In this document: one piece after another, positions 1 to 64,000 of the stretch
How positions within the stretch are numbered: the first letter of the stretch is position 1
Layout: every line of letters begins with the position of its first letter
NCBI GenBank assembly: GCA_030427505.1
Contig: JAUICH010000004.1
Coordinates: 186,001 to 250,000 of the forward strand
DNA length: 64,000 bases
Direction: 5' to 3'
DNA from: Verrucomicrobiia bacterium
Lineage (GTDB): Bacteria; Verrucomicrobiota; Verrucomicrobiia; Verrucomicrobiales; DEV007
The notes under the pieces: model-generated
Databases searched by the model: none
The model's input: only the letters and a program-made list of their open reading frames with translations
Told to the model about the DNA's origin: nothing
Translations under genes and position numbers: made by a program

Positions 1-1212
1 CCGGAAACTGGCGACCAGTTGTTTCCCGTCGGCTGAAATCGCCAGAGCCTGAGGAGCGGCCATCCCCGGCTGGCCGTCTCGCTCAAAAGAGAGGCTCAGA
101 AGCTTTCCGGACTTGATGTCGAAGGCTCGAATGCCCTGGTAGTTTCCGACATAGACCACGTCCCCCCGGGGATTGAAGACGACCATCTCCGGCAGTCCTT
201 TGTGGCCGGACAGGGGGGCTCCCGCGGGCTTTCCGGTCGCCACCTCCCAAAGCTGGAGCGGCTCGACAAACGAACCGTTGGCTAAAAGAGAGCCGTCCGC
301 ACTGAAGACCAGGAGGTCCATGTCCCGGCTCCCGGACGGTATCTCCCGGACGAGCGTGCCCTGGGCGGCGTCCCAAAGCTGAATGATGGCCTGGCTTTCC
401 CTTGAGACAGCGGTGGCGAGGATCTTTCCATCCGGACTGAAGTGGAGCCCCGGCCCCGACATGGAGTCCTCCGCAAGCGGCGGCCCGCGCCGCTCTCCGG
501 TAGCCGCGTCCCAGAGTTGCACCTGCCCCCGTTCTCCACGCGTGGCGGCCACCCGGCCATCCGCACTGACGGCGAGGAACTTGAATGATCCCACGACGGA
601 GGGCGCGGGCGAACTGCCCGTCAGTTCGCCGGTAGCGGCGTCCCACTCACGGGAGGATCCATTGGGACAACGGGCCAGGAGCGTGCCTCCATCCGGGCTG
701 AAGGAAAGCGTGGGAACGGAAGTCCCGTTTGCAAATTCATATTCATAGTGGATCCGGCCGGGGGTACAGCCCACGGGAAGGCTGGAAAGGGCCAGGAAGG
801 CGCGAATCTGTTCCTGAATCTTCTGAAGGGACCCGGAGGGAGAATCGCCGGAAAAGAGAATGGGGTACCGGCGGGCGAACTCGGGACCTGCCGCCAGGGC
901 TTTCGCCCGGCCAAACCCTTCAAAGCCAATGGCGTGGGCGGCAAACATGGCGGCGGCGAAGTAGTCCGGGATATCCCCCGAGACGGCTTGGCGGGACTTT
1001 TCCAGCCAGTATTCCGCCGAAATGGCTTGTTGTTTTGTCAGGGCGGCCTCCAGCTCGGCGCGGGTATAGTCTGCAAAGGGACCGCTTTCCGGGGAAGTGT
1101 CTTCCCTTGAGGACTGAGCCAGGACCTGCCGAGGCGGAAGGAAGAAACACACGGACACAAAGGCCAGCAGGATCAGCCCAACGGCTGAGGCACGCCCGAA
1201 TCGGGATGTCAT
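1..1212 (-). CDS. Exported WD40-repeat protein (C-terminus beyond window)
   Basis: The frame is open from an ATG at 1212 to the left window edge, 404 codons, so the C-terminus is missing. Residues 1-28 form a signal peptide with a long hydrophobic stretch (VGLILLAFVSVCFFL). Residues 30-185 are a helical-looking region without a recognised domain. From about residue 190 WD40 blades follow one another with repeated signatures such as WDAATGEL, LWDAATGE, LWDAAQGT and LWEVATGK, alternating with FSPDG/FSADG strands. Such beta-propellers act as protein-interaction platforms; the partner is unknown. The signal peptide indicates a periplasmic or surface location. The neighbour at 1386 is divergent, so a promoter may lie between 1213 and 1385. 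Confidence 0.85.
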   Translation of the reverse strand, partial: MTSRFGRASAVGLILLAFVSVCFFLPPRQVLAQSSREDTSPESGPFADYTRAELEAALTKQQAISAEYWLEKSRQAVSGDIPDYFAAAMFAAHAIGFEGFGRAKALAAGPEFARRYPILFSGDSPSGSLQKIQEQIRAFLALSSLPVGCTPGRIHYEYEFANGTSVPTLSFSPDGGTLLARCPNGSSREWDAATGELTGSSPAPSVVGSFKFLAVSADGRVAATRGERGQVQLWDAATGERRGPPLAEDSMSGPGLHFSPDGKILATAVSRESQAIIQLWDAAQGTLVREIPSGSRDMDLLVFSADGSLLANGSFVEPLQLWEVATGKPAGAPLSGHKGLPEMVVFNPRGDVVYVGNYQGIRAFDIKSGKLLSLSFERDGQPGMAAPQALAISADGKQLVASFR

Positions 1213-1385
1213 GCCAGGCAAGGGGCCCGAGTTAGAAAAGTCCAGACGGCAAGTCATGCCTGAGAAGAGGTGCTATGCCATGAAAGGACTTGCTTGTCAT
1301 CCAAAAAGGCAGGTGACGGACATTTGACTCCCCCGCCCTGTCCGCCAGCTTGCCAGAGGGTGGGACCATCGCTAACGTGGTTGGA

Positions 1386-2402
1386 ATGAACAAGGTCTTT
1401 ACGGGATGGTTTGTGCTCAGCCTGGTGCTGTGCCTGGGAGTTTCTTCCTCTCTTTGGGCGCAGGACGATCCTTTGAACGGCGCGAAGCTGGATTCGGATC
1501 GCAAGCTGGACTCCCGGCAGTTGGACTCTGACCGGAAGCTGGACTCCTCCGCCAGCCGGGAGGACGGCCCGAAGGCGAAGCCCGGCGCGCCCGCCAGTGA
1601 AACGCCGGAGACGCCACCGGCCTCCACCGCTCCGTTGCCCGGCATGCCGGCCACGAGTGGGCTGGCTTCGGCGCCAGTGTGGACGAGCCGGGACGGAAAG
1701 TCTTTTAAAGGCTGGCTGACGGGCTTCGACTTCGACGGGCACCGCGCTCAGTTCCGGAGCGTGGATGGAGTGGAATACCACCTGGGAACCGAAAAGCTTA
1801 GTTTTGCGAGCAAGGCACAACTACTGGCCTCGGCGGGCGTGCTGGAAACGCAGACCGACCTGGACTGGCCCGTAAACGCGCCGGAAAGCCTGTTGCGCGT
1901 CGGGCTTATTCTACTGGCAGTGGCGCTACTGGTGCCGGTGCTGGCGATCTGGGTGGCCAGTTGGTTCCTGGCGCCAAAGGGAAAACGCGGGCTGCCCCGG
2001 GCAGTGATGTGCCAGATCTTGTGGCTAGTGGTGACGGTGGCCGCCATGGCGGCGGTGGGATGGTTCGTCTTTGGCAAGCAGACGCAGGCGGCAGCTTCTC
2101 CAGAAAATGTTGGCCTCCAGTCTCTACAGCCGGCTCTGCTGGTGGCCAATGGGCTGGCTTGTCTGCTCTGCATCGCGGTAGCCGCGCTGGTGTATGGAAA
2201 CGGCCCGGTAAAGGCGATCGTATTCTACGTGGTGGCGATGGTGATCTGCGGGGGCCTGTTCGCCGGAATAGGGTTCGGCCTGGCGGCCATGGGCCCGGAC
2301 TTCGCGGAAGGCCTGCTGGACGATCAACTGCTGCGACCGCTGGGCCTGCTGGCGCAGGGCGCGGGAGCCGGAGACTCTTCTTCTCTGCCAGGGGTGATTT
2401 AA
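1386..2402 (+). CDS. Membrane protein with SHD1-like domain
   Basis: 338 residues. The start is placed at 1386 because it directly precedes a signal peptide (MNKVFTGWFVLSLVLCLGVSS); an in-frame start at 1350 would add 12 residues without sense. After the signal peptide comes a charged low-complexity stretch repeating K/Q-LDSDRKLDS, then a proline-rich linker. Around residues 95-140 (WTSRDGKSFKGWL to KLSF) it resembles the SHD1 beta-barrel module common in PVC secreted proteins. Four or more hydrophobic helices follow in the C-terminal half. Function unknown. It is probably co-oriented and possibly co-transcribed with the membrane gene that starts 95 bp downstream. Confidence 0.75.
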   Translation: MNKVFTGWFVLSLVLCLGVSSSLWAQDDPLNGAKLDSDRKLDSRQLDSDRKLDSSASREDGPKAKPGAPASETPETPPASTAPLPGMPATSGLASAPVWTSRDGKSFKGWLTGFDFDGHRAQFRSVDGVEYHLGTEKLSFASKAQLLASAGVLETQTDLDWPVNAPESLLRVGLILLAVALLVPVLAIWVASWFLAPKGKRGLPRAVMCQILWLVVTVAAMAAVGWFVFGKQTQAAASPENVGLQSLQPALLVANGLACLLCIAVAALVYGNGPVKAIVFYVVAMVICGGLFAGIGFGLAAMGPDFAEGLLDDQLLRPLGLLAQGAGAGDSSSLPGVI

Positions 2403-2497
2403 GTGGGGATGGCGGGCGCCGGACTTTCCCACCTTCCGGGATACACCGTCCCCTCACCTCTTGAAGTGGCGGCTCGCGAACGGAGCCGCAATGAGCC

Positions 2498-3199
2498 ATG
2501 AACGAACGGGACCCAGAGTCTCACGCTGTCACTCAGCCGCCTCCGGAACCAGCCGAGACGTGGGGGCGCCGGTTCCGGCGATTCATGCTGTGGTGGGTGT
2601 ATGCGCTGTGCGGCATGCTCATGGCGGTTTTGATACAAGGGATGCTCGACCCGTTTCTACCCGTGGAGCTAAGAGCAGGCAGCGGCTTTGCGGCACAGGC
2701 GGGGAACGACGGACTGTCCGAAACGGATGAGGCCCGTCTGACCGCGGCGCGCCTGGTGCTGACGGACGTGGGCAAGGTGGCACTGGGTTTTCTCCTGGGT
2801 CTCTGGCTGATGTTCTCCCGGAAGCCTTTGATCCCCGAACTCGCCCGGCTGAGCCGCTGGCTGCAGCGCCTGGGCGGAGCGGCCCTCTGTCTGGGCTACG
2901 GTGTGTGGCTGGGAGCGGCTGGCTACATCCTGTTCTCGCCGGGTCACGGCCTGCCTTTCGACCTGAGAACCGCCGAGGCGCTGGCGGAAAAAGAGGCAGC
3001 GGGTCACGTGGCTCTCTGGAGACTCTTCCCCGTCCTGGCGGGAGCCTGGCTGGCGGCGCTTCACGACATGCCCTGGCTGGGCCGCGCGAAAAACCGCCTC
3101 CCGAAGCGTCCGCTAAAAGAACAGTTCCGGCGCGCCGCGAAGACGCTGGACATGATGTTCGGCCCGGTGCGGCGGCCCGGTGACAAGGAAGGGCGTTAG
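2498..3199 (+). CDS. Hypothetical inner-membrane protein
   Basis: 233 residues with three or four predicted membrane segments (FMLWWVYALCGMLMAVLI near residue 30, VALGFLLGLWLMF near 97, LCLGYGVWLGAAGYILF near 130 and LFPVLAGAWLAAL near 175) and a basic cytosolic-looking tail. I recognise no family. It follows the SHD1-like membrane gene on the same strand, so the two may act together. Its TAG stop at 3197-3199 lies inside the 10-bp target duplication of the adjacent mobile element, so the insertion left the reading frame intact. Confidence 0.7.
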   Translation: MNERDPESHAVTQPPPEPAETWGRRFRRFMLWWVYALCGMLMAVLIQGMLDPFLPVELRAGSGFAAQAGNDGLSETDEARLTAARLVLTDVGKVALGFLLGLWLMFSRKPLIPELARLSRWLQRLGGAALCLGYGVWLGAAGYILFSPGHGLPFDLRTAEALAEKEAAGHVALWRLFPVLAGAWLAALHDMPWLGRAKNRLPKRPLKEQFRRAAKTLDMMFGPVRRPGDKEGR

Positions 3200-3202
3200 C
3201 CT

Positions 3203-3740
3203 GAATGGCACTCGGTTAAGCGCGGCGACCGGTCAAGTCGAGCCCTTTGACGGCGGCGACTGGCACTCACAGATCGCCGATGAAATCGCTTAACCGGGGT
3301 CTCAGGGCCGGAGGGCCAAGGGCCCGGCGCATACCAGCCTGGGGCGCGAGCCCCAGGAAAACGGGTCCCCATGAATATCGAGGGCCGTAGGTCCGGCGCA
3401 TCCCCCCGGGGATGGAGGCGGAGTCACGGCGCGCCCGCATGCGCCGGGCCTTGACTTCGCTTTGCTCGCCCCCTGGGCTGCCCTGCCGGGCAGTCTACCT
3501 GCGCTTCGCTTCGGTTCAGCCCTCGAAATTTGCCAATCCGCCTAACCTGGGCCTTTGGCCCAGGCTGGTATGCGGCGCGCCGTTGGCGCTCATCACCGGC
3601 GGAGTACGATCAGCCAGGTCCGTCGCGCGAAACTTTGGGGCGCACATCCGGCGAGAAGGCCACGCAATACCTGTCCGGAAATAGCGTCGCAATTGGTTCC
3701 CGTAAAAGAGCCGGTCACCACACTTATCCGAGTGCCATTC
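3203..3740 (+). mobile_element. Non-coding transposed element, copy A (10-bp TSD)
   Basis: This 538-bp element begins with GAATGGCACTCGGTTAAGCG and ends with the imperfect reverse complement (CTTATCCGAGTGCCATTC). It is flanked on both sides by the exact 10-bp direct repeat GCGTTAGCCT (3193-3202 and 3741-3750), a clear insertion footprint. It contains no convincing gene. Inside are nested short palindromes such as CCTGGGGCGCGAGCCCCAGG and CCTGGGCCTTTGGCCCAGG. A second copy lies at 53093-53566 in reverse orientation; copy A carries about 60 extra bases near 3450-3515. It looks like a non-autonomous element moved by a transposase encoded elsewhere. The 10-bp duplication would fit an IS4-superfamily enzyme, but that is inference. 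Confidence 0.85.
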
Positions 3741-3745
3741 GCGTT

Positions 3746-3795
3746 AGCCTGCTTTTCTCACCGGCTTTCGTGGCGAGACGCCGCGAGGCCTGCCC
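3746..3795 (+). repeat. Half copy of the AGCCTGC..TTTCTCACC repeat
   Basis: Just beyond the element, 3746-3795 reads AGCCTGCTTTTCTCACC followed by a GCGAGACGCCGCGAGG tract. It matches the reverse complement of the hairpin repeat at 25798-25882 with a few substitutions. Only one arm is present. Copy A therefore inserted next to, or partly into, an older repeat. From 3796 to 3980 I see nothing recognisable. Confidence 0.55.
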
Positions 3796-3980
3796 TGACA
3801 GGGCACGCGAAGACTCTCTCGCGGAGTTGCATGAGAACCCACTGCTCAAGAGAGAATGGAGCGGAACGCAGTCAGGGCACACCGCGGCAGATTACTGGTG
3901 AGCCTTGCCAGCCGAATAATGGTCCGCGCCGGGCCGTCCGCCAATCTGCTCACACACCCTAGCATTTCGCCTGGCCCGGC

Positions 3981-4910
3981 TCACTCCCGCACCCACTCCA
4001 CACGTTCGGTTTCCACCTTGGTCTTTTCGGGCACGCGGATGGCGAAGTCCTGGTCTTGGTGATGGATCTTTGTATCGGTCACGCGGTGGGTTTGGCCGTC
4101 AAAGAAGAAGGCGGCGCCCAGGTTGTGGTGGACTTCGCAATTGCGGTAGGTGGTGATGCAATGGTTCACATCCGCCACGCCGCCGGCGGAGGAGCCATTC
4201 CACGCCACCTCCGCACCATCCACGTCCATCTGGACAAAGTCGTGGGCACTGATCCCTTCGTCTCCATTGGAGAAAGCCTTTACGTTTTCCAAGCGGACGC
4301 CGACCCACCGGCCGTGGATATTGAACCCATCATTCGCCGCGTGCCGGGCGGTGATATTCCGCACAGTGATGTGGGAACAGGCGATGACGACACAGCTTTT
4401 CAGCCCCTCCGGCGGCAAGATGATGCGACAGGTGCCCGGCGTCTTCCCTACCGGCCAACGGAAAAATATGGAGCCGTCCTCCGCGTAACCCATCTGCCCC
4501 GGCGCCAGGTCCGCGGGGCCGCCCTCTCTGACAATACGTAGCGGCACCTCATCGACGAACAAACCCGCCCGCTGGTAGTCCGTGGAAGCCGGACGCCCTC
4601 TCAAGGGGCCGTCGAAATACCACACCACCCCCTCCCTCCGCCAGGGCTCGTCCGTAACGTCGAGACCCAGGTCGACGATCATCCCCTTCCCATCAAATAC
4701 CGCTGGCGCTTCCGGCGTCCCACCCTGCCGCAAGATCAGGGGCTCACGCCGAATTTCCATCTCTTCTCCGCCCCTGGCGGGCTGCAGGCCAACGCCGAGA
4801 AGAAGCCACCCCCCAAAGGCGCTACCGATCGTCCAAAGGAAAAATTTCCGTGGCCCGTATCTCCTACCCTCTGGGGACCATCCGGCCCTCAGGGCCGGCA
4901 GCGGATTCAT
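3981..4910 (-). CDS. Exported right-handed beta-helix protein
   Basis: The start at 4910 (MNPLPALRAG) is chosen because GGAAG lies five bases upstream; an in-frame ATG at 4922 is the alternative. A hydrophobic segment (FFLWTIGSAFGGWLLLGVGLQP) serves as signal peptide or anchor. From about residue 165 the sequence shows stacked beta-helix rungs (SHITVRNITARHAANDGFNIHG, VRLENVKAFSNGDEGISAHD, TYRNCEVHHNLGAAFFF), the fold of pectate-lyase-like and carbohydrate-binding proteins. It may cleave or bind a polysaccharide, but no catalytic residues can be assigned. It is divergent from the sulfur operon at 5169. Confidence 0.75.
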   Translation of the reverse strand: MNPLPALRAGWSPEGRRYGPRKFFLWTIGSAFGGWLLLGVGLQPARGGEEMEIRREPLILRQGGTPEAPAVFDGKGMIVDLGLDVTDEPWRREGVVWYFDGPLRGRPASTDYQRAGLFVDEVPLRIVREGGPADLAPGQMGYAEDGSIFFRWPVGKTPGTCRIILPPEGLKSCVVIACSHITVRNITARHAANDGFNIHGRWVGVRLENVKAFSNGDEGISAHDFVQMDVDGAEVAWNGSSAGGVADVNHCITTYRNCEVHHNLGAAFFFDGQTHRVTDTKIHHQDQDFAIRVPEKTKVETERVEWVRE

Positions 4911-5033
4911 TGCGGCTTCCATCAAGCCATATCCATGGGGAACGCGAAAGGCTCCGTCAACTCATCTCGATGGATTCCTGCTCCCGGTCCCGCGCATCTT
5001 GTCCCGGGAAGAAACTATTGGGCAAAGCGTTCC

Positions 5034-5095
5034 TTGACCGGCGGAGAATCCCACTTCAGTATATTACCATATAGTTATAAAATAAATCGCTTTGA
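5034..5095 (+). promoter_or_regulatory. AT-rich candidate promoter region of the sulfur operon
   Basis: In a GC-rich background, 5056-5095 is strongly AT-rich (TATATTACCATATAGTTATA). A TTGACC hexamer lies at 5034-5039 and TATATT at 5060-5065, a 20-bp spacer that is longer than the usual 17. No operator palindrome is evident. Position upstream of the SQR-like gene is the main support. Confidence 0.3.
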
Positions 5096-5168
5096 TCCCC
5101 ATCAGTCAGACCAGCTTGAAATGACCGGGCAGCAATCCGGATCAACGACTTCAGCCCCCCAAATCTCA

Positions 5169-6425
5169 ATGAATAAAGTCCTCATCCTCGGAGCCGGAAC
5201 GGCCGGAACGATGATGGCCAATCACCTCCGCCGCGAACTGAGCCCGGAAGAGTGTGAAATCACCATCCTGGACCGCGACAACCAGCATCTCTACCAGCCA
5301 GGCCTGCTCTTTCTTCCCTTCGGAAAATACCGGAAGGAAGACATCGTCAAAAAGCGCGACAAGTTCATTCCGAATGGTGTTGAGTTTCGTCTCGCGGAAG
5401 TCGATCGCATCGATGCCGGGAACAACGCCGTCATCTTGGACGGCGGCGAAACGTTGCGCTATGACCTGCTCGTCATCGCCACCGGCTCGCGGATCGTTCC
5501 TTCGGAATGCGAAGGGCTGGAAGGCGAAGGCTGGCACCGGAACATCTTCGATTTCTATACCCTGGAAGGCAGCGCGGCGCTCGGCCAGTTCCTTTCCACT
5601 TGGAAAGGCGGCCGGCTGGTCGTGCACATCAAGGAAATGCCCATCAAGTGCCCCGTGGCACCCCTGGAGTTTGCCTTCCTGGCCGACTCCTTCTTCAAAG
5701 AGCGCGGCATGCGCAACCGGGTGGACATCACCTACGTGACGCCGCTGTCCGGAGCCTTCACCAAACCAGTGGCCTCTGAAATGCTCGGCCACATGCTGAG
5801 CGACCGCCAGATCACCGTCGTCCCGGATTTCGACGTGGAACGCGTGGACGCGGCGGAACAGAAGGTCATTTCCTACGATGGGCGCGAGGTGCCTTATGAC
5901 CTGCTGGTCCCCATCCCCACCCACATGGGAGACCTCATCATCGCGCGGTCCGGCCTGGGCGACGAACTGGACTTCGTGCCCACCGACCCCGAGACCCTGC
6001 AATCCAAAGCACACCCTAACATTTTCGTCATTGGCGACGCCACGAACATCCAGGCTTCTAAGGCCGGTTCCGTGGCCCATTTCGAAAGCGAGGTCCTCAC
6101 CCGGAACGTCCTGCACCAGCTGAATGGCGAAGCGCTCGAGCCCATCTTCGACGGCCACTCCAACTGCTTCATCGAGTCTGGCGGCGGCAAGGGCATGCTC
6201 ATCGACTTCAACTCCGAAACCGAACCCCTCCCCGGCCAGTTCCCCATCCCGGGCGTCGGACCTCTGCCCCTCCTGCGCGAGTCACGCCTAAACCACTGGG
6301 GAAAACTCGCCTTCCGCTGGGTCTACTGGCACCTGCTGCTCAAGGGCCGCCCGCTTCCTTTCATTACCACCACCCTTTCATTGAAGGGCAAAATCATTCC
6401 AGACCTAAAAGAGAACCAGACATGA
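5169..6425 (+). CDS. SQR-like FAD flavoprotein oxidoreductase
   Basis: 418 residues from ATG 5169, which directly precedes the Rossmann motif MNKVLILGAGTAGTMMANHL; the longer frame adds unstructured residues. It carries the second signature LLVIATGSR (about 101-108) and the FAD-binding FVIGDATNI (286-293). Cysteines at 114, 161 (KCPVAPLEF) and 333 (NCFIE) sit where sulfide:quinone oxidoreductases hold their catalytic cysteines. The C-terminus has the amphipathic tail typical of membrane-attached SQR proteins. Likely role: oxidation of sulfide or a persulfide with electrons passed to quinone. The stop overlaps the start of the DsrC/TusE-like gene (ATGA), so the two are translationally coupled. 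A NADH dehydrogenase-2-like role cannot be excluded. Confidence 0.82.
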   Translation: MNKVLILGAGTAGTMMANHLRRELSPEECEITILDRDNQHLYQPGLLFLPFGKYRKEDIVKKRDKFIPNGVEFRLAEVDRIDAGNNAVILDGGETLRYDLLVIATGSRIVPSECEGLEGEGWHRNIFDFYTLEGSAALGQFLSTWKGGRLVVHIKEMPIKCPVAPLEFAFLADSFFKERGMRNRVDITYVTPLSGAFTKPVASEMLGHMLSDRQITVVPDFDVERVDAAEQKVISYDGREVPYDLLVPIPTHMGDLIIARSGLGDELDFVPTDPETLQSKAHPNIFVIGDATNIQASKAGSVAHFESEVLTRNVLHQLNGEALEPIFDGHSNCFIESGGGKGMLIDFNSETEPLPGQFPIPGVGPLPLLRESRLNHWGKLAFRWVYWHLLLKGRPLPFITTTLSLKGKIIPDLKENQT

Positions 6426-6733
6426 ACAAAGAACTATCCGGAACCACCGTGGATGTAGATGCCGAGGGTTACCTGACCGATCCCGGCCAGTGGACCAAAG
6501 AAGTGGCCGTGGAACTGGCCAAGGAAGAAGGCATCGAGCTGAATGACCGCCACTGGAAAGTCATCGACTTCATCCGCAAAGATGGCGCGGAAAACGGCAC
6601 AGCGCCAAACGTCCGCCGCATAACCAAGATCGGCGGAGTCCCCACCAAGGAACTTTACGAACTCTTCCCCGGCGGCCCCGCCAAGAAAGCCGCCAAAGTC
6701 TCCGGCTACGGCAAGCCCCACGGCTGCCTCTGA
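6422..6733 (+). CDS. DsrC/TusE-family sulfur carrier, single cysteine
   Basis: 103 residues, the usual family length. It has the conserved WTKEVAVELAKEEGIELNDRHW segment and the flexible C-terminal arm LFPGGPAKKA..GKPHGCL. The penultimate Cys102 is the persulfide-carrying CysA. The second cysteine of true DsrC, 11 residues earlier, is replaced by Ala91 (KKAAK instead of the usual KxACK). It therefore cannot form the DsrC intramolecular trisulfide and resembles TusE or other single-cysteine relatives that relay sulfane sulfur. It is coupled to the SQR-like gene by a 4-base overlap and followed 24 bp later by a DsrE-like gene. No dsrAB is seen. Confidence 0.85.
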   Translation: MNKELSGTTVDVDAEGYLTDPGQWTKEVAVELAKEEGIELNDRHWKVIDFIRKDGAENGTAPNVRRITKIGGVPTKELYELFPGGPAKKAAKVSGYGKPHGCL

Positions 6734-6757
6734 TCAACTAGCTATTCTCATCACCCC

Positions 6758-7228
6758 ATGACTGCCGAACCCATTCAAAAAGTTTCCATCATCGTTTCCA
6801 AAGGCTCGCTGGAAGGCGTCTACCCCGCCCTCATCATGGCCAACGGCGCCCGCGCCGAAGGCATCGAAGCGACCCTGTTCTTCACCTTCTTCGGCCTGGA
6901 TGCCATCATCGACAAACGGATGGACCATCTAAAGGTGGCGACCGTGGGCAACCCGGCCATGCACATTCCCACCCTGGTGGGCGCCCTGCCCGGAATGTCC
7001 TCCCTGGCCACCAAAATGATGAACCAGAAGATGGAGAAACTGGACATCCCGCCCGTCCGCGAATTCATGGAAATGATCGCCGACACCGGCTGCGACATCT
7101 ACGCCTGCAAAGCCACAGTCGATATGTTCGATCTGGACCAAGAAGACTTCTGCCCGCAGGTCACCGGCATCATCACCGTGGGCGAGTTCTACGAGAAGTC
7201 CGCGGGCGCTTCGATTATCTTTACCTAG
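6758..7228 (+). CDS. DsrE-family (DsrE2-like) sulfurtransferase
   Basis: 156 residues with the DsrE/DsrF fold: N-terminal strand KVSIIVSKGSLEGVYPALIMANGA, a central hydrophobic ATLFFTFFGLDAI, and the segment TGCDIYACKATVDMF with Cys112 and Cys117, the position of the sulfur-binding cysteine in DsrE2 proteins. The segment LKVATVGNPAM near residue 58 fits DsrE2 rather than the shorter TusD. It closes the three-gene operon after the SQR-like and DsrC/TusE-like genes. Likely role: cytoplasmic sulfane-sulfur acceptor or donor in sulfide handling. Any direct partnership is inferred from synteny. Confidence 0.82.
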   Translation: MTAEPIQKVSIIVSKGSLEGVYPALIMANGARAEGIEATLFFTFFGLDAIIDKRMDHLKVATVGNPAMHIPTLVGALPGMSSLATKMMNQKMEKLDIPPVREFMEMIADTGCDIYACKATVDMFDLDQEDFCPQVTGIITVGEFYEKSAGASIIFT

Positions 7229-7374
7229 AACCAGCCGACTCTGAAGATCCAGGGATCTCGCAGGTCTAGCCACGGATGACGGACGGAAAGGGGCTGCCCC
7301 CCCTACGCTCTGTCATTGAAGATACCTCCCGCTTTCTGCCCTGCTCTACCCTCCGGCGGCCGGGCAACCGGTGC

Positions 7375-8055
7375 TCAGGCACCCAGATACAGATACTCGC
7401 TGGCCAGGCGGTTCAGGACGCGGCGCATTTCGCCGATGCGGTCTGAAATGGTCTGGTAGACTTCGGTCAGGGCGAACTCTCCAGCCAAGCGGTGATGGCT
7501 GGCGGCACTGAAGGCATCGCGCGCCACGCCTTCGTAGTAATTTACGTTAGGCGCGCCTTTCCTGTCTTCGCGATGATTGAGAAAGCGGGGGAAGAAGCCG
7601 GTCAGAAAGAGGAAGTGATTTCCGCAGGCAACGTTCAGGTAGAAGCGGTCGTAGTCGTTGGCTTTGTCGATGGCTTCCAGGAAATCCACATGATAGGTGA
7701 ACTTCAGCTCCGATTTCTTCTCGCTCTCGGAATAGACTTCGCCCCGGGCGTACTGGGCCAGAGTGGCGGCCACGTAGTCCGCGATACTGGACTCGGTGAT
7801 GCCCGCCTCCACTAGCCCGTGCCGGACCAATATGTAGAAGTAGAGTTCCGGGGAGATGGCCATGGGATAGCGCATCTCCAGCACGGCGTGCAGAAGCCTG
7901 GAGTCATCCAGAATCATCTCCAGCGTTTCGTTATCTTTGAATAGAATTCTCAGCGAGCCGGCGGCCGTGGGCGACGCGCCTAACACACTTAATATGAATT
8001 CGAAGTCGCGCGCCCGAAGGCGAGCCCGGCAGCTTTGCGGTACCGTTCTCATCAT
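7375..8055 (-). CDS. Conserved-looking hypothetical protein
   Basis: 226 residues from an ATG-ATG pair at 8055. I recognise no domain. It is mostly alpha-helical and soluble, with no signal peptide. Notable segments are DSRLLHAVLEMRYPMAISPELYFYILVRHGLVEAGI near residue 52 and NVACGNHFLFLTGFFPRFLNHREDRKGAPN near 145. It converges on the sulfur operon, with 146 bp between stops and no clear terminator. Codon use matches the neighbours, so it is very likely a real gene. Confidence 0.65.
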   Translation of the reverse strand: MMRTVPQSCRARLRARDFEFILSVLGASPTAAGSLRILFKDNETLEMILDDSRLLHAVLEMRYPMAISPELYFYILVRHGLVEAGITESSIADYVAATLAQYARGEVYSESEKKSELKFTYHVDFLEAIDKANDYDRFYLNVACGNHFLFLTGFFPRFLNHREDRKGAPNVNYYEGVARDAFSAASHHRLAGEFALTEVYQTISDRIGEMRRVLNRLASEYLYLGA

Positions 8056-8195
8056 CGCTTTGACTGGTTGGGGTTTGGTAGAAAGCAGCTTCCCTGCCAG
8101 CTTTCGCCGGGGAGAAGAAGCGCTGTTACTCTGTTAGACGGGAGCAGGGTATGAAGTCTTGTACGAAATCGCGAGCCCGGCCTTCACCAGGCCAT

Positions 8196-8242
8196 GTGGA
8201 CAACTTGGAGAACGGACCGGAAATGAAGAAAGGGAAAGAGAA
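8196..8242 (+). repeat. Truncated fragment of the 219-bp MITE
   Basis: These 47 bases match the left part of the full element that begins 53 bp downstream (GTGGACAACTTGGAGAACGG onward), but lack the terminal TAGGCA and the rest of the element. It is either an abortive or deleted older copy in the same orientation. Confidence 0.6.
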
Positions 8243-8294
8243 TACAGGGTCCGCCCGCCGCGATCCCGGCGGTTGCATTTCGGAGAGGAAGCGG

Positions 8295-8513
8295 CTAGGC
8301 AGTGTGGACAAATTAGAGAACGGACCGGAAATGAAGAAGGGGAAAGAGAACTCAGCGCCGCGAAGCGGCGAATACCAAGAGACGCGGCCCATTCTTCGCC
8401 TGGCTTCGTTCCCGCTCACTCTATTGGGGGTAGGCCCAATGCTGTTCGCGGCGCCTTGCCAGACAAAAAATGGCCTCGCGCCAGTCCGCCCCCATTTTGT
8501 CCACACTGCCTAG
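8295..8513 (+). mobile_element. 219-bp MITE family 1, copy 1
   Basis: The element starts CTAGGCAGTGTGGACAAATT and ends TTTGTCCACACTGCCTAG, giving inverted repeats of about 18 bases with one mismatch near the inner end. Full copies lie at 18941-19159 (same orientation) and 29971-30187 (inverted). By eye about 13 of 219 positions differ between copies 1 and 2. Internal hairpins include GCCGCGAAGCGGC and ATTGGG..CCCAAT. The outermost TA (or CTAG) is probably the duplicated target. This would fit an IS630/mariner-like (TA) or IS5-like (YTAR) enzyme; I cannot decide between them. It lies 10 bp upstream of the next start codon and may carry transcription signals. Confidence 0.85.
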
Positions 8514-8523
8514 AACGAAAGCC

Positions 8524-9516
8524 ATGAATCCCCGCCCCGTGACCCGCCGAGAGATGCTCTTTTCTTCCGCCGGCGCCACCACCGCCGCCGTCATTGCCGG
8601 AGCCGGTGGCGTCCTTTCCACTCCCCTAATCCCAAAAGCGTCCGGCGCTGAAACTCCCGCTTCCACCATGTCTAAGAAACCCGCCTTCCGCTATTGCCTG
8701 AACATGAGTACGATTCGCGGCCAGGAACTGAATGCCGCGGAGGAAATCGAGGTCGCCGGGAAAGCCGGGTATGACGCCATCGAGCCGTGGTTCCGCAAGA
8801 TCAACGAATACCTGGAGAGCGGCGGGACGCTGGCGGAGCTGAAGCAGCGGATAGACGATCACGGCCTGACGGTGGAGAGCGCCATTGGGTTTGCCCCGTG
8901 GATCGTGAATGACAGCGCGGCCCGCGCGGCGGGGTTTGAAGAGGCGAAACGGGACATGGACACCATCGCGCAACTGGGTGGCCTGCGCATCGCCGCGCCG
9001 CCCGCCGGCGTGCCGAAGGGCGAAGCCGTGGAACTGGACGCCGCCGCGGAGCGCTACCACCAGCTGCTGGAACTGGGCGACAAGATGGGCGTGGTGCCGC
9101 AGGTAGAAATGTGGGGCGGCAATCCCTCCATCGGCACGGTGGAGAAAGCGGTCTACGTGGCGATCCGCGCCGGACACCCCAAGGCCTGCTTCCTGGGGGA
9201 CGTGTACCATACCTACAAAGGCGGCTGCGACTTCAATGGACTGCGTCTGCTGGGTCCCCAGGCGATGCAGGTGTTTCACTTCAATGACTACCCCGCCGAC
9301 CCGCCGCGGGAGACGATCAAGGACGAGCACCGCGTTTACCCAGGGGACGGCATCGCGCCCATCACGGACATTCTGCACATTTACCAAGCCGCCGGCGCGA
9401 CGCCGGTGCTGTCCCTGGAAGTGTTTAACAAAGACTACTGGGCCCAGGACGCGCTGGTGGTGGCCAAGACTGGTCTCGCCAAGATGCAGCAGTGCGTGAC
9501 CCGGGCGTTTGAGTAG
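8524..9516 (+). CDS. Tat-exported sugar-phosphate isomerase/epimerase-like TIM barrel
   Basis: 330 residues. The start at 8524 gives a Tat signal (TRREMLFSSAGATTAAVIAG); the open frame extends upstream only because the MITE is open in that frame. The mature part is an AP-endonuclease-2-type TIM barrel with the metal-site-like segments VVPQVEMWG, ACFLGDVYHTYKGG, VFHFNDYPAD and LSLEVFNKDYW. Such proteins act on sugars, often as periplasmic 3-keto-glycoside or inosose-type enzymes in PVC bacteria; the substrate here is unknown. It stands alone, with a MITE upstream and another downstream. Confidence 0.82.
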   Translation: MNPRPVTRREMLFSSAGATTAAVIAGAGGVLSTPLIPKASGAETPASTMSKKPAFRYCLNMSTIRGQELNAAEEIEVAGKAGYDAIEPWFRKINEYLESGGTLAELKQRIDDHGLTVESAIGFAPWIVNDSAARAAGFEEAKRDMDTIAQLGGLRIAAPPAGVPKGEAVELDAAAERYHQLLELGDKMGVVPQVEMWGGNPSIGTVEKAVYVAIRAGHPKACFLGDVYHTYKGGCDFNGLRLLGPQAMQVFHFNDYPADPPRETIKDEHRVYPGDGIAPITDILHIYQAAGATPVLSLEVFNKDYWAQDALVVAKTGLAKMQQCVTRAFE

Positions 9517-9643
9517 GTCCGTTCCGGGAATGCCGGGCGAGGCAGCGCAGGTTCGCGGTCCCTGGAAGGCGTGAGCCCTTCAAAAGAGCGGGTGGTTTCA
9601 GGCCCAAGGGAAAACGGCTGAGCCTATCTTGGCCTCTTTCCCG

Positions 9644-9820
9644 AGGGCTGGTTCAATAAATAGGCGGGGCGGCGTTGGAGGACATTTTTGCGCCCCCGCA
9701 AGGCGCCGCGACCAGAGATGATTGAATCATCACGGCGGGAGCGGCAACATAGCGGGGCGAAAAAAGGGCCCCAACCCTCCGGGCGCGGGCGCCGTCCCGC
9801 CTATTTATTGAACCAGCCCT
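9644..9820. mobile_element. 177-bp MITE-like element, family 2
   Basis: The ends are 25-bp perfect inverted repeats: the left arm at 9644-9668 begins AGGGCTGGTTCAATAAATAG and the right arm at 9796-9820 is its exact reverse complement. The interior is GC-rich and non-coding. No flanking direct repeat is visible (TTTCCCG on the left, CATCTGG on the right). Only one copy is in the window. The rest of the 9517-10015 gap holds nothing I recognise. Confidence 0.75.
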
Positions 9821-10015
9821 CATCTGGCCGCGAATCTTCGAAGATTCACCCGCCGATCGTGTAATTTTTGTGGCAAGATGGCGTTTCATTTGCGCTATGA
9901 ACGGATTCATGTAACAGGAGTGCGGGATGTACGAGGGGTTCACACAGGGTTTCCAGACAGTTAGCGGCGTTCGGAGACGTTTCCCGGTTCGCCGTCGAAA
10001 CGCCCCCGCGTTGCC

Positions 10016-11146
10016 ATGAGTCCAATCAAGCATCTGATTTTTGCCGGGGCCGGCCATGCTCATCTCTTCGCCTTGTCGAGGATCTCTGAGTATGTGAAGT
10101 CGAACATCCGGGTGACGGTCATCTCTCCCGGCACCTTCTGGTATTCCGGAATGGGGCCGGGCATGCTGTCCGGCACCTATGCCGACGCGGAGGATCGCGT
10201 GGACGTGGAACGGCTGGTCACCTACCAGGGCGGAAAGTTCCTGGAGGACCGGGTCTCGGAGATCGTGCCGCACGAAAACTACGTGCTGACCGAGAGCGGG
10301 AAGAAGCTGGAATATCACGCGCTGTCCCTGAACCTGGGCAGCGCGGTGGATGACAAGCTGGTGGAGCCGGGCACGCAGAACGTCTATCCCGTCAAGCCGA
10401 TCAGCAACTTTCTACGCGTTCGCGAACGCATTTTGCAAAAGGCGGACAGCCCGGAGCCCTTGAAGCTGGTGGTGATCGGTGGGGGCGCTTCAGGTTGTGA
10501 GGCGGCGGCCGCGGCCTACCGGCTGTCTCAGGAAGTGGCCCGCCCCACCCTGCTGACGCTGGTGCATTCCTCGCACCAGGTGCTGGACGAACATCCGCGC
10601 CGCGCCCGGAAGATCATGCAGGAGTGGCTGGACGAGCAGGAGATCAAGCTGAAGCTAGGGTCTTCCATCACGCGGATCGAGAACCAGAAGGCCTTCCTGG
10701 AGGACGGTACGCATGTGTCTTTTGACATCGCCATTCTGGCCACCGGCGTGCGCCCGCCTCACCTGCTGAAGGTGTCGCCCCTGCGCACGGCCATCGATGG
10801 CTCGCTGGTGGTGAACAATTTTCTCCAGAGCGTCACCTACCCCAATGTGTTTGGCGCGGGTGACTGTGTCTCGCTGGAAAACCAGGAGCTGGATCGCGTG
10901 GGCGTGCACGCCCTGAAGGAAGGCCCCGTCCTGCACCACAATCTGCTGGCCTATTTCAACGGGCTGGCCATGAAGCGGTACGAGCCACAGAAGCGCTACC
11001 TGCTCATCCTGAACCTGAGCGACGAGACCGGCCTGGCCATCTGGGACCGCCTGGCCATCCGCCATCCGCTGGCCTTCAAGCTGAAGAACTACCTGGACCT
11101 CCAGTTTACCACCCGCTACCAGAAGACGGTGGTGGAAAAGGGCTGA
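10016..11146 (+). CDS. FAD-dependent oxidoreductase (SelD-N/NDH-2-like)
   Basis: 376 residues with two dinucleotide-binding motifs: N-terminal FAGAGHAHLFAL, in which the usual third glycine is His as in SelD-associated flavoprotein domains, and LVVIGGGASGCEAAAAA near residue 153. The segments LATGVRPP and VFGAGDCVSLE complete the FAD site. Related proteins include the flavoprotein domain fused to selenide-water dikinase in cyanobacteria and type-2 NADH dehydrogenases. No SelD domain is fused or adjacent. Likely substrate unknown; possibly a quinone-linked pyridine-nucleotide or sulfur oxidoreductase. It converges on the esterase at 11226. Confidence 0.78.
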   Translation: MSPIKHLIFAGAGHAHLFALSRISEYVKSNIRVTVISPGTFWYSGMGPGMLSGTYADAEDRVDVERLVTYQGGKFLEDRVSEIVPHENYVLTESGKKLEYHALSLNLGSAVDDKLVEPGTQNVYPVKPISNFLRVRERILQKADSPEPLKLVVIGGGASGCEAAAAAYRLSQEVARPTLLTLVHSSHQVLDEHPRRARKIMQEWLDEQEIKLKLGSSITRIENQKAFLEDGTHVSFDIAILATGVRPPHLLKVSPLRTAIDGSLVVNNFLQSVTYPNVFGAGDCVSLENQELDRVGVHALKEGPVLHHNLLAYFNGLAMKRYEPQKRYLLILNLSDETGLAIWDRLAIRHPLAFKLKNYLDLQFTTRYQKTVVEKG

Positions 11147-11225
11147 GGGATCCGCTTGCCTGAGGCGCTTGGGGAGTCCTGCCTTCCAAAGCGAAAGACA
11201 GAGACTCAGCGCACTGTGGCCGTTT

Positions 11226-12245
11226 TTACTTTTTCGGCAGGTACTGTTTCAGGAAGCCATCCGTGGCGTCGATGGTTTCTTCGTACCAGGCTTCATACAC
11301 CCAGAAGGGGTGCGGGGCGCCTTCCATGAGCTTGAATTCGTGGGGGATGCCCAGCTCATCCATTTTGGCCCACATATTGGCATAGCGGGCGCGGGGCCGG
11401 TCCTTTTCGCCGTCGATGAAAAGCGCGGGTGGCATGTCGGCATCCAGGTGAGTGAAAGGCGAGGCCTGCCGGTAGATTTCCGGGTTCTCCGCCGGTGAAG
11501 CACCGCCCATGAAGTCCGCGACCGCGTCGCCCTTTCCACTGGCTACGTTGGCGTTCACGCGTTCGACCATTGCCGGGTCCAGCAATTCCATGGGGCCGCA
11601 CATCACGATGGCGGCCTGCACGGTGGAAGCGGTCTCGCGATTGTCGCCCTGTCCTTCGAATTCTGCCATGCCATTGGTGGCGGCGACGAAGCCGGCCAGG
11701 TGCCCGCCGGCGGAGCCGCCCATGACGGCGATGCGGCCGGGATCGACGCCGAAGCGCTTGGCGTTGGCCCTCGTCCAGCGCACAGCAGCCTTGCAGTCGT
11801 GGACCGCGGCGGGGAATGGCGCTTCGCCCGAAAGGCGGTAGTTCGGCACCACGCACACGTAGCCCCGGTGCGCCAGCCCCTGGCCCAGCGCGGCAAAGAG
11901 GCCGGGCCGGCCATTCTGCCAGCCGCCGCCAAAAAACATCACGATGGCGGGCAGCGGCCCCTCCTGGGCGGCGGGCCTGTAGAGATCCAGCGTCATCCGC
12001 CGGCGGTGCTTTTCATCCACGTAGGTGTAGATCACCGGCCCCTCGATGAAGAGCCCCTCGGCAAACATGGGGTGCACCTTGGTCTTCGCCGGGTCGGGCG
12101 CGGCGGCTGGAGCCGGTTTCTCAGCGTCCTTCGCTTCCTGCGCGGAAACCCAGTCATTTCCAGCCAGACCGGCGAGGAGGATCATGGTGAAAGCCGCTCC
12201 ACGGACAACGCGGAAGATGGAAGTTCGAAAACGGGAAAATTTCAT
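11226..12245 (-). CDS. Exported alpha/beta hydrolase (BD-FAE-like esterase)
   Basis: 339 residues. An N-terminal signal peptide (FTMILLAGLAGNDWVSAQ) is followed by an alanine/proline linker and an esterase domain. The oxyanion motif FFGGGW, the tag VPNYRLSGEAPFPAAVHDCKAAVRW, the nucleophile elbow GGSAGG and a late DGEKDR and HPF supply the catalytic Ser, Asp and His. This subfamily removes acetyl or feruloyl groups from plant or algal polysaccharides. It stands alone on the minus strand, 79 bp from the convergent FAD oxidoreductase. Confidence 0.85.
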   Translation of the reverse strand: MKFSRFRTSIFRVVRGAAFTMILLAGLAGNDWVSAQEAKDAEKPAPAAAPDPAKTKVHPMFAEGLFIEGPVIYTYVDEKHRRRMTLDLYRPAAQEGPLPAIVMFFGGGWQNGRPGLFAALGQGLAHRGYVCVVPNYRLSGEAPFPAAVHDCKAAVRWTRANAKRFGVDPGRIAVMGGSAGGHLAGFVAATNGMAEFEGQGDNRETASTVQAAIVMCGPMELLDPAMVERVNANVASGKGDAVADFMGGASPAENPEIYRQASPFTHLDADMPPALFIDGEKDRPRARYANMWAKMDELGIPHEFKLMEGAPHPFWVYEAWYEETIDATDGFLKQYLPKK

Positions 12246-12490
12246 CGGGTAAAAACAGTATCAGGGAAGTTTCAGAATGTGTGTGGTTTGAGCACCGCTC
12301 TGGAAGGAAAGCGCGAAAAGGTGGTCCTCGACCTCCGGGCGAGGAACTCGCGACCCGGGCCCACGAAAGAAACCGGCGCCCAAGCCAAATGAGAACTCGA
12401 ACCTTTCATGACTTTCCCCTCCCCCTTCCGGAGAGGAGAGGCCGTTCGTTGAATGTCCAAATGGCGTGTCTGCCACCCTACCGGGCCCTT

Positions 12491-12523
12491 CGCGAACGCG
12501 CTCGGAGATCGCGTTCCACCTTT
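12491..12523 (+). repeat. 33-bp hairpin repeat, copy 1
   Basis: The 33 bases here are identical to 19919-19951. They centre on GAACGCG and CGCGTTC separated by nine bases, a small hairpin, and are followed by CCACCTTT. A related compact palindrome lies at 31231-31246. The surrounding intergenic stretch 12246-12567 shows no gene. Confidence 0.65.
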
Positions 12524-12567
12524 TGCCTGCTCGTGATCGCGCTGTCCTATTTGCGATACGGCCTTCT

Positions 12568-13452
12568 TCACTGCTTCACCTTCGGGCCGTAGCCTTCGGC
12601 GGGGGTGCCGTCGTCGTTCAGCTTGCCGCAACTCCAGAGGAAGCCGCGCGTCACTAGGTCCAGGTATTCGGGGGTGACCATCGTTTCGTTGTGGTGGCCG
12701 ATGGTGGTGCCGAAGGTGCGGCAGCCTTCGTATTCGTTCACCCAGATGCAGACCTGCGGTTTTTCCGTGGTGGGGATGGTGCCCTGCGCCAGGGCGGTGC
12801 CGGTGTCCCAGACTTTTTCCACGTTGTAGAGCTCGCCATCCGGCGTGGTCCAGCCGTCCGGCAGGCCGTCGATGACCGGGTGGCTCACGCCCAGCTTGGC
12901 GACCGCGATGGGGCTTTTCTTGCCGTGATTGAAGGAACTGACGCCCAGCAGCTTCCGCCACGCGTCGGTGGTGGCGGCGCGGTAGCTGTGCATGGAGCAG
13001 TGCAGCACCACCACGCCCACGTCGTTGTCGGTGTGGGCTTTGACGATGCTTTCCACAAACGCGTCATTCATCACCGCGCCGTAGCACTCGTTGTGGACGA
13101 TGACGTCATAGCCTACTGCCCAGTCCGCGTTCTTGTAGAGGCCGATCTCGTGCTCTTTTCCTTCGAACTGCTCGTAAACGAAATCCCACGTCACGTTCGC
13201 CCGCTCGCTGATCCCCGTCATGAGGATCTCTTTCTGCATGTTGTAATCGTGACAGCAGCCCCCCGTGATAAGGAGGGCGCGCAGGGGCTCGGGCCCCTTG
13301 TCCTTCGGCGCTTTATTCTTCTTCCCCGCGTCCTGAGCCGTGGCCGTCCAGAGCGCCACGCCCACCAGCAGCACGACCGGCAAGGCCAGCCGCAACCGCG
13401 CCGCCTGAGAGGACAGGGAACCCACAAAAGAGAAAAAGGAGGAGGTCTTCAT
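12568..13452 (-). CDS. Exported ThuA-like domain protein
   Basis: 294 residues from ATG 13452, which precedes the signal peptide (LRLALPVVLLVGVALWTATAQ); the longer frame adds 28 unlikely residues. The mature part is a ThuA/glutamine-amidotransferase-like fold with LLITGGCCHDYNMQK, VGVVVLHCSMHSYR and FGTTIGHHNETMVTPEYLDLVTRG. In PVC bacteria such proteins often accompany sugar dehydrogenases and DUF1080 lectin domains; none is adjacent here. Function unknown, probably linked to sugar metabolism in the periplasm. Confidence 0.82.
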   Translation of the reverse strand: MKTSSFFSFVGSLSSQAARLRLALPVVLLVGVALWTATAQDAGKKNKAPKDKGPEPLRALLITGGCCHDYNMQKEILMTGISERANVTWDFVYEQFEGKEHEIGLYKNADWAVGYDVIVHNECYGAVMNDAFVESIVKAHTDNDVGVVVLHCSMHSYRAATTDAWRKLLGVSSFNHGKKSPIAVAKLGVSHPVIDGLPDGWTTPDGELYNVEKVWDTGTALAQGTIPTTEKPQVCIWVNEYEGCRTFGTTIGHHNETMVTPEYLDLVTRGFLWSCGKLNDDGTPAEGYGPKVKQ

Positions 13453-13537
13453 CCCCCATCTCTGGCATGGGGTGGCGGAAATGGAAAGCCCGGAAATGCG
13501 TAATGGGGGCCAGCGTCTGGCTCGACGATCTGTCAAT

Positions 13538-16285
13538 TTACGAATCCGAGGATTCCTTCAACTCCACGTCGCGTTCGAGTTCGGCGATGGATGGCGCGGC
13601 GATCTCGAAGTAGCGCGACAAGTCCACGTACCGGAGATTGTAGCGGCGGGCTTCCTCCTCAGGCAAACCAGAATCGGTGCCGGGAAATACCAGCAATCCC
13701 TCCAAGACAGATTTCTCCTTCACTTTGGGAAGCAAACCATCCTCAATGTTTGCTACCCAATTCTCGGAAATGACCCTGGCAAAGAAAGTTTCATCTTTTC
13801 GCGCTTTCAGAATCACTTCCGGAAACTCAATTTCCAAAGCCACCAACTTACCGAGTTGCTCTAGAGTGAAAATAACTTCCAACCGATGCCCCACGACCTC
13901 GTCCTCTAGTTCGTTTTCCTTTTCGATAACTTCTAGAAACTCCAAAATTCTCGGCCTGACAGGGTCGTTCGGATCATAGGCTTTTGTCAGCGTAGCGATT
14001 CGGGCTCGCAATCTGAATAGATTCACATATTGAATGATTCTTCTAGGGTTGTAACCCAGGCACTCCGCCGCCATTTCAGCCCCGATCCGAAGGGCTCGTG
14101 TCTCCTGCCGTTCCAGGACTTCAAGCCGCCGCTCACTGGCTTCCAGGTTTGCGAGGTCTTCTGACGAAGAGGAAGAAGATCCCCCACGCTCTCCAGCCGT
14201 TGAAGTTTCAGAGTGACCCGCCTCCTCAATACCGCCCCGGCCTTTTGCATCTTTCCGAACCGTGGCATCTCCGGCGAGCCTCTGACTGGAAGGAATCCGA
14301 GAGCTTCCCACCAAATTCGAGTCCCTTGCTTCCCGTCCGTTTCCAATACTAAAAAGACTATCCAGAAAACGCTTCAACCCAGCCTTACCCGGACGCGGCA
14401 GATGTACGGTGAGATTGATAAATTTCTCCAGATACCGAAGTCCGAAGTGGATCGCCTCCTTGCTTCCCGGCTTTGAATCGGATCCGGCGTCCGTCAGATA
14501 GGGCAGCAGACGTTCGTGCTTGGCTGCGATCCCCGCCGCTACTTTTTCCCGGTCCAAGCCCAGTACAAAGATGACTCGCGGAGGTTCGTTCAGTTTTCTT
14601 TCGTTGTGACCAACCTCGGTGGCCATAAAAAGGTTCAAAGACTGGAGGAGGTTGGCCGCCACCGGCACCTCGCAACGATCTAAATCATCGATAAACACTA
14701 CAGTAAGGCTGTCCTTCGCTTTTCCGGTGTAGAGCCGGAGAATTTCTCTCAAGTCATCGTGAAACCGTTTCAACACGCTTACTTTTTCCGCGTAGTTTGG
14801 TGACTTGAAATACTGCCTCAGATCCTCACGAAGTGGATTTCCTAGAAAGGGCAACAATTTCTTGCTCCACAAGAGAACAAAAGCCCCCCCTCCAAAAGGC
14901 AAGCTGTCCTTGAGCGCTTCCAGAAATTCGGTCGAATTCGAACCGAGAAGAAAAAGCACGGTTACCAGCCCTAAAACAGTTAAGCTCCACCCAAGCAGCG
15001 AAGCCGCGCCCCGGAGAAGCGACGGAAAGGCACCACGAAAGTCGAAGCGCCTCCACATCAGAGTGATCCAGTTCTTGATTCTTCCTACCCACCCTACTTG
15101 AGAACTCGCGATCAATTCGTCCATCAACGAAATGGCGAATGCGGCCCACATGGCTTCCGCGTCTTCAAATTTCCACGGATTGAACCAAAAGGTTTGAATC
15201 TCTCGAGACGGTTTGGTGGAGTTCTCCTTTCCCCTTTGTTCCTCCCTCTGCTTCAGCGCATCTCTCACCATCAACATGAAAGAGGTCTTTCCTGATCCCC
15301 ACTCCCCCTCCACGGAAAGGGTCAAAGGCGGCTTGGTAGCCGGAGCGGTGAGAAAAGAAGCTACGGCCCGGACGTAGGGCGCGTAGTCGAGCTGATCTTC
15401 CCGGGTCGGCTGACCGGAACGGATGACGGCTTCCACGTAGCCGTCGTCTACAGGGGGTTTCTTTTCTTCCTGCGCATCTTTCACCGGCTCTCCCGTCTCA
15501 TCTCCATCAGACGTTTCCTCCTGCGAACTCTCTCTCCCCTCGCTGCTTTGATCTTGATACCAGTCCTGTAAAGCTGCGGCAGCCGCTTTCCAATCGGGCT
15601 TGCCGTTCCGAAAACCTTGCCAGCGCTTCAAGAAGGAAGCCCCGGTCTTCTCAAGTAGTACCGGCAAGACTTTTGCCCATTGCGCTTCGATTCTGCGATG
15701 CCAATCGGGAGGAGTCTCTTCTTTCCTCCAAAGCGGCAGATCGAATACGCCCTCTATATTAGTTTCTTCCCGCAGTATCCGAATGTCGCGGAAAACCTCT
15801 TGTCGAAACGCGTCGGAGGCGGCGGCGGCGGCGGCGGCGGCGGCGGCTCTGGCGGCGGCTCTGACGGCGTAGGCGGCGGAGGCTCTGGCGGCGGAGGTTC
15901 TGGCGGCGGAGGCTCTGGCGGCGTAGGCGGCGGCGTAGGCGGCGGCGTAGGCGGCGTAGGCGGCGGAGGCGGCGGCGGCGGCGGCGGCGGCGGCGGCAGC
16001 GGAGGCGGCGGCGGCTCTGGCGGCGGCAAGATCTTCCAATCTATCCGTCGACCAAAGTGCCGCCGCCAAAGCCGCCGCCTCAACGGCCCGAAGGTGGGTC
16101 TCGCGACCGTCCTTCCCCTCCTGTTTCCAGAAACTCAAATCGGGATCCAGTGTCAGAAGCGGCATGACCCGCAGGGCGCACCGGGCCGCCAGGGCCACGG
16201 CGGCCCTTGGCTCCAACGCCCGGATTGCCTTCTCGATTTCTTCCTTGCTTGGAACTTTTTCCGGTTCTGGTGATTCGGATGGCAC
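13538..16285 (-). CDS. KAP-family P-loop NTPase with alanine-rich N-terminal region
   Basis: 915 residues. Residues 1-80 are helical. Residues 86-157 are almost wholly Ala with periodic Tyr, Arg and Ser (AAYAAYAAAYAAAYAARASA). Then come a charged linker (245-280), Walker A GEWGSGKTS (327-335), two membrane helices between A and B (about 429-448 and 464-482) and Walker B TVVFIDDLD (528-536). The two transmembrane helices inside the P-loop domain are diagnostic of KAP NTPases, a group that includes PifA, the F-plasmid phage-exclusion protein. A Ser-rich loop near 720-735 and a helical C-terminus follow. The alanine tract is encoded by GGC/GCC runs (15815-16030) that look able to expand. A phage-defence role is possible; no partner gene is adjacent. 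Confidence 0.85.
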   Translation of the reverse strand: MPSESPEPEKVPSKEEIEKAIRALEPRAAVALAARCALRVMPLLTLDPDLSFWKQEGKDGRETHLRAVEAAALAAALWSTDRLEDLAAARAAAASAAAAAAAAAAASAAYAAYAAAYAAAYAARASAARTSAARASAAYAVRAAARAAAAAAAAAASDAFRQEVFRDIRILREETNIEGVFDLPLWRKEETPPDWHRRIEAQWAKVLPVLLEKTGASFLKRWQGFRNGKPDWKAAAAALQDWYQDQSSEGRESSQEETSDGDETGEPVKDAQEEKKPPVDDGYVEAVIRSGQPTREDQLDYAPYVRAVASFLTAPATKPPLTLSVEGEWGSGKTSFMLMVRDALKQREEQRGKENSTKPSREIQTFWFNPWKFEDAEAMWAAFAISLMDELIASSQVGWVGRIKNWITLMWRRFDFRGAFPSLLRGAASLLGWSLTVLGLVTVLFLLGSNSTEFLEALKDSLPFGGGAFVLLWSKKLLPFLGNPLREDLRQYFKSPNYAEKVSVLKRFHDDLREILRLYTGKAKDSLTVVFIDDLDRCEVPVAANLLQSLNLFMATEVGHNERKLNEPPRVIFVLGLDREKVAAGIAAKHERLLPYLTDAGSDSKPGSKEAIHFGLRYLEKFINLTVHLPRPGKAGLKRFLDSLFSIGNGREARDSNLVGSSRIPSSQRLAGDATVRKDAKGRGGIEEAGHSETSTAGERGGSSSSSSEDLANLEASERRLEVLERQETRALRIGAEMAAECLGYNPRRIIQYVNLFRLRARIATLTKAYDPNDPVRPRILEFLEVIEKENELEDEVVGHRLEVIFTLEQLGKLVALEIEFPEVILKARKDETFFARVISENWVANIEDGLLPKVKEKSVLEGLLVFPGTDSGLPEEEARRYNLRYVDLSRYFEIAAPSIAELERDVELKESSDS

Positions 16286-16403
16286 GGCACTACTTGGTTA
16301 GATGCGGCGGGTAGTGTAAAGGGAAAAGCTTCCCTGAGCACGGGTTATCCGAGCCAATAAGCGTCCTGACGCCTGACCAGGCGGCCAGCCTGTGATTCCC
16401 ACG

Positions 16404-16949
16404 CTATCGATACGGGAACAGGATCAGATAGAGCCAATTCAGGAGCAGTAGGGCGGCGACCAGGCCGACCCAACGCCAGGCGGCTCGTGAGTTCAGGGCG
16501 TTAGCCTTTTGTAGCCGGTCTGGATCTGAGCCCTCTGGTCTTGCGTCGGCGGCCTCGCGAAGCCCCGTGCGGAGTTTTACTAACACTCCCACCAGCCATC
16601 CCGCCGACGCGAATGCTCCCAGCACGGCCAGAGGATTGAAGCGGAGGGCGGTGAGGATTTTTCCGTTTGCCAAGGCCTGGAAGGCGCGGGTGCCGCCACA
16701 GGAGGCGCAGGGGTAGCCGGTCTTTTCAAGGAAAGCGCAGGGGCGGGGTTTGAGGAAAGTGGGGACGTGCTCGTAATAGCGGGCGGCGATGAGGAGGCCG
16801 GCGACGGCGAGGAAGATGACCACGGGCGGGACGAGGGGGATGAAGCGGCTGAGGCGCGGAGGGGGCTGGCTTTGGTCCGCCGCCACTCCGTGGGCGGCGG
16901 ATTTTTCCTCCCCTTTTATGATGGGGGTGTTGCTGGCGGGAGGATTCAT
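16404..16949 (-). CDS. DUF2752 membrane protein
   Basis: 181 residues. The motif GYPCASCGGTRAFQALANG around residue 78 is the hallmark of DUF2752. It is flanked by hydrophobic helices (LVPPVVIFLAVAGLLIAARY, NPLAVLGAFASAGWLVGVLV and WVGLVAALLLLNWLYLILF). The function of this family is not established. The start overlaps the stop of the upstream SGNH hydrolase gene by four bases, so the two are translated from one message. Confidence 0.85.
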   Translation of the reverse strand: MNPPASNTPIIKGEEKSAAHGVAADQSQPPPRLSRFIPLVPPVVIFLAVAGLLIAARYYEHVPTFLKPRPCAFLEKTGYPCASCGGTRAFQALANGKILTALRFNPLAVLGAFASAGWLVGVLVKLRTGLREAADARPEGSDPDRLQKANALNSRAAWRWVGLVAALLLLNWLYLILFPYR

Positions 16950-17833
16950 TCCGCTGGAGGGTTTCCGGCTGAGGATTGGCGGTCAGATCCGGCCTGGCCG
17001 TTGGCGGCGGTGGATGGAGACGCGGAACCTTGGCCCGCAGACTTCAGGGCTTGGCGGACGGGTCCCTGGAGGGCGTAGGACAGAACGGCGTAGCCGCGGG
17101 TGGAGAGGTGGGTGCCGTCGATGGTGAGGCCGGGTTTCCACTCGCCGTTTTGGAGGAGGAACTGATCGTGCGCGTCCACGAAGGATACTCGCTCGCGGGT
17201 GGCCAGTTTGGCAAGCAGGGCGTTGCATTCGCGGATGCGCTGGCGGAGGGGCGAGCCGGGCAATTCTCCATTCGGGAGGATGGAGACGACCAGTACCTCG
17301 GCGGCGGGGCGCTGGGCCCGGAGGAGGTCCACGATAGCGGCCACGCCACGGGCGGTGTCTTCGGGGCTATCGGGAATGTCTTGAGCGAGGTTGTTGGTTC
17401 CAGCTAAGAGGAGAAAAACTTTGGGCTGGGTGGTGCCGAGATTGCCGTGTTCGAGCCGGAAAAGGATGTGCTCCACGCGATCGGCGGCCATGCCGAAGTT
17501 TCCGGGCCGCAGCGCCAGCCAGTCGCGCACCCAGACGTCGCGGCCGGTTTCGGTCCAGAACTCGGTGAGGGAATCGCCCAGGAAGTAAATGTCCACTGGT
17601 TCCCGGTTGGCTTCCTGGGTTAGGGCGAGGACATGGCGCATCCAGCCCGAGACCTCGGAAGTTTGGGGTTCCCAACAAGGCGCCGGGCCCCCGCCGAGAG
17701 CTACGGTGGTGGCGAGGGCCGCACCAAGAGCGAGAACAGCTGGGAAGGCCGCGCGAGGCGCTGGCTTAGTTAAGCGAGTTTTTCTTTTCCAGAGGGCCTT
17801 CAACGGTCTCTTCGCCGTCAGTTTTCCATTCAC
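16946..17833 (-). CDS. Exported SGNH/GDSL hydrolase
   Basis: 295 residues with a basic N-terminus and a signal-like segment (AAFPAVLALGAALATTVALGG). The SGNH blocks are clear: GDSLTEFW (block I, nucleophile Ser), GNFGMAADRVEHI (block II), LLLAGTNNLA (block III) and IDGTHLSTRGY (block V, Asp and His). The layout resembles platelet-activating-factor-acetylhydrolase-like esterases that deacetylate polysaccharides. It is first in a two-gene operon with the DUF2752 gene; the functional link is unclear. Confidence 0.85.
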   Translation of the reverse strand: MNGKLTAKRPLKALWKRKTRLTKPAPRAAFPAVLALGAALATTVALGGGPAPCWEPQTSEVSGWMRHVLALTQEANREPVDIYFLGDSLTEFWTETGRDVWVRDWLALRPGNFGMAADRVEHILFRLEHGNLGTTQPKVFLLLAGTNNLAQDIPDSPEDTARGVAAIVDLLRAQRPAAEVLVVSILPNGELPGSPLRQRIRECNALLAKLATRERVSFVDAHDQFLLQNGEWKPGLTIDGTHLSTRGYAVLSYALQGPVRQALKSAGQGSASPSTAANGQAGSDRQSSAGNPPAE

Positions 17834-18067
17834 GAATTCGATCTCTCCAGTATCGGGGAGATAGTCATGGATGGGAAGGACGGAGTAGAACCGTCCGGCC
17901 AGCGTGGAAAGTTTGGCAATCGATACAGAAACGGACGGTAAGAAGGGGGGGAAATCAGCGCCGCCAAGGTAGAGACGAGATCGCTTTTTTGACGGATGAC
18001 TTTTCCCGCTGGGCGGAGAGATGGCTTTCGGCTAGGATGAGAGACTTTCTTATCCCCCTTATTCTAT

Positions 18068-18871
18068 ATGACAGACGAGTTTGAAAGCCCTTCTTCCCTT
18101 CCCTCTTCTGACAACGAAGCGCCAGAAAGTCCGGACGTTTCCGCTGAGGCTTCGAGTGACGAGCCCGCGAAAGACGCGCCCGAGCTGACCTTTGAAGAGG
18201 CGCGGGTGCTGGGGTGTCTGCTGGAGAAGGAGATGTCCACGCCGGAGTATTATCCGCTGACCTTGAAGGCGTTGCAGAGCGCGTGCAACCAGTCGAGCAA
18301 CCGGGAGCCGGTGGTGAGTTTTGATATGGACGTGGTGGAGGACGTGATGGACAGCCTGCGCTACAAGGGCTACGCCATCCGGGTGCACCAGGCGGGGGCG
18401 CGGGTGCCGAAGAACAAGCACCTGCTGGACAAGAAGTTTCCCTACCTGGAACGGCCGGCGCTGGCGATCCTGTGTGTGCTGCTGCTGCGCGGTCAGCAGA
18501 CGCTGGGCGAACTGCGGCAGCGGACGGAACGGCTTTTCAACTTCGCGGATCTGGACGCGGCGCAGGCGGCGCTGGACACACTGCTGAATCATGAACCGGA
18601 CCCGCTGGCGAAGGAGTTGCCCTCCGGAAGCGGCCGCCGGGTGGCGACGTTTGTGCACCTCCTCTGTGGCGACGTGGCGGTGGGGTTTGGCGGCGGCGCG
18701 GAGAGCAGCGCCGGTCAGGCTTCCACCACGGCAGCGACGCCGGGAGCCGCGAGTGCCGTGGCCACGCCCTCGTGGCGGGAGGAAGTGGAGGAACGCTTTA
18801 CGGCCCTGACGGAGGAAGTGAGCAGCCTCCGGGAGGAGGTGCGGAAGTTACGCGAAGAGTTGGGAGCGTGA
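18068..18871 (+). CDS. yceH: YceH family (DUF480) protein
   Basis: 267 residues. An acidic leader of about 40 residues precedes the conserved core: LTFEEARVLGCLLEKEMSTPEYYPLTLKALQSACNQSSNREPV, and later PALAILCVLLLRGQQTLGELRQRTERL. The core forms two winged-helix domains, so DNA binding is possible, but the family has no proven role. The C-terminus is an Ala/Thr linker and a coiled coil (WREEVEERFTALTEEVSSLREEVRKLREEL), normal for the family. It is divergent from the SGNH hydrolase; 17834-18067 holds no other feature. Confidence 0.88.
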   Translation: MTDEFESPSSLPSSDNEAPESPDVSAEASSDEPAKDAPELTFEEARVLGCLLEKEMSTPEYYPLTLKALQSACNQSSNREPVVSFDMDVVEDVMDSLRYKGYAIRVHQAGARVPKNKHLLDKKFPYLERPALAILCVLLLRGQQTLGELRQRTERLFNFADLDAAQAALDTLLNHEPDPLAKELPSGSGRRVATFVHLLCGDVAVGFGGGAESSAGQASTTAATPGAASAVATPSWREEVEERFTALTEEVSSLREEVRKLREELGA

Positions 18872-18940
18872 GCAACCGGCGGAGCGGCCGGTGCGGGTCT
18901 GAGTAACGGTGCGTATGGGGTCTTGGGGGGACGAGACTGT

Positions 18941-19159
18941 CTAGGCAGTGTGGACAAATTGGAGAACGGACCGGAAATGAAGAAAAGAAAAGAGAACTCA
19001 GCGCCGCGAAGCGGCGAATACCCGGAGACGCGGCCCATTTTTTTCCTGGCTTCGTTCCCGCTCACTCTATTGGGGGTTGGCCCAATGCCGTTCGCGGCGC
19101 CTTGCCAGACAAAAAATGGCCTCGCGCCGGTCCGCCCCCAATTTGTCCACACTGCCTAG
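18941..19159 (+). mobile_element. 219-bp MITE family 1, copy 2
   Basis: Full-length copy in the same orientation and with the same length as 8295-8513, with CTAG at both ends and about 13 differences by eye. It lies between yceH and the EF-hand gene. A frame of about 70 codons on the minus strand runs through all full copies, but this is better explained by DNA conservation than by a protein. Confidence 0.88.
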
Positions 19160-19361
19160 TTGTCTGGTTTCCCGCAGCGGTGGGAGGCTCTGTGTCGATT
19201 TCGTCGAAAATCGGGGGTGGCTGGCAAGAGAAATAGTTGTGGGGGGAGCAATTATATTTTTCGCCGGGCGCGCAACTATTGAGCATGGTTGGCTGTTTGA
19301 ATCTTCGCGGGTTCCCCCAAATTTTCCGGGACCGCGAGTACCCAATACTAACCTAACGAAG

Positions 19362-19694
19362 ATGAAGAAAACCCTGTTGACTCTGACTGTTCTGGCGATG
19401 GCCGGCAGTGTGGCGCTGGCCGCCGAAGGCGATGCCAAGAAAAAGGCTCCCGATCCGGCGAAGCGCGTGGCGGCACTGCTGAAAGCGTCCGACACTGACG
19501 GCGACGAAGCCCTGAGCAAAGATGAGTTCGCCGCTTCCAAGATGGCGGAAACCATGAACAAGAACAAAGGCGAAGGCGCTGCTGACAAGTTTTTCGGCAA
19601 AGCAGACGCTGACTCCGACGGCAAGCTGTCGAAGGAAGAACTGACCAAAGCCATGTCTGGCGGCGGCAAGAAGAAAAAGCCAGCCACGACCTGA
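19362..19694 (+). CDS. Small exported EF-hand calcium-binding protein
   Basis: 110 residues from ATG 19362, directly before the signal peptide MKKTLLTLTVLAMAGSVALA. Two EF-hand loops are visible: DTDGDEALSKDE (about residues 44-55) and DADSDGKLSKEE (about 77-88), both with the acidic 1, 3, 5 and 12 positions. The tail is Lys- and Gly-rich. It probably binds calcium in the periplasm; the partner is unknown. A strong terminator follows 60 bp downstream. Confidence 0.85.
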   Translation: MKKTLLTLTVLAMAGSVALAAEGDAKKKAPDPAKRVAALLKASDTDGDEALSKDEFAASKMAETMNKNKGEGAADKFFGKADADSDGKLSKEELTKAMSGGGKKKKPATT

Positions 19695-19754
19695 TCTGGC
19701 GGCAACTGGCGCGGGCCTCCGGCTACGGCCGGCCGCACAGTTGATGACTCAAGG

Positions 19755-19793
19755 AAACGCCCGCACGGCACAACCGGCGGGCGTTTTTGTTTG
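19755..19793 (+). terminator. Rho-independent terminator of the EF-hand gene
   Basis: A perfect 10-bp stem, AAACGCCCGC (19755-19764) and GCGGGCGTTT (19777-19786), with a 12-base loop is followed at once by TTTGTTT. It is correctly placed after the EF-hand stop. Confidence 0.85.
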
Positions 19794-19918
19794 GTGGGAT
19801 TGCCGAGCCTGGATCCGCACGGGAGGGCTGAAGGCCGCGTGGGGAAAGGTTCTGGATCTTTCAGCGGGCTCGGGCGCCGGTCCCCCTATCCTTTTATGAA
19901 GCTACCGGTGGGGTGACT

Positions 19919-19951
19919 CGCGAACGCGCTCGGAGATCGCGTTCCACCTTT
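19919..19951 (+). repeat. 33-bp hairpin repeat, copy 2
   Basis: Identical over 33 bases to 12491-12523, in the same orientation, with the GAACGCG/CGCGTTC arms. It lies in the 19793-20111 gap upstream of a sulfatase gene; the rest of that gap shows no gene. Confidence 0.65.
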
Positions 19952-20111
19952 GCGTGGGGGGATGTTTTTGGTGTGGCGGTGGTAACCCACCTCGGGAGGC
20001 GGGCCTGTGGGTTCGAGGATGGCGAGAATCTCCCTTGGCGCGATACCGCCAGTTCGGAGGCGGCTTTTCCGCTGGCCCAGCGGGAGTTCCGTGCGCTAGG
20101 TTGCGGTCCGA

Positions 20112-21629
20112 ATGAGACATTTGCCGAACCCCCTGCAAGGCCTCTCCGGTGCCCGCGTGGCGCTATTGGTGATGCTGCTTACCCTCGTCTTCACGCTGCC
20201 GGGCCTGGAAACACTTCGAGCGGCGGACGGAGACGCGGCTTCGGAGAAAAAGCCTAACATTATTCTCATCGTGGCGGATGACCTGGGTTGGCACGACCTG
20301 AGTTGTTACGGAGCGGATCTTCACCAGTCGCCAAACCTGGATCAATTGGCCGCGGATGGGGTGCGCTTCACGAATGCGTACGCTGCCTCGCCGGTGTGTT
20401 CCCCGACCAGGGCCTCAATCTTGACGGGCCAGTATCCGGCCCGGCTGCACCTAACCATCTGGCTGGAGTCCGCGAAGCACCAGCCACCGAACCGTCCTCT
20501 GCTGGAGCCGCTGACGGAGGATCACCTGGACCATGGCTATGTGACGCTGGCGGAGCGCCTGCATGAGGCGGGCTACTACACGGCCCACGTGGGCAAGTGG
20601 CACCTGGGCCAGACCGCGGAATACCCGGAGACGCACGGCTTTGACGTGAATGTGGGCGGCACCTACTGGGGCGCGCCTTCCACGTTTTTCTACCCGTTCA
20701 AGGGAACCTTTGGACGGGAAGAAGAGCTGCGCTTTGTGCCGGGCCTGGAACCGGGCGAGGAAGGCGACTACCTGACCGACCGGCTGACGGACCGGGCGCT
20801 GGAGATCATTGACTATGCAACGAAGGATCAGCCACTCTACCTGAACCTGTGGTATCACAGCGTGCACACGCCCATCGAGGGTAAGCCAGAGATCGCGAAA
20901 GCCTACGAGGGAAAACTCACGCCCGAGGCGGCGCACCAGAATGCTCACTACGCCGCCATGGTGCAGAGCCTGGATGAAAACGTGGGCCGGGTCCTGGCGA
21001 AACTGGAGGAAAAGGGTTTGGCGGACGATACCATCGTCTTTTTTGTCTCGGACAATGGCGGTTACATCGGGCGTTATGACGGAATTCCCGTAACGAACAA
21101 CAGCCCGCTACGGTCGGGCAAGGGTTCGGCCTACGAAGGCGGCATTCGCATTCCATGGATCGTGCGCTGGCCGGGCCACACCCCGGAAGGCGTGGTGTGC
21201 GACGAACCGGTGTTCACCTGCGACCTCTACCCCACCGTGCTCAAGATGACCGGCCTGGCCAGCGCGGAGGAACATGGCGATCAGGTGGACGGCGTAGAAC
21301 TGACGGGGTTGCTGGAAGCTCCGGACAAGGGCCTGCCCGCGGAACGGGATCTGTATTTTCACTACCCACACTACTATGCCACGACCTCGCCGGTGAGCGC
21401 CATTCGATCGGGCGACTGGAAACTGGTGCACTACCTGCCGGATGGCCCAACGGAACTTTACAAGCTGTCTGACGACTTGGGCGAAACCCTGGACCTGGCC
21501 GGAGACAAAACCGCCGTCCGGGACGAGCTAATGGGCCGCCTTCACGCCTGGCTCAAGGACGTGGATGCGCAGATGCCGGCGGTAAACGCGGATTTTCAGC
21601 CCAAACCAAAAGCGAAACCCCAGCAATAG
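20112..21629 (+). CDS. Exported formylglycine-type sulfatase
   Basis: 505 residues with a signal peptide (VALLVMLLTLVFTLPGLETLRA). The metal-binding Asp pair lies at VADDLGWHD (56-57), and the modified Cys96 is in SPVCSPTRASILTG (CxPxR, recognised by formylglycine-generating enzyme). VGKWHLG and the later VSDNGGY supply further active-site residues. It likely removes sulfate from an exported or environmental glycan. It begins a same-strand run sulfatase-esterase-sulfatase-TIM barrel that ends at 25757, consistent with stepwise stripping of sulfate and acyl groups from a marine-type polysaccharide. Confidence 0.9.
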   Translation: MRHLPNPLQGLSGARVALLVMLLTLVFTLPGLETLRAADGDAASEKKPNIILIVADDLGWHDLSCYGADLHQSPNLDQLAADGVRFTNAYAASPVCSPTRASILTGQYPARLHLTIWLESAKHQPPNRPLLEPLTEDHLDHGYVTLAERLHEAGYYTAHVGKWHLGQTAEYPETHGFDVNVGGTYWGAPSTFFYPFKGTFGREEELRFVPGLEPGEEGDYLTDRLTDRALEIIDYATKDQPLYLNLWYHSVHTPIEGKPEIAKAYEGKLTPEAAHQNAHYAAMVQSLDENVGRVLAKLEEKGLADDTIVFFVSDNGGYIGRYDGIPVTNNSPLRSGKGSAYEGGIRIPWIVRWPGHTPEGVVCDEPVFTCDLYPTVLKMTGLASAEEHGDQVDGVELTGLLEAPDKGLPAERDLYFHYPHYYATTSPVSAIRSGDWKLVHYLPDGPTELYKLSDDLGETLDLAGDKTAVRDELMGRLHAWLKDVDAQMPAVNADFQPKPKAKPQQ

Positions 21630-21683
21630 AATCACCCCCCTTCCCTCCTGACAAACCCTCCAGATCCAGTCCTAGACATCCCC

Positions 21684-22943
21684 ATGAGAGCCCCCCATTC
21701 TTTGATGCGTCCGAGCCTTTTCGTCCTGGTATTGGCCGGGATGTCATCTCTCCCCTGCCATGCCCAAAATGCGAAGCCGGAGCCTCCCGAGGACACCCGG
21801 GAGTTTCACCTGCTCTGGCCGGAGGGCGCCCCCTATGCGCATGGCGAGGAGGAAACGGATCGACCCCGGGTATTTCCCTACCTGCTGCCTGAGGATCAGC
21901 GCAACGGCGCGGCCGTGGTGGTGTGTCCCGGTGGCGGATACGGCGGCCTGGCGGCGGATCATGAGGGGCACCAGATCGGCGAGTTTCTGAACAGCTTTGG
22001 CGTGACCGCCTTTGTGCTGCACTACCGGCTGGGCACGCAGGACTACCACTACCCCACCCAACTCGCGGACGTGCAACGGGCCCTGCGCTGGGTGCGTCAT
22101 CGCGCGCCGGAGTATGGCATCGATCCCCAACGGATCGGCGTGATGGGCTTTTCCGCCGGGGGTCACCTGACCTCCATGGCGGGTACCCTATATGACCGGA
22201 AAGCCTATGAGGCAGCGGACGAGACCGACCAGGAAAGCGCCCGGCCGGACTTCATGATCCTGTGCTACCCGGTCATTTCCATGAGCACGGACTACGGGCA
22301 CAAAGGCTCGCGGGTGAACCTGATCGGCGACCCCAAGGTCACGCCGGACTCCGAGGCGGCGCGTAGCGTGTCCTCGGAGCTGAATGTGACGGACGACACG
22401 CCACCGGCATTCATTTTTCAGACCATGGAAGACACGGTGGTTCCCGCCCAGAACAGCCTGCTGTTTTACAATGCATTGCTGGAGCACGGAATCCCCTCCG
22501 AAATGCATATTTACCAGAAGGGGCCGCATGGGGTGGGTCTCTTCCGGGCGGACCCGAACACGGGCGCGTGGTCGAATCAGTTGAAACGCTGGATGCGCGG
22601 CAACGGCATCCTGGGGAGCGGCGAGCGAGCCGCTATTTCCGGCGAGGTGACGCTGGATGGCCTGCCGGTGAGTTGGGGCGGCATTACCTTTACGCCGGAA
22701 GACCCTGACCTGCCCACCACGACATTGCGCATTCGCAGAGGAAAATTCAGCGCTCCGGCGGAGAGTGGCCCCATCGTGGGGAAAAGCGCGGTGACCTTTG
22801 AAGCCTCCATCTGGGAACAGACCCGCGCCCCTGAGGACGGGGTGATCCGGACGGACCGGCTCTCCCCGGACAGCGCGGAGCCTTTGTCAGTGGCGGTGAA
22901 GGCTGGGAAGAACGAGGTGAGCTATGAGCTGAAGTCGCGGTAG
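21684..22943 (+). CDS. Exported acetyl-xylan-esterase-like hydrolase with C-terminal beta domain
   Basis: 419 residues with a signal peptide (LFVLVLAGMSSLPCHAQ). The esterase domain covers about 40-310: VVVCPGGGYGGLAADHEG (oxyanion region), GFSAGGHLTSMAG (nucleophile Ser), then MEDTVVP (Asp) and KGPHGVGLF (His). Residues from about 320 (ISGEVTLDGLPVSWGGITFTPED) form a transthyretin-like beta sandwich, a fusion seen in planctomycete and verrucomicrobial secreted proteins. The start is 54 bp after the preceding sulfatase stop, so the two may be co-transcribed. Confidence 0.87.
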   Translation: MRAPHSLMRPSLFVLVLAGMSSLPCHAQNAKPEPPEDTREFHLLWPEGAPYAHGEEETDRPRVFPYLLPEDQRNGAAVVVCPGGGYGGLAADHEGHQIGEFLNSFGVTAFVLHYRLGTQDYHYPTQLADVQRALRWVRHRAPEYGIDPQRIGVMGFSAGGHLTSMAGTLYDRKAYEAADETDQESARPDFMILCYPVISMSTDYGHKGSRVNLIGDPKVTPDSEAARSVSSELNVTDDTPPAFIFQTMEDTVVPAQNSLLFYNALLEHGIPSEMHIYQKGPHGVGLFRADPNTGAWSNQLKRWMRGNGILGSGERAAISGEVTLDGLPVSWGGITFTPEDPDLPTTTLRIRRGKFSAPAESGPIVGKSAVTFEASIWEQTRAPEDGVIRTDRLSPDSAEPLSVAVKAGKNEVSYELKSR

Positions 22944-22992
22944 TAGTGTGATTGGATGGTGGCGAAAGGGCTTAGAGAACGCGATGATCTTT

Positions 22993-23024
22993 TAACCACA
23001 GAGGGCACTGAGGACACAGAGGTT
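22993..23024 (+). repeat. Short intergenic ACCACAGAGG motif
   Basis: The text AACCACAGAGGGCACTGAGG followed by ACACAGAGG belongs to a wording I recall from intergenic regions of PVC and other bacterial genomes. A companion motif, AGCCGCAAAGAGGCGCGCAG, lies at 24697-24725. Their role is unknown; here they only mark gaps between the four same-strand genes. Confidence 0.35.
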
Positions 23025-23087
23025 TTCTTGAGTGCGGGCAGCTGAAGGCGGTTAGTTTATTTAATTAGATGAATACTTGAGTTTGAT

Positions 23088-24680
23088 ATGTCTTTAAAAC
23101 CCTCCACGAGATTCTTTTGCTATTTTTCTATATCGATCCTGCTTTTAGTGCCAGGGACGGCTTCGGTGTTTGGTCAGGGTGCGGAGTCGCGGCCGAACGT
23201 GTTGATGATCGCGCTGGACGACCTGCGGCCCATGCTGGGCTGCTATGGGGATGAGCGGATTCAGACACCGAACATCGACCGCCTGGCGGCACGGGGCACG
23301 GTGTTCGAGCAGGCGTATTGCCAGTCGCCACAGTGTGGGCCTTCCCGGGTTTCCTTGATGACTGGCTGGCGTCCCGAGACCACGAAGACCTACTCCCTGA
23401 GAGATCACTTTAACTTTTCTCGCGAAAAACATCCGGACTTGGTGACGCTGCCGGAGCATTTCATGAAGCACGGCTACCACGCCCTGAGTTTCGGAAAGAT
23501 CTATCACGATGGCCGGGACGATCCGGCATCCTGGAGCGTGCCCCCACAGCCGGGACGGGACGGCGAGATGCTGGAAATCGTGGACGAAGCAGCCCTTGCC
23601 GGGGTGCCATTCGAAAAACGGAACGAAGTGCCCACTATCATCGCGGATCGCGAGGCGTGTCCGGCCTGGCAGTCGCCGGAGGTGCCGGACGATGCTCTCT
23701 TCGCCGGGCGCATGACGAATGACGTCACCCGCCTCTTGACCACTCTGAAGGAGAAGAACCAGCCCTTCTTCCTGGCCGTGGGTTACCGGCGGCCACACCT
23801 GCCCTTTGTAGCGCCGAAGAAGTATTTCGATCTCTACCCGCCCAGCCGGGACCTCTTGCCCACGCAAACCGATCCGCCGAAGGACGCGCCGGTGATCGGT
23901 TTTTACAGCACGAACAACTATGCACCGGCGCCCGGTAAAAAAAGCCGCTGGGGCAAGCCCATTCCGGTGACGCCCGCCACCTTCGAAGAAGCGTTGCCCT
24001 GGTCAGGCTTCGAATTGCGCAGCTATCAGAAGGTGCCCCTGGAAGGCCCCATTCCGGAGGAGACCGTCATCGAGCTGCGCCGCGCCTACATGGCCTGCGT
24101 TACCTACGCGGACGCGCAGGTCGGGCGGCTGCTGGACGCGCTGGAAGCCGAGGGCCTGGCGGAGAATACCGTTATCCTCCTGTGGGCGGACCACGGTTAT
24201 CACCTGGGCGAACTGGCTACCTGGACGAAGATGACGAACTACGAGTGGGCGGCGCGCGTGCCGTTGATCGTAGCCGGTCAGCCGGGGCGTTTTCAGCCTT
24301 CGCGCTCCAAGGCATTGGCCGAGTTGGTGGACGTCTACCCGACCCTCTGTGACCTGGCGGGGTTGCCTATTCCAGAAACCCTGGAAGGCAGCAGTCTGGT
24401 GCCGGTGCTGGAGAAACCGGAGCGGGAATGGAAGACCGCCGCCTTCACTGAGTACCCGAGGAAGCTCTGGGGCCACGGCCGCGCCATTCGCACCAGCCGC
24501 TACCGCTACGTGGAATGGGAAAGCGAGGAAAGCGGCGAAATTTTCGCGACGGAACTCTACGATCACGAAAGCGACCCGGGCGAGACGGTGAACATAGCGG
24601 AACACGAAGGGAACGCGGAACTAATTCAAAAACTAAGCCAGGAACTTAAGGCGGGGTGGAAGGCCCATCTGCCGAAATAG
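23088..24680 (+). CDS. Iduronate-2-sulfatase-like exported sulfatase
   Basis: 530 residues with a signal peptide (FCYFSISILLLVPGTASVFGQ). The Asp pair lies in MIALDDLRPMLGCYGD (44-45). The catalytic Cys83 sits in SPQCGPSRVSLMTG, a CxPxR site. The layout LDDLRPMLGCYG, SFGKIYHDG and WADHGYHLGE is typical of the iduronate-2-sulfatase-like branch. It probably acts on sulfated uronic acid or fucan-type glycans after export. Companion sulfatase and esterase genes lie upstream and a sugar-isomerase-like gene lies downstream. Confidence 0.9.
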   Translation: MSLKPSTRFFCYFSISILLLVPGTASVFGQGAESRPNVLMIALDDLRPMLGCYGDERIQTPNIDRLAARGTVFEQAYCQSPQCGPSRVSLMTGWRPETTKTYSLRDHFNFSREKHPDLVTLPEHFMKHGYHALSFGKIYHDGRDDPASWSVPPQPGRDGEMLEIVDEAALAGVPFEKRNEVPTIIADREACPAWQSPEVPDDALFAGRMTNDVTRLLTTLKEKNQPFFLAVGYRRPHLPFVAPKKYFDLYPPSRDLLPTQTDPPKDAPVIGFYSTNNYAPAPGKKSRWGKPIPVTPATFEEALPWSGFELRSYQKVPLEGPIPEETVIELRRAYMACVTYADAQVGRLLDALEAEGLAENTVILLWADHGYHLGELATWTKMTNYEWAARVPLIVAGQPGRFQPSRSKALAELVDVYPTLCDLAGLPIPETLEGSSLVPVLEKPEREWKTAAFTEYPRKLWGHGRAIRTSRYRYVEWESEESGEIFATELYDHESDPGETVNIAEHEGNAELIQKLSQELKAGWKAHLPK

Positions 24681-24788
24681 AGGCCGGCTGAAAGTTAGCC
24701 GCAAAGAGGCGCGCAGACGCAAAATATTTCCTAACACCTCCATAATTTCCGTCCACTCCATTCAAGCACCAAAGCTCCCATCTCAATT

Positions 24789-25757
24789 ATGCAAACTTCC
24801 TCTCCCCATTGCTTCAGCCGCCGTCATGTTTTGAAAGGACTGGCCCTGACGGGCCTGGCTTCTCTGGCTGGGCCGGCCCGCCTTCTTTCCGCTGCTGGAG
24901 CGGAGGAGCACATGACGCTTGGTTTCAGCACTTACGGCCTAAAGGACCTCAGCACGGTGGACGCGATCCGGACGCTGGCGGGGATCGGCTATGACGCGGT
25001 GGAACTGACGGTCTGGGGCGAATGGGACGCGAACCCGGAAACACAGACGCCGGAGAAGATCGCGCAGATTCGCCAAGCCTTGGAGGAAACGGGACTGGAA
25101 CTCACGTCGCTGATGGAAAACCTGACGCCCTCCGAGGACGACGCGGAACATCAGCTGACGCTGGAGCGGCTGAGCCTGAGCGCCAGCCTGGGCGTCGAAC
25201 TCTCTCCGGAGAAACCTCCGGTCATTCAAACCACGCTAGGCGGCGGCGATTTTGAGAAGAAGAAAGCTCTCTATCTGAAGCGGCTGAAAGACTGGGCCAC
25301 GGCGACTGGTGACAAAGGGGTGACGCTGGCGATAAAACCACACCGGGGCGGCGGACTGAGCCAGCCCGCTGAAGCGGTGGAACTCATCGAGGAACTCGGC
25401 AAACCGGAGCACCTTCGCATGTGCTACGACTACAGCCACTATGACTTCCGTGACCTGCCGATGGAGGAGACCATCGCAACGGCCCTCCCCTACACCGCCC
25501 ACATCGCGGTCAAGGACGCGGTGATGGACGAGAAAACGGGCAAAGTGCGTTTTGTGAATCCCGGCGAAAGCGGCCGGATCGACTACGCCAAACTGATCCG
25601 CCTTTTCCATGACGGCGGTTACCGGGGCGACATTTGTACCGAAGTCAGCAGCCAGGTCTGGCGGCGGGAAGGCTACGACGGGGTGACGGCGGCGAAGGAA
25701 TGTTACGCCCGCATCGCACCGAAGTTTGAGGAGGCCGGGGTGAAAAGAGGGAGATGA
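24789..25757 (+). CDS. Tat-exported sugar-phosphate isomerase/epimerase-like TIM barrel
   Basis: 322 residues. The N-terminus is a Tat signal (FSRRHVLKGLALTGLASLAG). The mature TIM barrel has GFSTYGLKDLSTVDAIRTLAGIGYDAVELTVWG, LAIKPHRGGG, MCYDYSHYD, HIAVKDAVMD and DICTEVSSQVWR; the Lys, Asp, His and Glu residues at the strand ends suit a metal site. It is paralogous to the protein at 8524 but diverged. It closes the sulfatase/esterase run and may act on the released sugar in the periplasm. Confidence 0.82.
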   Translation: MQTSSPHCFSRRHVLKGLALTGLASLAGPARLLSAAGAEEHMTLGFSTYGLKDLSTVDAIRTLAGIGYDAVELTVWGEWDANPETQTPEKIAQIRQALEETGLELTSLMENLTPSEDDAEHQLTLERLSLSASLGVELSPEKPPVIQTTLGGGDFEKKKALYLKRLKDWATATGDKGVTLAIKPHRGGGLSQPAEAVELIEELGKPEHLRMCYDYSHYDFRDLPMEETIATALPYTAHIAVKDAVMDEKTGKVRFVNPGESGRIDYAKLIRLFHDGGYRGDICTEVSSQVWRREGYDGVTAAKECYARIAPKFEEAGVKRGR

Positions 25758-25797
25758 ATCTCCATACGAGCCTATTTTGACCATCCCCAAAGGCTCC

Positions 25798-25882
25798 AGC
25801 CTGCATTTCTCACCAGTTCTCTGCGGCGACTTGCCAAGGCCTCGCGTCGTCTCGCGACGAGAACGGGTGAGAAATGCAGGCT
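25798..25882. repeat. 85-bp inverted repeat
   Basis: Perfect 17-base arms, AGCCTGCATTTCTCACC (25798-25814) and its reverse complement (25866-25882), enclose a 51-base core that is itself partly palindromic (TCGTCTCGCGACGA). A one-armed relative is at 3746-3795. It lies in the gap upstream of hflK and has no T-run, so a mobile or REP-like repeat is more likely than a terminator. Confidence 0.7.
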
Positions 25883-26002
25883 TGACCAGAGTCACCGGTC
25901 CTTTGGCACAGTTTCCCGAGCAATCGGAAGATTCTACTATCTTACAAAATGCTCCCGCTTTTGTAGTTGTGGGGCTCTCATGCCGTCCTTAGAGTCGTCC
26001 GC

Positions 26003-26995
26003 ATGGCCGCAAGATATCCGTCGGACGAGCATGTGATCAATTTCCCGAAGTTTCCCGTGGGTCCCAAATTGGTGATTGGGGTCTTTGTGGTGCTTCTGCT
26101 CATAGGAACCTCACTGACGTGCTTCTACACGGTTAAGACTGAGGAAGTCGGCGTCGTGTTGCGGTTTGGAAAGTTTATCAAGACCGTCCCTCCCGGCCTG
26201 CATTATAAGATGCCCTTTCTGATCGACTACGTGGAACTGGTGCCAGTGAAACGCCAGCTCAAACAGGAGTTCGGGTTTGGCACCACGGGGGCCTCGGACA
26301 TGTCGCAGTATACCTCCTTTGACGAACAGGAGCGGGAGAAGAGCATGGTGACCGGCGACCTGAACGCCGCTCTGGTGGAGTGGGTCATCCAGTACCGGGT
26401 GGAAACCCCGGAGGACTACCTGTTCCATGTTCGCGATCCCCGCGAGACCTTGCGCCATGTGTCTGAGGCGGTCATGCGCGAAGTGGTCGGCGACCGGACA
26501 GTGGATGAGGTGATTACCGTTGGCCGGCAGGACATCGAGAATACCGCGCTGCTGAAACTTCAGGAAAAGGTGAACGACTACCAGATGGGCCTGCGCATCA
26601 ACCAGGTGCAGCTCAAAGACGTGAACCCGCCGGAAAAAGTCCAGTCTTCCTTCAATGAAGTGAACCAGGCGCAGCAAGAACGCGAACAGATGATCAACGT
26701 GGCCAATGGAGAATACAACCGCGACGTGCCCCGGGCGCGCGGCGAAGCGGAAAAGAAGATCCAGGAAGCCGAAGGCTATAGGCTACAGCGCATCAACGAA
26801 GCCGAGGGGGACGCGACTAAGTTCAGTGCTCAGTTTGAAGCCTACCGGACCGCTCCGGAGGTGACGCGTCAGCGCCTCTACCTGGAAACAATTAGCGAGG
26901 TTCTCCCGGAAGTGGAGAAGAAGATCATCATCGATGAAGACACGCAACACGTCTTGCCCCTGCTGCAACTGAACCCCACCGGAGCGGCCCGATAA
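26003..26995 (+). CDS. hflK: HflK-like SPFH-domain membrane protein
   Basis: 330 residues from ATG 26003 (MAARYPSDEH); the extra upstream codons are not plausible. One N-terminal membrane helix (LVIGVFVVLLLIGTSLTCFYTV) is followed by the SPFH domain (VKTEEVGVVLRFGKFIKTVPPGLHYKMPF). A helical region with heptads then follows (FNEVNQAQQEREQMINVANGEYNRDVPRARGEAEKKIQEAEGY), typical of HflK. Paired with HflC it forms the large periplasmic cage that encloses the FtsH protease and tunes membrane-protein turnover. The E. coli-type Gly-rich N-terminus is absent. hflC follows after 55 bp. Confidence 0.9.
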   Translation: MAARYPSDEHVINFPKFPVGPKLVIGVFVVLLLIGTSLTCFYTVKTEEVGVVLRFGKFIKTVPPGLHYKMPFLIDYVELVPVKRQLKQEFGFGTTGASDMSQYTSFDEQEREKSMVTGDLNAALVEWVIQYRVETPEDYLFHVRDPRETLRHVSEAVMREVVGDRTVDEVITVGRQDIENTALLKLQEKVNDYQMGLRINQVQLKDVNPPEKVQSSFNEVNQAQQEREQMINVANGEYNRDVPRARGEAEKKIQEAEGYRLQRINEAEGDATKFSAQFEAYRTAPEVTRQRLYLETISEVLPEVEKKIIIDEDTQHVLPLLQLNPTGAAR

Positions 26996-27050
26996 GCGCT
27001 GGTTCAGCCTGACAAAACCGTCAACCTTTCCACCTTTCCTCTCCCAGCTT

Positions 27051-28202
27051 ATGAAAGCGAAAATTATTTCCGCGTTCCTCCTGATGGTCGTCCTGGCAAT
27101 CCTGCTAGTGATGTCAGGCGCCGTTTACTCCGTGAAGGAGACCGAGCAGGTCATCGTCACGCAGTTTGGCGAACCGATCGGCGAGCCCATCACCGGTGCC
27201 GGCCTGCAGTTCAAGGTCCCGTTCATCCAAGACGTCAACCGCATCGAAAAGCGTGTCCTCGCTTGGGACGGCACGCCCAACGAGATGCCCACGAAGGATA
27301 AGACCTACATCATTGTGGACACTTTCGCGCGGTGGAGAATTACCGATCCGCTCACCTACTTTCAGCGCTTGAGCGACGAACGCCGGGCCCTTTCCCGGTT
27401 GGACGACATTCTCGGGTCTGAAACGCGCAACACCATCGCCCGCCACGAACTCATCGAAGTGGTGCGGACCACGAAAGACCGGACGCCGGAACGTTCCGAA
27501 ACGCTGGAAGACGCCGGGCTGGACGACACGGTGGGAAAACTGGTGCCCATCCGGAAAGGACGGGCCATGCTGGAACAGGAAATCCTGGAACGCAGCAAAC
27601 CGAAACTGGATGAGTTCGGGATCGACCTGCTGGACGTGCGTTTCAAACGAATTAACTACAACCAGGACGTGCGCGACCGCATCTACGAACGGATGATCAG
27701 CGAACGCCAGCAGATTGCCGAACTATTCCGCTCCGAAGGCGCGGGAGAAGCGGCCAAGATCCTGGGTAAGAAAGAACGCGACCTGAAGGAGATCGAGTCG
27801 ACCGCCTACAAGCAGATCCAACAGATCCAGGGCGAGGCCGACGCCGAAGCCACGGAGATTTACGCGAAGGCCTTCAATCAGTCCGCCGACTCCGCGGAGT
27901 TCTATCGGTTCGTCAAGACCATGGAGACGTATGAGGAAGTGCTGGGAGGAGACAGCACGATCATCCTGTCGACGGACAGCGATCTGTTTAAGTTCCTGAA
28001 AGGGATCAGCCCGGAACCGGCGCCGTCCGCGGAGCCTAAGACGCCGAAGGCACCGTCACCCGCGCCGCCGCAAGCGATCCGGCAGCCCTCCAAAACGCCG
28101 GCCGCGCCGCCACAACCGGCACGCCAAGGCAACAACAAAGCCCCGGCCAACAAGGCCGAGCAGGAGCCAGCGAGTCCGGCTCCACCGGCAGTCGAGCGGT
28201 AG
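27051..28202 (+). CDS. hflC: HflC-like SPFH-domain membrane protein
   Basis: 383 residues. It has an N-terminal helix (FLLMVVLAILLVMSGAVYSV), an SPFH domain (VKETEQVIVTQFGEPIGEPITGAGLQFKVPF), the conserved FARWRITDPLTYF and RFKRINYNQDVRDRIYERM, and the helical EGAGEAAKILGKKERDLKEIESTAYKQIQQIQGEADAEA. After about residue 322 it ends in a Pro/Ala-rich tail of 60 residues that is not typical of E. coli HflC and is probably disordered. It acts with HflK on FtsH. Confidence 0.9.
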   Translation: MKAKIISAFLLMVVLAILLVMSGAVYSVKETEQVIVTQFGEPIGEPITGAGLQFKVPFIQDVNRIEKRVLAWDGTPNEMPTKDKTYIIVDTFARWRITDPLTYFQRLSDERRALSRLDDILGSETRNTIARHELIEVVRTTKDRTPERSETLEDAGLDDTVGKLVPIRKGRAMLEQEILERSKPKLDEFGIDLLDVRFKRINYNQDVRDRIYERMISERQQIAELFRSEGAGEAAKILGKKERDLKEIESTAYKQIQQIQGEADAEATEIYAKAFNQSADSAEFYRFVKTMETYEEVLGGDSTIILSTDSDLFKFLKGISPEPAPSAEPKTPKAPSPAPPQAIRQPSKTPAAPPQPARQGNNKAPANKAEQEPASPAPPAVER

Positions 28203-28308
28203 GGACCGCTCTAAGGCGCGGCCAGGGTACCTGGCTCGCCATGCAAGCCACTCGCTAACCAGCATGTCTTGACTCCCCTCAAGGCACTTACTTCCATCGG
28301 CACTAAAT

Positions 28309-29250
28309 ATGGAGCCGGCCGTCATCTTGTTTCCCCACGAACCGTTCTCTCCCGCGCGGATCGACGAGAACTTCAAGCTGGAGTATGAAGCCGCCAGAAC
28401 CATCGGTTTTAGAACAGCGTTGTACGACCATGAAGCCGTCGAGAGTGGCGATGTCAGACAAGCGCTGAAATCGATGTGGTGTCCGGACTCTCCCCGAAAA
28501 GCCCTCCTCCGCGGATGGATGTTGGCGGGCGATACCTACCGAAACTTTTACCACACTGTTGCTGAAAACGGCTACCTCCTCCTAACGTCTCCCGATGCCT
28601 ACGAGGAGGCACATTATCTCCCCTTCTATTATCCCAAGATCCAGGAACATACGGCTCGAAGCGCGTGGATGTCCGGGGACAATGCCAAAGAGGCCTGGGA
28701 CCTGTATCAGGACTTTTCGCACACGGACGCCATCATAAAGGACTGGGTAAAATCGGCCAAGCACAAGTGGGACGAGGCGTTCTTCATTCCAGCCGATACA
28801 CAGGAAAGCCGTTTTATGCAGATCTTTGAGAACTTCAGAAGGGAGCGCGGCAGTCTCTTCAATCGCGGCGTGGTGCTACGGGAGTTCATGCCCGTCGCGA
28901 AACGCGGCGGAACCGTGGACGGGTACCCCCTGGTGGAAGAAAGCCGGCTGTTTTTCTGGCAAGGCCAAGTCATGGCAGCGACGGCCCGGCCCGGCCCCAC
29001 TCCCATGGCTGAGCGAGAGCGATGGGAGACACTCGCCAGAAAGTTCGCGTCGCCTTTCGTCACGATCGATGTGGCCCGCCTGACGGACGGGAGTTGGAGG
29101 ATCGTGGAAGCAGGAGACGGTGGCGTGTCCGGCTTGCCACTCGGTCTTCAGCCAGAGCATTTCTACGCCAGCCTTTGGAACCACATGGCGGGGGAAAGGC
29201 CCGGAGACCAGACCCCACCGGCAGTCGTGCCCGCGGCAGAAGCGCCATGA
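28309..29250 (+). CDS. ATP-grasp domain protein (DUF4343-like)
   Basis: 313 residues, soluble. The C-terminal half has ATP-grasp features: GVVLREFMPVAKRGG near residue 188, EESRLFFWQGQVMAATARPGP, and DVARLTDGSWRIVEAGDGGVSGLP with the metal-binding Glu near residue 265. It resembles the DUF4343 group, whose members include ligases of unknown substrate often found near toxin or interbacterial genes. No such genes are adjacent. Its stop overlaps the next start (ATGA), so it is coupled to the DUF2007 gene. Function is inferred to be ligation of an amine to a carboxylate. Confidence 0.65.
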   Translation: MEPAVILFPHEPFSPARIDENFKLEYEAARTIGFRTALYDHEAVESGDVRQALKSMWCPDSPRKALLRGWMLAGDTYRNFYHTVAENGYLLLTSPDAYEEAHYLPFYYPKIQEHTARSAWMSGDNAKEAWDLYQDFSHTDAIIKDWVKSAKHKWDEAFFIPADTQESRFMQIFENFRRERGSLFNRGVVLREFMPVAKRGGTVDGYPLVEESRLFFWQGQVMAATARPGPTPMAERERWETLARKFASPFVTIDVARLTDGSWRIVEAGDGGVSGLPLGLQPEHFYASLWNHMAGERPGDQTPPAVVPAAEAP

Positions 29251-29576
29251 AGCCAGTGTTTCGCGAGCGAGACTATACGCGGGTGGCCCTTCTCCAATCG
29301 GTCCTGGAGGCGAAGGGAATTCAGACATTTGTCCGAAATCAATACTCCTCCACGCAGATCATCGGTTTTCCTAATCCAGCATTCTTCCCCGCGTTGTGCG
29401 TGGTGAACGACGAAGACTACGAGGAAGCCCGGCAGATACTGAAGGACTATCTCAATGAGGATGGCGAGAAAGCTTCTCTGGAATTACCCTGCCCCGCGTG
29501 TGGCGAAAGAAATCCGGGAAATTTCGAGATCTGCTGGAACTGTGGCGCGGCACTTGCACAGGACTCGGAACAGTGA
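29247..29576 (+). CDS. DUF2007 signal-transducing-like protein with zinc ribbon
   Basis: 109 residues from ATG 29247. Residues 1-72 (VFRERDYTRVALLQSVLEAKGIQTFVRNQY..VNDEDYEEARQIL) match the DUF2007 ferredoxin-like fold. Residues 80-100 (CPACGERNPGNFEICWNCG) form a CxxC..CxxC zinc ribbon. It is translationally coupled to the ATP-grasp gene and followed 19 bp later by a lipoprotein gene. A regulatory or scaffold role is possible; nothing specific can be stated. Confidence 0.8.
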   Translation: MKPVFRERDYTRVALLQSVLEAKGIQTFVRNQYSSTQIIGFPNPAFFPALCVVNDEDYEEARQILKDYLNEDGEKASLELPCPACGERNPGNFEICWNCGAALAQDSEQ

Positions 29577-29595
29577 ACAGAAACGACTACCAAGC

Positions 29596-29973
29596 ATGAT
29601 GGGGCGAACCGGTTTCTTGGCGACGCTGTTGATCATCCTTCTGGCGGGCTGTGCCTCGCTGCCCTCTCAGACGGCGGGGCCTCCCCCCAGCCAAGAGGTA
29701 GCGACCGGCCAGTGGTACCCACGCGACGGCAAAGGGACCCTGAGCCCGGATGCCCGAAAGGCGCTGGCCGCCGTGCAGCAACGGGAACGCGGCATCCTTC
29801 GCACCTACCTGGTGGACTACCACTACACCGTCTCTCCCACCGCCAAGGGCTGGGAAGTCGTTGTCCTGTATGTTTGGAAATACATCGGAGGCACCCCGGT
29901 TTGGCCACCGAAGAATGCCTACTCCAAGTACGCGGTGAACAAATCTTTCGAGATTATCAGCCCGGGAGATTAG
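29596..29973 (+). CDS. Small lipoprotein
   Basis: 125 residues from ATG 29596. The N-terminus MMGRTGFLATLLIILLAGCASL is a lipoprotein signal with lipobox LAGC. The mature part has a conserved-looking core, RTYLVDYHYTVSPTAKGWEVVVLYVWKYIGGTPVWPP. I recognise no family. The TAG stop is formed at the exact left end of MITE copy 3. Removing the element and one TA restores the same TAG, so the gene was probably not truncated. Confidence 0.75.
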   Translation: MMGRTGFLATLLIILLAGCASLPSQTAGPPPSQEVATGQWYPRDGKGTLSPDARKALAAVQQRERGILRTYLVDYHYTVSPTAKGWEVVVLYVWKYIGGTPVWPPKNAYSKYAVNKSFEIISPGD

Positions 29974-30187
29974 GCAGTGTGGACAAATTGGGGACGGACC
30001 GGCGCGAGACCATTTTTGGGCTGGCAAGGCGCCGCGAATGGCATTGGGCCTACCCCCAATAGAGTGAGCGGGAACGAAGCCAGGCGAAAAATGGGCCGCG
30101 TCTCCAAGCTGTCGCCGCTTCGCGGCGCTGAGTTCTCTTTCCTTTTTTCATTTCCGGTCCGTTCTCCAATTTGTCCACACTGCCTAG
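29971..30187 (-). mobile_element. 217-bp MITE family 1, copy 3 (inverted)
   Basis: Reverse orientation relative to the copies at 8295 and 18941. It is 217 bases by the TAG/CTAG ends, with a few small indels. The left end is preceded by T rather than C (TTAG), so TA is the only shared terminal dinucleotide. It sits directly at the stop codon of the lipoprotein gene and 20 bp from the end of the convergent dienelactone hydrolase gene. Confidence 0.85.
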
Positions 30188-30207
30188 GCTATGTGGACCG
30201 GCTCCGG

Positions 30208-31098
30208 CTATTTCAGCGTTTCGCGAAAGAATGCAATCATCCGCTCCTGGGCCAGCTTCGCGGCGGCTTCATCATAGCGCGGCGTGGTGTCATTGTGGAA
30301 GCCGTGGCTGGCCCCTTCGTAGACGTAGGCAGTGAACTCGACCCCGGCGTCTTTCAGTGCGGCCTCGTAGGCGGGGGCCCCGGCCAGGATGCGCTCGTCC
30401 ATGGAGGCGTTGTGGATCTGAAGCTTGGCTTTGATCTTTGGCACGTCCTCCGCCGCGGGTTGGCGGCCATAGAAGGGCACGGCGGCGTCGATGACGTCCG
30501 GGATGCGAACCGCCAGGGTATTCGCCATGCCACCACCGAAGCAGAAGCCCACCACGCCCACTTTACCGGAGCCATCCGGGTGGGCATCCAACCACTGCGC
30601 GGCGGCGATGAAGTCCTCTGTGATTTTCTCGGGATCCAGCTTGGCCTGCATGGCGCGGCCCTCGTCATCGTTCCCGGGATAGCCACCCAGCGAGGTCAGA
30701 GCATCTGGCGCATAGGCCAGGAAGCCGGCCACCGCCAGACGGCGGGCGACATCTTCGACATACGGGTTGAGGCCCCGGTTTTCGTGCACGACGAGCACGG
30801 CGGGTAACTTACCCGTGGCGTTCGCGGGTTTGGCCAGCAGGCCCTTGAGTTTTCCATAGCCTTCGGGCGACTCAATCGTTTCGTAACCGGCGACAATACG
30901 GGAATCGTCCGGCGGCACCTGCTCGGCCCAGGCGTAGTTAGGCGAAAGGCTTTCCAGGAGGGCAGCAGCGGTCAGGCCGCCCGTGGCAAAGCGAGAGGCG
31001 CCGGCCAGGAATCCACGCCGGTCCACGCGGCCGTGCACGTAGTCGTCGAAAAGGCGCAAGACTTCGGGGTGAAAGTCGGACAGTTTTTTGCGTTTCAT
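30208..31098 (-). CDS. Tat-exported dienelactone-hydrolase family protein
   Basis: 296 residues from ATG 31098; upstream in-frame codons look unstructured. The N-terminus has a Tat-like motif preceded by an unusually long n-region ([23 protein letters not shown]). The DLH domain has [22 protein letters not shown], the nucleophile elbow [10 protein letters not shown] with Cys, and GASHGFHND with the catalytic His. Family members hydrolyse dienelactones or act as general carboxyl esterases; the substrate here is unknown. It is divergent from the efflux operon. Confidence 0.88.
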
Positions 31099-31230
31099 GG
31101 GGTGAGCGGAGGTTGGGTGGGTGTGGTTTTCGAGCTTCAAACCAGGACCACATTCTGACTTGAACGCGCTCTCGAGAAAAGCAGAAAGCCGTAGAGCGAG
31201 GCGCTCCATTCCCGCCCCCCCCCCTGGCGC

Positions 31231-31246
31231 GAACGCGATCGCGTTC
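31231..31246. repeat. 16-bp perfect palindrome
   Basis: GAACGCGATCGCGTTC is a perfect palindrome in the gap between the dienelactone hydrolase and the TolC gene. Its arms match those of the two 33-bp hairpin repeats at 12491 and 19919. It could be an operator for the efflux operon or a repeat remnant. Confidence 0.5.
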
Positions 31247-31295
31247 CTGGAATTCTCTGGACAGGTTGAATCTGAAGACTAAAGCTCTTACCTCT

Positions 31296-32639
31296 ATGCA
31301 TTGGAGACCGCTCTCATGGATGGCAGCCGCCACGCTGGTTTGCGCATCCGGTTGTGTCTCTTATCAAGAGCGGCCCCTGGCGCCGGAGGTGACGGCTCAG
31401 GCCTTTGCCTCGCGCAGCCTGGCGGACGCGGGCCTGAAAGAATTTCTGGCCGGCCAACACGCGTCCCAGGGTTCCTGGACGCCGGACCGCGTGGCTTTGG
31501 CGGCCTGCTATTTTCATGGGGATCTGGCCGTGGCGCGGGCGGAGGAGATGGAGGCCGCCGCCGCCATTACCACTGCGGGAGAACGGCCCAACCCGGTGCT
31601 GTCTTTTTCTCCCGGCTACAATGCCACTTCCAGCGGGATCTCTCCGTGGATCATCAGCCCGAACCTGGATCTGACGATCGAGACGGCCGGCAAACGGGAA
31701 CTGCGGCTCGCCCAAGCCAGGGCCAATGTGGAGGCGGCCCGGCTCCGCAAGGAGTCCATCGCCTGGACTATCCGGAAGGATGTCCGCGGCGCGATGCTCG
31801 ACCTCTACGCAGCCAAGAAAGTCGATTCTCTGCTGAAAGCGGAAAGCGCCCTGCATGACGACGAACTTAAGAAACTGGAGCTTCAGGTGCAGGCCGGCGA
31901 ATCGGCGGGCTATGAAGTGACTCAGGCCCGGCTGGCGCTGAACCGGGCCCGGCTGGCGCAGCGCGACGCGGAATCCCAGCGTGTCACGGCTCTGGCCAAG
32001 CTGGCGGCGGCGGCCGGCCTGCCTGCCTCCGCGTTCGATTCCGTGACGCTGGATTTTTCTCCCTTTGAGAACCTGCCTCCCAATCCGGGAGAAAGCGCCC
32101 GCCGCCGCGCCCTGACCCATCGCGCGGATCTCCTGGCGGCGCTGGCGGACTACGCGGCTGCTGACGCGGATCTTCGTCTGGAGATCGCGCGCCAGTACCC
32201 TGACATTCATCTCAATCCCGGCTACGAACTCGACCAGACCGACAACAAATGGACGCTGGGCCTGTCCGTGGAACTCCCGATCCTCAATCAACACCACGGC
32301 CCCATCGCGGAAGCCGAGGCGAGGAGGAAGAAACTCGCGGCCACGTTTGAAGCGAAGCAGGCGGCGGTGTTTGGGGAAATTGAAGTCGCCCTTGCCGCCT
32401 ACCGGGCCGCCCGCGACAAGGTGGCGATCGCGTCGGAACTGGCCCAAGAGGCGGAGCACGCCAGCGAGACAACGCGTAAGGTGGTGGAAACCGGCGAACT
32501 GGCTCCCCTGGAACTGACCCGGAGACGTATCGAAAGCAGCGCCTCCGAGCTTGCGCTGGAGGAAGCGCGCATCGAGGCGTTGAGAGCCGCCGGAGATCTG
32601 GAGGCCGCCATCCAAACTCCCCTGGAAACCGCACCATGA
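31296..32639 (+). CDS. TolC-family outer-membrane efflux lipoprotein
   Basis: 447 residues from ATG 31296, which precedes the lipoprotein signal (LSWMAAATLVCASGC). Long amphipathic helices with heptad patterns form the two outer-membrane-efflux repeats (LDLTIETAGKRELRLAQARANVEAARL near residue 125 and LSVELPILNQHHGPIAEAEARRKKLAATF near 325). It would form the trimeric exit duct of the RND pump encoded just downstream. Its stop overlaps the adaptor start by four bases. The start assignment is moderate, as no ribosome-binding site is clear. Confidence 0.87.
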   Translation: MHWRPLSWMAAATLVCASGCVSYQERPLAPEVTAQAFASRSLADAGLKEFLAGQHASQGSWTPDRVALAACYFHGDLAVARAEEMEAAAAITTAGERPNPVLSFSPGYNATSSGISPWIISPNLDLTIETAGKRELRLAQARANVEAARLRKESIAWTIRKDVRGAMLDLYAAKKVDSLLKAESALHDDELKKLELQVQAGESAGYEVTQARLALNRARLAQRDAESQRVTALAKLAAAAGLPASAFDSVTLDFSPFENLPPNPGESARRRALTHRADLLAALADYAAADADLRLEIARQYPDIHLNPGYELDQTDNKWTLGLSVELPILNQHHGPIAEAEARRKKLAATFEAKQAAVFGEIEVALAAYRAARDKVAIASELAQEAEHASETTRKVVETGELAPLELTRRRIESSASELALEEARIEALRAAGDLEAAIQTPLETAP

Positions 32640-33733
32640 AAGTCACGGACCGCCACCGGAAGCGCCTCCCAGCCTTGGCGCTGGTATTGATGCTTTTCCC
32701 CGCGCTGGCGCCAGTAACGCGGGTGCTAAGCGATGAGGGAGGAGCGGCGCCGGAAGCAGACGCTGCCACCGTGGTGGAGATCCAAACCGGGAAGGCGATC
32801 CGCGCCACGCTGCATCACTACATAAACGTCTACGGCGTGGTGGAACCGGAACCGGCGGGCGACGGACGTCCGGCGGCGCTGGCGCGGCTTTCGCCGGCCG
32901 TGGCGGGCGTGATTACCGAAGCGAACGGAACCGAGGGCCAGAAAGTGAGCAAGGGGGACGTGCTCTTTCGCCTGGATACCCGCGCGGCGGACGCCGTTCA
33001 GGCTCAGGCGGAAATCGCGGCCAACTACGCGGCGTCTGAAGTGGAACGCCAAAAGGCTCTGTTGAAAGTGGAAGGCACCTCGGAAAAAAGTGTCCGGGAA
33101 TCGGAGCAGGCTCTGGCGGGCGCGCAGGCGGAACTGGCCGCCGCCAAGGTGCAACTGTCTCTGCTCCAGGGCGAGGCGCCTCTCTCCGGAACTCTGACGA
33201 AATTTTCCGCCCGGCCCGGCGAAGCGGCGGATGCCACCACGATTCTGGCGGAGATCGTGGACCTGGACCGGCTGGCCGCCACCGTGAACGTGCCGCAGAA
33301 CGAGGCCGACGATTTGAAGACCGGTCAAGCGGCCAGCCTCCGGCCTTCCAGCAGCGGCCCGGAGGTGAAGACGGTGGTCTCCTACGTCAGTCCGGAAGTG
33401 GACACCGCCACGGGAACGGTGAAGGCGAGATTGAAAATACCGGCATCCAGCGGCCTCCGTCCCGGGCAGTTCGTGGCGGCCGCCATCGCGACTCAGGAAA
33501 AGCCCGGCTGCCTGGCCGTGCCCCGCGAAGCCGTTTACACCAACCCGGAAGGACAGAGCACCCTGTGCCTGGTGACTGGCGATACCGCCAAGAGAATCAC
33601 GGTCGAAACCGGCCTTCGCGACGGAGACCTGATAGAAGTGGAAGGGGACGGGCTCACCGAGGGCGCCACGGTGGCGACGGTGGGTTCCTATTCCCTGCCG
33701 GATGAGACCAAGGTCCACGTGTCCGCCCCCTGA
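32636..33733 (+). CDS. RND efflux periplasmic adaptor (membrane-fusion protein)
   Basis: 365 residues with a signal peptide (LPALALVLMLFPALAPVTRVL). It has the lipoyl-like domain (GVITEANGTEGQKVSKGDVLFRLD), an alpha-hairpin of coiled coil (QAEIAANYAASEVERQKALLKVEG..ESEQALAGAQAELAAAKVQ), a beta barrel (AATVNVPQNEADDLKTGQAASLRP) and a membrane-proximal domain (RLKIPASSGLRPGQFVAA). It links the RND permease at 33768 with the TolC-like duct. The start is embedded in the stop of the TolC gene (ATGA), so coupling is certain from the layout. Confidence 0.9.
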   Translation: MKVTDRHRKRLPALALVLMLFPALAPVTRVLSDEGGAAPEADAATVVEIQTGKAIRATLHHYINVYGVVEPEPAGDGRPAALARLSPAVAGVITEANGTEGQKVSKGDVLFRLDTRAADAVQAQAEIAANYAASEVERQKALLKVEGTSEKSVRESEQALAGAQAELAAAKVQLSLLQGEAPLSGTLTKFSARPGEAADATTILAEIVDLDRLAATVNVPQNEADDLKTGQAASLRPSSSGPEVKTVVSYVSPEVDTATGTVKARLKIPASSGLRPGQFVAAAIATQEKPGCLAVPREAVYTNPEGQSTLCLVTGDTAKRITVETGLRDGDLIEVEGDGLTEGATVATVGSYSLPDETKVHVSAP

Positions 33734-33767
33734 TGCCGATGGTCCCCTGTCCCGGAGAAAACGCCCG

Positions 33768-36700
33768 ATGAAACCTGACGCCGCGGCAGAGAAGTCCGGC
33801 GACGGGGAAGGTGGATTCGCCATCCGCCACCGGCTGGCCATCATCTTCATTACCCTGGCCTTCTGTCTGGCCGGAGGGTATGCGTCTCTGCGGATGCCGT
33901 CCTCGGTCTTTCCGGAGACGGACTTTCCCCGCGTGGTCATCCTGATCGACAACGGGGTGATGCCGGGAGATGAAATGATGGCCACCATTACCCGGCCGGT
34001 GGAGGAGGCCATGAAAGACATTCCGGGGGTGGTGCAGGTCCGCTCCGCCACGGGGCGCGGCTCCGCCGAAGTAAACGTCTTCTTCGACTGGCAGACGGAC
34101 ATGGTGCAGAGCGAACTGTATGTGCTCAGCCGCATCTCCCAACTGAAGTCCCGCCTGCCCGCGACGGCGGAGACCAATGTCTGGCGGCTGACGTTTAATG
34201 CCTTTCCCATCATGGGCGTCAGCCTGAGCAGTCCGGACCGCGACATCACGGAGCTGTCCGAACTGGCCCGCTACAATCTGAAACCCCGGTTCCTCCAGAT
34301 ACCCGGCATTGCCCGCGTGGATCTGGTGGGCGACCGCACGCCGGAATATCACGTGGTGGCCGATCCCCTGAAGCTCGCGGCGGCGCATCTGACCCTGGCG
34401 GATATCACCACCGCGCTTGAAAAAAATGATCTGACGGCCCCCACTGGCTTTCACACGGAGAACTACACCATCTACCTGGCGGTGGTGGATGGCCGGCTGG
34501 GTGGCCTGGAGAGTATTGAGAATTTCGCGGTCGCGATGCAGGGCGATCACCCGGTCCGGATTCGCGATATTGCCCGCGTGGAGCGGGCTCCCGAACCGGT
34601 ATTCAACATCGTGAATGCTCAGGGGCGGCGCGCCGTGCTGATGAACATTCGCGCCCAGCCCAGCGGCAGCAGCATCCTTCAAATCGCAAGGGATCTCAAA
34701 GCGCAACTGGCGGACCTGAAAAAGACGCTGCCCGCGGACATGCAACTGTCCTTCTACTATGACCAGTCCCTCTTTGTGCGGGATTCCGTCCAAAGCGTGT
34801 GGGATGCCATTTTCATCGGCCTGCTTTTCGCGGTGGTCATTCTCTACGCCTTTCTTAAGAACTGGGGTAGCGTCATTACCGCCATCGTGGTAATACCCGT
34901 TTCGGTGCTGGTCACCATCGTCGTGATGCTCGCGGCGGAGCTGACTTTCAATCTGATGACTCTGGGCGGCATCGCCGCCGCCATTGGGTTGATCATTGAC
35001 GACGCCATCGTGGTCGTGGAAGCCATCTGCGCCCGGATTTCCCAGGGCGAGACGCGCCTGAACGCGATCCGGCTGGGGATGACGGACATCCGCCAGCCGC
35101 TCATCGCTTCCACTTTGACCCCCGTGGTGGTCTTCATTCCGCTGGCGTTTCTGGACGGGCTTCCCGGCGTTTTCTTCCGGTCTCTCGCGCTGACCATGGT
35201 GGTCGCCCTGCTGACCTCTCTGGTGCTGGCGATGACGCTCACGCCCGCGCTGGCGTCCATCTTCCTGCGCGACCGTCCCCGCTCCTCCGCCCCGGATGGC
35301 GCCGCCAGCGATCATGGAGAAGGTTTTCTGCTGCGGCCGATGCTGCGCCTATTCGGCGGGGTGCTGCGGCTCGCGTTGCGTTTGCGCTGGGTCACCCTGA
35401 TCGCCATCGTGGCTCTGGGCGCCGGTGGGGTGTGGCTTTTCCGGCAGTTGCCGACGGGCTTCATGGCGGAGATGGACGAAGGCGGGTTCGTGATCGACTA
35501 TCACACCCCGTGGGGCACGAGCCTGGAAGAGACGGATCGCCTCATGCAGCAGGCGGAAGCCATCCTCCGCGCCACTCCAGAAGTGGAAGGCTATTCGCGC
35601 CGCACGGGAGCGCGGCTGGCGCTGGCCATCGCCGAGCCGAACACGGGTGACTTTTTGGTTAAGCTGCGAAGCGACCGGAAACGCAGCACAGAGGAGGTCA
35701 AGCAGGGGCTTCGCCGTGAGTTCAATGCGACCATCCCCGGCGCGGAATGGGAGTTTCCCGGCATCCTGGGAGACCTGATCGGGGACCTCACCTGGTCTCC
35801 CGATCCGGTGGAAGTGAAGCTCTTTTCGAATGACACCGCATGGCTCAAAAAGAAGGCTCCAGAAGTCCAGGCCGCCATCGAGACGGTGGAAGGCGTGGTG
35901 GACACGAGCGACGGACTGGACATGACGGGCCCCACCATCAGCTTCCGGGTCCGGACGGTGGACGCCCTCCGCTTTGGGCTGACGGCGGATGACATTGCCA
36001 CCGCGGTCAACACGGCGATGCTGGGCCGCACGGCCGCCTCCCTCCTGGAAGGAGATCGCGTGGTGGAGATCCGCGTGACCCTGGAGCCCGGCGCCATTGC
36101 CCATTTGGATGACCTGAAAAACCTGCCCCTGCGCACCGCCGCCGGGGAGACCGTGAGCCTGGCCCAGGTGGCTGATGTCACGGAGGTAGGCGGGCAGCTC
36201 GAACTGCATCGCGAAGACCTCCGGCAACTGGTGGCGGTCACGGCGGCCCTGGAAGGCCGGGATCTGGGCAGCGGCATCGCGGACATCAAGCGATTGCTGG
36301 GCGCGGATCCCTCCATCCCACCGGGTGTCATCGAATACGGCGGGCTCTACGAGCAGCAGCAGCAAGGCTTTCGAAACCTGCTGGTGGTGCTTTGCCTGGG
36401 CACGGCGTTGGTATTCACCGTGTTGCTCATCGAATTCCGTTCCTTTCGCGAGCCGATCGCCATTGTCAGCGGCTCGCTGCTCGCTTTGATCGGCACCGTG
36501 GGCGCCCTGTGGATTTCGGGCACCACGCTGAATATCGTGAGCTTTCTGGGCGCCATCATCGGGGTGGGGATCGTGGCGAAGAATGGGATTCTGATGCTGG
36601 ATTTGGTCGACCACCATTTGAAAGAGGGGCTCAGTCTGGAAGAGGCTCTGGTCCGCTCCGGGCGCCGGCGTTTCCGGCCCATCCTCATGACCTCTCTTGC

Positions 36701-36863
36701 CACGGTGTTGGCCATGGCGCCGCTGGCCTGGGGAATCGGGCACGGGGCGGACATGCTGCGTCCCCTGGCCATTGGGATCATTGGCGCTCTGTGCATCTCT
36801 CTGCTGTTTTCGCTGATCGCGACTCCGGTCATTTACCGGCTGATCGGCAGGAAGGGCGGATAG
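33768..36863 (+). CDS. RND-superfamily efflux permease
   Basis: 1031 residues from ATG 33768, with GGAG 12 bases upstream. It has the usual twelve membrane helices with two large periplasmic loops. TM4 carries GLIIDDAIVVVEA, the paired Asp of proton-relay drug pumps (HAE type), rather than the metal-pump version. TM10-12 show GAIIGVGIVAKNGILMLD and TSLATVLAMAPLAWGIGHGADML. The substrate is likely a hydrophobic toxic compound; specificity cannot be read from sequence. It completes a three-gene operon. No regulator is adjacent, but a 16-bp palindrome lies upstream of the operon. Confidence 0.92.
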   Translation: MKPDAAAEKSGDGEGGFAIRHRLAIIFITLAFCLAGGYASLRMPSSVFPETDFPRVVILIDNGVMPGDEMMATITRPVEEAMKDIPGVVQVRSATGRGSAEVNVFFDWQTDMVQSELYVLSRISQLKSRLPATAETNVWRLTFNAFPIMGVSLSSPDRDITELSELARYNLKPRFLQIPGIARVDLVGDRTPEYHVVADPLKLAAAHLTLADITTALEKNDLTAPTGFHTENYTIYLAVVDGRLGGLESIENFAVAMQGDHPVRIRDIARVERAPEPVFNIVNAQGRRAVLMNIRAQPSGSSILQIARDLKAQLADLKKTLPADMQLSFYYDQSLFVRDSVQSVWDAIFIGLLFAVVILYAFLKNWGSVITAIVVIPVSVLVTIVVMLAAELTFNLMTLGGIAAAIGLIIDDAIVVVEAICARISQGETRLNAIRLGMTDIRQPLIASTLTPVVVFIPLAFLDGLPGVFFRSLALTMVVALLTSLVLAMTLTPALASIFLRDRPRSSAPDGAASDHGEGFLLRPMLRLFGGVLRLALRLRWVTLIAIVALGAGGVWLFRQLPTGFMAEMDEGGFVIDYHTPWGTSLEETDRLMQQAEAILRATPEVEGYSRRTGARLALAIAEPNTGDFLVKLRSDRKRSTEEVKQGLRREFNATIPGAEWEFPGILGDLIGDLTWSPDPVEVKLFSNDTAWLKKKAPEVQAAIETVEGVVDTSDGLDMTGPTISFRVRTVDALRFGLTADDIATAVNTAMLGRTAASLLEGDRVVEIRVTLEPGAIAHLDDLKNLPLRTAAGETVSLAQVADVTEVGGQLELHREDLRQLVAVTAALEGRDLGSGIADIKRLLGADPSIPPGVIEYGGLYEQQQQGFRNLLVVLCLGTALVFTVLLIEFRSFREPIAIVSGSLLALIGTVGALWISGTTLNIVSFLGAIIGVGIVAKNGILMLDLVDHHLKEGLSLEEALVRSGRRRFRPILMTSLATVLAMAPLAWGIGHGADMLRPLAIGIIGALCISLLFSLIATPVIYRLIGRKGG

Positions 36864-36962
36864 CCGGCCCGGCGGACTTGGTGCTTGCCGCGCATCGTGG
36901 AAAAGGCTTCTGTTGGTTACCTCATAACCCCACTTTTCCTCTCCCTTCCCCTCCCCCTCCCC

Positions 36963-37832
36963 ATGAAATCCCGAGTTTTATTTCTGGTTGCCGGTTTGCT
37001 CACGATGGCGGCGCTGCCTCTGTCGGCGGAACCGGAGCCGCCGGTCAAAGACGTTGTCTTCCTGGCCACGGAGGACTTTGAGCTGAAGCTGGACTTCTAC
37101 TTTCCCGAAGACGTGGAGAATCCGCCCCTGGTGGTTTTCATCCACGGTGGGGGTTGGCGGAACAACAGTTACAAGAACTGCCGCACTCCCTGGCTGACGG
37201 ACTACGGCTTCGCGGTGGCGAGCATCGGCTACCGGCTCTCGCACCAGGCCACTTTTCCAGCCCAGATTCACGACTGCAAGGCGGCCATCCGCTGGCTGCG
37301 CGCTCACGCGGAAGAGTATGGTTACGACGCCACCCGCATCGGCGTGGCGGGCACCTCCGCCGGTGGCCACTTGGTGGCTTTGTTAGGAGTGTCGGGCGGC
37401 GAGGAAGCGTTGGAAGGCACCTTGGGCAAGCACCTGGACCAAAGCTCACGGGTCCAGGCGGTGGTGGACTACTTCGGCCCCACGGATTTCATCCTGCGTT
37501 CCCAGAATCAACCAAAGAAAACAGAGGAGGAGGACTCCCCCGTGAAACTGCTGTTGGGCGCTCCGGTCAGCCAGAACCCGGAACTCGCCAAGCTGGCCAG
37601 CCCAGCCTTTCATGTGACGGAGGATGACCCCCCACTCCTCATTTTTCACGGAGCGAAGGACAAAACGGTATACCTGGACCAGTCGGAGCGGATCGTGGCT
37701 GAGTATCAAAAGGCCGGACTGGGCGTAACGCTGGAGGTGCTCCCGGACGGAGGACACGGGAAGGGCGACTTCTTTGAAAAGGCGAACCGGGACAAAGCGG
37801 CGGCGTTCTTGAAGAAGCATCTATCACCCTGA
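36963..37832 (+). CDS. Exported alpha/beta hydrolase (BD-FAE-like esterase)
   Basis: 289 residues from ATG 36963, directly before the signal peptide MKSRVLFLVAGLLTMAALPLSA. Motifs: FIHGGGWRNN (oxyanion), GYRLSHQATFPAQIHDCKAAIRWLR, GTSAGGHLVALLG (nucleophile Ser), FHGAKDKTVYLDQSE (Asp) and GGHGKGDF (His). It is related to the esterase at 11226 and probably deacylates polysaccharides. It stands 99 bp after the RND gene; a shared transcript is possible but the functions look unrelated. Confidence 0.88.
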   Translation: MKSRVLFLVAGLLTMAALPLSAEPEPPVKDVVFLATEDFELKLDFYFPEDVENPPLVVFIHGGGWRNNSYKNCRTPWLTDYGFAVASIGYRLSHQATFPAQIHDCKAAIRWLRAHAEEYGYDATRIGVAGTSAGGHLVALLGVSGGEEALEGTLGKHLDQSSRVQAVVDYFGPTDFILRSQNQPKKTEEEDSPVKLLLGAPVSQNPELAKLASPAFHVTEDDPPLLIFHGAKDKTVYLDQSERIVAEYQKAGLGVTLEVLPDGGHGKGDFFEKANRDKAAAFLKKHLSP

Positions 37833-37888
37833 CGATTGCCCCTGAAACCGTCCACTTCTCAGACTCTTTCTCAGAACCTGCTCCGAGA

Positions 37889-38112
37889 GCGCTAGTGTGG
37901 TGTTTGCAATATATCTAGATGAAATCAATTAAGTTTTAGAGCCGGAAATTTGCTCGCTTCGCTCAGATATTTTGATGATCGCGGTCTTCTTTTCCAATTT
38001 CCGCGTTGCTCGATCAGTCGTTGAGCTTGCTCAACTCCCTCCTCGCTCCTTGAATTTGAAAAAGATTCCTCGCGAATTTCGTCCACCTATTTCGCAATCA
38101 CCACACTAGCGC
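37889..38112. mobile_element. 224-bp MITE-like element, family 3
   Basis: The ends are inverted repeats, GCGCTAGTGTGGTGTTTGC on the left and CACCACACTAGCGC on the right, 14 bases perfect and further matches inward. The interior is AT-rich and non-coding, unlike the GC-rich neighbours. The TAGTGTGG end resembles TAGGCAGTGTGG of family 1, hinting at a shared enzyme type. The remaining gap (38113-38302) shows no gene. Confidence 0.7.
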
Positions 38113-38302
38113 GCACCATTCCCAATAATCTGGGACAAAATCTTTTCTTAGATGGCGAGAGAAGCAGGAAAAAGAGAGAGCAAACAATAGAACTCCGCAT
38201 TGGACCATCATTGACACCCCAATCTGGTTGCTATCCGCAGCCCTTCCGTAGGAGAACAAAGAAAAGCTGCCACAGACCCATCAGGCAATCTGCATTCGTT
38301 CC

Positions 38303-38581
38303 ATGAATAGAGACTTTGGTATTTGGGCCCTCAGCCTGGGCCTCGCGGGCATTGGGGCCGGTCTGGCTCTCTTGTATCTGGACTTCAGGGTTAGAGAGGG
38401 ACAGTGGGTTTACTTGACCATGCTGTCCCGGCAGGGCATTGCTCCCGAGCTTTCGGATATTCAAATCTGGCGCCAGCACGGCAATCTTTGGCTTCTTCCA
38501 GCCCTTTGGGGGCTGGGGCTTCCGCTGGCGGTTCTGGGGGCGATTGCCGTCTATCGGAGCAAGGAAATCAGATCATCCTAG
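38303..38581 (+). CDS. Small membrane protein upstream of pnuC
   Basis: 92 residues with two hydrophobic segments, LSLGLAGIGAGLALLYLDF and LLPALWGLGLPLAVLGAIAVY, and a short basic tail. It is 69 bp ahead of pnuC on the same strand. I recognise no family. Codon use fits the region, so it is probably real; it may belong to the NAD-salvage operon. Confidence 0.6.
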   Translation: MNRDFGIWALSLGLAGIGAGLALLYLDFRVREGQWVYLTMLSRQGIAPELSDIQIWRQHGNLWLLPALWGLGLPLAVLGAIAVYRSKEIRSS

Positions 38582-38650
38582 TGGTTAGGTTACCGCGTTG
38601 TTCCTGGAGGGATCTTCTCGCTCTCTCATGGTACTTTCTTTCATTTGCGT

Positions 38651-39292
38651 ATGATCTGGATTGAGAGTTTTGCGGTCGTTTTTGGGCTTCTCTGTGTCTG
38701 GCTGACGGTCCGCCAGAATATCTGGTGCTGGCCCACCGGCCTGGTGCAGGTGGTGCTCTATATCGTGATTTTCTATCAGGTAAAGCTGTACTCCGATCTC
38801 ATTCTTCATGTCGTCTATTTGGGCATGCAGATATACGGCTGGTACCACTGGCTACATGGAGGACGGAACCGGGGGGAATTGGCGGTGACCCGCTTGAGTT
38901 CGCGGGCTTTGGCCGGATGGACCCTGGCGGCGGTGGCCGGCTCTGCCGGCTGGGGCTACCTGATGGCGTCAGGAACGAACGCGGCGCTGCCCTATGGCGA
39001 CGCCTTTACCACCGTGGCCAGCCTGATCGCCCAGTGGCTGATGGCACGCAAACGCCTGGAATCCTGGTGGTTCTGGATTGCCGTGGACGTGGTGGCGATT
39101 GGCATTTATGTCAGGAAAGATCTCTTCCTTACCTCGGGGCTCTATGCGGTATTCCTGTGCCTGGCCACGATGGGCTATTTTGCGTGGAGAAAAGATCTGC
39201 TGACTGCCGCCCTTCCAACCGCCACACATGACGACCGGACTGACACTGGGAAAGTACGCCCCTCTGCACAAGGGGCATCAATCGCTGATTGA
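38651..39292 (+). CDS. pnuC: Nicotinamide riboside transporter PnuC
   Basis: 213 residues from ATG 38651 (the frame also offers TTG two codons earlier). Seven hydrophobic helices are visible, with the family features [41 protein letters not shown] and [27 protein letters not shown], where Trp and Gln residues line the ligand site. It takes up nicotinamide riboside by facilitated diffusion, driven by phosphorylation in the cytoplasm. Its 3' end overlaps nadR by 65 bases in another frame, which ties it to the kinase that traps the substrate. Confidence 0.93.
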
Positions 39293-40244
39293 AACAGGCC
39301 TTAGGGAAACCGATCGGCTGGTGGTCCTGATCTACAACGCCACCGAGGTCACCACGGTACCGCTATCCGTGAGGGCTGACTGGATTCGTACCCTTTACCC
39401 AAAGGCTGAGGTCATTGAGGCATGGGACGGCCCCACCATCATCGGAAACAGTCCGGAGATCCGGCAACTCCACGAAGACTATCTGCACAAGATTCTGGGC
39501 GAGTGGAAGATCACCCACTTCTACTCCAGCGAATTCTATGGCGAACACGTAAGCCAGGCCCTGGGAGCAAAGGACTGCCGGATCGATCCGGACCGCACGC
39601 GCATTCCCATCTCAGGATCCGCGCTGCGCGCCAACCTGTTTGAGAATCGCCAATTTCTGGATCCCCTGGTTTACCGGGATCTTGTCACGTGGGTGACCTT
39701 CGTGGGCGCGCCGTCTACCGGCAAGACGACTTTGTGCAAACACCTGGCCGATCAGTTCGATACGACCTGGGCGCCCGAGTATGGCCGGGAATACTGGGAG
39801 AAGCACCAAATCAACCGGCGCCTGTCTTTGGAACAGTTGCTCGAAATCGCCCAGAGGCACCGGGCCCGAGAGGAGGAATGGGTTCGCGACGCCAGGGACT
39901 ATCTCTTCGTCGATACAGACGCCACCACCACGCGACACTTTTCGCTATACTACCATGGGGAAGCTCTTCCGGAACTGGACAGACTCGCGGACGATGCCGC
40001 CCGGCGGTACGATCTGGTGTTTCTCTGCGAGGATGACATCCCATACGACGATACCTGGGACCGGTCCGGGGAGACGAACCGGGCAGAGTTTCAGGAGCGC
40101 ATCCGGGCGGACCTGGCACGTCGCGGGACTCCCTTTGTATCCTTGTCAGGGTCGCTCGCGGAAAGGACGGCAACCGTTCGGAGCGTGCTTTCAAAGTTCG
40201 ACAAATGGACGCCATCAGCAAACCCGGTGGCGAGCCTCCAGTGA
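39228..40244 (+). CDS. nadR: NadR-like NMN adenylyltransferase / ribosylnicotinamide kinase
   Basis: 338 residues. Residues 1-150 are a nucleotidyltransferase domain with [15 protein letters not shown] (HxGH motif at 14-17) and [13 protein letters not shown]. From about 155 a kinase domain begins with Walker [11 protein letters not shown], then [10 protein letters not shown] and the lid-region [15 protein letters not shown]. The helix-turn-helix repressor domain of enterobacterial NadR is absent, so this is the bifunctional enzyme only. It phosphorylates imported nicotinamide riboside and adenylates NMN to NAD. It overlaps pnuC by 65 bases. Confidence 0.93.
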
Positions 40245-40397
40245 GCCCAGCCCTCCGGCCATGAGTCTCATTGTATATCGCGGGACAGATCGGGCTCATT
40301 CTTCGCGGTAAGCCGCGTAGAAAGAACGGTTTGAATTTATCCTTCCCCCCGCGCGGGAAGCCACTACCATCCCCGGAGAACCCCCATTTCCCCATTC

Positions 40398-42116
40398 ATG
40401 TTCAACCTCAGCATTGCCGACCTTACAACTCTGGCGCTTTACCTCCTGGGCGTGACCGTGCTGGGTCTGCTGGCGGCGCGGAAGGTGCATAGCCTGGCGG
40501 ACTTTGTGATGCCGCGAAAGTTTGGGAAGGCCTTCATGCTGATGCATGGCTTCGGCACTTCCACGCACTCGGACCAGGCGGTGTCGGTGGCGTCGAAGAC
40601 ATTCACCTCCGGGCTGTCAGGCATCTGGTACCAGTGGATGTGGCTGTTCGCCACGCCGTTCTTCTGGCTCATCGCGCCGATGATGCGGCGGTTCCGCGCG
40701 CTGACCACGGCGGACGTGTTCCGGGCCCGGTTTGATGGGTCGGTCGCCACTCTTTTCGCGGTCATGGGTCTGGGGAAGTTCATGATGAACATCGGCCTCA
40801 TGCTGAGTGGCAGCGCGTCGATCATCAACGCGGCCACGGACGGCGCCCTGCCACCAAACACGATGATCTTTGTCATGACGGTGTTGTTTGTTATCTACGG
40901 CATGGCGGGCGGCTTGAGCGCGGCCATCGTTACGGATTTTCTCCAGGGCATCCTGACGCTGCTCTTTTCTTTCATGCTGCTGCCGGTGGTGCTGAACGCC
41001 GTGGGCGGCCTGAGCGGGATGAAGGAAACCATCCCGGCGCTGTTTCCGGACAAGGACATGCTCTCCCTGGTGGTGCCGGGCGGCATCGGCGTCTTTTACA
41101 TTTTCATGATCGCGCTGAACAGCCTGCTGGGCGTGGTGGTGCAGCCGCACAACATGGGCACCTGCGCGGCGGGCAAGACGGAGATGGAAGGAGCGGTCGG
41201 GTTCATGGGCGGCACCATGCTGAAGCGGGTCTGCACCGTGGCCTGGTGTATCACGGCGCTGGCGGCGGTGGCTTACTATCAAGGCCATATTGAAGACCCG
41301 GATCTGGTCTATGGCTCCATGGCGAGGGAGTTTCTCCCGCAGATCCTGCCGGGGCTGCTGGGCCTGTTCCTGGCTGCCCTGCTGGCAACGGTGATGGGGT
41401 CTTGCGATTCCTTCATGGTGGCTTCGTCAGGCTTGATCGCGGAGAACCTGTATAAGCCGCTCTTTCCCGGAAAGACGGACAAGCACTACCTGACGGTAGC
41501 CCGTGTCGCCTCGCTGGTGGTGGTGGCGGGAGGCGTCGTGATGGCCTACCAGCAGAAAAGTGTGGTAGAACTGCTGGAGGATTTGTGGATGATCAACTCC
41601 ATGATGGCCATGGCGTTCTGGCTGGGCATCTTCTGGCGCCGCACCACACCGGCGGGCGCCTGGGCCGCCACGCTGGGCGCCGTGATCACCTGGTGGGTTA
41701 CCTCTCAAACAGGGGTGGCCGCCTGGCTGGCCGGGACTTTTCACGCGGACGCGGCCGGGATCGTCCGGACAAACGCGGAGGGACTGCTGGAGGTCAGCTT
41801 ACCCTGGAAGATGCTCTTTTACATCGTCATCGGCTTCGGCGCGGGCATTGTGGTGAGCCTGATGACGAAACCGGTGGAGGAAGAAAAGCTGGAACATTTC
41901 TACAACCTGATGCGCACGCCGGTGCAACCGAACGAGGAAATCCCCGGTCCCTGTCAATTGCCGAAAGGCGCGATACCCGGTCCGCGGCGCGTGCTTTTTC
42001 CAAACTCGAACTGGGAAGTCCCCGTGCCCGGCAGGCGGGCGGTGGCTGGTTTCCTCGCCGGTTGGGCCATGGTGGGTCTGATCATTGCGGGAGTGGCCTG
42101 GATGTTTGCGCATTAG
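40398..42116 (+). CDS. Sodium/solute symporter (SSS family)
   Basis: 572 residues with about 13 membrane helices. The SSS fold is supported by YLLGVTVLGLLAARKVHSLADFVMP, HGFGTSTHSDQAVSVASKTFTSGLSGIWYQWMW and GLLGLFLAALLATVMGSCDSFMVASSGLIAENLYKPL (the Na2-site helix). The first hydrophobic residues act as membrane anchor, with no separate signal. The gene is followed 24 bp later by a sulfatase that lacks a signal peptide. This suggests import of a sulfated small molecule and its desulfation inside the cell (inference). Confidence 0.88.
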   Translation: MFNLSIADLTTLALYLLGVTVLGLLAARKVHSLADFVMPRKFGKAFMLMHGFGTSTHSDQAVSVASKTFTSGLSGIWYQWMWLFATPFFWLIAPMMRRFRALTTADVFRARFDGSVATLFAVMGLGKFMMNIGLMLSGSASIINAATDGALPPNTMIFVMTVLFVIYGMAGGLSAAIVTDFLQGILTLLFSFMLLPVVLNAVGGLSGMKETIPALFPDKDMLSLVVPGGIGVFYIFMIALNSLLGVVVQPHNMGTCAAGKTEMEGAVGFMGGTMLKRVCTVAWCITALAAVAYYQGHIEDPDLVYGSMAREFLPQILPGLLGLFLAALLATVMGSCDSFMVASSGLIAENLYKPLFPGKTDKHYLTVARVASLVVVAGGVVMAYQQKSVVELLEDLWMINSMMAMAFWLGIFWRRTTPAGAWAATLGAVITWWVTSQTGVAAWLAGTFHADAAGIVRTNAEGLLEVSLPWKMLFYIVIGFGAGIVVSLMTKPVEEEKLEHFYNLMRTPVQPNEEIPGPCQLPKGAIPGPRRVLFPNSNWEVPVPGRRAVAGFLAGWAMVGLIIAGVAWMFAH

Positions 42117-42140
42117 TATAGAAACTGGGAAACGGAATTC

Positions 42141-43598
42141 ATGGCGGCGCAGCCTAACATTCTTCTATTTCTGATGGACGCGTGCCAGGCGGCGGCGCTG
42201 GAGCCGGGTAGCGCTTGTCAGACACCGAACTTCGACCGCCTGGCGGCGCGGGGCCTGCGTTTCCGCCGGGCCTACTGCCCCAGCCCCACCTGCTCGCCCT
42301 CCCGCGCCTCGCTCATGACGGGGCTGCTGCCGCACAACCACGGGGTGCTGGAGGTGGAGCACGGACGCGACGACGACCAGTGCGTGCTACGAACGGAACA
42401 CCCGCACTGGGCGCAACGCCTGTCGGAGGCGAGTTACGTGACGGGTTATTTCGGAAAGTGGCATATCGAACGCACCCAGCGGCTGGAGGACTTTGGCTGG
42501 CGGCACCACCACGTGAAAGGCGCGGGCCATCACGCCGGGCTGGGCACCGGAAAGGAACCGAGCACGCAGGGCATCGGCCTGGACCCTGCCCTGACCCGCT
42601 ACCAGCACGGACCGGAAGGCTACAACGATCTTCTGCACTACGGCGTGACGGACACCCCAGCCACGCGGAGGTATCCCGCTTATACGACCAACCAGGCTTT
42701 GGAGTTCATCCAGCGCCAAATCGCGTCCCCAGACGGTGAGCCCTGGTGCGCGTGCGCCAGCTTTTCGGAACCTAATGAAGCCTTAATAGTGAGCCGGGAG
42801 ACCTTCGAACGCTACGACCCGTCTTCCATTCCTCTACCTGAGAACCTGCGCGATCCCCTGGAAGGCCAGCCCGGACTCTATCGCCGCCAGCAAGGAATCG
42901 CCGCTGGGCTCAGCGATGACGAATGGCGTCTGGCGCGAACCTGCTACTTCGGCCGCATCACGGAACTGGACGACCAGTTCGGGCGGCTTCTGGATAGCCT
43001 GGAGGCTTCGGGCCAACTGGACGAAACGGTCATCGCCGTCACGTCCGATCATGGGCGATATGTGGGGGCTCACGGATTCGACGCGCACAACTTCGGCGCC
43101 TTCGAGGAAATCTATCGCGTGCCCTTGCTGATGGCCGGACCCGGCATTTCAGCGGGAGCGGAGAGCGAGTCACTGGTGGGCTTTCACGACCTCTGCCCCA
43201 CCCTACTGGACCTGTCCGGCGCGGAACCGATTGAGGTGCCAGATTCCGTGAGCTTCTCCCCAGTTCTCCAAGATCCCACGGCCATCTCCCGTCCCCATGG
43301 CATGTATGCCGAAAACCACGGCACCCGCTTCTCCCTGACCCAACGCATTCTCTGGCAAGGGGACTGGAAGTTCGTCTTCAACGGCTTCGACTTTGACGAG
43401 CTATACGACTTGGCCAGCGACCCCTGGGAGATGCACAATCTGGCCAACGACCCGGCTCAACAGAAACGCATCGCCTCCATGATGAAAGACGTCTGGAGAT
43501 TCATTCAAGAGACGGGCGACCGGACCTTGAATGAAACCCACTACTTTTCCATGCGGATGGGGGTGGTGGGGCCGAACGGCAGCCGCGACACCCCCTAA
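42141..43598 (+). CDS. Cytoplasmic formylglycine-type sulfatase
   Basis: 485 residues. There is no signal peptide: the protein starts MAAQPNILLFLMDACQ, the first strand of the sulfatase fold. The catalytic Cys51 lies in SPTCSPSRASLMTG (CxPxR). GYFGKWHIERTQ and VTSDHGRYVGAHG complete the active site. One difference is LMDACQ, where most sulfatases have a DD pair (Asp-Asp), so one metal ligand is missing or supplied elsewhere. It follows the SSS symporter by 24 bp. A phosphonate-hydrolase or choline-sulfatase-like activity on an imported sulfate ester is plausible. Confidence 0.87.
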   Translation: MAAQPNILLFLMDACQAAALEPGSACQTPNFDRLAARGLRFRRAYCPSPTCSPSRASLMTGLLPHNHGVLEVEHGRDDDQCVLRTEHPHWAQRLSEASYVTGYFGKWHIERTQRLEDFGWRHHHVKGAGHHAGLGTGKEPSTQGIGLDPALTRYQHGPEGYNDLLHYGVTDTPATRRYPAYTTNQALEFIQRQIASPDGEPWCACASFSEPNEALIVSRETFERYDPSSIPLPENLRDPLEGQPGLYRRQQGIAAGLSDDEWRLARTCYFGRITELDDQFGRLLDSLEASGQLDETVIAVTSDHGRYVGAHGFDAHNFGAFEEIYRVPLLMAGPGISAGAESESLVGFHDLCPTLLDLSGAEPIEVPDSVSFSPVLQDPTAISRPHGMYAENHGTRFSLTQRILWQGDWKFVFNGFDFDELYDLASDPWEMHNLANDPAQQKRIASMMKDVWRFIQETGDRTLNETHYFSMRMGVVGPNGSRDTP

Positions 43599-43643
43599 GA
43601 ATCGCCAAGACAATGCAAAATCGCTCAGACCACCACTACCTCG

Positions 43644-44171
43644 ATGCGACACGGCCTACATCTGCTTTTCCTTACTCTTCAGGCGGGCTTGATATGGTAT
43701 TCTCTTCAAGCATTCCCGGGCTTGTTCAAACATTGGGAAGAAGGAGTCAGTGCAATATACCCCGCAAGACCCATGCCCGGAATTACAGAGAGCATGATAG
43801 CAGTTGCTGAAATTTTAGAAGAGATCTCTTTCGAATGGCCATACATATGCCTAGTTTTAGTTGCCACGCATTTGTCGGTAGGTTTCTGCCTGATATTCTC
43901 CCAAAAGGATACTCGCATATCTCTACAGCGCTCCTACCTATACCAGATCTCGGTAACGCTCCTTCTTGCAGCTCTCTTTTTTCTGTGGGCCGTTTCTTCG
44001 CTCATGCCATTCGTTACGATATACGGATCCATGCAATTAACCTCCCTCACAAAGATTACGTTACATGAGGTCTTTTGGGGATCATTCACGTTCATCTATT
44101 CGATAGCGTTAGGCTCTGTTTGCGTACTTGTAATACTAAAGCACCAAAGATCCTCCAATACATCAATGTAA
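43644..44171 (+). CDS. Hypothetical four-helix membrane protein, lower GC
   Basis: 175 residues with four hydrophobic segments (LHLLFLTLQAGLIWYSLQAF, WPYICLVLVATHLSVGFCLIF, ISVTLLLAALFFLWAVSSLM and WGSFTFIYSIALGSVCVLVIL). I recognise no family. The GC content and codon use are clearly lower than in the neighbours, suggesting recent arrival. It lies between two sulfatase genes but need not be functionally linked to them. Confidence 0.55.
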   Translation: MRHGLHLLFLTLQAGLIWYSLQAFPGLFKHWEEGVSAIYPARPMPGITESMIAVAEILEEISFEWPYICLVLVATHLSVGFCLIFSQKDTRISLQRSYLYQISVTLLLAALFFLWAVSSLMPFVTIYGSMQLTSLTKITLHEVFWGSFTFIYSIALGSVCVLVILKHQRSSNTSM

Positions 44172-44253
44172 TTGACTCCATAGAATCGCCCCATACTTCG
44201 ACTTATTCACCTCTCAACTAGATTCGATAACTACCCTATCACGGAACGCCTTT

Positions 44254-45711
44254 ATGAGCTTCAATCAAACAGCACTCCAAGCCTGCTTCTTTTTCATTTT
44301 TCTGGCGTTCTCAGCATCTTGGACTGGGGCTGCTCCTTCTGGATCAATCTCAACGACACCAAACTTCGTCGTCATCTTCATTGACGACTTGGGCTACGGC
44401 GACATCCAGCCCGCGCCGTTTGGATCTACCATCAATGAGACGCCGAATCTGAACCGGATGGCGGCGGAGGGGATGGTGTTGAGTTCGTTTTATGTGGGGG
44501 CGCCGGTGTGCACGCCTTCGCGGGCGGCGCTGATGACGGGGTGTTATCCGATTCGGGTGGGTTTGGCGAAGGGCTCGGGGCACGCGGTGCTTTTCCCGGG
44601 GGACACGCATGCGCTGAACCCTGACGAAGTCACCATCGCGGAGATGTTGAAAGCAGCGGGCTACGCCACGGGGTGCTACGGGAAGTGGCACCTCGGGGAC
44701 GCGGACGGGTTCTTGCCCACGGATCAGGGCTTTGATGAGTACTTTGGGATCCCCTACTCCAATGACATGTGGCCGGGGCATTCTTCCTGGCCATTCCCCG
44801 GCCTGCCCATCATGCGGGACAAGGAAGTGGTGGATGAGGTGAAGACGATGGAAGATCAGGCCACGCTTTGCCGCCGTTTCACGGAGGCGGCGGTGGATTT
44901 TATTCGTTCTAACAAAGACACCCCTTTCTTTGTTTACCTGCCGCATGCCTTTGTCCACAATCCTCGCGCTGCGAGCCCGGACTTCATGGCGAAGGCCAAG
45001 GACGCCACGGAGGGGGAGATCGAGGAAGTGGACTGGAGCGTGGGGCAGATCCTTCAGACCTTGAGGGACGAGGGCCTGGCGGAGAACACGCTGGTGATCT
45101 TTACCTCTGACAATGGCGCGGCGCCGGGCTGTTCCAGTGGCGTCTTGCGCGGGCGCAAGGGCGATGCCTGGGAAGGCGGAGTGCGCGAGCCCACGCTGGC
45201 CTGGTGGCCGGGCAGGATTCCGGCCGGCTCCACTTCGGACGAAATCATGACGGCGATGGATCTTCTGCCTACCTTTGCCAAGCTGTCTGGCGCTGCGGTT
45301 CCTCAGGATCACGTCATCGATGGGAAGGACATCACGGATCTACTGCTGGGGAAAGAGGGCGCCACTACTCCGCACGATCGCGTTTACTATCATAAAGGCA
45401 CGACACTGCACGCGGTGCGGTCCGGCCCCTGGAAATGCTTTCGCAATGGAGAACTCTATAATCTGGAGGAAGACCTGAGCGAGACGACGGATGTGTCCGC
45501 CGCTCACCCGGAAATCGTGGCCCGGCTCACGGGCTACATCCAAGAGTTCGAAGCCGAGATCGCGGCCCACGCGCGGCCGGTTGGGATCGTGACAAACCCG
45601 CGCACCCTGCTGCCGCGTCCTGGCGTGGAGGGGGAGGCGGCTTACACCCCCACCCTCTTCCTCCAAAGCAGCAAGAAGGTTCCGAAAAAGAAGGCTGCCG
45701 CCCAGGATTGA
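44254..45711 (+). CDS. Exported arylsulfatase-type sulfatase
   Basis: 485 residues. The signal peptide is ACFFFIFLAFSASWTGAA. IFIDDLGYGD (44-45) holds the Asp pair and Cys86 lies in APVCTPSRAALMTG, the classical CTPSR site. GCYGKWHLGD, LPHAFVHNP and FTSDNGAAPG are typical of the arylsulfatase A branch. The first 80 bases after the start are AT-rich like the preceding gene, then GC content rises. It is 22 bp from the next sulfatase gene, so they form an operon. Confidence 0.9.
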   Translation: MSFNQTALQACFFFIFLAFSASWTGAAPSGSISTTPNFVVIFIDDLGYGDIQPAPFGSTINETPNLNRMAAEGMVLSSFYVGAPVCTPSRAALMTGCYPIRVGLAKGSGHAVLFPGDTHALNPDEVTIAEMLKAAGYATGCYGKWHLGDADGFLPTDQGFDEYFGIPYSNDMWPGHSSWPFPGLPIMRDKEVVDEVKTMEDQATLCRRFTEAAVDFIRSNKDTPFFVYLPHAFVHNPRAASPDFMAKAKDATEGEIEEVDWSVGQILQTLRDEGLAENTLVIFTSDNGAAPGCSSGVLRGRKGDAWEGGVREPTLAWWPGRIPAGSTSDEIMTAMDLLPTFAKLSGAAVPQDHVIDGKDITDLLLGKEGATTPHDRVYYHKGTTLHAVRSGPWKCFRNGELYNLEEDLSETTDVSAAHPEIVARLTGYIQEFEAEIAAHARPVGIVTNPRTLLPRPGVEGEAAYTPTLFLQSSKKVPKKKAAAQD

Positions 45712-45733
45712 TTTTCGATACGCTCTCCCAGAA

Positions 45734-48700
45734 ATGCCCCCAAAATTCCCCGTGAAAGATCCCCACTTGTCGCGGCGCCCGCACCGTTTTGCCCGAATGG
45801 CTTTATGCCTGTGGTTGGCGCTTCCGTTGCTGGCGCCTTTTTCCGCCCGATCCGAATCAGAGGCAGCGGCGCCGCGCCCTAACATCATCCTCATTTTCAC
45901 GGACGATCAGGGGTATCACGACCTGGGTTGTTTCGGGTCGGAGACGATCAAGACGCCGCATCTCGACCAGATGGCCGAGGAAGGGCTGAGGCTCACGAGC
46001 TTCTATGCGCAGCCGGTGTGCGGGGTGTCCCGCGCCGCTTTGATGACGGGCTCCTACCCCATCCGCGTGGGCGAACCGGGAAACGTGAAACACCTTCACA
46101 CCATACCGCACCCGGAGGAGGTCACGATGGCGGAAGTGCTGAAGTCCGCCGGTTACGCCACGGCTCTCATTGGAAAGTGGCACCTCACGGAAAAGAAGGC
46201 TGGCGCGCCGGGCGGGTTCGATCCTGACACGATGCCCAATGCCCAGGGCTTCGACTATTATTTCGGCACCCCGCTCTACAACGGCGCCACGGTGCGCGTG
46301 GAAGATTCGGCATTCCGCAGTCCTCTCTTCCGGAACCAGGAGGTGGTGGTGGGAGCCGTGGAAAGTTGGGACCACATCACGCGAGACTACACACGCGAAG
46401 CCCTGGCCTGGATCGACCGGCAGCATGCCACAGAGCAGCCCTTCTTTCTCTACCTGGCCCACAATTTGCCGCACATTCCTCTGGGCGCTTCGGAGGAATT
46501 TAGGGGCAAGTCCGCCTACGGACCCTATGGCGATGCCATTGAGGAGATCGACTGGTCCTGCGGAGAGATCCTAAAACATCTCCGGGAGCTGGAATTGGAT
46601 GACAACACGCTGGTTATCTACACCTCCGACAATGGCCCCTGGGTGGAAACCACCAAGGGCATGAAGCCGGACGGCGCGGCCTTCATCCCGCGCGATCACT
46701 CTGGCACGGCGGATCCCTTGCGCGGTTGGAAGATGAGCGCCTGGGACGGCGGCTGCCGGGTACCCTGCCTGGTGCGCTGGCCGGGACAGGTGCCCGCGGG
46801 CCGGGTCTCGGACGAGGTGCTGTCCACGATGGACCTGCTACCTACCTTTGCTCACCTGGCGGGAGCGGCTCTGCCGGAAGGCCGCCCGCTGGATGGGCGC
46901 GACGCCTCTGCCTTTCTGACCGGAAAGACGGACGCGAGCCCGCGCGACGAATACCTCTACTATACCGGCTGTCTCCTCACCGGCGTACGCTCCGGCCCCT
47001 GGAAGCTGGTACTGCCGCGCCCGGCGAATCCCCCCGGCACCGGCTGGTGGGGACGCATGATTGAGGCCGTGCCGGAAACGCAACTCTTCAATCTGAACGA
47101 AGATCCTGGCGAAACCACCAACGTGGCCGCGCAACACCCGGAGGCCGTGGCTTCCCTGATGAAGCGGATCGAACGCGCCCGCGAAGAGTTGGGAGACATC
47201 GACCGCACGGGCACTGGGGCGCGGTTCTTTGAAAAAGGAGAGCGGAAATTGCAGAGCCCCCTCAAAGGCGCCTCTGAGAAATCTCCCTCTCTGTCTGCGA
47301 AACCGGTGGCGCCAAAGTATGATGGGGCCGAGCCGGCGGGGAACCTGCGGTTTACCTTCGAGTCGGGCGATCTGGATGGCTGGACGGTGACCGATGGGTC
47401 TCTGGGCCAGCCGATTTCAGAGGCAGTATCCCTGCCCCGCTGGCCGGGCAAGCCTTTCAACCGTGAAGGCGGTCATCACCTTTCCACCATCGATACCGGC
47501 TCCGGCGCTTCAGACAAGCAAACAGGCGCCGTTGAGTCGCCGCCGTTCACGATCCAGGGAGAGAAGGCCAGCTTTCTGGTTTCTGGAGGTTACCAGGAAG
47601 GTAAGCTCTACGTGGCACTGTGCGACGCCGCCACGGGTGAAGCTTTGCTGAAGGCGGGCGGCCCTTCCGGTCCGCAGATGAAACGGATCGACTGGGATGT
47701 TTCTCCGTGGAAGGACCGGAACGCGTTCTTACGGGTGGTCGATGAATCGACCGGCGGTTGGGGGCATCTCTGTTTCGATGACTTTTCGATCCAGGGAACT
47801 CTCCTGGCCTCGGCGGATGGAGACGCCGCGGAGGCGAAGCCCAAAGGTCCCACCGCGCCCAAAGCGGCGCCTCCTAACAAAGCCCCCAATACTCCCAAGG
47901 AAGCCGCGCCCGCGTTGGGTGAGGTCTTCGGCACCCAGACCAGCGAAAGCGGCATCCGGCACTCCTTTCTCATCACGGGGCACGCCACCGTCATCATCGG
48001 CGAAGACGGCCGCGTGCTCTGGCAGGCGCCGGGCCGGTCCCGGGATGGATTCGTGCTGGAGAATGGAAACGTCCTGGTCTCCCACGGGCGCGAAGCGAAG
48101 GAATACACCCGCGACAATCCGCCCCAGGTGGTCTGGAGCTACACCCTCAGTCCGGAAAACAAGGAACTCGGCACCGTGCTGCGTCTCCCTAACGGAAATA
48201 CTTTGACCGTGGAACGCGGCGAGAAGCCCCGTCTGCTGGAGATCGCGCCGGACGGAAAGACCCTCGCCGTGGAGGTGCCGCTCCAGCCGGACTCGGACAA
48301 TGCCCACCTCCAGACCCGCATGGCGCGGAAGTTGCCCAGCGGAAACTACCTGGTGCCTCACCTGCTGGGCTTTGCGATAAAGGAATATCAGCCGGACGGC
48401 ACGGTGGTAAAAACTTTCCGCACGGACCTGCCGGAACTGGGCGGCCGCGAGGAGGAGAACTGGCCCTTTACCGCCATCCGCCTGGGGAATGGGAATACCC
48501 TCGTCAATCTCACCCACGGCAACAAGGTGGTGGAGTTCGACGCGGACGGAAAGGTGGTCTGGCGGGTGGACAACGCGGACGTGGACGGCCGCATCTCCGA
48601 CGCCTGCGGCGGCCAGCGCCTCCTCAACGGGAACACGGTCATTTGCAGCTACGGCCAGAAAGATCCTGGCAAAACCAAAATTTTCGAGATCGACCGTCAG

Positions 48701-48805
48701 AAGCATGTGATCTGGGAATATAAGAACCCGCAGCTCAGCGGCATCCACGAGATCCACGTCCTCACGACGAATGGCGATCCCGTGCCATGGCCGCCGCTGA
48801 AATAG
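45734..48805 (+). CDS. Sulfatase fused to beta-sandwich and beta-propeller
   Basis: 1023 residues. Residues 22-45 are a signal peptide, 48-500 a sulfatase, about 535-695 a beta-sandwich (FTFESGDLDGWTVTDG to GGWGHLCFDDFSIQG), and 735-1020 a propeller built from repeats like LENGNVLVSHG, LPNGNTLTVE, LPSGNYLVPH, LGNGNTLVNL and LLNGNTVICS. The propeller resembles PQQ-like or arylsulfotransferase propellers. The catalytic site reads PVCGVSRAALMTG: Cys96 and Arg100 are present but the canonical Pro98 is Val. FTDDQGYHD, IGKWHLTE and YTSDNGPW are otherwise normal. The C-terminal parts may bind glycan. Operon partner of the sulfatase 22 bp upstream. Confidence 0.87.
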   Translation: MPPKFPVKDPHLSRRPHRFARMALCLWLALPLLAPFSARSESEAAAPRPNIILIFTDDQGYHDLGCFGSETIKTPHLDQMAEEGLRLTSFYAQPVCGVSRAALMTGSYPIRVGEPGNVKHLHTIPHPEEVTMAEVLKSAGYATALIGKWHLTEKKAGAPGGFDPDTMPNAQGFDYYFGTPLYNGATVRVEDSAFRSPLFRNQEVVVGAVESWDHITRDYTREALAWIDRQHATEQPFFLYLAHNLPHIPLGASEEFRGKSAYGPYGDAIEEIDWSCGEILKHLRELELDDNTLVIYTSDNGPWVETTKGMKPDGAAFIPRDHSGTADPLRGWKMSAWDGGCRVPCLVRWPGQVPAGRVSDEVLSTMDLLPTFAHLAGAALPEGRPLDGRDASAFLTGKTDASPRDEYLYYTGCLLTGVRSGPWKLVLPRPANPPGTGWWGRMIEAVPETQLFNLNEDPGETTNVAAQHPEAVASLMKRIERAREELGDIDRTGTGARFFEKGERKLQSPLKGASEKSPSLSAKPVAPKYDGAEPAGNLRFTFESGDLDGWTVTDGSLGQPISEAVSLPRWPGKPFNREGGHHLSTIDTGSGASDKQTGAVESPPFTIQGEKASFLVSGGYQEGKLYVALCDAATGEALLKAGGPSGPQMKRIDWDVSPWKDRNAFLRVVDESTGGWGHLCFDDFSIQGTLLASADGDAAEAKPKGPTAPKAAPPNKAPNTPKEAAPALGEVFGTQTSESGIRHSFLITGHATVIIGEDGRVLWQAPGRSRDGFVLENGNVLVSHGREAKEYTRDNPPQVVWSYTLSPENKELGTVLRLPNGNTLTVERGEKPRLLEIAPDGKTLAVEVPLQPDSDNAHLQTRMARKLPSGNYLVPHLLGFAIKEYQPDGTVVKTFRTDLPELGGREEENWPFTAIRLGNGNTLVNLTHGNKVVEFDADGKVVWRVDNADVDGRISDACGGQRLLNGNTVICSYGQKDPGKTKIFEIDRQKHVIWEYKNPQLSGIHEIHVLTTNGDPVPWPPLK

Positions 48806-48980
48806 CTGGAGGGCAACAATCCGACGAGCCGCCATTCTCGGCTTACTATATTGAGAACTCCATTGCTTTCAGTATCCCGCTGACCTTCTTCACGGGATAT
48901 CCCTTGAAAAGCCCGCCATCTTGTTGCGTGGTAAGTGGTAAGGGAAGAACGCACCCCTTTCTGGCTTCCCCCAAGGCACG

Positions 48981-50552
48981 ATGAGTTGGCGGCAGGCATT
49001 TCAACAACACTCCGAAGTTTCCGGCGACCGGCTGGAGCGCGGACTCCGCTACCTGGTCTGGGATGGGGTCTGCTCTCAGACCATGGGCGTGCTGACTGGC
49101 GGCGCTTTCCTGGTGGCTTTTGCGCTGGAACTGGGCGCTTCAAACTTCGTGGTCGGGGCGTTCGCCGCCATCATGCCGCTCTGCCAGTTGATGCAGATTC
49201 CCAGCATTCTGATGGTGGAAAAGTTCCGGAACCGGAAAGCGCTGGCCCTCATCCACCTGGTCGTGTCCCGCCTGGCCTGGATGGCGATCCCCTTCCTGCC
49301 CTTCTATCTGCCGGAGCCCTGGCGCGTCCCCCTGCTGGTCTTTCTGCTCTTCTGGTATTTCGCGCTGAGCGTGCCGTCTTCCTGCGCGTGGAGTTCATGG
49401 GTGCGCGACCTGGTTCCGGAGGAGCGGTTCAGTTCCTATTTCGGCCGCCGCTGGGCCATTCTCACGCTGGCCGGGGCCCTCTTTACCCTGGCGGCATCCT
49501 TCGGGGTGGCGCCGCTCCGGGAGTGGTCCGGCAGCGACATTCTGCCCTACTCCATTCTCATCGGCTTAGGTGGCGTGATAGGTCTCATCGGCGCGATTTT
49601 CCTCTGGGTCATGCCGGAACCCACCCCGGCTCCCAGCAGCGTGCAAAGCCCCTGGCAGCTTCTGGCCGAGCCTTTTCGCTCCCGCGACTTCCGCCGGCTG
49701 CTCGCCTTTACCGGCCCCTGGAACTTTGGGCTGAACATGGCCGCCGCCTTCTTTGGGGTTTACCTGCTGAGGCGCCTGGAGATGCCGATTTCCACCGTCA
49801 TCATCCTGGCGGTCGCCAGCCAGATGGTGAATGTCTTTTTCTTCCGAGTCTGGGGAAACATCGCGGACCGGTGGAACAATCGCGGCGCCCTGCTCATCGC
49901 CGGGCAGCTTTTCTTTTTCAGCGTGTTGCTCTGGCCTTTCACCACCATGCCGGAGAAGCATGACTACACGCTGCTTATTCTAGTCGTTATTCACGTCCTG
50001 GCCGGCATCTCCACGGCGGGCGTGAATCTTTGCGTGGGAAACCTGGCCCTAAAAAGCGCGCCGCGCGGGAAGGCCACCGCCTACCTCGCGGCAAACACGG
50101 TGGTCGCGGGCATCGCCGCCACCCTGGGCCCCCTGGCCGGCGGCCTCCTGGGCGACTACCTGATGGAGCGAGAGTTGGCCCTGGTTTTTAAGCTTACGGA
50201 ACTCGGCAGCGGAGTAGCCCGGGATCTTCCGGCCTTCAATCTTCGCGGCCTGGACTTCGTGTTCCTGGTCTCCGTTCTGGTGGGCGCCTATGCCATGCAC
50301 CGGCTGGCTTTTGTGAAGGAACCCGCTCAATCCGAGGAACCACTGAACCTGGAAACGCTCTTTCACGAGACCCGGAAAGCCGTGGCGCACGTCTCCAACG
50401 TAGCCGGATTGCGGCGGCTCACGTATTTTCCTTTTGAGGTCCTGATGAAGCGGAAGACAACGAGCCACTCCAAACAGCGCGGCTCGCACGGAGGTCTGGG
50501 ATACCCGACGACAGCGCCGTCTCAATCCGGTTCTTCAGCGAAGCAGCGATGA
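48981..50552 (+). CDS. MFS transporter, tandem paralogue 1
   Basis: 523 residues, with AAGG five bases before the ATG. About twelve membrane helices are visible, including TMGVLTGGAFLVAFALELGASNFVVG and VVIHVLAGISTAGVNLCVGNLAL. It is very similar along almost its full length to the next gene, so it arose by tandem duplication. The similarity stops abruptly after FEVLMK (about base 50449); from there the tail KRKTTSHSKQRGSHGG is unrelated to the paralogue. The substrate is unknown; sugars or oligosaccharides released by the adjacent sulfatases are plausible. Confidence 0.85.
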   Translation: MSWRQAFQQHSEVSGDRLERGLRYLVWDGVCSQTMGVLTGGAFLVAFALELGASNFVVGAFAAIMPLCQLMQIPSILMVEKFRNRKALALIHLVVSRLAWMAIPFLPFYLPEPWRVPLLVFLLFWYFALSVPSSCAWSSWVRDLVPEERFSSYFGRRWAILTLAGALFTLAASFGVAPLREWSGSDILPYSILIGLGGVIGLIGAIFLWVMPEPTPAPSSVQSPWQLLAEPFRSRDFRRLLAFTGPWNFGLNMAAAFFGVYLLRRLEMPISTVIILAVASQMVNVFFFRVWGNIADRWNNRGALLIAGQLFFFSVLLWPFTTMPEKHDYTLLILVVIHVLAGISTAGVNLCVGNLALKSAPRGKATAYLAANTVVAGIAATLGPLAGGLLGDYLMERELALVFKLTELGSGVARDLPAFNLRGLDFVFLVSVLVGAYAMHRLAFVKEPAQSEEPLNLETLFHETRKAVAHVSNVAGLRRLTYFPFEVLMKRKTTSHSKQRGSHGGLGYPTTAPSQSGSSAKQR

Positions 50553-50653
50553 AGCGGTTCTGCTGAAAAGCCCGCTCTCAAGAGAACTCCTTCGCGCCGC
50601 CTGGAGCCCTTCTGGCTCAGACCGGAACGCATCTTGCGGAGTCAACGGTGGTC

Positions 50654-52336
50654 ATGAGTGGATTTACCCAGCAAACCGAAGTGACCGAGGCGCAATTGGA
50701 ACGCGGTCTCCGGAACCTTATCTGGGATGGGATTTGTTCCCAGACGATGGGCGTGCTCACCGGGGGCGCGTTTCTGGTGGCCTTTGCCTTGCAGATGGGG
50801 GCGTCGAATTTCGTGGTCGGTTTTTTTGCGTCCATCATGCCGCTCTGTCAGTTGCTTCAGATTCCGAGCATTCTCCTGGTGGAGAAGTTCCGGAACCGGA
50901 AGGCGCTGGTGGTCATTCCGGTGGTAATCTCGCGGGCCGCCTGGCTGGTGGTGCCGTTTTTGCCGTTCGCATTTCCGGAGAACTGGCGCGTACCGTTGCT
51001 GGTGGGGCTGCTGTTTTGGTACTTCGCCGTCAGCGTGCCCGCGGGCTGCGCGTTCAACTCCTGGATTCGCGATCTGATCCCGGAAGATCGCTTCGGCACC
51101 TTTTTCGGGAAGCGCTGGGCGACCATTACGTTTGCCGGGGCGGTCCTGACCCTGGCCGCCTCGTTCGGAGTGGAACCCCTCAAGGAGTGGACCGGCAGCG
51201 AGATCCTGCCCTACAGCGTGCTGTTGGGACTGGGCGGCGTGGTGGGGATTATCGGCGCTCTGTTCCTGTATCTGATGCCCGAGCCGGTGCCGGAGCCGAG
51301 CGCCGTCCAGAGCCCTTGGCAGATGCTGGCGGAACCTTTTCGCTCCAAAGATTTCCGGCGTCTCCTGGCCTTCACCGGGCCGTGGAATTTCGCGCTGAAC
51401 ATGGCGGCGGCGTTCTTTGGCGTTTACCTGCTGAAGCGGCTTCAAATGCCCATTTCGACCGTCATTTTCCTGGCGGTGGCCAGCCAGTTTGTAAACGTCT
51501 TCTTCTTCCGCATCTGGGGAAACATCGCGGACCGCTGGAACAACCGGGGCGCTCTACTCATCGCCGGTCAGCTATTCTTTTTCAGCGTGTTACTCTGGCC
51601 TTTCACGACCATGCCGGAAAAACATGATTACACCCTGACGATCCTCATCGTGATCCATGTGCTGGTCGGAATCTCCACGGCGGGGGTGAATCTGTGCGTG
51701 GGAAACCTGGCCCTGAAGAGTGCGCCAAAGGGAAAAGCCACGGCCTACCTGGCGGCCAATACAGTGGTGGCCGGGATCGCCGCCACGCTGGGCCCTTTGC
51801 TCGGCGGCATTCTCGGGGACCTCTTCGAACTGCGGGAGTTGAAGTTCACCCTGACCTACACCCGCCTGACCGATGGCGAAGCGCTGGATGTTCCCACCTT
51901 CAATCTCCGGGGGCTGGACTTCGTATTTCTCCTTTCCGTCGTCCTCGGCACCTACGCCACCCACCGGCTGGCCTACGTGAAGGAGCCCACCCGATCCCAG
52001 GAACCGCTGAAGCTGGACACGCTATTCAACGAAACCCGGAAGGCCGTGGCGCACGTTTCCAACGTGGCCGGGCTGCGAAAGCTCACCTACTTCCCCTTCG
52101 AGGTCCTGATGAAAGTCACGGTTCCCACGGGCAAGGCCATGGTGGAACTGGTCAGTCAGCCCGGAAAACCGCTGATCTACACGCTATCCAAGGGCCGGAG
52201 GAAGAAAGGCGCCAAGGAAGCACCGGCACCCGATTCGCCGATAACACAAGATCCCCCTTCCTCTCCCGCTCCTCCGCATCCGCCCGGGAAGCCCGAATCC
52301 CCGGACGCTTCGGAGGATTCTTCCAACACTCCCTGA
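50654..52336 (+). CDS. MFS transporter, tandem paralogue 2
   Basis: 560 residues from ATG 50654 (a GTG two codons earlier is less likely). It shares with paralogue 1 the segments LERGLRNLIWDGICSQTMGVLTGG, EKFRNRKAL, FTGPWNFALNMAAAFFGVYLLKRL and RWNNRGALLIAGQLFFFSVLLWPFTTMPEKHDYTL. Its C-terminus continues for 80 residues as a basic, then Pro/Ser-rich tail (VTVPTGKAMVELVSQPGKPLIYTLSKG), which is probably the ancestral ending. Gap between the two copies is 101 bp. Confidence 0.87.
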   Translation: MSGFTQQTEVTEAQLERGLRNLIWDGICSQTMGVLTGGAFLVAFALQMGASNFVVGFFASIMPLCQLLQIPSILLVEKFRNRKALVVIPVVISRAAWLVVPFLPFAFPENWRVPLLVGLLFWYFAVSVPAGCAFNSWIRDLIPEDRFGTFFGKRWATITFAGAVLTLAASFGVEPLKEWTGSEILPYSVLLGLGGVVGIIGALFLYLMPEPVPEPSAVQSPWQMLAEPFRSKDFRRLLAFTGPWNFALNMAAAFFGVYLLKRLQMPISTVIFLAVASQFVNVFFFRIWGNIADRWNNRGALLIAGQLFFFSVLLWPFTTMPEKHDYTLTILIVIHVLVGISTAGVNLCVGNLALKSAPKGKATAYLAANTVVAGIAATLGPLLGGILGDLFELRELKFTLTYTRLTDGEALDVPTFNLRGLDFVFLLSVVLGTYATHRLAYVKEPTRSQEPLKLDTLFNETRKAVAHVSNVAGLRKLTYFPFEVLMKVTVPTGKAMVELVSQPGKPLIYTLSKGRRKKGAKEAPAPDSPITQDPPSSPAPPHPPGKPESPDASEDSSNTP

Positions 52337-52465
52337 TTTTCTCTGGAAAGACGGCTTGGCTTCGGCGCTGAGTTGACAGGCTTAGGGATGTCAGCCACCT
52401 TCTTTCCTCCGCTCTGCGAGCTGTTCGCATTTCTTCTTCTCTCTTCACCATGCAAGGAGCCGTCC

Positions 52466-53089
52466 GTGTCACGCTATTCCTCCAGCCGGAAAACGGCGCC
52501 CAAGGTGCGGGATGGGCAGGTTCAGAAGAAGAACCGGCACGCTCCGACGCGCCTCAATAGCCTATCGGTCGGCATCGCTAAGACCAGAGGCGGGCGGCGG
52601 CACGTCATCACCAAGGAGGACATCTGGAAATTTGTCCGGCTCTTGCCTGACTGGAAGCGGTTGTCCACGGATCTGGATTTCATTTACTTGAGTTCCATCA
52701 CCGGCGACGAAGATGGCGCGGATGGGTGGTATGTGTATCCCACCCGGCCCATGATCGTCATCAATGCCTGGGACGCCGATCTCACTCTGTTCGCGGACCC
52801 GGATTTCTTTCGGCGGCACGAAAAGCTCTTCGAGCGGCTCGGGGCAGAGGTCCGTGAATTGGAGTATGGGTACGATTGCGTGTTCGACGAAGACTCAGCC
52901 CGAGCCTACCAATTGCTACACATTTTCCTGCACGAGCTCGGACATCACCACTACCTAATCACGGGCGGAAGAGGAAAGATCGCGGGTAGCGAAAAATACG
53001 CGGAAACCTACGCCCTGAAAATGGAGCGGAAAATCTGGCAGCGCTACTGCCAGGCTTTCCATTTCCATCCTGAGAACCTGGCCGCCTAA
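52466..53089 (+). CDS. HEXXH putative zinc metallopeptidase
   Basis: 207 residues. The start is set at GTG 52466 because AAGGAG lies six bases upstream, a near-perfect ribosome-binding site; the frame runs on upstream but its residues look unstructured. The C-terminal half has HIFLHELGHHHYLITGG (HEXXH, about residues 154-170) and a downstream YAETYALKMER whose Glu could be the third ligand, the gluzincin-like pattern. The N-terminus is basic and probably disordered. I recognise no exact family and no substrate. The stop TAA lies inside the 10-bp target duplication of the next element. Confidence 0.72.
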   Translation: MSRYSSSRKTAPKVRDGQVQKKNRHAPTRLNSLSVGIAKTRGGRRHVITKEDIWKFVRLLPDWKRLSTDLDFIYLSSITGDEDGADGWYVYPTRPMIVINAWDADLTLFADPDFFRRHEKLFERLGAEVRELEYGYDCVFDEDSARAYQLLHIFLHELGHHHYLITGGRGKIAGSEKYAETYALKMERKIWQRYCQAFHFHPENLAA

Positions 53090-53092
53090 AGC

Positions 53093-53566
53093 GAATGGCA
53101 CTCGGATAAGCGGGATGACCGGCTCTGTTATGGGATCCGATTGCGACGCAATTTCCGGACAGGTATCGCGCGGCCTTCTCGCCGGAGGTGCGCTCCAAAG
53201 TTTCGCGCGCCGGGCCTGGCTGATCGTCCTCGCGGGGCATGAGCGCCAACGGCGCGCCGCATACCAGCCTGGGCCGAAGGCCCAGGTTAGGCGGATTGAC
53301 AAATTTCGAGGGCTGAAGGCCCAGCGCATGCGGGCGCGCCGTGACTCCGCCGCCATCCCCAGGGGGATGCGCCTGACCTACGGCCCTTGATTTTCATGGG
53401 GAACCGTTTTCCTGGGGCTCGCGCCCCAGGCTGGTATGCGCCGGGCCGTTGGCCCTCCGGCCCTGAGACCCCAGTCAAGCGGATTTCACCGGGGATCTGT
53501 CAGTGCCAGTCGCCGCCGTTGAAGGGCTCGACTTGACCGGTCACCCCGCTTAACCGAGTGCCATTC
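53093..53566 (-). mobile_element. Non-coding transposed element, copy B (inverted, 10-bp TSD)
   Basis: Reverse-complement copy of the element at 3203-3740, 474 bp. Its inverted ends are GAATGGCACTCGGATAAGCG and CGCTTAACCGAGTGCCATTC. It is flanked by the exact direct repeat CGCCTAAAGC at 53083-53092 and 53567-53576. Compared with copy A it lacks about 60 bases in the middle and differs by scattered substitutions. No transposase frame is present. The two copies, 50 kb apart in inverted orientation, could also support homologous inversion of the segment between them. Confidence 0.87.
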
Positions 53567-53605
53567 CGCCTAAAGCACCGGCTTCCGGGCTTTGCTTTTG
53601 ACTCT

Positions 53606-56002
53606 CTAACCCACCAAGTTCTCCCCTTTGTTCTCTGCCTGTGCCAGGGTGACGGGCCAGCCGGGAAACTGGTTTTCAGGGTTGCCGTCCGTGGCGTCGA
53701 TGAGGAAGCGGAAGGACTCGATGGCGTAGGTTTTCTTCTCCGTATCGATGGTGACTAGGCCGAAGCCGCTGCCTTTCTGGTGGGCTTTCTGGTAGCGGTT
53801 TTTCTCGGTGCCGACCTCGGGATTTCCCACGGCGTAGACGTAGGTCTTGTTACCGAAGCCGTCGAGGTACTCGCCCGTGTTCGGCAGGCCGTGGGCGGGG
53901 CGGTTCTGGTGGTCCATGCCCGCGACTTCGTCCGGGCGCCACCAGCGGGGGTAGCCCGCCGCAATGGCCGGGGTGCAGAAGGACCAGTTGCTGTCGCGCT
54001 GCCCCTTCACTCCATACTGGGAGAGCGTGGTGAGGTGCTGGTCGCCATTGATGTGGAGAGCCATGGAGGAGCGCAGGATATCGATGGCGCGGTTTCGCGC
54101 CGTCTGCGGCCAGGCACCGGAATCCAGGTCACCCTTCAGGTAACCGTCATACTCGCCATGGTGCGTGGCCAGGCCGGAAAAAACGGTCTGGCTGAGCACT
54201 ACCTTCATGCTGTGGCCGCGCCAGTCCGCGGCCCACTGACGCAGGAATTCTTCCTGCCGTTCGCCCAGCAGGATGAGGCCACGCTTGTCCAGTGGCGCGG
54301 TATCAAAGTCAGGGTCCGGGATGTGATCCGGGCGGCCTTCGCCAGTATCCACGTGCTCGGGGCCGCTTTTCCACTGGCGGTCCGCCACGACGGCGAAGTT
54401 CACGCCGCCATAGACCACGTCGCCATAGTAAACGCTGATGTCCCGCGCGCAGGGGTTCGCATCGTAGGGATCGGGATGATGTCCGGCGTTGGTCTTGTGC
54501 ACCGCGTTGATCATGCGCACGGGCTCGATGTAGCCGCCGTAGGAGGACGTGCCGCTGTCCTGCTCTTTCATCAACGCGCCGCCCTCGCCCCAGAGATTGG
54601 CTTGGAACACGTCGTGATCGTCCGGGATGCATAGCGTGGGCCGGCCGCGCATGGCTTCACGAAAGGCCCAGCCGAACTGGTAGAACTTCCGCAGGTAACA
54701 GAGGATGGCGGGTTCCGCAGGTTCGCGAATGATACCAAAGCCACCATGACCTTCGTATAGTTGATCGCCCGAGAAGTAGAGCATGTCCGGGTCCAGCTTC
54801 ACTAAGTTCTCCGCCACGGGCGCGTAGGGAAAGGCGTAGTCGTTCTGGCAAGTCAACGCGCCCAGACGCAGGGGCCGGCCGAAGGGGTTTGCCTTGATGC
54901 TGCCGGTCCATTCGTCCGGCGTTTCGGTTCCGTCGCGATGTTTTTCCCGGTAGACGAGTTTGAAGGTGGCTTCCTGAGTCTCATCCCAATGGGGAATGCG
55001 GAAGGTAGCCACCCAGGCGTCGGTATCCAGCTTCGCCGAGCCCAGAGATTCCCACGCGCCGTCTGCGCCACCGCGCTGGACCTGAAGCTCCACGTCCTGG
55101 CTGCCGTCCGCGCCCATGGGCCCGGTCAGGGCGCTGAGCTTCAGGACAAATCCCTCATCGCCCCGCGAATCGCTCAGCGAATACATCGACCACAGGATGG
55201 GGCCGAAGCGGTGGGCCGGGCTCACCGTGAAGGCATCGCCACCCGCCGCCCATTCGCGGAAGCGGTAGCCGGGTGTGCCGGATTCAGGGCGGCGCTGAGT
55301 GGCGCCGATGTATTGGCTGACCAGGGCCACGTTACCCAAGACTTTCTCCGCCGGCAGGGAGTTCGTAATGGTTCCCAGCGGAGCGCCGCTCTCCGCCGCC
55401 GTGGCGGTCAGGGTCAGCACCATTTTTGCCCCCTCCGGCTTCCCGGTCAGCTTTAGAAGGAAGTCTTCTTTCTCCGCGTCGGCCGGCGCCGCTTTCAAGG
55501 GCAGCCGTTTGCCCGCCAGCGCGATCTCGCCGCCAATCACCCCAGCGTTCAGCCCGCTGGTCGTGAAGCAACTGCTGCGGTGTTCCGCGATGTCGCTGAG
55601 AATTCCGATCTTGAAGCCTGCCCCAGTATCCTTGGCCAGTGGGACCGGCGGACGCCCCACCCGGACGGACATGGTGAAGCGCCCCTCCGGATTGGTAATC
55701 TGGTGCGTCAGCGAATGCACGCTCCTCTGCGCGCCTGAACTGAGACACTCCGCCCAGCCGCCGGCCACGTGCCAGTCTTCCATGGGATTCGCCCAGAAAT
55801 CGCCGCCCAGAAACACGCGATCGTAGGCGCGGTCCCACTGGTCGAGGCGTTGCGTGGGGGCGATGTCTAAATCTCTGCCGGTAGCGGACTCGCCGGCCGG
55901 CTTTTTCTGGGCGAGGACGGAGCGATGTTTTCCAACAAACCCTAACAGGGTACCCAGGGCGAGAAGTTTCAGACTAAGGCGGCGGGAAAGTTTTCGGATC
56001 AT
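53606..56002 (-). CDS. PhoD-like phosphatase/phosphodiesterase, exported
   Basis: 798 residues. The N-terminus has a Tat-like motif, [19 protein letters not shown]. Residues 40-360 are beta-rich and unassigned. From about residue 385 a PhoD-like metallophosphatase follows: [59 protein letters not shown] and [13 protein letters not shown], which hold the metal-binding Asp, His and Asn. Family members hydrolyse phosphodiesters or phosphomonoesters in the periplasm. It is unlinked to its neighbours, with a mobile element on one side and the Nit1C cluster on the other. Confidence 0.88.
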
Positions 56003-56117
56003 TTTGCGAAATCTAAAGGTGGGTGAACTTCAGTGTGCAAACAGGATGGCCCTCTGTAAACTCCGCAATAAGGGTACGCTACCCGTGAAGGTACCCGATC
56101 CCGCTCCGCGCCATGGC

Positions 56118-57065
56118 TCAACTTTGGCCGAGCGACAGCTTGAGTGTCTCGCAGCCCAGGGACAGCTTCATCCCCTCCTCCGCCGGGGTGAATCGTCCGC
56201 AGGGTTCGCAGGTAATCCGGTCCGCCTGAAAGAGATCTCTGATGGTTTCCAGATAACCGGGCGACACGGCCAGAAGATAGCCGTAGCTGGGAAAGGTGAC
56301 CAGCCACCGGTCCAGCGGCACACCCGGCGGGCAGGGCAGCAGTTCCAAATCCAGATGGGCGCCGGTACCGGAGCAGTCGCAAAACATGGCCAGGGTGCCC
56401 ACCACGCCGCCATTGCTGATGTCTTTGGCGGCGGCGCAAAGCCTCCGTTCGGCCAATAAAGGCAGGAGTTCCAGCGTGGACCGCAAATGCCGCGGCGTGG
56501 CGGTGGTGCTGCAATTCCAGAATGGCTTATCTCCCCGGTAAGCGCCGTCCATGTCGATAACGATCACCAGCAGATCGCCCGGCTGAGCATCGAAACTGGT
56601 CAGCAGGTGAGGCCCCGCCTTCCCCAACACCGCCGCGGAGAGAGCCAGGCTGGCGTGGTTGCCAAAAGTCCGGGTGGTATGCCCGCCCACGATGGGCACG
56701 CCGTACTGGGCGGAGGCGGTGTGCAGCCCATCCCAGATAGAGGCCGTCACATCTTCCGAGGAAGAGGCCATGGTATCGGTAATGGCGACAGGGTAGCCAC
56801 CCATGGCCGCCACGTCGGAAAGGTTTACCATGACGGCGGAGTAACCCGCGAACCACGGATCGTCCCGGACGAAGGACTCCAGCATGGCTTCCGAGGCGAA
56901 GAGCAGGTGGCTCCCATCTTCCTGCGGCAGCGCCGCGCAGTCGTCCCCCAGCCTCACGCTACCGGCGCTGGGCACCGCCCAGCCCCAAGCCTGCCGGATG
57001 GTGGCTTTGTCGCGGACGGCGGGATGGGACTCAAGGTAGCGACACAAGTCGCGGAGCGAATCCAT
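56118..57065 (-). CDS. Nit1C cluster: Sll0787-family AIR-synthase-like protein
   Basis: 315 residues from ATG 57065, four bases after the acetyltransferase stop; a TTG 12 bases upstream is the other option. The fold is PurM/ThiL-like: SVRLGDDCAALPQEDGSHLLFASEAM (ATP/metal site), VNLSDVAAMGGYPVAITDTM, VPIVGGHTTRTFGNHASL, VIVIDMDGAYRG and AAAKDISNGGVVGTLAMFC. The set matches the AIR-synthase-like member conserved in Nit1C clusters. ATP-dependent chemistry on a small metabolite is expected; the substrate is not known. It is the last gene of the seven. Confidence 0.88.
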   Translation of the reverse strand: MDSLRDLCRYLESHPAVRDKATIRQAWGWAVPSAGSVRLGDDCAALPQEDGSHLLFASEAMLESFVRDDPWFAGYSAVMVNLSDVAAMGGYPVAITDTMASSSEDVTASIWDGLHTASAQYGVPIVGGHTTRTFGNHASLALSAAVLGKAGPHLLTSFDAQPGDLLVIVIDMDGAYRGDKPFWNCSTTATPRHLRSTLELLPLLAERRLCAAAKDISNGGVVGTLAMFCDCSGTGAHLDLELLPCPPGVPLDRWLVTFPSYGYLLAVSPGYLETIRDLFQADRITCEPCGRFTPAEEGMKLSLGCETLKLSLGQS

Positions 57066-57069
57066 CGGT

Positions 57070-57636
57070 TCAAGCAACGCGAGCCGCGGGACGGTAGTAG
57101 TTCAGGTCGGCCCGCATCTTTACGTGCGGCAGGCCGTGGAGCATCATTTCGCCCAGGGGTTCCCAGTGGAGCCGCTGGAAAAAGCGCGCATTCTGGTGCT
57201 GCACCGTAGCGAGAAACTCTTGGCAACCGATCGCGTTCGCCGTGGAGACGGCCTTATAGATCAACCCTGCTCCCAGGGCGCCCAGGCCGTGGTAACACGG
57301 CTGCAGATTTCGCACCGCCACCCCAGGGCTGAAGTGCCGGATGCGGCGGAACTCTTTCGCGACCCCCAGGCGGGAGCCATACCAGACGCCCGGCTCGCGC
57401 TCGTCGATCCGCACCACCCCGGCCACCACGTCTTCCATCCCGGCGATGAGGCTTTTGCACACAATGGGGATGCCGGTTTCGTCGAACAAATCCCGGTCGT
57501 CCGATTCGAAGACTCCCTGCTCTTCGCAGAAGATTTCACGACGGAGGTCATGGTAACTTTCGATGTCCGCCGGATCGGTCGCCAGCTTGAACACGAAGTC
57601 CTGTGGCACGAAATTTTTAAATGACTCTAAAATCAT
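57070..57636 (-). CDS. Nit1C cluster: MSMEG_0567/Sll0786-family N-acetyltransferase
   Basis: 188 residues with a GNAT fold: FKLATDPADIESYHDLRREIFCEEQGVFESDDRD, VAGVVRIDEREPGVWYGSRLGVAKEFRRI (acetyl-CoA-site strand and loop) and ANAIGCQEFLATVQHQNARFFQRLHWEPLGE. It is an acyltransferase of unknown acceptor. It is separated from the FAD oxidoreductase by 47 AT-rich bases and lies four bases ahead of the AIR-synthase-like start. Confidence 0.88.
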   Translation of the reverse strand: MILESFKNFVPQDFVFKLATDPADIESYHDLRREIFCEEQGVFESDDRDLFDETGIPIVCKSLIAGMEDVVAGVVRIDEREPGVWYGSRLGVAKEFRRIRHFSPGVAVRNLQPCYHGLGALGAGLIYKAVSTANAIGCQEFLATVQHQNARFFQRLHWEPLGEMMLHGLPHVKMRADLNYYRPAARVA

Positions 57637-57683
57637 AAAATCTAATACAAGTATTTTACAATGAGCCGTTTACCTAGCAGCTA

Positions 57684-58979
57684 TCATGCCGATACCGCTG
57701 AAAGTTCCGCCGCTTGGGCCGCAATCTGACGGACCACGAATTCGCTGTCTTCCGCGATGCCGCAGAAGCGGGCCGAACCCCAGGTGTGCATCCACGGAAG
57801 GCCCAGGAAATACAGCCCGGGAATGGCCGTGACGCCGCGTTCGGTTTCGGGAAAGCCGCGCATGTTAAAGACCGGTAGCTTGATGAATTTGAAGTCCGGC
57901 CAGAAGCCGATGGCCCACACCACGGAGGTGATTCCCTGCTCCTCGAACCGCAGTTCCGTGGGCTCTTCCTCCGGTGTCCACACCGGCGCGTAATGCGGCT
58001 GCTTCGGCGCGTCGATCCCCGCCTCCGCGATGTAGTCGTCGATCCGCTGGCAGATGCCGTTATAGGAGGCGTCCGCGGCGTCCAGCTTTGCCTTCACGTC
58101 CTGCCGCACGGTGAACTTCTCCGCGTCGATGTCTTCCAGGTAGCCATACAGCTTCACTCCGCGCAGCGCGAAGTCCCGCAGGTCGATGTCCCGCCCGCCG
58201 TCGCGGCCGGTGAGGTAGTGGTTCGCCCCGTGCAGCGCCTTATGCTGGTTTGGATGTTCCGCGATGGTCATTTTGTAATAGCCCATCTCTTCCAGCCAGG
58301 TGACCGCGTCTTTCCCGCGATACTTCCGCGGCGAGCGCGGCGCGTTCCCCAGGCAGAGGTGCACTTTCCGCCCTTCCAGGAGCAGTTCCTCCGCAATCTG
58401 GCAGCCGCTCTGCCCGGTGCCGACCACCACGACTTCGCCCGGAGGAATCTGGGAAGAGTTCTTGTACTCAAAAGAGTGGATCTGCTTGATGTGCGGCGGA
58501 ATCAATTCCGCGTTTTTCGGCAGGATGGGCTTATGAAAGGAACCGGTCGCGCAGATCACGTCGTCGCAGCGCCAGGTGCCCACATTCGTGGTCACGTAAA
58601 AGTAGCCATCCCGCTTCGTCACGCTGGTCACCGTCACGCCCTCCCGCACCGGCGGGTTGAAAGACGCCACGTAGCCTTCCAGGAATTCCACGATCTCGTG
58701 CTTCACCATGAAGCCCTCCGGATCGTCGCCCTGGTAATGGTAGCCCGGCAGCCGGCACTGATGATTCGGCGTCACCAGCGAAAAGCTGTCCCAACGTTCG
58801 GACCGCCACGCGTGGCCGATGCGGTTCTTCTCCAGGATCAGGTGATCTTCGACCCCCAGTTCCTTCAGCCACCAACTGGCCGAGAGGCCCGCCTGGCCGC
58901 CCCCGATGATGATCACGGAGACATAACTGGATCCATCAAATGGCATATCGGTTAGAGTAAAAGTTAGCTTCTTAATCAT
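57684..58979 (-). CDS. Nit1C cluster: MSMEG_0569-family flavin oxidoreductase
   Basis: 431 residues from ATG 58979; ATG 58946 would start the protein close to the Rossmann motif and is also possible. VSVIIIGGGQAGLSASWWLKE binds FAD, and EVVVVGTGQSGCQIAEELLLEG binds NADPH. The segments CRLPGYHYQGDDPEGFM and WAIGFWPDFKFIKLPVF follow the flavin monooxygenase layout. It probably oxygenates or oxidises a nitrogenous small molecule in the same pathway as the nitrilase. 20 bp separate it from the MSMEG_0570-like gene. Confidence 0.9.
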   Translation of the reverse strand: MIKKLTFTLTDMPFDGSSYVSVIIIGGGQAGLSASWWLKELGVEDHLILEKNRIGHAWRSERWDSFSLVTPNHQCRLPGYHYQGDDPEGFMVKHEIVEFLEGYVASFNPPVREGVTVTSVTKRDGYFYVTTNVGTWRCDDVICATGSFHKPILPKNAELIPPHIKQIHSFEYKNSSQIPPGEVVVVGTGQSGCQIAEELLLEGRKVHLCLGNAPRSPRKYRGKDAVTWLEEMGYYKMTIAEHPNQHKALHGANHYLTGRDGGRDIDLRDFALRGVKLYGYLEDIDAEKFTVRQDVKAKLDAADASYNGICQRIDDYIAEAGIDAPKQPHYAPVWTPEEEPTELRFEEQGITSVVWAIGFWPDFKFIKLPVFNMRGFPETERGVTAIPGLYFLGLPWMHTWGSARFCGIAEDSEFVVRQIAAQAAELSAVSA

Positions 58980-58998
58980 TCACCTGCATCACCACATA

Positions 58999-59274
58999 CT
59001 AGATGTGCGCGATGGTCAGCGGGGTGTCCGGCGGCAGCGCCCCGGCCCAGCGCTCGATGTCCGCCAGAGAGGCGAACGCCGCCGTGCAGGCAAAGCCAAA
59101 CTTGGCCCGCACGCGCTCCGATGCCTCCGTCAGCGCCGTGCGCGACAGCTCCAGAAATTCCTCCGCCGGCAGCGTCTGTCCCTGGGTGAAGTACTGCTTC
59201 ACCACCGAGGACGGCGAGTAACAGGCGTGGAAGCTCCCATCCGGCAGCGTCACGGTAAAAGGCGTCTCAGGCAT
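58999..59274 (-). CDS. Nit1C cluster: MSMEG_0570-family small protein
   Basis: 91 residues: TLPDGSFHACYSPSSVVKQYFTQGQTLPAEEFLELSRTALTEASERVRAKFGFACTAAFASLADIERW. This pattern (YSPS..V...F..G..Y/L...EF...S..AL..ASERV...YGFAC) is that of the MSMEG_0570 nitrogen-starvation-response family. It has no known biochemical role but is a constant member of the Nit1C cluster. It sits between the radical SAM and FAD oxidoreductase genes. Confidence 0.88.
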   Translation of the reverse strand: MPETPFTVTLPDGSFHACYSPSSVVKQYFTQGQTLPAEEFLELSRTALTEASERVRAKFGFACTAAFASLADIERWAGALPPDTPLTIAHI

Positions 59275-59326
59275 CGTTCTTAGGTTTCAGTTAAAATCTT
59301 GTTGTTCTGTCAGGCTGTCCCCGGCC

Positions 59327-60487
59327 TCACCCACACGCCGCCTTCCCCTTCTCAAACGCGGAAAGCGAACTGCACGCCGCGCATTTGGAGCAACCGGCCT
59401 TCGCGGTTTCGGAGGTCATGCCCGCTTCCGTCAGCATCGCGCCCAGCGGTTCCAGCACCGCCTGCATGAAAGCCGCGTCCGGTGGCGCGTGATTCGCCAG
59501 CGGCGTGCCCGTCACCGGCACAAAGGGGACAACGAAGGGATACACCCCCAGCGAGATCAGCTCCCGCCCCGCTTCCAGCAGGCCGTCCACCGTGTCCCCC
59601 AGCCCGGCCAGCAGATAGGTGCTGACCTGTCCGCGGCCAAACACGTCCACCGCCGCTTCAAAGGCTTTCAGATAAAACGCGCGCGGCACTTCCGCTTTTC
59701 CCGGCATGATCAACCGCCGCACGCCCTCGTCCCACGCTTCCAGGTGCATGCCCAGGGAATCGATTCCCGACTGCCGCAGAGTCTGGAACCACCCAAAGTC
59801 CGCCGGCGGCTCGCATTGGCCCTGGATCGGCAGACCGGTCGCCGCTTTAATGGCCAAGGCCGCTTCGGCCAGCACCGCCGCGCCCCGGTCCGGCGTGGGT
59901 GGGGTGCCGGTGGTCATCACCACGTTATCGATTCCGTCCAGCCGCATCGCGGCCCCAGCTACCTCCGCCAACTGAGCCGGGGTCTTTTCTCGGATGGTTG
60001 TCCCCGACTTCAGCGATTCGCCGATGGCGCAGAACTGGCACTTCGTCTTCGCGTTTCCATAGCGGATGCAGGTTTGTAGCAGCGTGGTCGCCAGCACACT
60101 GCGGGAGTGCAGCCGGGCGATCTTCCAATACGGCACACCCTCCGCCGTGGACAGGCCGTAGAAGGCGGGCTCCGGCGGAAAGTTCACCAGCGCCACCGGC
60201 TGGCCCTCGTGAAGCAGCGTCGCGTTCCCAAACTCATTGATCGACTCGATCCTGAAAGGCGACGCCGCCGCGCCGCGCGTGTGCACCGGCACCATAAGCG
60301 TGGTGCCCATCAGGGTCACCGCTTTATGATCCGTTGGCCCCGCGCCCCCTTGCCGGGACCGCGCGCTGTAGCCTTCATCTCCGCCGATCCGCAGTCCCGC
60401 GGACTGCAGTTCAGAGAGAAGCCACTGCTTCTTCGTCCGCAGGGCGGTGGGAAAGTCGGTCGCTGGCGCTTCCATCTCCACTTGCAT
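59327..60487 (-). CDS. Nit1C cluster: MSMEG_0568-family radical SAM protein
   Basis: 386 residues. The cluster cysteines lie in [19 protein letters not shown], a CX9CX2C spacing in place of the usual CX3CX2C. Near the C-terminus a second Cys group, [10 protein letters not shown], may bind an auxiliary cluster. [16 protein letters not shown] and [17 protein letters not shown] fit the radical SAM barrel. ATG 60487 lies 77 bases inside the nitrilase gene; starts further in (Met5) would shorten the overlap only a little. It is expected to generate a 5'-deoxyadenosyl radical on an unknown substrate. Confidence 0.88.
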
Positions 60488-61508
60488 TCGCTTCGTCCTC
60501 CTCGCTTGGGTTCAGTTCTGTTTTGGTGGTATTGTTAGTGTCAGAAAAAGGCTCCCCCGGGACTGCCATCGCCGATCCCTCGCCATCCATCTCGTATATC
60601 GGCGGCCGCGGCTTCCGGTCCACCCGCAGTTGGAAAATGTCCGGCCGGCTATAGTGCCCCACGGAGTCGAGCATCCGCTTCCGCTTCGTGATGAGGGACA
60701 GGTCCAGATCAGCAATCGCCATGCCTTCCCCCTCCCGCACCGGCTCGCACAAGTGCGCCCCTTCCGGGCTGATGATGGCCGAGCAGCACCCGCCCCGCAG
60801 AGCCCGCTGCATTTTCTCATTCGGCGCGATGGCCGCCACCTGCTCGTCCGTCAGCCAGCCTGTCGCGTTCACGACAAAGCAGCCCGACTCCAGCGCGTGG
60901 TGCCGGATGGTCACCTCTATCTGGTCCGCGAAAATCTGTCCCACCATGGAGCCGGGGAACTGAGCGCAATGAATCTCCTCCCGCTCCGTCATCAGCGTGT
61001 AGCGCGCCAGTGGATTGTAGTGTTCCCAGCAGGCCAGCGCCCCCACGCGGCCCACCTCCGTGTCCACGGCCCGCAGGCCGGAGCCGTCGCCGCTGCCCCA
61101 GATCATCCGCTCGTGATAGCTCGGCGTGATCTTCCGCCGCTTCAGCAGCAGCTTTCCGTCCGCGCCGTAAATGAGCTGCGCATTATAAAGCGTGCCGCCG
61201 TCCCGCTCGTTCACCCCCACCACCAGCACCATCCGGTGCGCCGCCGCCAGGCGGGACAGCCGGTCCGCCGATGGGCCCGGCACTTCCACCGCTTCCGCAT
61301 ACAGGCGCTGGTGTTCTTTTCCCGCCGTCACCGGCGGTTCCACGAACGAAAAATAGGGGTAGTAGGGCACAAAGGTCTCCGGAAACACCGCCAGTTGCAC
61401 TCCTTCCTTCGCCGCTTCCGCGACCGCCGCCGCCATCCGGTCCAGCGTCCCCGCCGCCCCTTCCAGGTCCGGCGCAATCTGAATTGCTGCTGCTCGTATC
61501 ACACTCAT
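60411..61508 (-). CDS. Nit1C cluster: Nit1-type nitrilase
   Basis: 365 residues of the carbon-nitrogen hydrolase family. The catalytic triad is visible: Glu44 in [15 protein letters not shown], Lys126 in [12 protein letters not shown] (with Glu133) and Cys160 in [10 protein letters not shown]. It is the closest in layout to Sll0784-type nitrilases. In Pseudomonas the Nit1C cluster is needed to use cyanide as nitrogen source, as I recall from the literature; the natural substrate elsewhere is unproven. The C-terminal 40 residues are acidic and Ser-rich, probably disordered, and overlap the start of the radical SAM gene. Confidence 0.92.
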
Positions 61509-61855
61509 TACAAAAGGCTCCCTTCCTCTTTTACTTCTGGGGTTGAATAAAAAATCATCTCTCTCACTCCTCTCAAATCACCGCTATCTCCTTCCACGGC
61601 CACCCATCTGTGCCCATCCGAGACATCCGTGGTTCACCTGCAAAGGCGACCGCCTTCCCAAGCCACGCCCTTCACTAGCCTCGCGCCCTTTCATGGTCTG
61701 GTTGTCTCATTGTCTGATTGTCTCGCTCCTCCCCCACCCACCGGGCCCCGCGAATCCACGGGGCCCTTCCGTCGTACTTCATTTTCCTTGTTTCCCTGTC
61801 TCCTCTTCTCCTTGTCTCGTCGGCCCTCAGGCCGACAAGGCCGCACAGCGGCCGA
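61509..61855. other. Gap inside the Nit1C cluster without gene
   Basis: 347 bases rich in C and T separate the nitrilase from the first cluster gene. It holds a partial CCACGGATG/CACAGATGG-type intergenic motif (about 61590-61635) and a small hairpin (GTCGGCCCTCAGGCCGAC, 61819-61836). No open frame is convincing. It may be a terminator or promoter zone that separates transcription of the first gene from the other six. Confidence 0.4.
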
Positions 61856-62338
61856 TCACACCGTCCAGGAGTCCATGATCACCGCCCCGGCTTTCTTGTG
61901 GATCAGGATGATGTCCAGCACGTCCAGCGGGTTGATCGGCGTGATGCCAGGGATGAAGGCCTTCTCCGTCTGCCCGTAAAGGGCCTGGGTGGAGAAGCGG
62001 CAGCCATACACCTTGCCGCCCTCTTCCATGAACTTCGTCAGGCGCTGGTTCACGAACAGGTGGCCCGGAAACGCCTCGTCCCCCAGTGTCGGGAAGCCGC
62101 GCTGAAAGCCCATCGTCACCCCCGGTCCATAGAGCAGGATGGACGTCTCGTAGCCCTTCCGCAGCAGCCGGGTGGCGGACAGCGTGTTTACGATCGAGAT
62201 CGATCCTTCAAAGGCCACCGTGTGAAACGTCACCAGCGCTTTCTCGCCGGGATCCGCCTGCACGTCAGGAAAGACCTTTTCTTCATAATCCACGAGGAAA
62301 TCCCCGTCCTTGTTCATTTCGCGTTCTACCTTCGGCAT
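61856..62338 (-). CDS. Nit1C cluster: MSMEG_0572/Sll0783-family protein
   Basis: 160 residues: [90 protein letters not shown]. This is the Sll0783 nitrogen-starvation-response family, with a DsrE-like fold and a conserved Cys (YGCRFS). In cyanobacteria sll0783 is induced by nitrogen starvation. It is the first gene of the cluster here and is separated from the rest by 347 bases. Confidence 0.9.
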
Positions 62339-62959
62339 AGTCTTAGTCGGTTGGATGTTAGGTTGATGGTTTGATGGTCAGGTCAGTGCTTCTTCCCGCC
62401 CGGCCGGTTTCCGGTCATGGCCCAGCGGGCCGGGTGAAAGCAGTCGAAGCGTTGAGACCCAAAACAGCATCGGGCAGACCAATCCCCCAGCCCCATGTCC
62501 AAAGCGCCCGCGCAATCCATGCACATCGTTGCGCACGGAATCTGCTCTGAAACTCAAGGTATGCATCCCGCCCCAGAGGCCTCTCTCATCACCACCGACC
62601 CACCGCTGCCATGGTAAGTTGGGCGGGGCCTCTATCGGAACCCGCCAGTCCGGCTCGGACAGGCGATGTTTCCTCACCTCTACCCACATGTCTCAACCGG
62701 GCCGCGGACATTGAATGCCCGGTCAAGCGACCGGGTTCGGGGATGGAGGACGTTCATTGGCGGACCTTCAGCCCGCAATTTCCATCGGTCGAATTCCCAG
62801 GGATTCATCCCTGGGCTATGCGCTCTCGGGCCTTCAGCCCTTGGGCATTAGCCGGGCCTGACGGCTCGGATGCACGAGGATTTTCTAGAATGCCCCCGCA
62901 CGCCATTCAATCCCACACCCACCCAGAAGCTTCCCAAGGAGGCGACGCCTCTTTGGACT

Positions 62960-63252
62960 GCGGCGATTCTTCCTGATCTTTACCCACATGTCACATAACC
63001 CATAAAGTAAGTCGGAATCCGCTGAAAATGTTCACCGAATCCCAGGTTCTCCGGGGAAGCGAAGCTTCACTAGAGTGCGCCGAATCTTTTTTCGGCGCTC
63101 TGAGGTGGGTAGCCGGAGGCGCGGCGGGGGAAAAGCCGTTCGCTTTCTCTCCAATCCGTTCCCATCACCCCTTCTCACGGCCCTTTCAGTCTCCAAAGAT
63201 GCCGGACGAGACCCATTGTGACTTGCGGGTAAAGATCAGGATTCTTCGCCGC
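62960..63252. repeat. Imperfect inverted repeat with degenerate palindromes
   Basis: The arm 62960-62995 (GCGGCGATTCTTCCTGATCT onward, ending in TTTACCC..GTCACA) recurs as an imperfect reverse complement at 63217-63252. A third degenerate copy of the CTACCCACATGTCTC piece lies near 62680. Other palindromic pieces nearby are CCCAGGGATTCATCCCTGGG (62797-62816) and GGGCCTTCAGCCC. The gap 62339-63644 contains no convincing gene; it looks like an accumulation of decayed repeat elements. Confidence 0.5.
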
Positions 63253-63644
63253 TTTGGGAAGAGGCGTCCACCAACCGGCCAAGCTTGCCTTCTTTCCAAA
63301 ATAAGCACGAGACAGGACCACTCCCAACTAGCCTTTTCCCTCAGAACGGCTACCGCCAAACTAGCAAACCCACCCAGCCATCATCACCAAAACTAATTTC
63401 ATCCGGCCAATACCTATCGAAAGCGGCGAAGAATCGCCGCACTCCAAAGAAGCTTCGCTTCAATCGTTGTCCGCACACCAATCCTGCTAAGCTCCGGCTC
63501 ACCCCTGGTCATTGCCGCGACCCCTCCAAAACTCTCCCCCTCTCCTTGTCTCCCCCTCTCCTTGTCTGGCGGCTCGCACGCGCCACGCCACAAACGCCGC
63601 CCCTCCACTCTGAGCCAACGCCACGCCCCTCCCCCCATCGCCCC

Positions 63645-64000
63645 ATGACCACCCGCCCCACCATGTCCACCCTCGCCACGGACCTCGGCCTTTCCCCCTC
63701 CACCATCTCCCGCGCGTTACGGGGCGACCGGCGGATCGGGGCCGACACCCGCGCGCGCGTTGCCGAAGCCGCGCAGCGCCTGGGCTACCGGCCCAATCCC
63801 CTCGTCTCCGCTCTCATGGCGTCGCGGAAAAAGGCGGGCGGCCAGGGGGAAGTCGATACCATCGCCCTCGTTACGGACTACCGAGAGAACGCCCTCCCTA
63901 GTTCCACTCCGGCCACCAGAAAGGGTCGAGGCTCAAGCCGGAACCGCGACAACGGCTCTGGGACCTACCCCAGCGGCGCCGGGGCCATCCCCGGGTGGAA
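63645..64000 (+). CDS. LacI-family transcriptional regulator (partial)
   Basis: The frame opens at ATG 63645 and continues through the right window edge. Residues 7-60 are the LacI helix-turn-helix: MSTLATDLGLSPSTISRALRGDRRIGADTRARVAEAAQRLGYRPNPLVSALM. The hinge and first strand of the effector domain follow (KKAGGQGEVDTIALVTDY). After about residue 90 the in-frame text (SSTPATRKGRGSSRNR) loses family character, whereas another frame reads GHQKG..QRLWD. The gene may be frameshifted. The target is unknown; it is divergent from the Nit1C cluster across 1.3 kb. Confidence 0.7.
   Translation, partial: MTTRPTMSTLATDLGLSPSTISRALRGDRRIGADTRARVAEAAQRLGYRPNPLVSALMASRKKAGGQGEVDTIALVTDYRENALPSSTPATRKGRGSSRNRDNGSGTYPSGAGAIPGW

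Follow-up and report, generated by a model that had tools for sequence, protein, structure and literature searches.

A MITE with IS4-type ends that carries an Acido-Lenti-1 doublet in a Verrucomicrobiia genome, and a candidate link of this repeat family to Y1 transposases

The Acido-Lenti-1 family (Rfam RF01687) was published as a candidate RNA of Acidobacteria and Lentisphaerae and was marked 'y' for RNA (PMC2864571); it has been listed as a bacterial small RNA since 2010. Among Y1 transposases, TnpA_Y1 subclass 1.2 comprises HUH proteins of about 148 aa with a Y---Q--HH motif, for which the typical terminal secondary structures of IS200 are generally missing and the entry for REPs reads 'no' (PMC6006769). 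From the Acidobacteria, Di Nocera et al. described tyrosine transposases with inverted repeats on either side, in some cases double palindromic ones (PMC3733652). In the open-access papers searched, we found neither a link between Acido-Lenti-1 and REP sequences nor a comparable IS4 MITE.

Here we describe a small mobile element of a Verrucomicrobiia bacterium, found in the window (that is, the whole stretch of 64,000 nucleotides that was analysed, from contig JAUICH010000004.1). Very probably, this element is a MITE that is moved in trans by an IS4-family transposase of the type encoded in two related genomes (G001 and G013), and that carries a captured Acido-Lenti-1 doublet, itself the REP-like repeat of a Y1 transposase.

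Structure and genomic copies of the element

The element (copy A) spans 538 bp, at positions 3203-3740 of the window, with near-perfect inverted ends and an exact 10-bp target duplication, GCGTTAGCCT; a sequence-only reading of the same DNA had placed it correctly, with the right length and duplication. That reading also described matching ends, which agree at 18 of 20 terminal bp (left, GAATGGCACTCGGTTAAGCG) but are not perfect (right, GAATGGCACTCGGATAAGTG), and the 30-bp arms are 87% complementary. Four end matches were observed in the window, compared with 0.02 expected by chance from shuffles. The element lacks conserved coding capacity, as had been proposed: the longest frames, of 41-100 aa, vary in place and sequence among copies. 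Folding of the whole element is much better than that of dinucleotide shuffles (z -5.4). The features of copy A are as follows.

3193-3202: left target-site duplication GCGTTAGCCT; 3197-3199 (TAG) is the stop codon of a 233-aa ORF at 2498-3199
3203-3232, plus strand: left terminal inverted repeat; first 18 bp identical to the ends of IS4-family ISs in other genera
3203-3305, plus strand: left unique arm of the MITE; no similarity to the compared ISs past the terminal ~20 bp
3312-3357, minus strand: Acido-Lenti-1 (RF01687) unit that forms the left half of the inverted REP doublet; it scores 40.6 bits (gathering threshold 37)
3380-3404: inner hairpin unit GAGGGCCGTAGGTCCGGCGCATC, common to free doublets elsewhere in the genome
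3451-3514: 64-bp hairpin segment, present only in long MITE variants (538-552 bp) and missing from the 474-484 bp variants
3546-3590, plus strand: second Acido-Lenti-1 unit, in the opposite orientation to 3312-3357; model R1 gives 44.9 bits and Rfam 32.3 bits, the latter below gathering
3592-3740, plus strand: right unique arm of the MITE
3711-3740, minus strand: right terminal inverted repeat, equal to the left end at 18 of 20 terminal bp
3741-3750: right target-site duplication GCGTTAGCCT, an exact repeat of the left one

The second copy that had been pointed out in the window (copy B) is a short variant in the opposite orientation, with a perfect 10-bp duplication of its own.

53083-53092: left duplication CGCCTAAAGC; the upstream frame stops at its TAA
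53093-53566, minus strand: copy B, short variant of 474 bp, inverted relative to copy A
53242-53286, minus strand: Acido-Lenti-1 unit, 45.7 bits with model R1
53411-53456, plus strand: Acido-Lenti-1 unit, 41.6 bits with Rfam
53567-53576: right duplication CGCCTAAAGC, the same 10 bp as on the left

A census of the source genome (a draft of 6.41 Mb in 56 contigs) returned 13 two-ended copies and about 13 fragments or halves, several of which are broken at contig ends. Seven of the 13 two-ended copies have a perfect 10-bp duplication, two have one with a single mismatch, and four have none. Most of these copies measure 474-552 bp and form two length classes set apart by the 64-bp hairpin segment, while a 257-bp copy without the core keeps both ends and a near-perfect duplication. 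The element is indeed a genuine non-autonomous mobile element, a MITE, and an IS with matching ends exists in related genomes; the further claim that it is larger than usual MITEs was overstated, as 474-552 bp lies in the usual range and the added length is that of the apparently captured repeat doublet. Identity of the copies to their consensus is 93-97%, and a divergence of 3-7% suggests that the family may no longer be active. In one copy without a duplication (L066), the right-hand 10-mer, GCTCTAACCC, also flanks an element at the end of another contig, which suggests recombination or misassembly.

No full copy of the element was found in 57 relatives, which yielded core-repeat matches and one 27-bp match only and provided no empty site for comparison with the occupied ones; plasmids gave no match, and viral contigs no exact end match. 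One solo end (C56:39419-39436) lies inside a long open frame without a partner end and was taken as a chance match. Two copies with GGATAAG at both ends (L067 and L079) were considered as end-to-end hybrids, which was rejected when the alignment gave each of them one left-type and one right-type arm.

A short dispersed palindromic element was also observed, at 3744-3902 and 25796-25884 of the window, with at least 34 end matches genome-wide. It is mostly ~150-180 bp long, with CCTGCATTTCTCACCAG ends and CTAG or TTAG flanks, and looks like another MITE family. Four copies of the present MITE (copy A, L068, L072, and L083) adjoin it, inserted exactly at its YTAR edge.

Target sites and IS4-family relatives

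All nine usable duplications fit the pattern N3-YTAR-N3, centred on YTAR, and YTAR occupies positions 4-7 in 29 of 35 element flanks, compared with 0.27% of window positions. In 7/9 cases, an open frame of 100 codons or more ends with the TAR of the site as its stop codon, against a background of 25% of the YTAR sites in the window (p = 0.0015, from a small sample). Since YTAR includes TAA or TAG whichever strand is read, many insertions fall on a stop codon and leave the gene intact.

Autonomous ISs of 1554-1599 bp with ends of this kind encode transposases of 489-498 aa. Those in related genomes are IS4-family ISs of ~1.55-1.6 kb, with GAATGGCRC...TAAG ends that have 18-20 bp in common with the MITE. 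The transposases of the relatives measure 489-494 aa, and in three relatives they score 76-92 bits with PF01609 (cut-off 23) and 203-216 bits with NF033592 (cut-off 115). The IS in G001 has a 10-bp duplication, TGGCTAGTTC, with YTAR at its centre, equal to that of the MITE in length and target; it answers the suggestion of the earlier reading that an IS with the same ends and 10-bp duplications be sought. The IS in G013, which is truncated by a contig end, equals the MITE over 19/19 terminal bp and adjoins GTTCTAAGAG. In a transposase tree, the enzymes with YTAR targets (G001, G013, and G029) cluster with that of G080, which has an 11-bp target of other sequence, and a clade with GGGTCAG targets is separate from this group; clade thus tracks target type.

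Derivation of the MITE arms by internal deletion of an IS was rejected, since they have no similarity to the ISs past the terminal ~20 bp, unlike the 92-bp MITEs described below. Another genus of the family (G011) holds ~40 end pairs and a related but different MITE family of 430-440 bp (L123 121-560), with GAATGGCGC ends, a 10-bp YTAR duplication (CTCCTAACGC), and no REP core; R1 had no match inside those related MITEs of G011, G060, and G008 that were examined. As a separate observation, GGGTCAG-type IS4 elements sit in GGGGTCAG(N)CCC-like palindromes (L118 101-997, with the IS at 1001; L139 1367; L134 1170), and in G062 an IS lies directly behind a Y1_Tnp-like gene; ISs of this type may target another RAYT-linked repeat.

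Acido-Lenti-1 units and Y1 transposase genes

One unit in each copy (3312-3357 on the minus strand and 53411-53456 on the plus strand) was matched by Rfam to Acido-Lenti-1 above gathering. A covariance model, R1, built from 14 other genomic copies, none of which is known to adjoin a Y1 gene, also detected the partner units at 3546-3590 and 53242-53286. At least 54 matches to the family above gathering were counted in the genome, 21 of the 54 inside MITEs; outside MITEs, the units often occur as inverted doublets 79-250 bp apart or as alternating arrays. The nested palindromes noted in the sequence-only reading are therefore real but not specific to the element, being Acido-Lenti-1/REP units that are also free in the genome. 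The MITE core, including its inner hairpins, aligns over its full length with free doublets at four loci (on C48, C6, C51, and C56), and this homology identifies the cargo of the MITE as a REPIN-like doublet. The free copies are more diverse than those in MITEs, from which we infer that the MITE captured the doublet and not the reverse. The tetranucleotide GT[AG]G is not conserved in the consensus of the 46-nt unit.

Two free-standing occurrences may be mentioned. At C52:8724-9605 (L091), Acido-Lenti-1 units alternate between plus and minus strands in an array with a period of ~325 bp, which probably arose by tandem amplification of a REP doublet. In the window, a single unit at 62796-62841 (42.9 bits) lies outside the MITEs, with a single hairpin upstream, as at many other loci.

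Four PF01797 (Y1_Tnp) genes are present in the genome, each with covariance-model matches nearby: three genes (L193, L194, and L195) have inverted double-hairpin repeats on both sides, and the fourth (L192) has four double-hairpin units of alternating orientation, all upstream. The encoded proteins, of 149-157 aa, are invariant at HUH residues H55/H57 and at Y117, Q121, H124, and H125 (alignment A2, with a -1 frame change bridged in two of its four rows), and thus have the Y---Q--HH motif and the length of TnpA_Y1 subclass 1.2. NCBIfam models placed them in the IS200/IS605 family at scores close to the cut-off; the score of the REP-associated model was far below its cut-off. Two of the genes, L195 1343-1860 (C51) and L194 1340-1857 (C40), have the -1 frame change at the same TGGCAAAAGG site (WQK|GYGWFSVSP) in proteins that are 67% identical, which could be due to programmed frameshifting or to an old mutation common to both.

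Scanning 84,980 genomes with an alignment of these Y1 genes gave 80 homologous loci, of which 39, from many phyla, have an R1 match within 500 bp (22 of them on both sides). Across the 80 loci, the zones up to 500 bp from the Y1 genes make up 12% of the sequence and hold 93 of the 106 R1 matches with E<=0.01; the corresponding p of about 4e-71 is a guide only, as hits were treated as independent though tandem units share loci, with no phylogenetic correction. Match density falls from 2.07 per kb at 0-150 bp to ~0.02 per kb past 1 kb, and the 77 matches within 300 bp are mostly oriented outward on both sides (32 downstream on the plus strand and 24 upstream on the minus strand). Positive loci comprise 9/9 from Planctomycetota, 3/3 from Acidobacteria, 10/13 from Verrucomicrobia, and 1/1 from Lentisphaerae; about half of the 80 loci, mostly from Bacteroidetes, have no match at E<=0.01, nor was any found at this threshold in 49 kb around IS4 and MITE loci, which is a weak contrast. 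Among 17 loci tested at Rfam thresholds, two are flanked on both sides (L217, Verrucomicrobiaceae; L248, Terriglobia) and two on one side (L219 and L239, Planctomycetota). Given that every one of the four Y1 genes here has units beside it, and that 39/80 homologues have them at 500 bp or less, Acido-Lenti-1 is best read as a REP-like repeat of TnpA_Y1 subclass 1.2.

Competing explanations and comparison with known systems

The genome itself contains one intact IS4 relative, a 1554-bp copy at C48:53866-55419 with a 498-codon frame free of stops. It is the sole IS4 relative found in the assembly, and its left end equals the 20-bp MITE end at 17/20 positions, so that it might be thought to mobilise the MITE by tolerating both end types and both target types. 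This is an unlikely explanation, and the copy is probably not the driver: its own duplication has 11 bp (GGGTCAGTCAA), in contrast to the 10-bp YTAR sites of the MITE, its transposase falls in the GGGTCAG clade, and it has cognate mini-MITEs. The latter, at C36:1438-1529 (L276), C52:10655-10746 (L279), C21:2893-2984 (L280), and C56:218116-218208 (L277), are 92-93 bp long and retain its subterminal sequence and 11-bp GGGTCAG/GGGTCGG-type targets, with a perfect 11-bp duplication in L277 (TTGACTGACCC) and a nearly perfect one in L276 (GGGTCGGTCAA). The 10-bp YTAR duplication, the 19-bp end identity, and the position of the genome's own IS in the other clade all argue for assigning the MITE to the G001/G013 type. 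No autonomous IS of this YTAR type was found in the draft genome, and the cognate copy would be either absent from the draft or collapsed in it.

Two further proposals start from the core. The whole element might be a REPIN-like unit moved by a Y1 (RAYT-like) transposase, with incidental outer inverted ends, which agrees with a core made of an inverted pair of REP-like units and with the adjoining units of the same kind at four Y1 genes. This reading is disfavoured and, in our judgement, very improbable, as the moved unit is bounded by IS4-type ends and 10-bp duplications outside the core, and the coreless 257-bp copy has both features, its duplication being near-perfect. Moreover, HUH/IS200-type transposition is not known to make a target duplication, whereas the MITE does. 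Alternatively, Acido-Lenti-1 could be a functional small RNA or RNA-level element (a terminator or regulator) that merely hitchhikes in the MITE and beside Y1 genes. Its hairpins, close to stop codons, could terminate transcription, and it was described as an RNA motif with conserved paired structure (PMC2864571). However, its matches cluster within 500 bp of Y1 genes and mostly point outward on both sides, and its abundance in a single genome, often in inverted doublets or tandem arrays, follows a copy and orientation pattern typical of REP/REPtron DNA; we therefore consider a role as RNA quite unlikely to explain the family.

The preferred reading, a trans-mobilised IS4-type MITE with a Y1-linked cargo, joins a mechanism deduced from comparison to what the sequences display: the ends and their duplications, the target motif, the number of copies, the homology between the core and free doublets, and the position of units beside Y1 genes. 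An IS4-family DDE transposase of the G001/G013 type would recognise the ~20-bp ends, GAATGGCACTCGG[T/A]TAAG, excise the MITE, and insert it at a symmetric N3-YTAR-N3 site with duplication of 10 bp, so that many insertions would fall on stop codons and genes would stay intact. An ancestral MITE would have taken up an inverted doublet of Acido-Lenti-1 hairpins, since carried as cargo, and these hairpins would be the REP-like repeat of an unrelated HUH (Y1, IS200/RAYT-like) transposase. Both the mobilisation of the MITE in trans and the action of the Y1 transposase on the units are thus putative. More generally, it is likely that Acido-Lenti-1 is the double-hairpin REP or end sequence of subclass 1.2 Y1 transposases in Planctomycetota, Verrucomicrobiota, Acidobacteriota, Lentisphaerota, and other phyla, and that it has gained here a second route of spread inside an IS4-type MITE, which would involve two transposases of unrelated mechanism.

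By itself, the MITE is ordinary biology, well documented in its 13 two-ended copies. The core is of greater interest: it assigns a concrete identity at the DNA level to an Rfam RNA family whose role is unknown, offers a candidate substrate for TnpA_Y1 subclass 1.2 that is open to binding and cleavage tests, and presents a REP-type repeat spreading as the cargo of a DDE transposon. A mobile DNA repeat is a better reading of the family than a small RNA, and pipelines that annotate its loci as small RNAs may be tagging repeats associated with transposons.

Compared with Acido-Lenti-1 RNA as curated in Rfam, the core units exceed the gathering threshold but here represent mobile DNA repeats in many copies, linked to a Y1 transposase. 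The MITE resembles IS4-family ISs (NF033592, PF01609) and their MITEs in its ~20-bp inverted ends and 10-11 bp duplications, and in having autonomous relatives with a DDE transposase; that family also includes MITEs of the deletion type, of which the 92-bp elements here are examples. It differs from IS4-derived MITEs in sharing just the terminal ~20 bp, with unrelated arms and a REP doublet in place of IS remnants. The TIRtrons, or TIRYT genes, of Acidobacteria likewise have flanking inverted repeats, and the TIR of Koribacter ORF1552 is repeated in its genome, although no link to Rfam Acido-Lenti-1 was drawn there and Rfam goes unmentioned (PMC3733652); these TIRs, likened by description, are probably in part Acido-Lenti-1-type repeats. 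Finally, like REPINs/BIMEs and REPtrons (PMC3116915, PMC6006769), the doublet is a dispersed inverted pair of hairpin repeats that adjoins Y1 genes, often on both sides, but its unit consists of two hairpins (46 nt) instead of one hairpin tagged with GT[AG]G, and it rides inside a DDE-type element with a target duplication.
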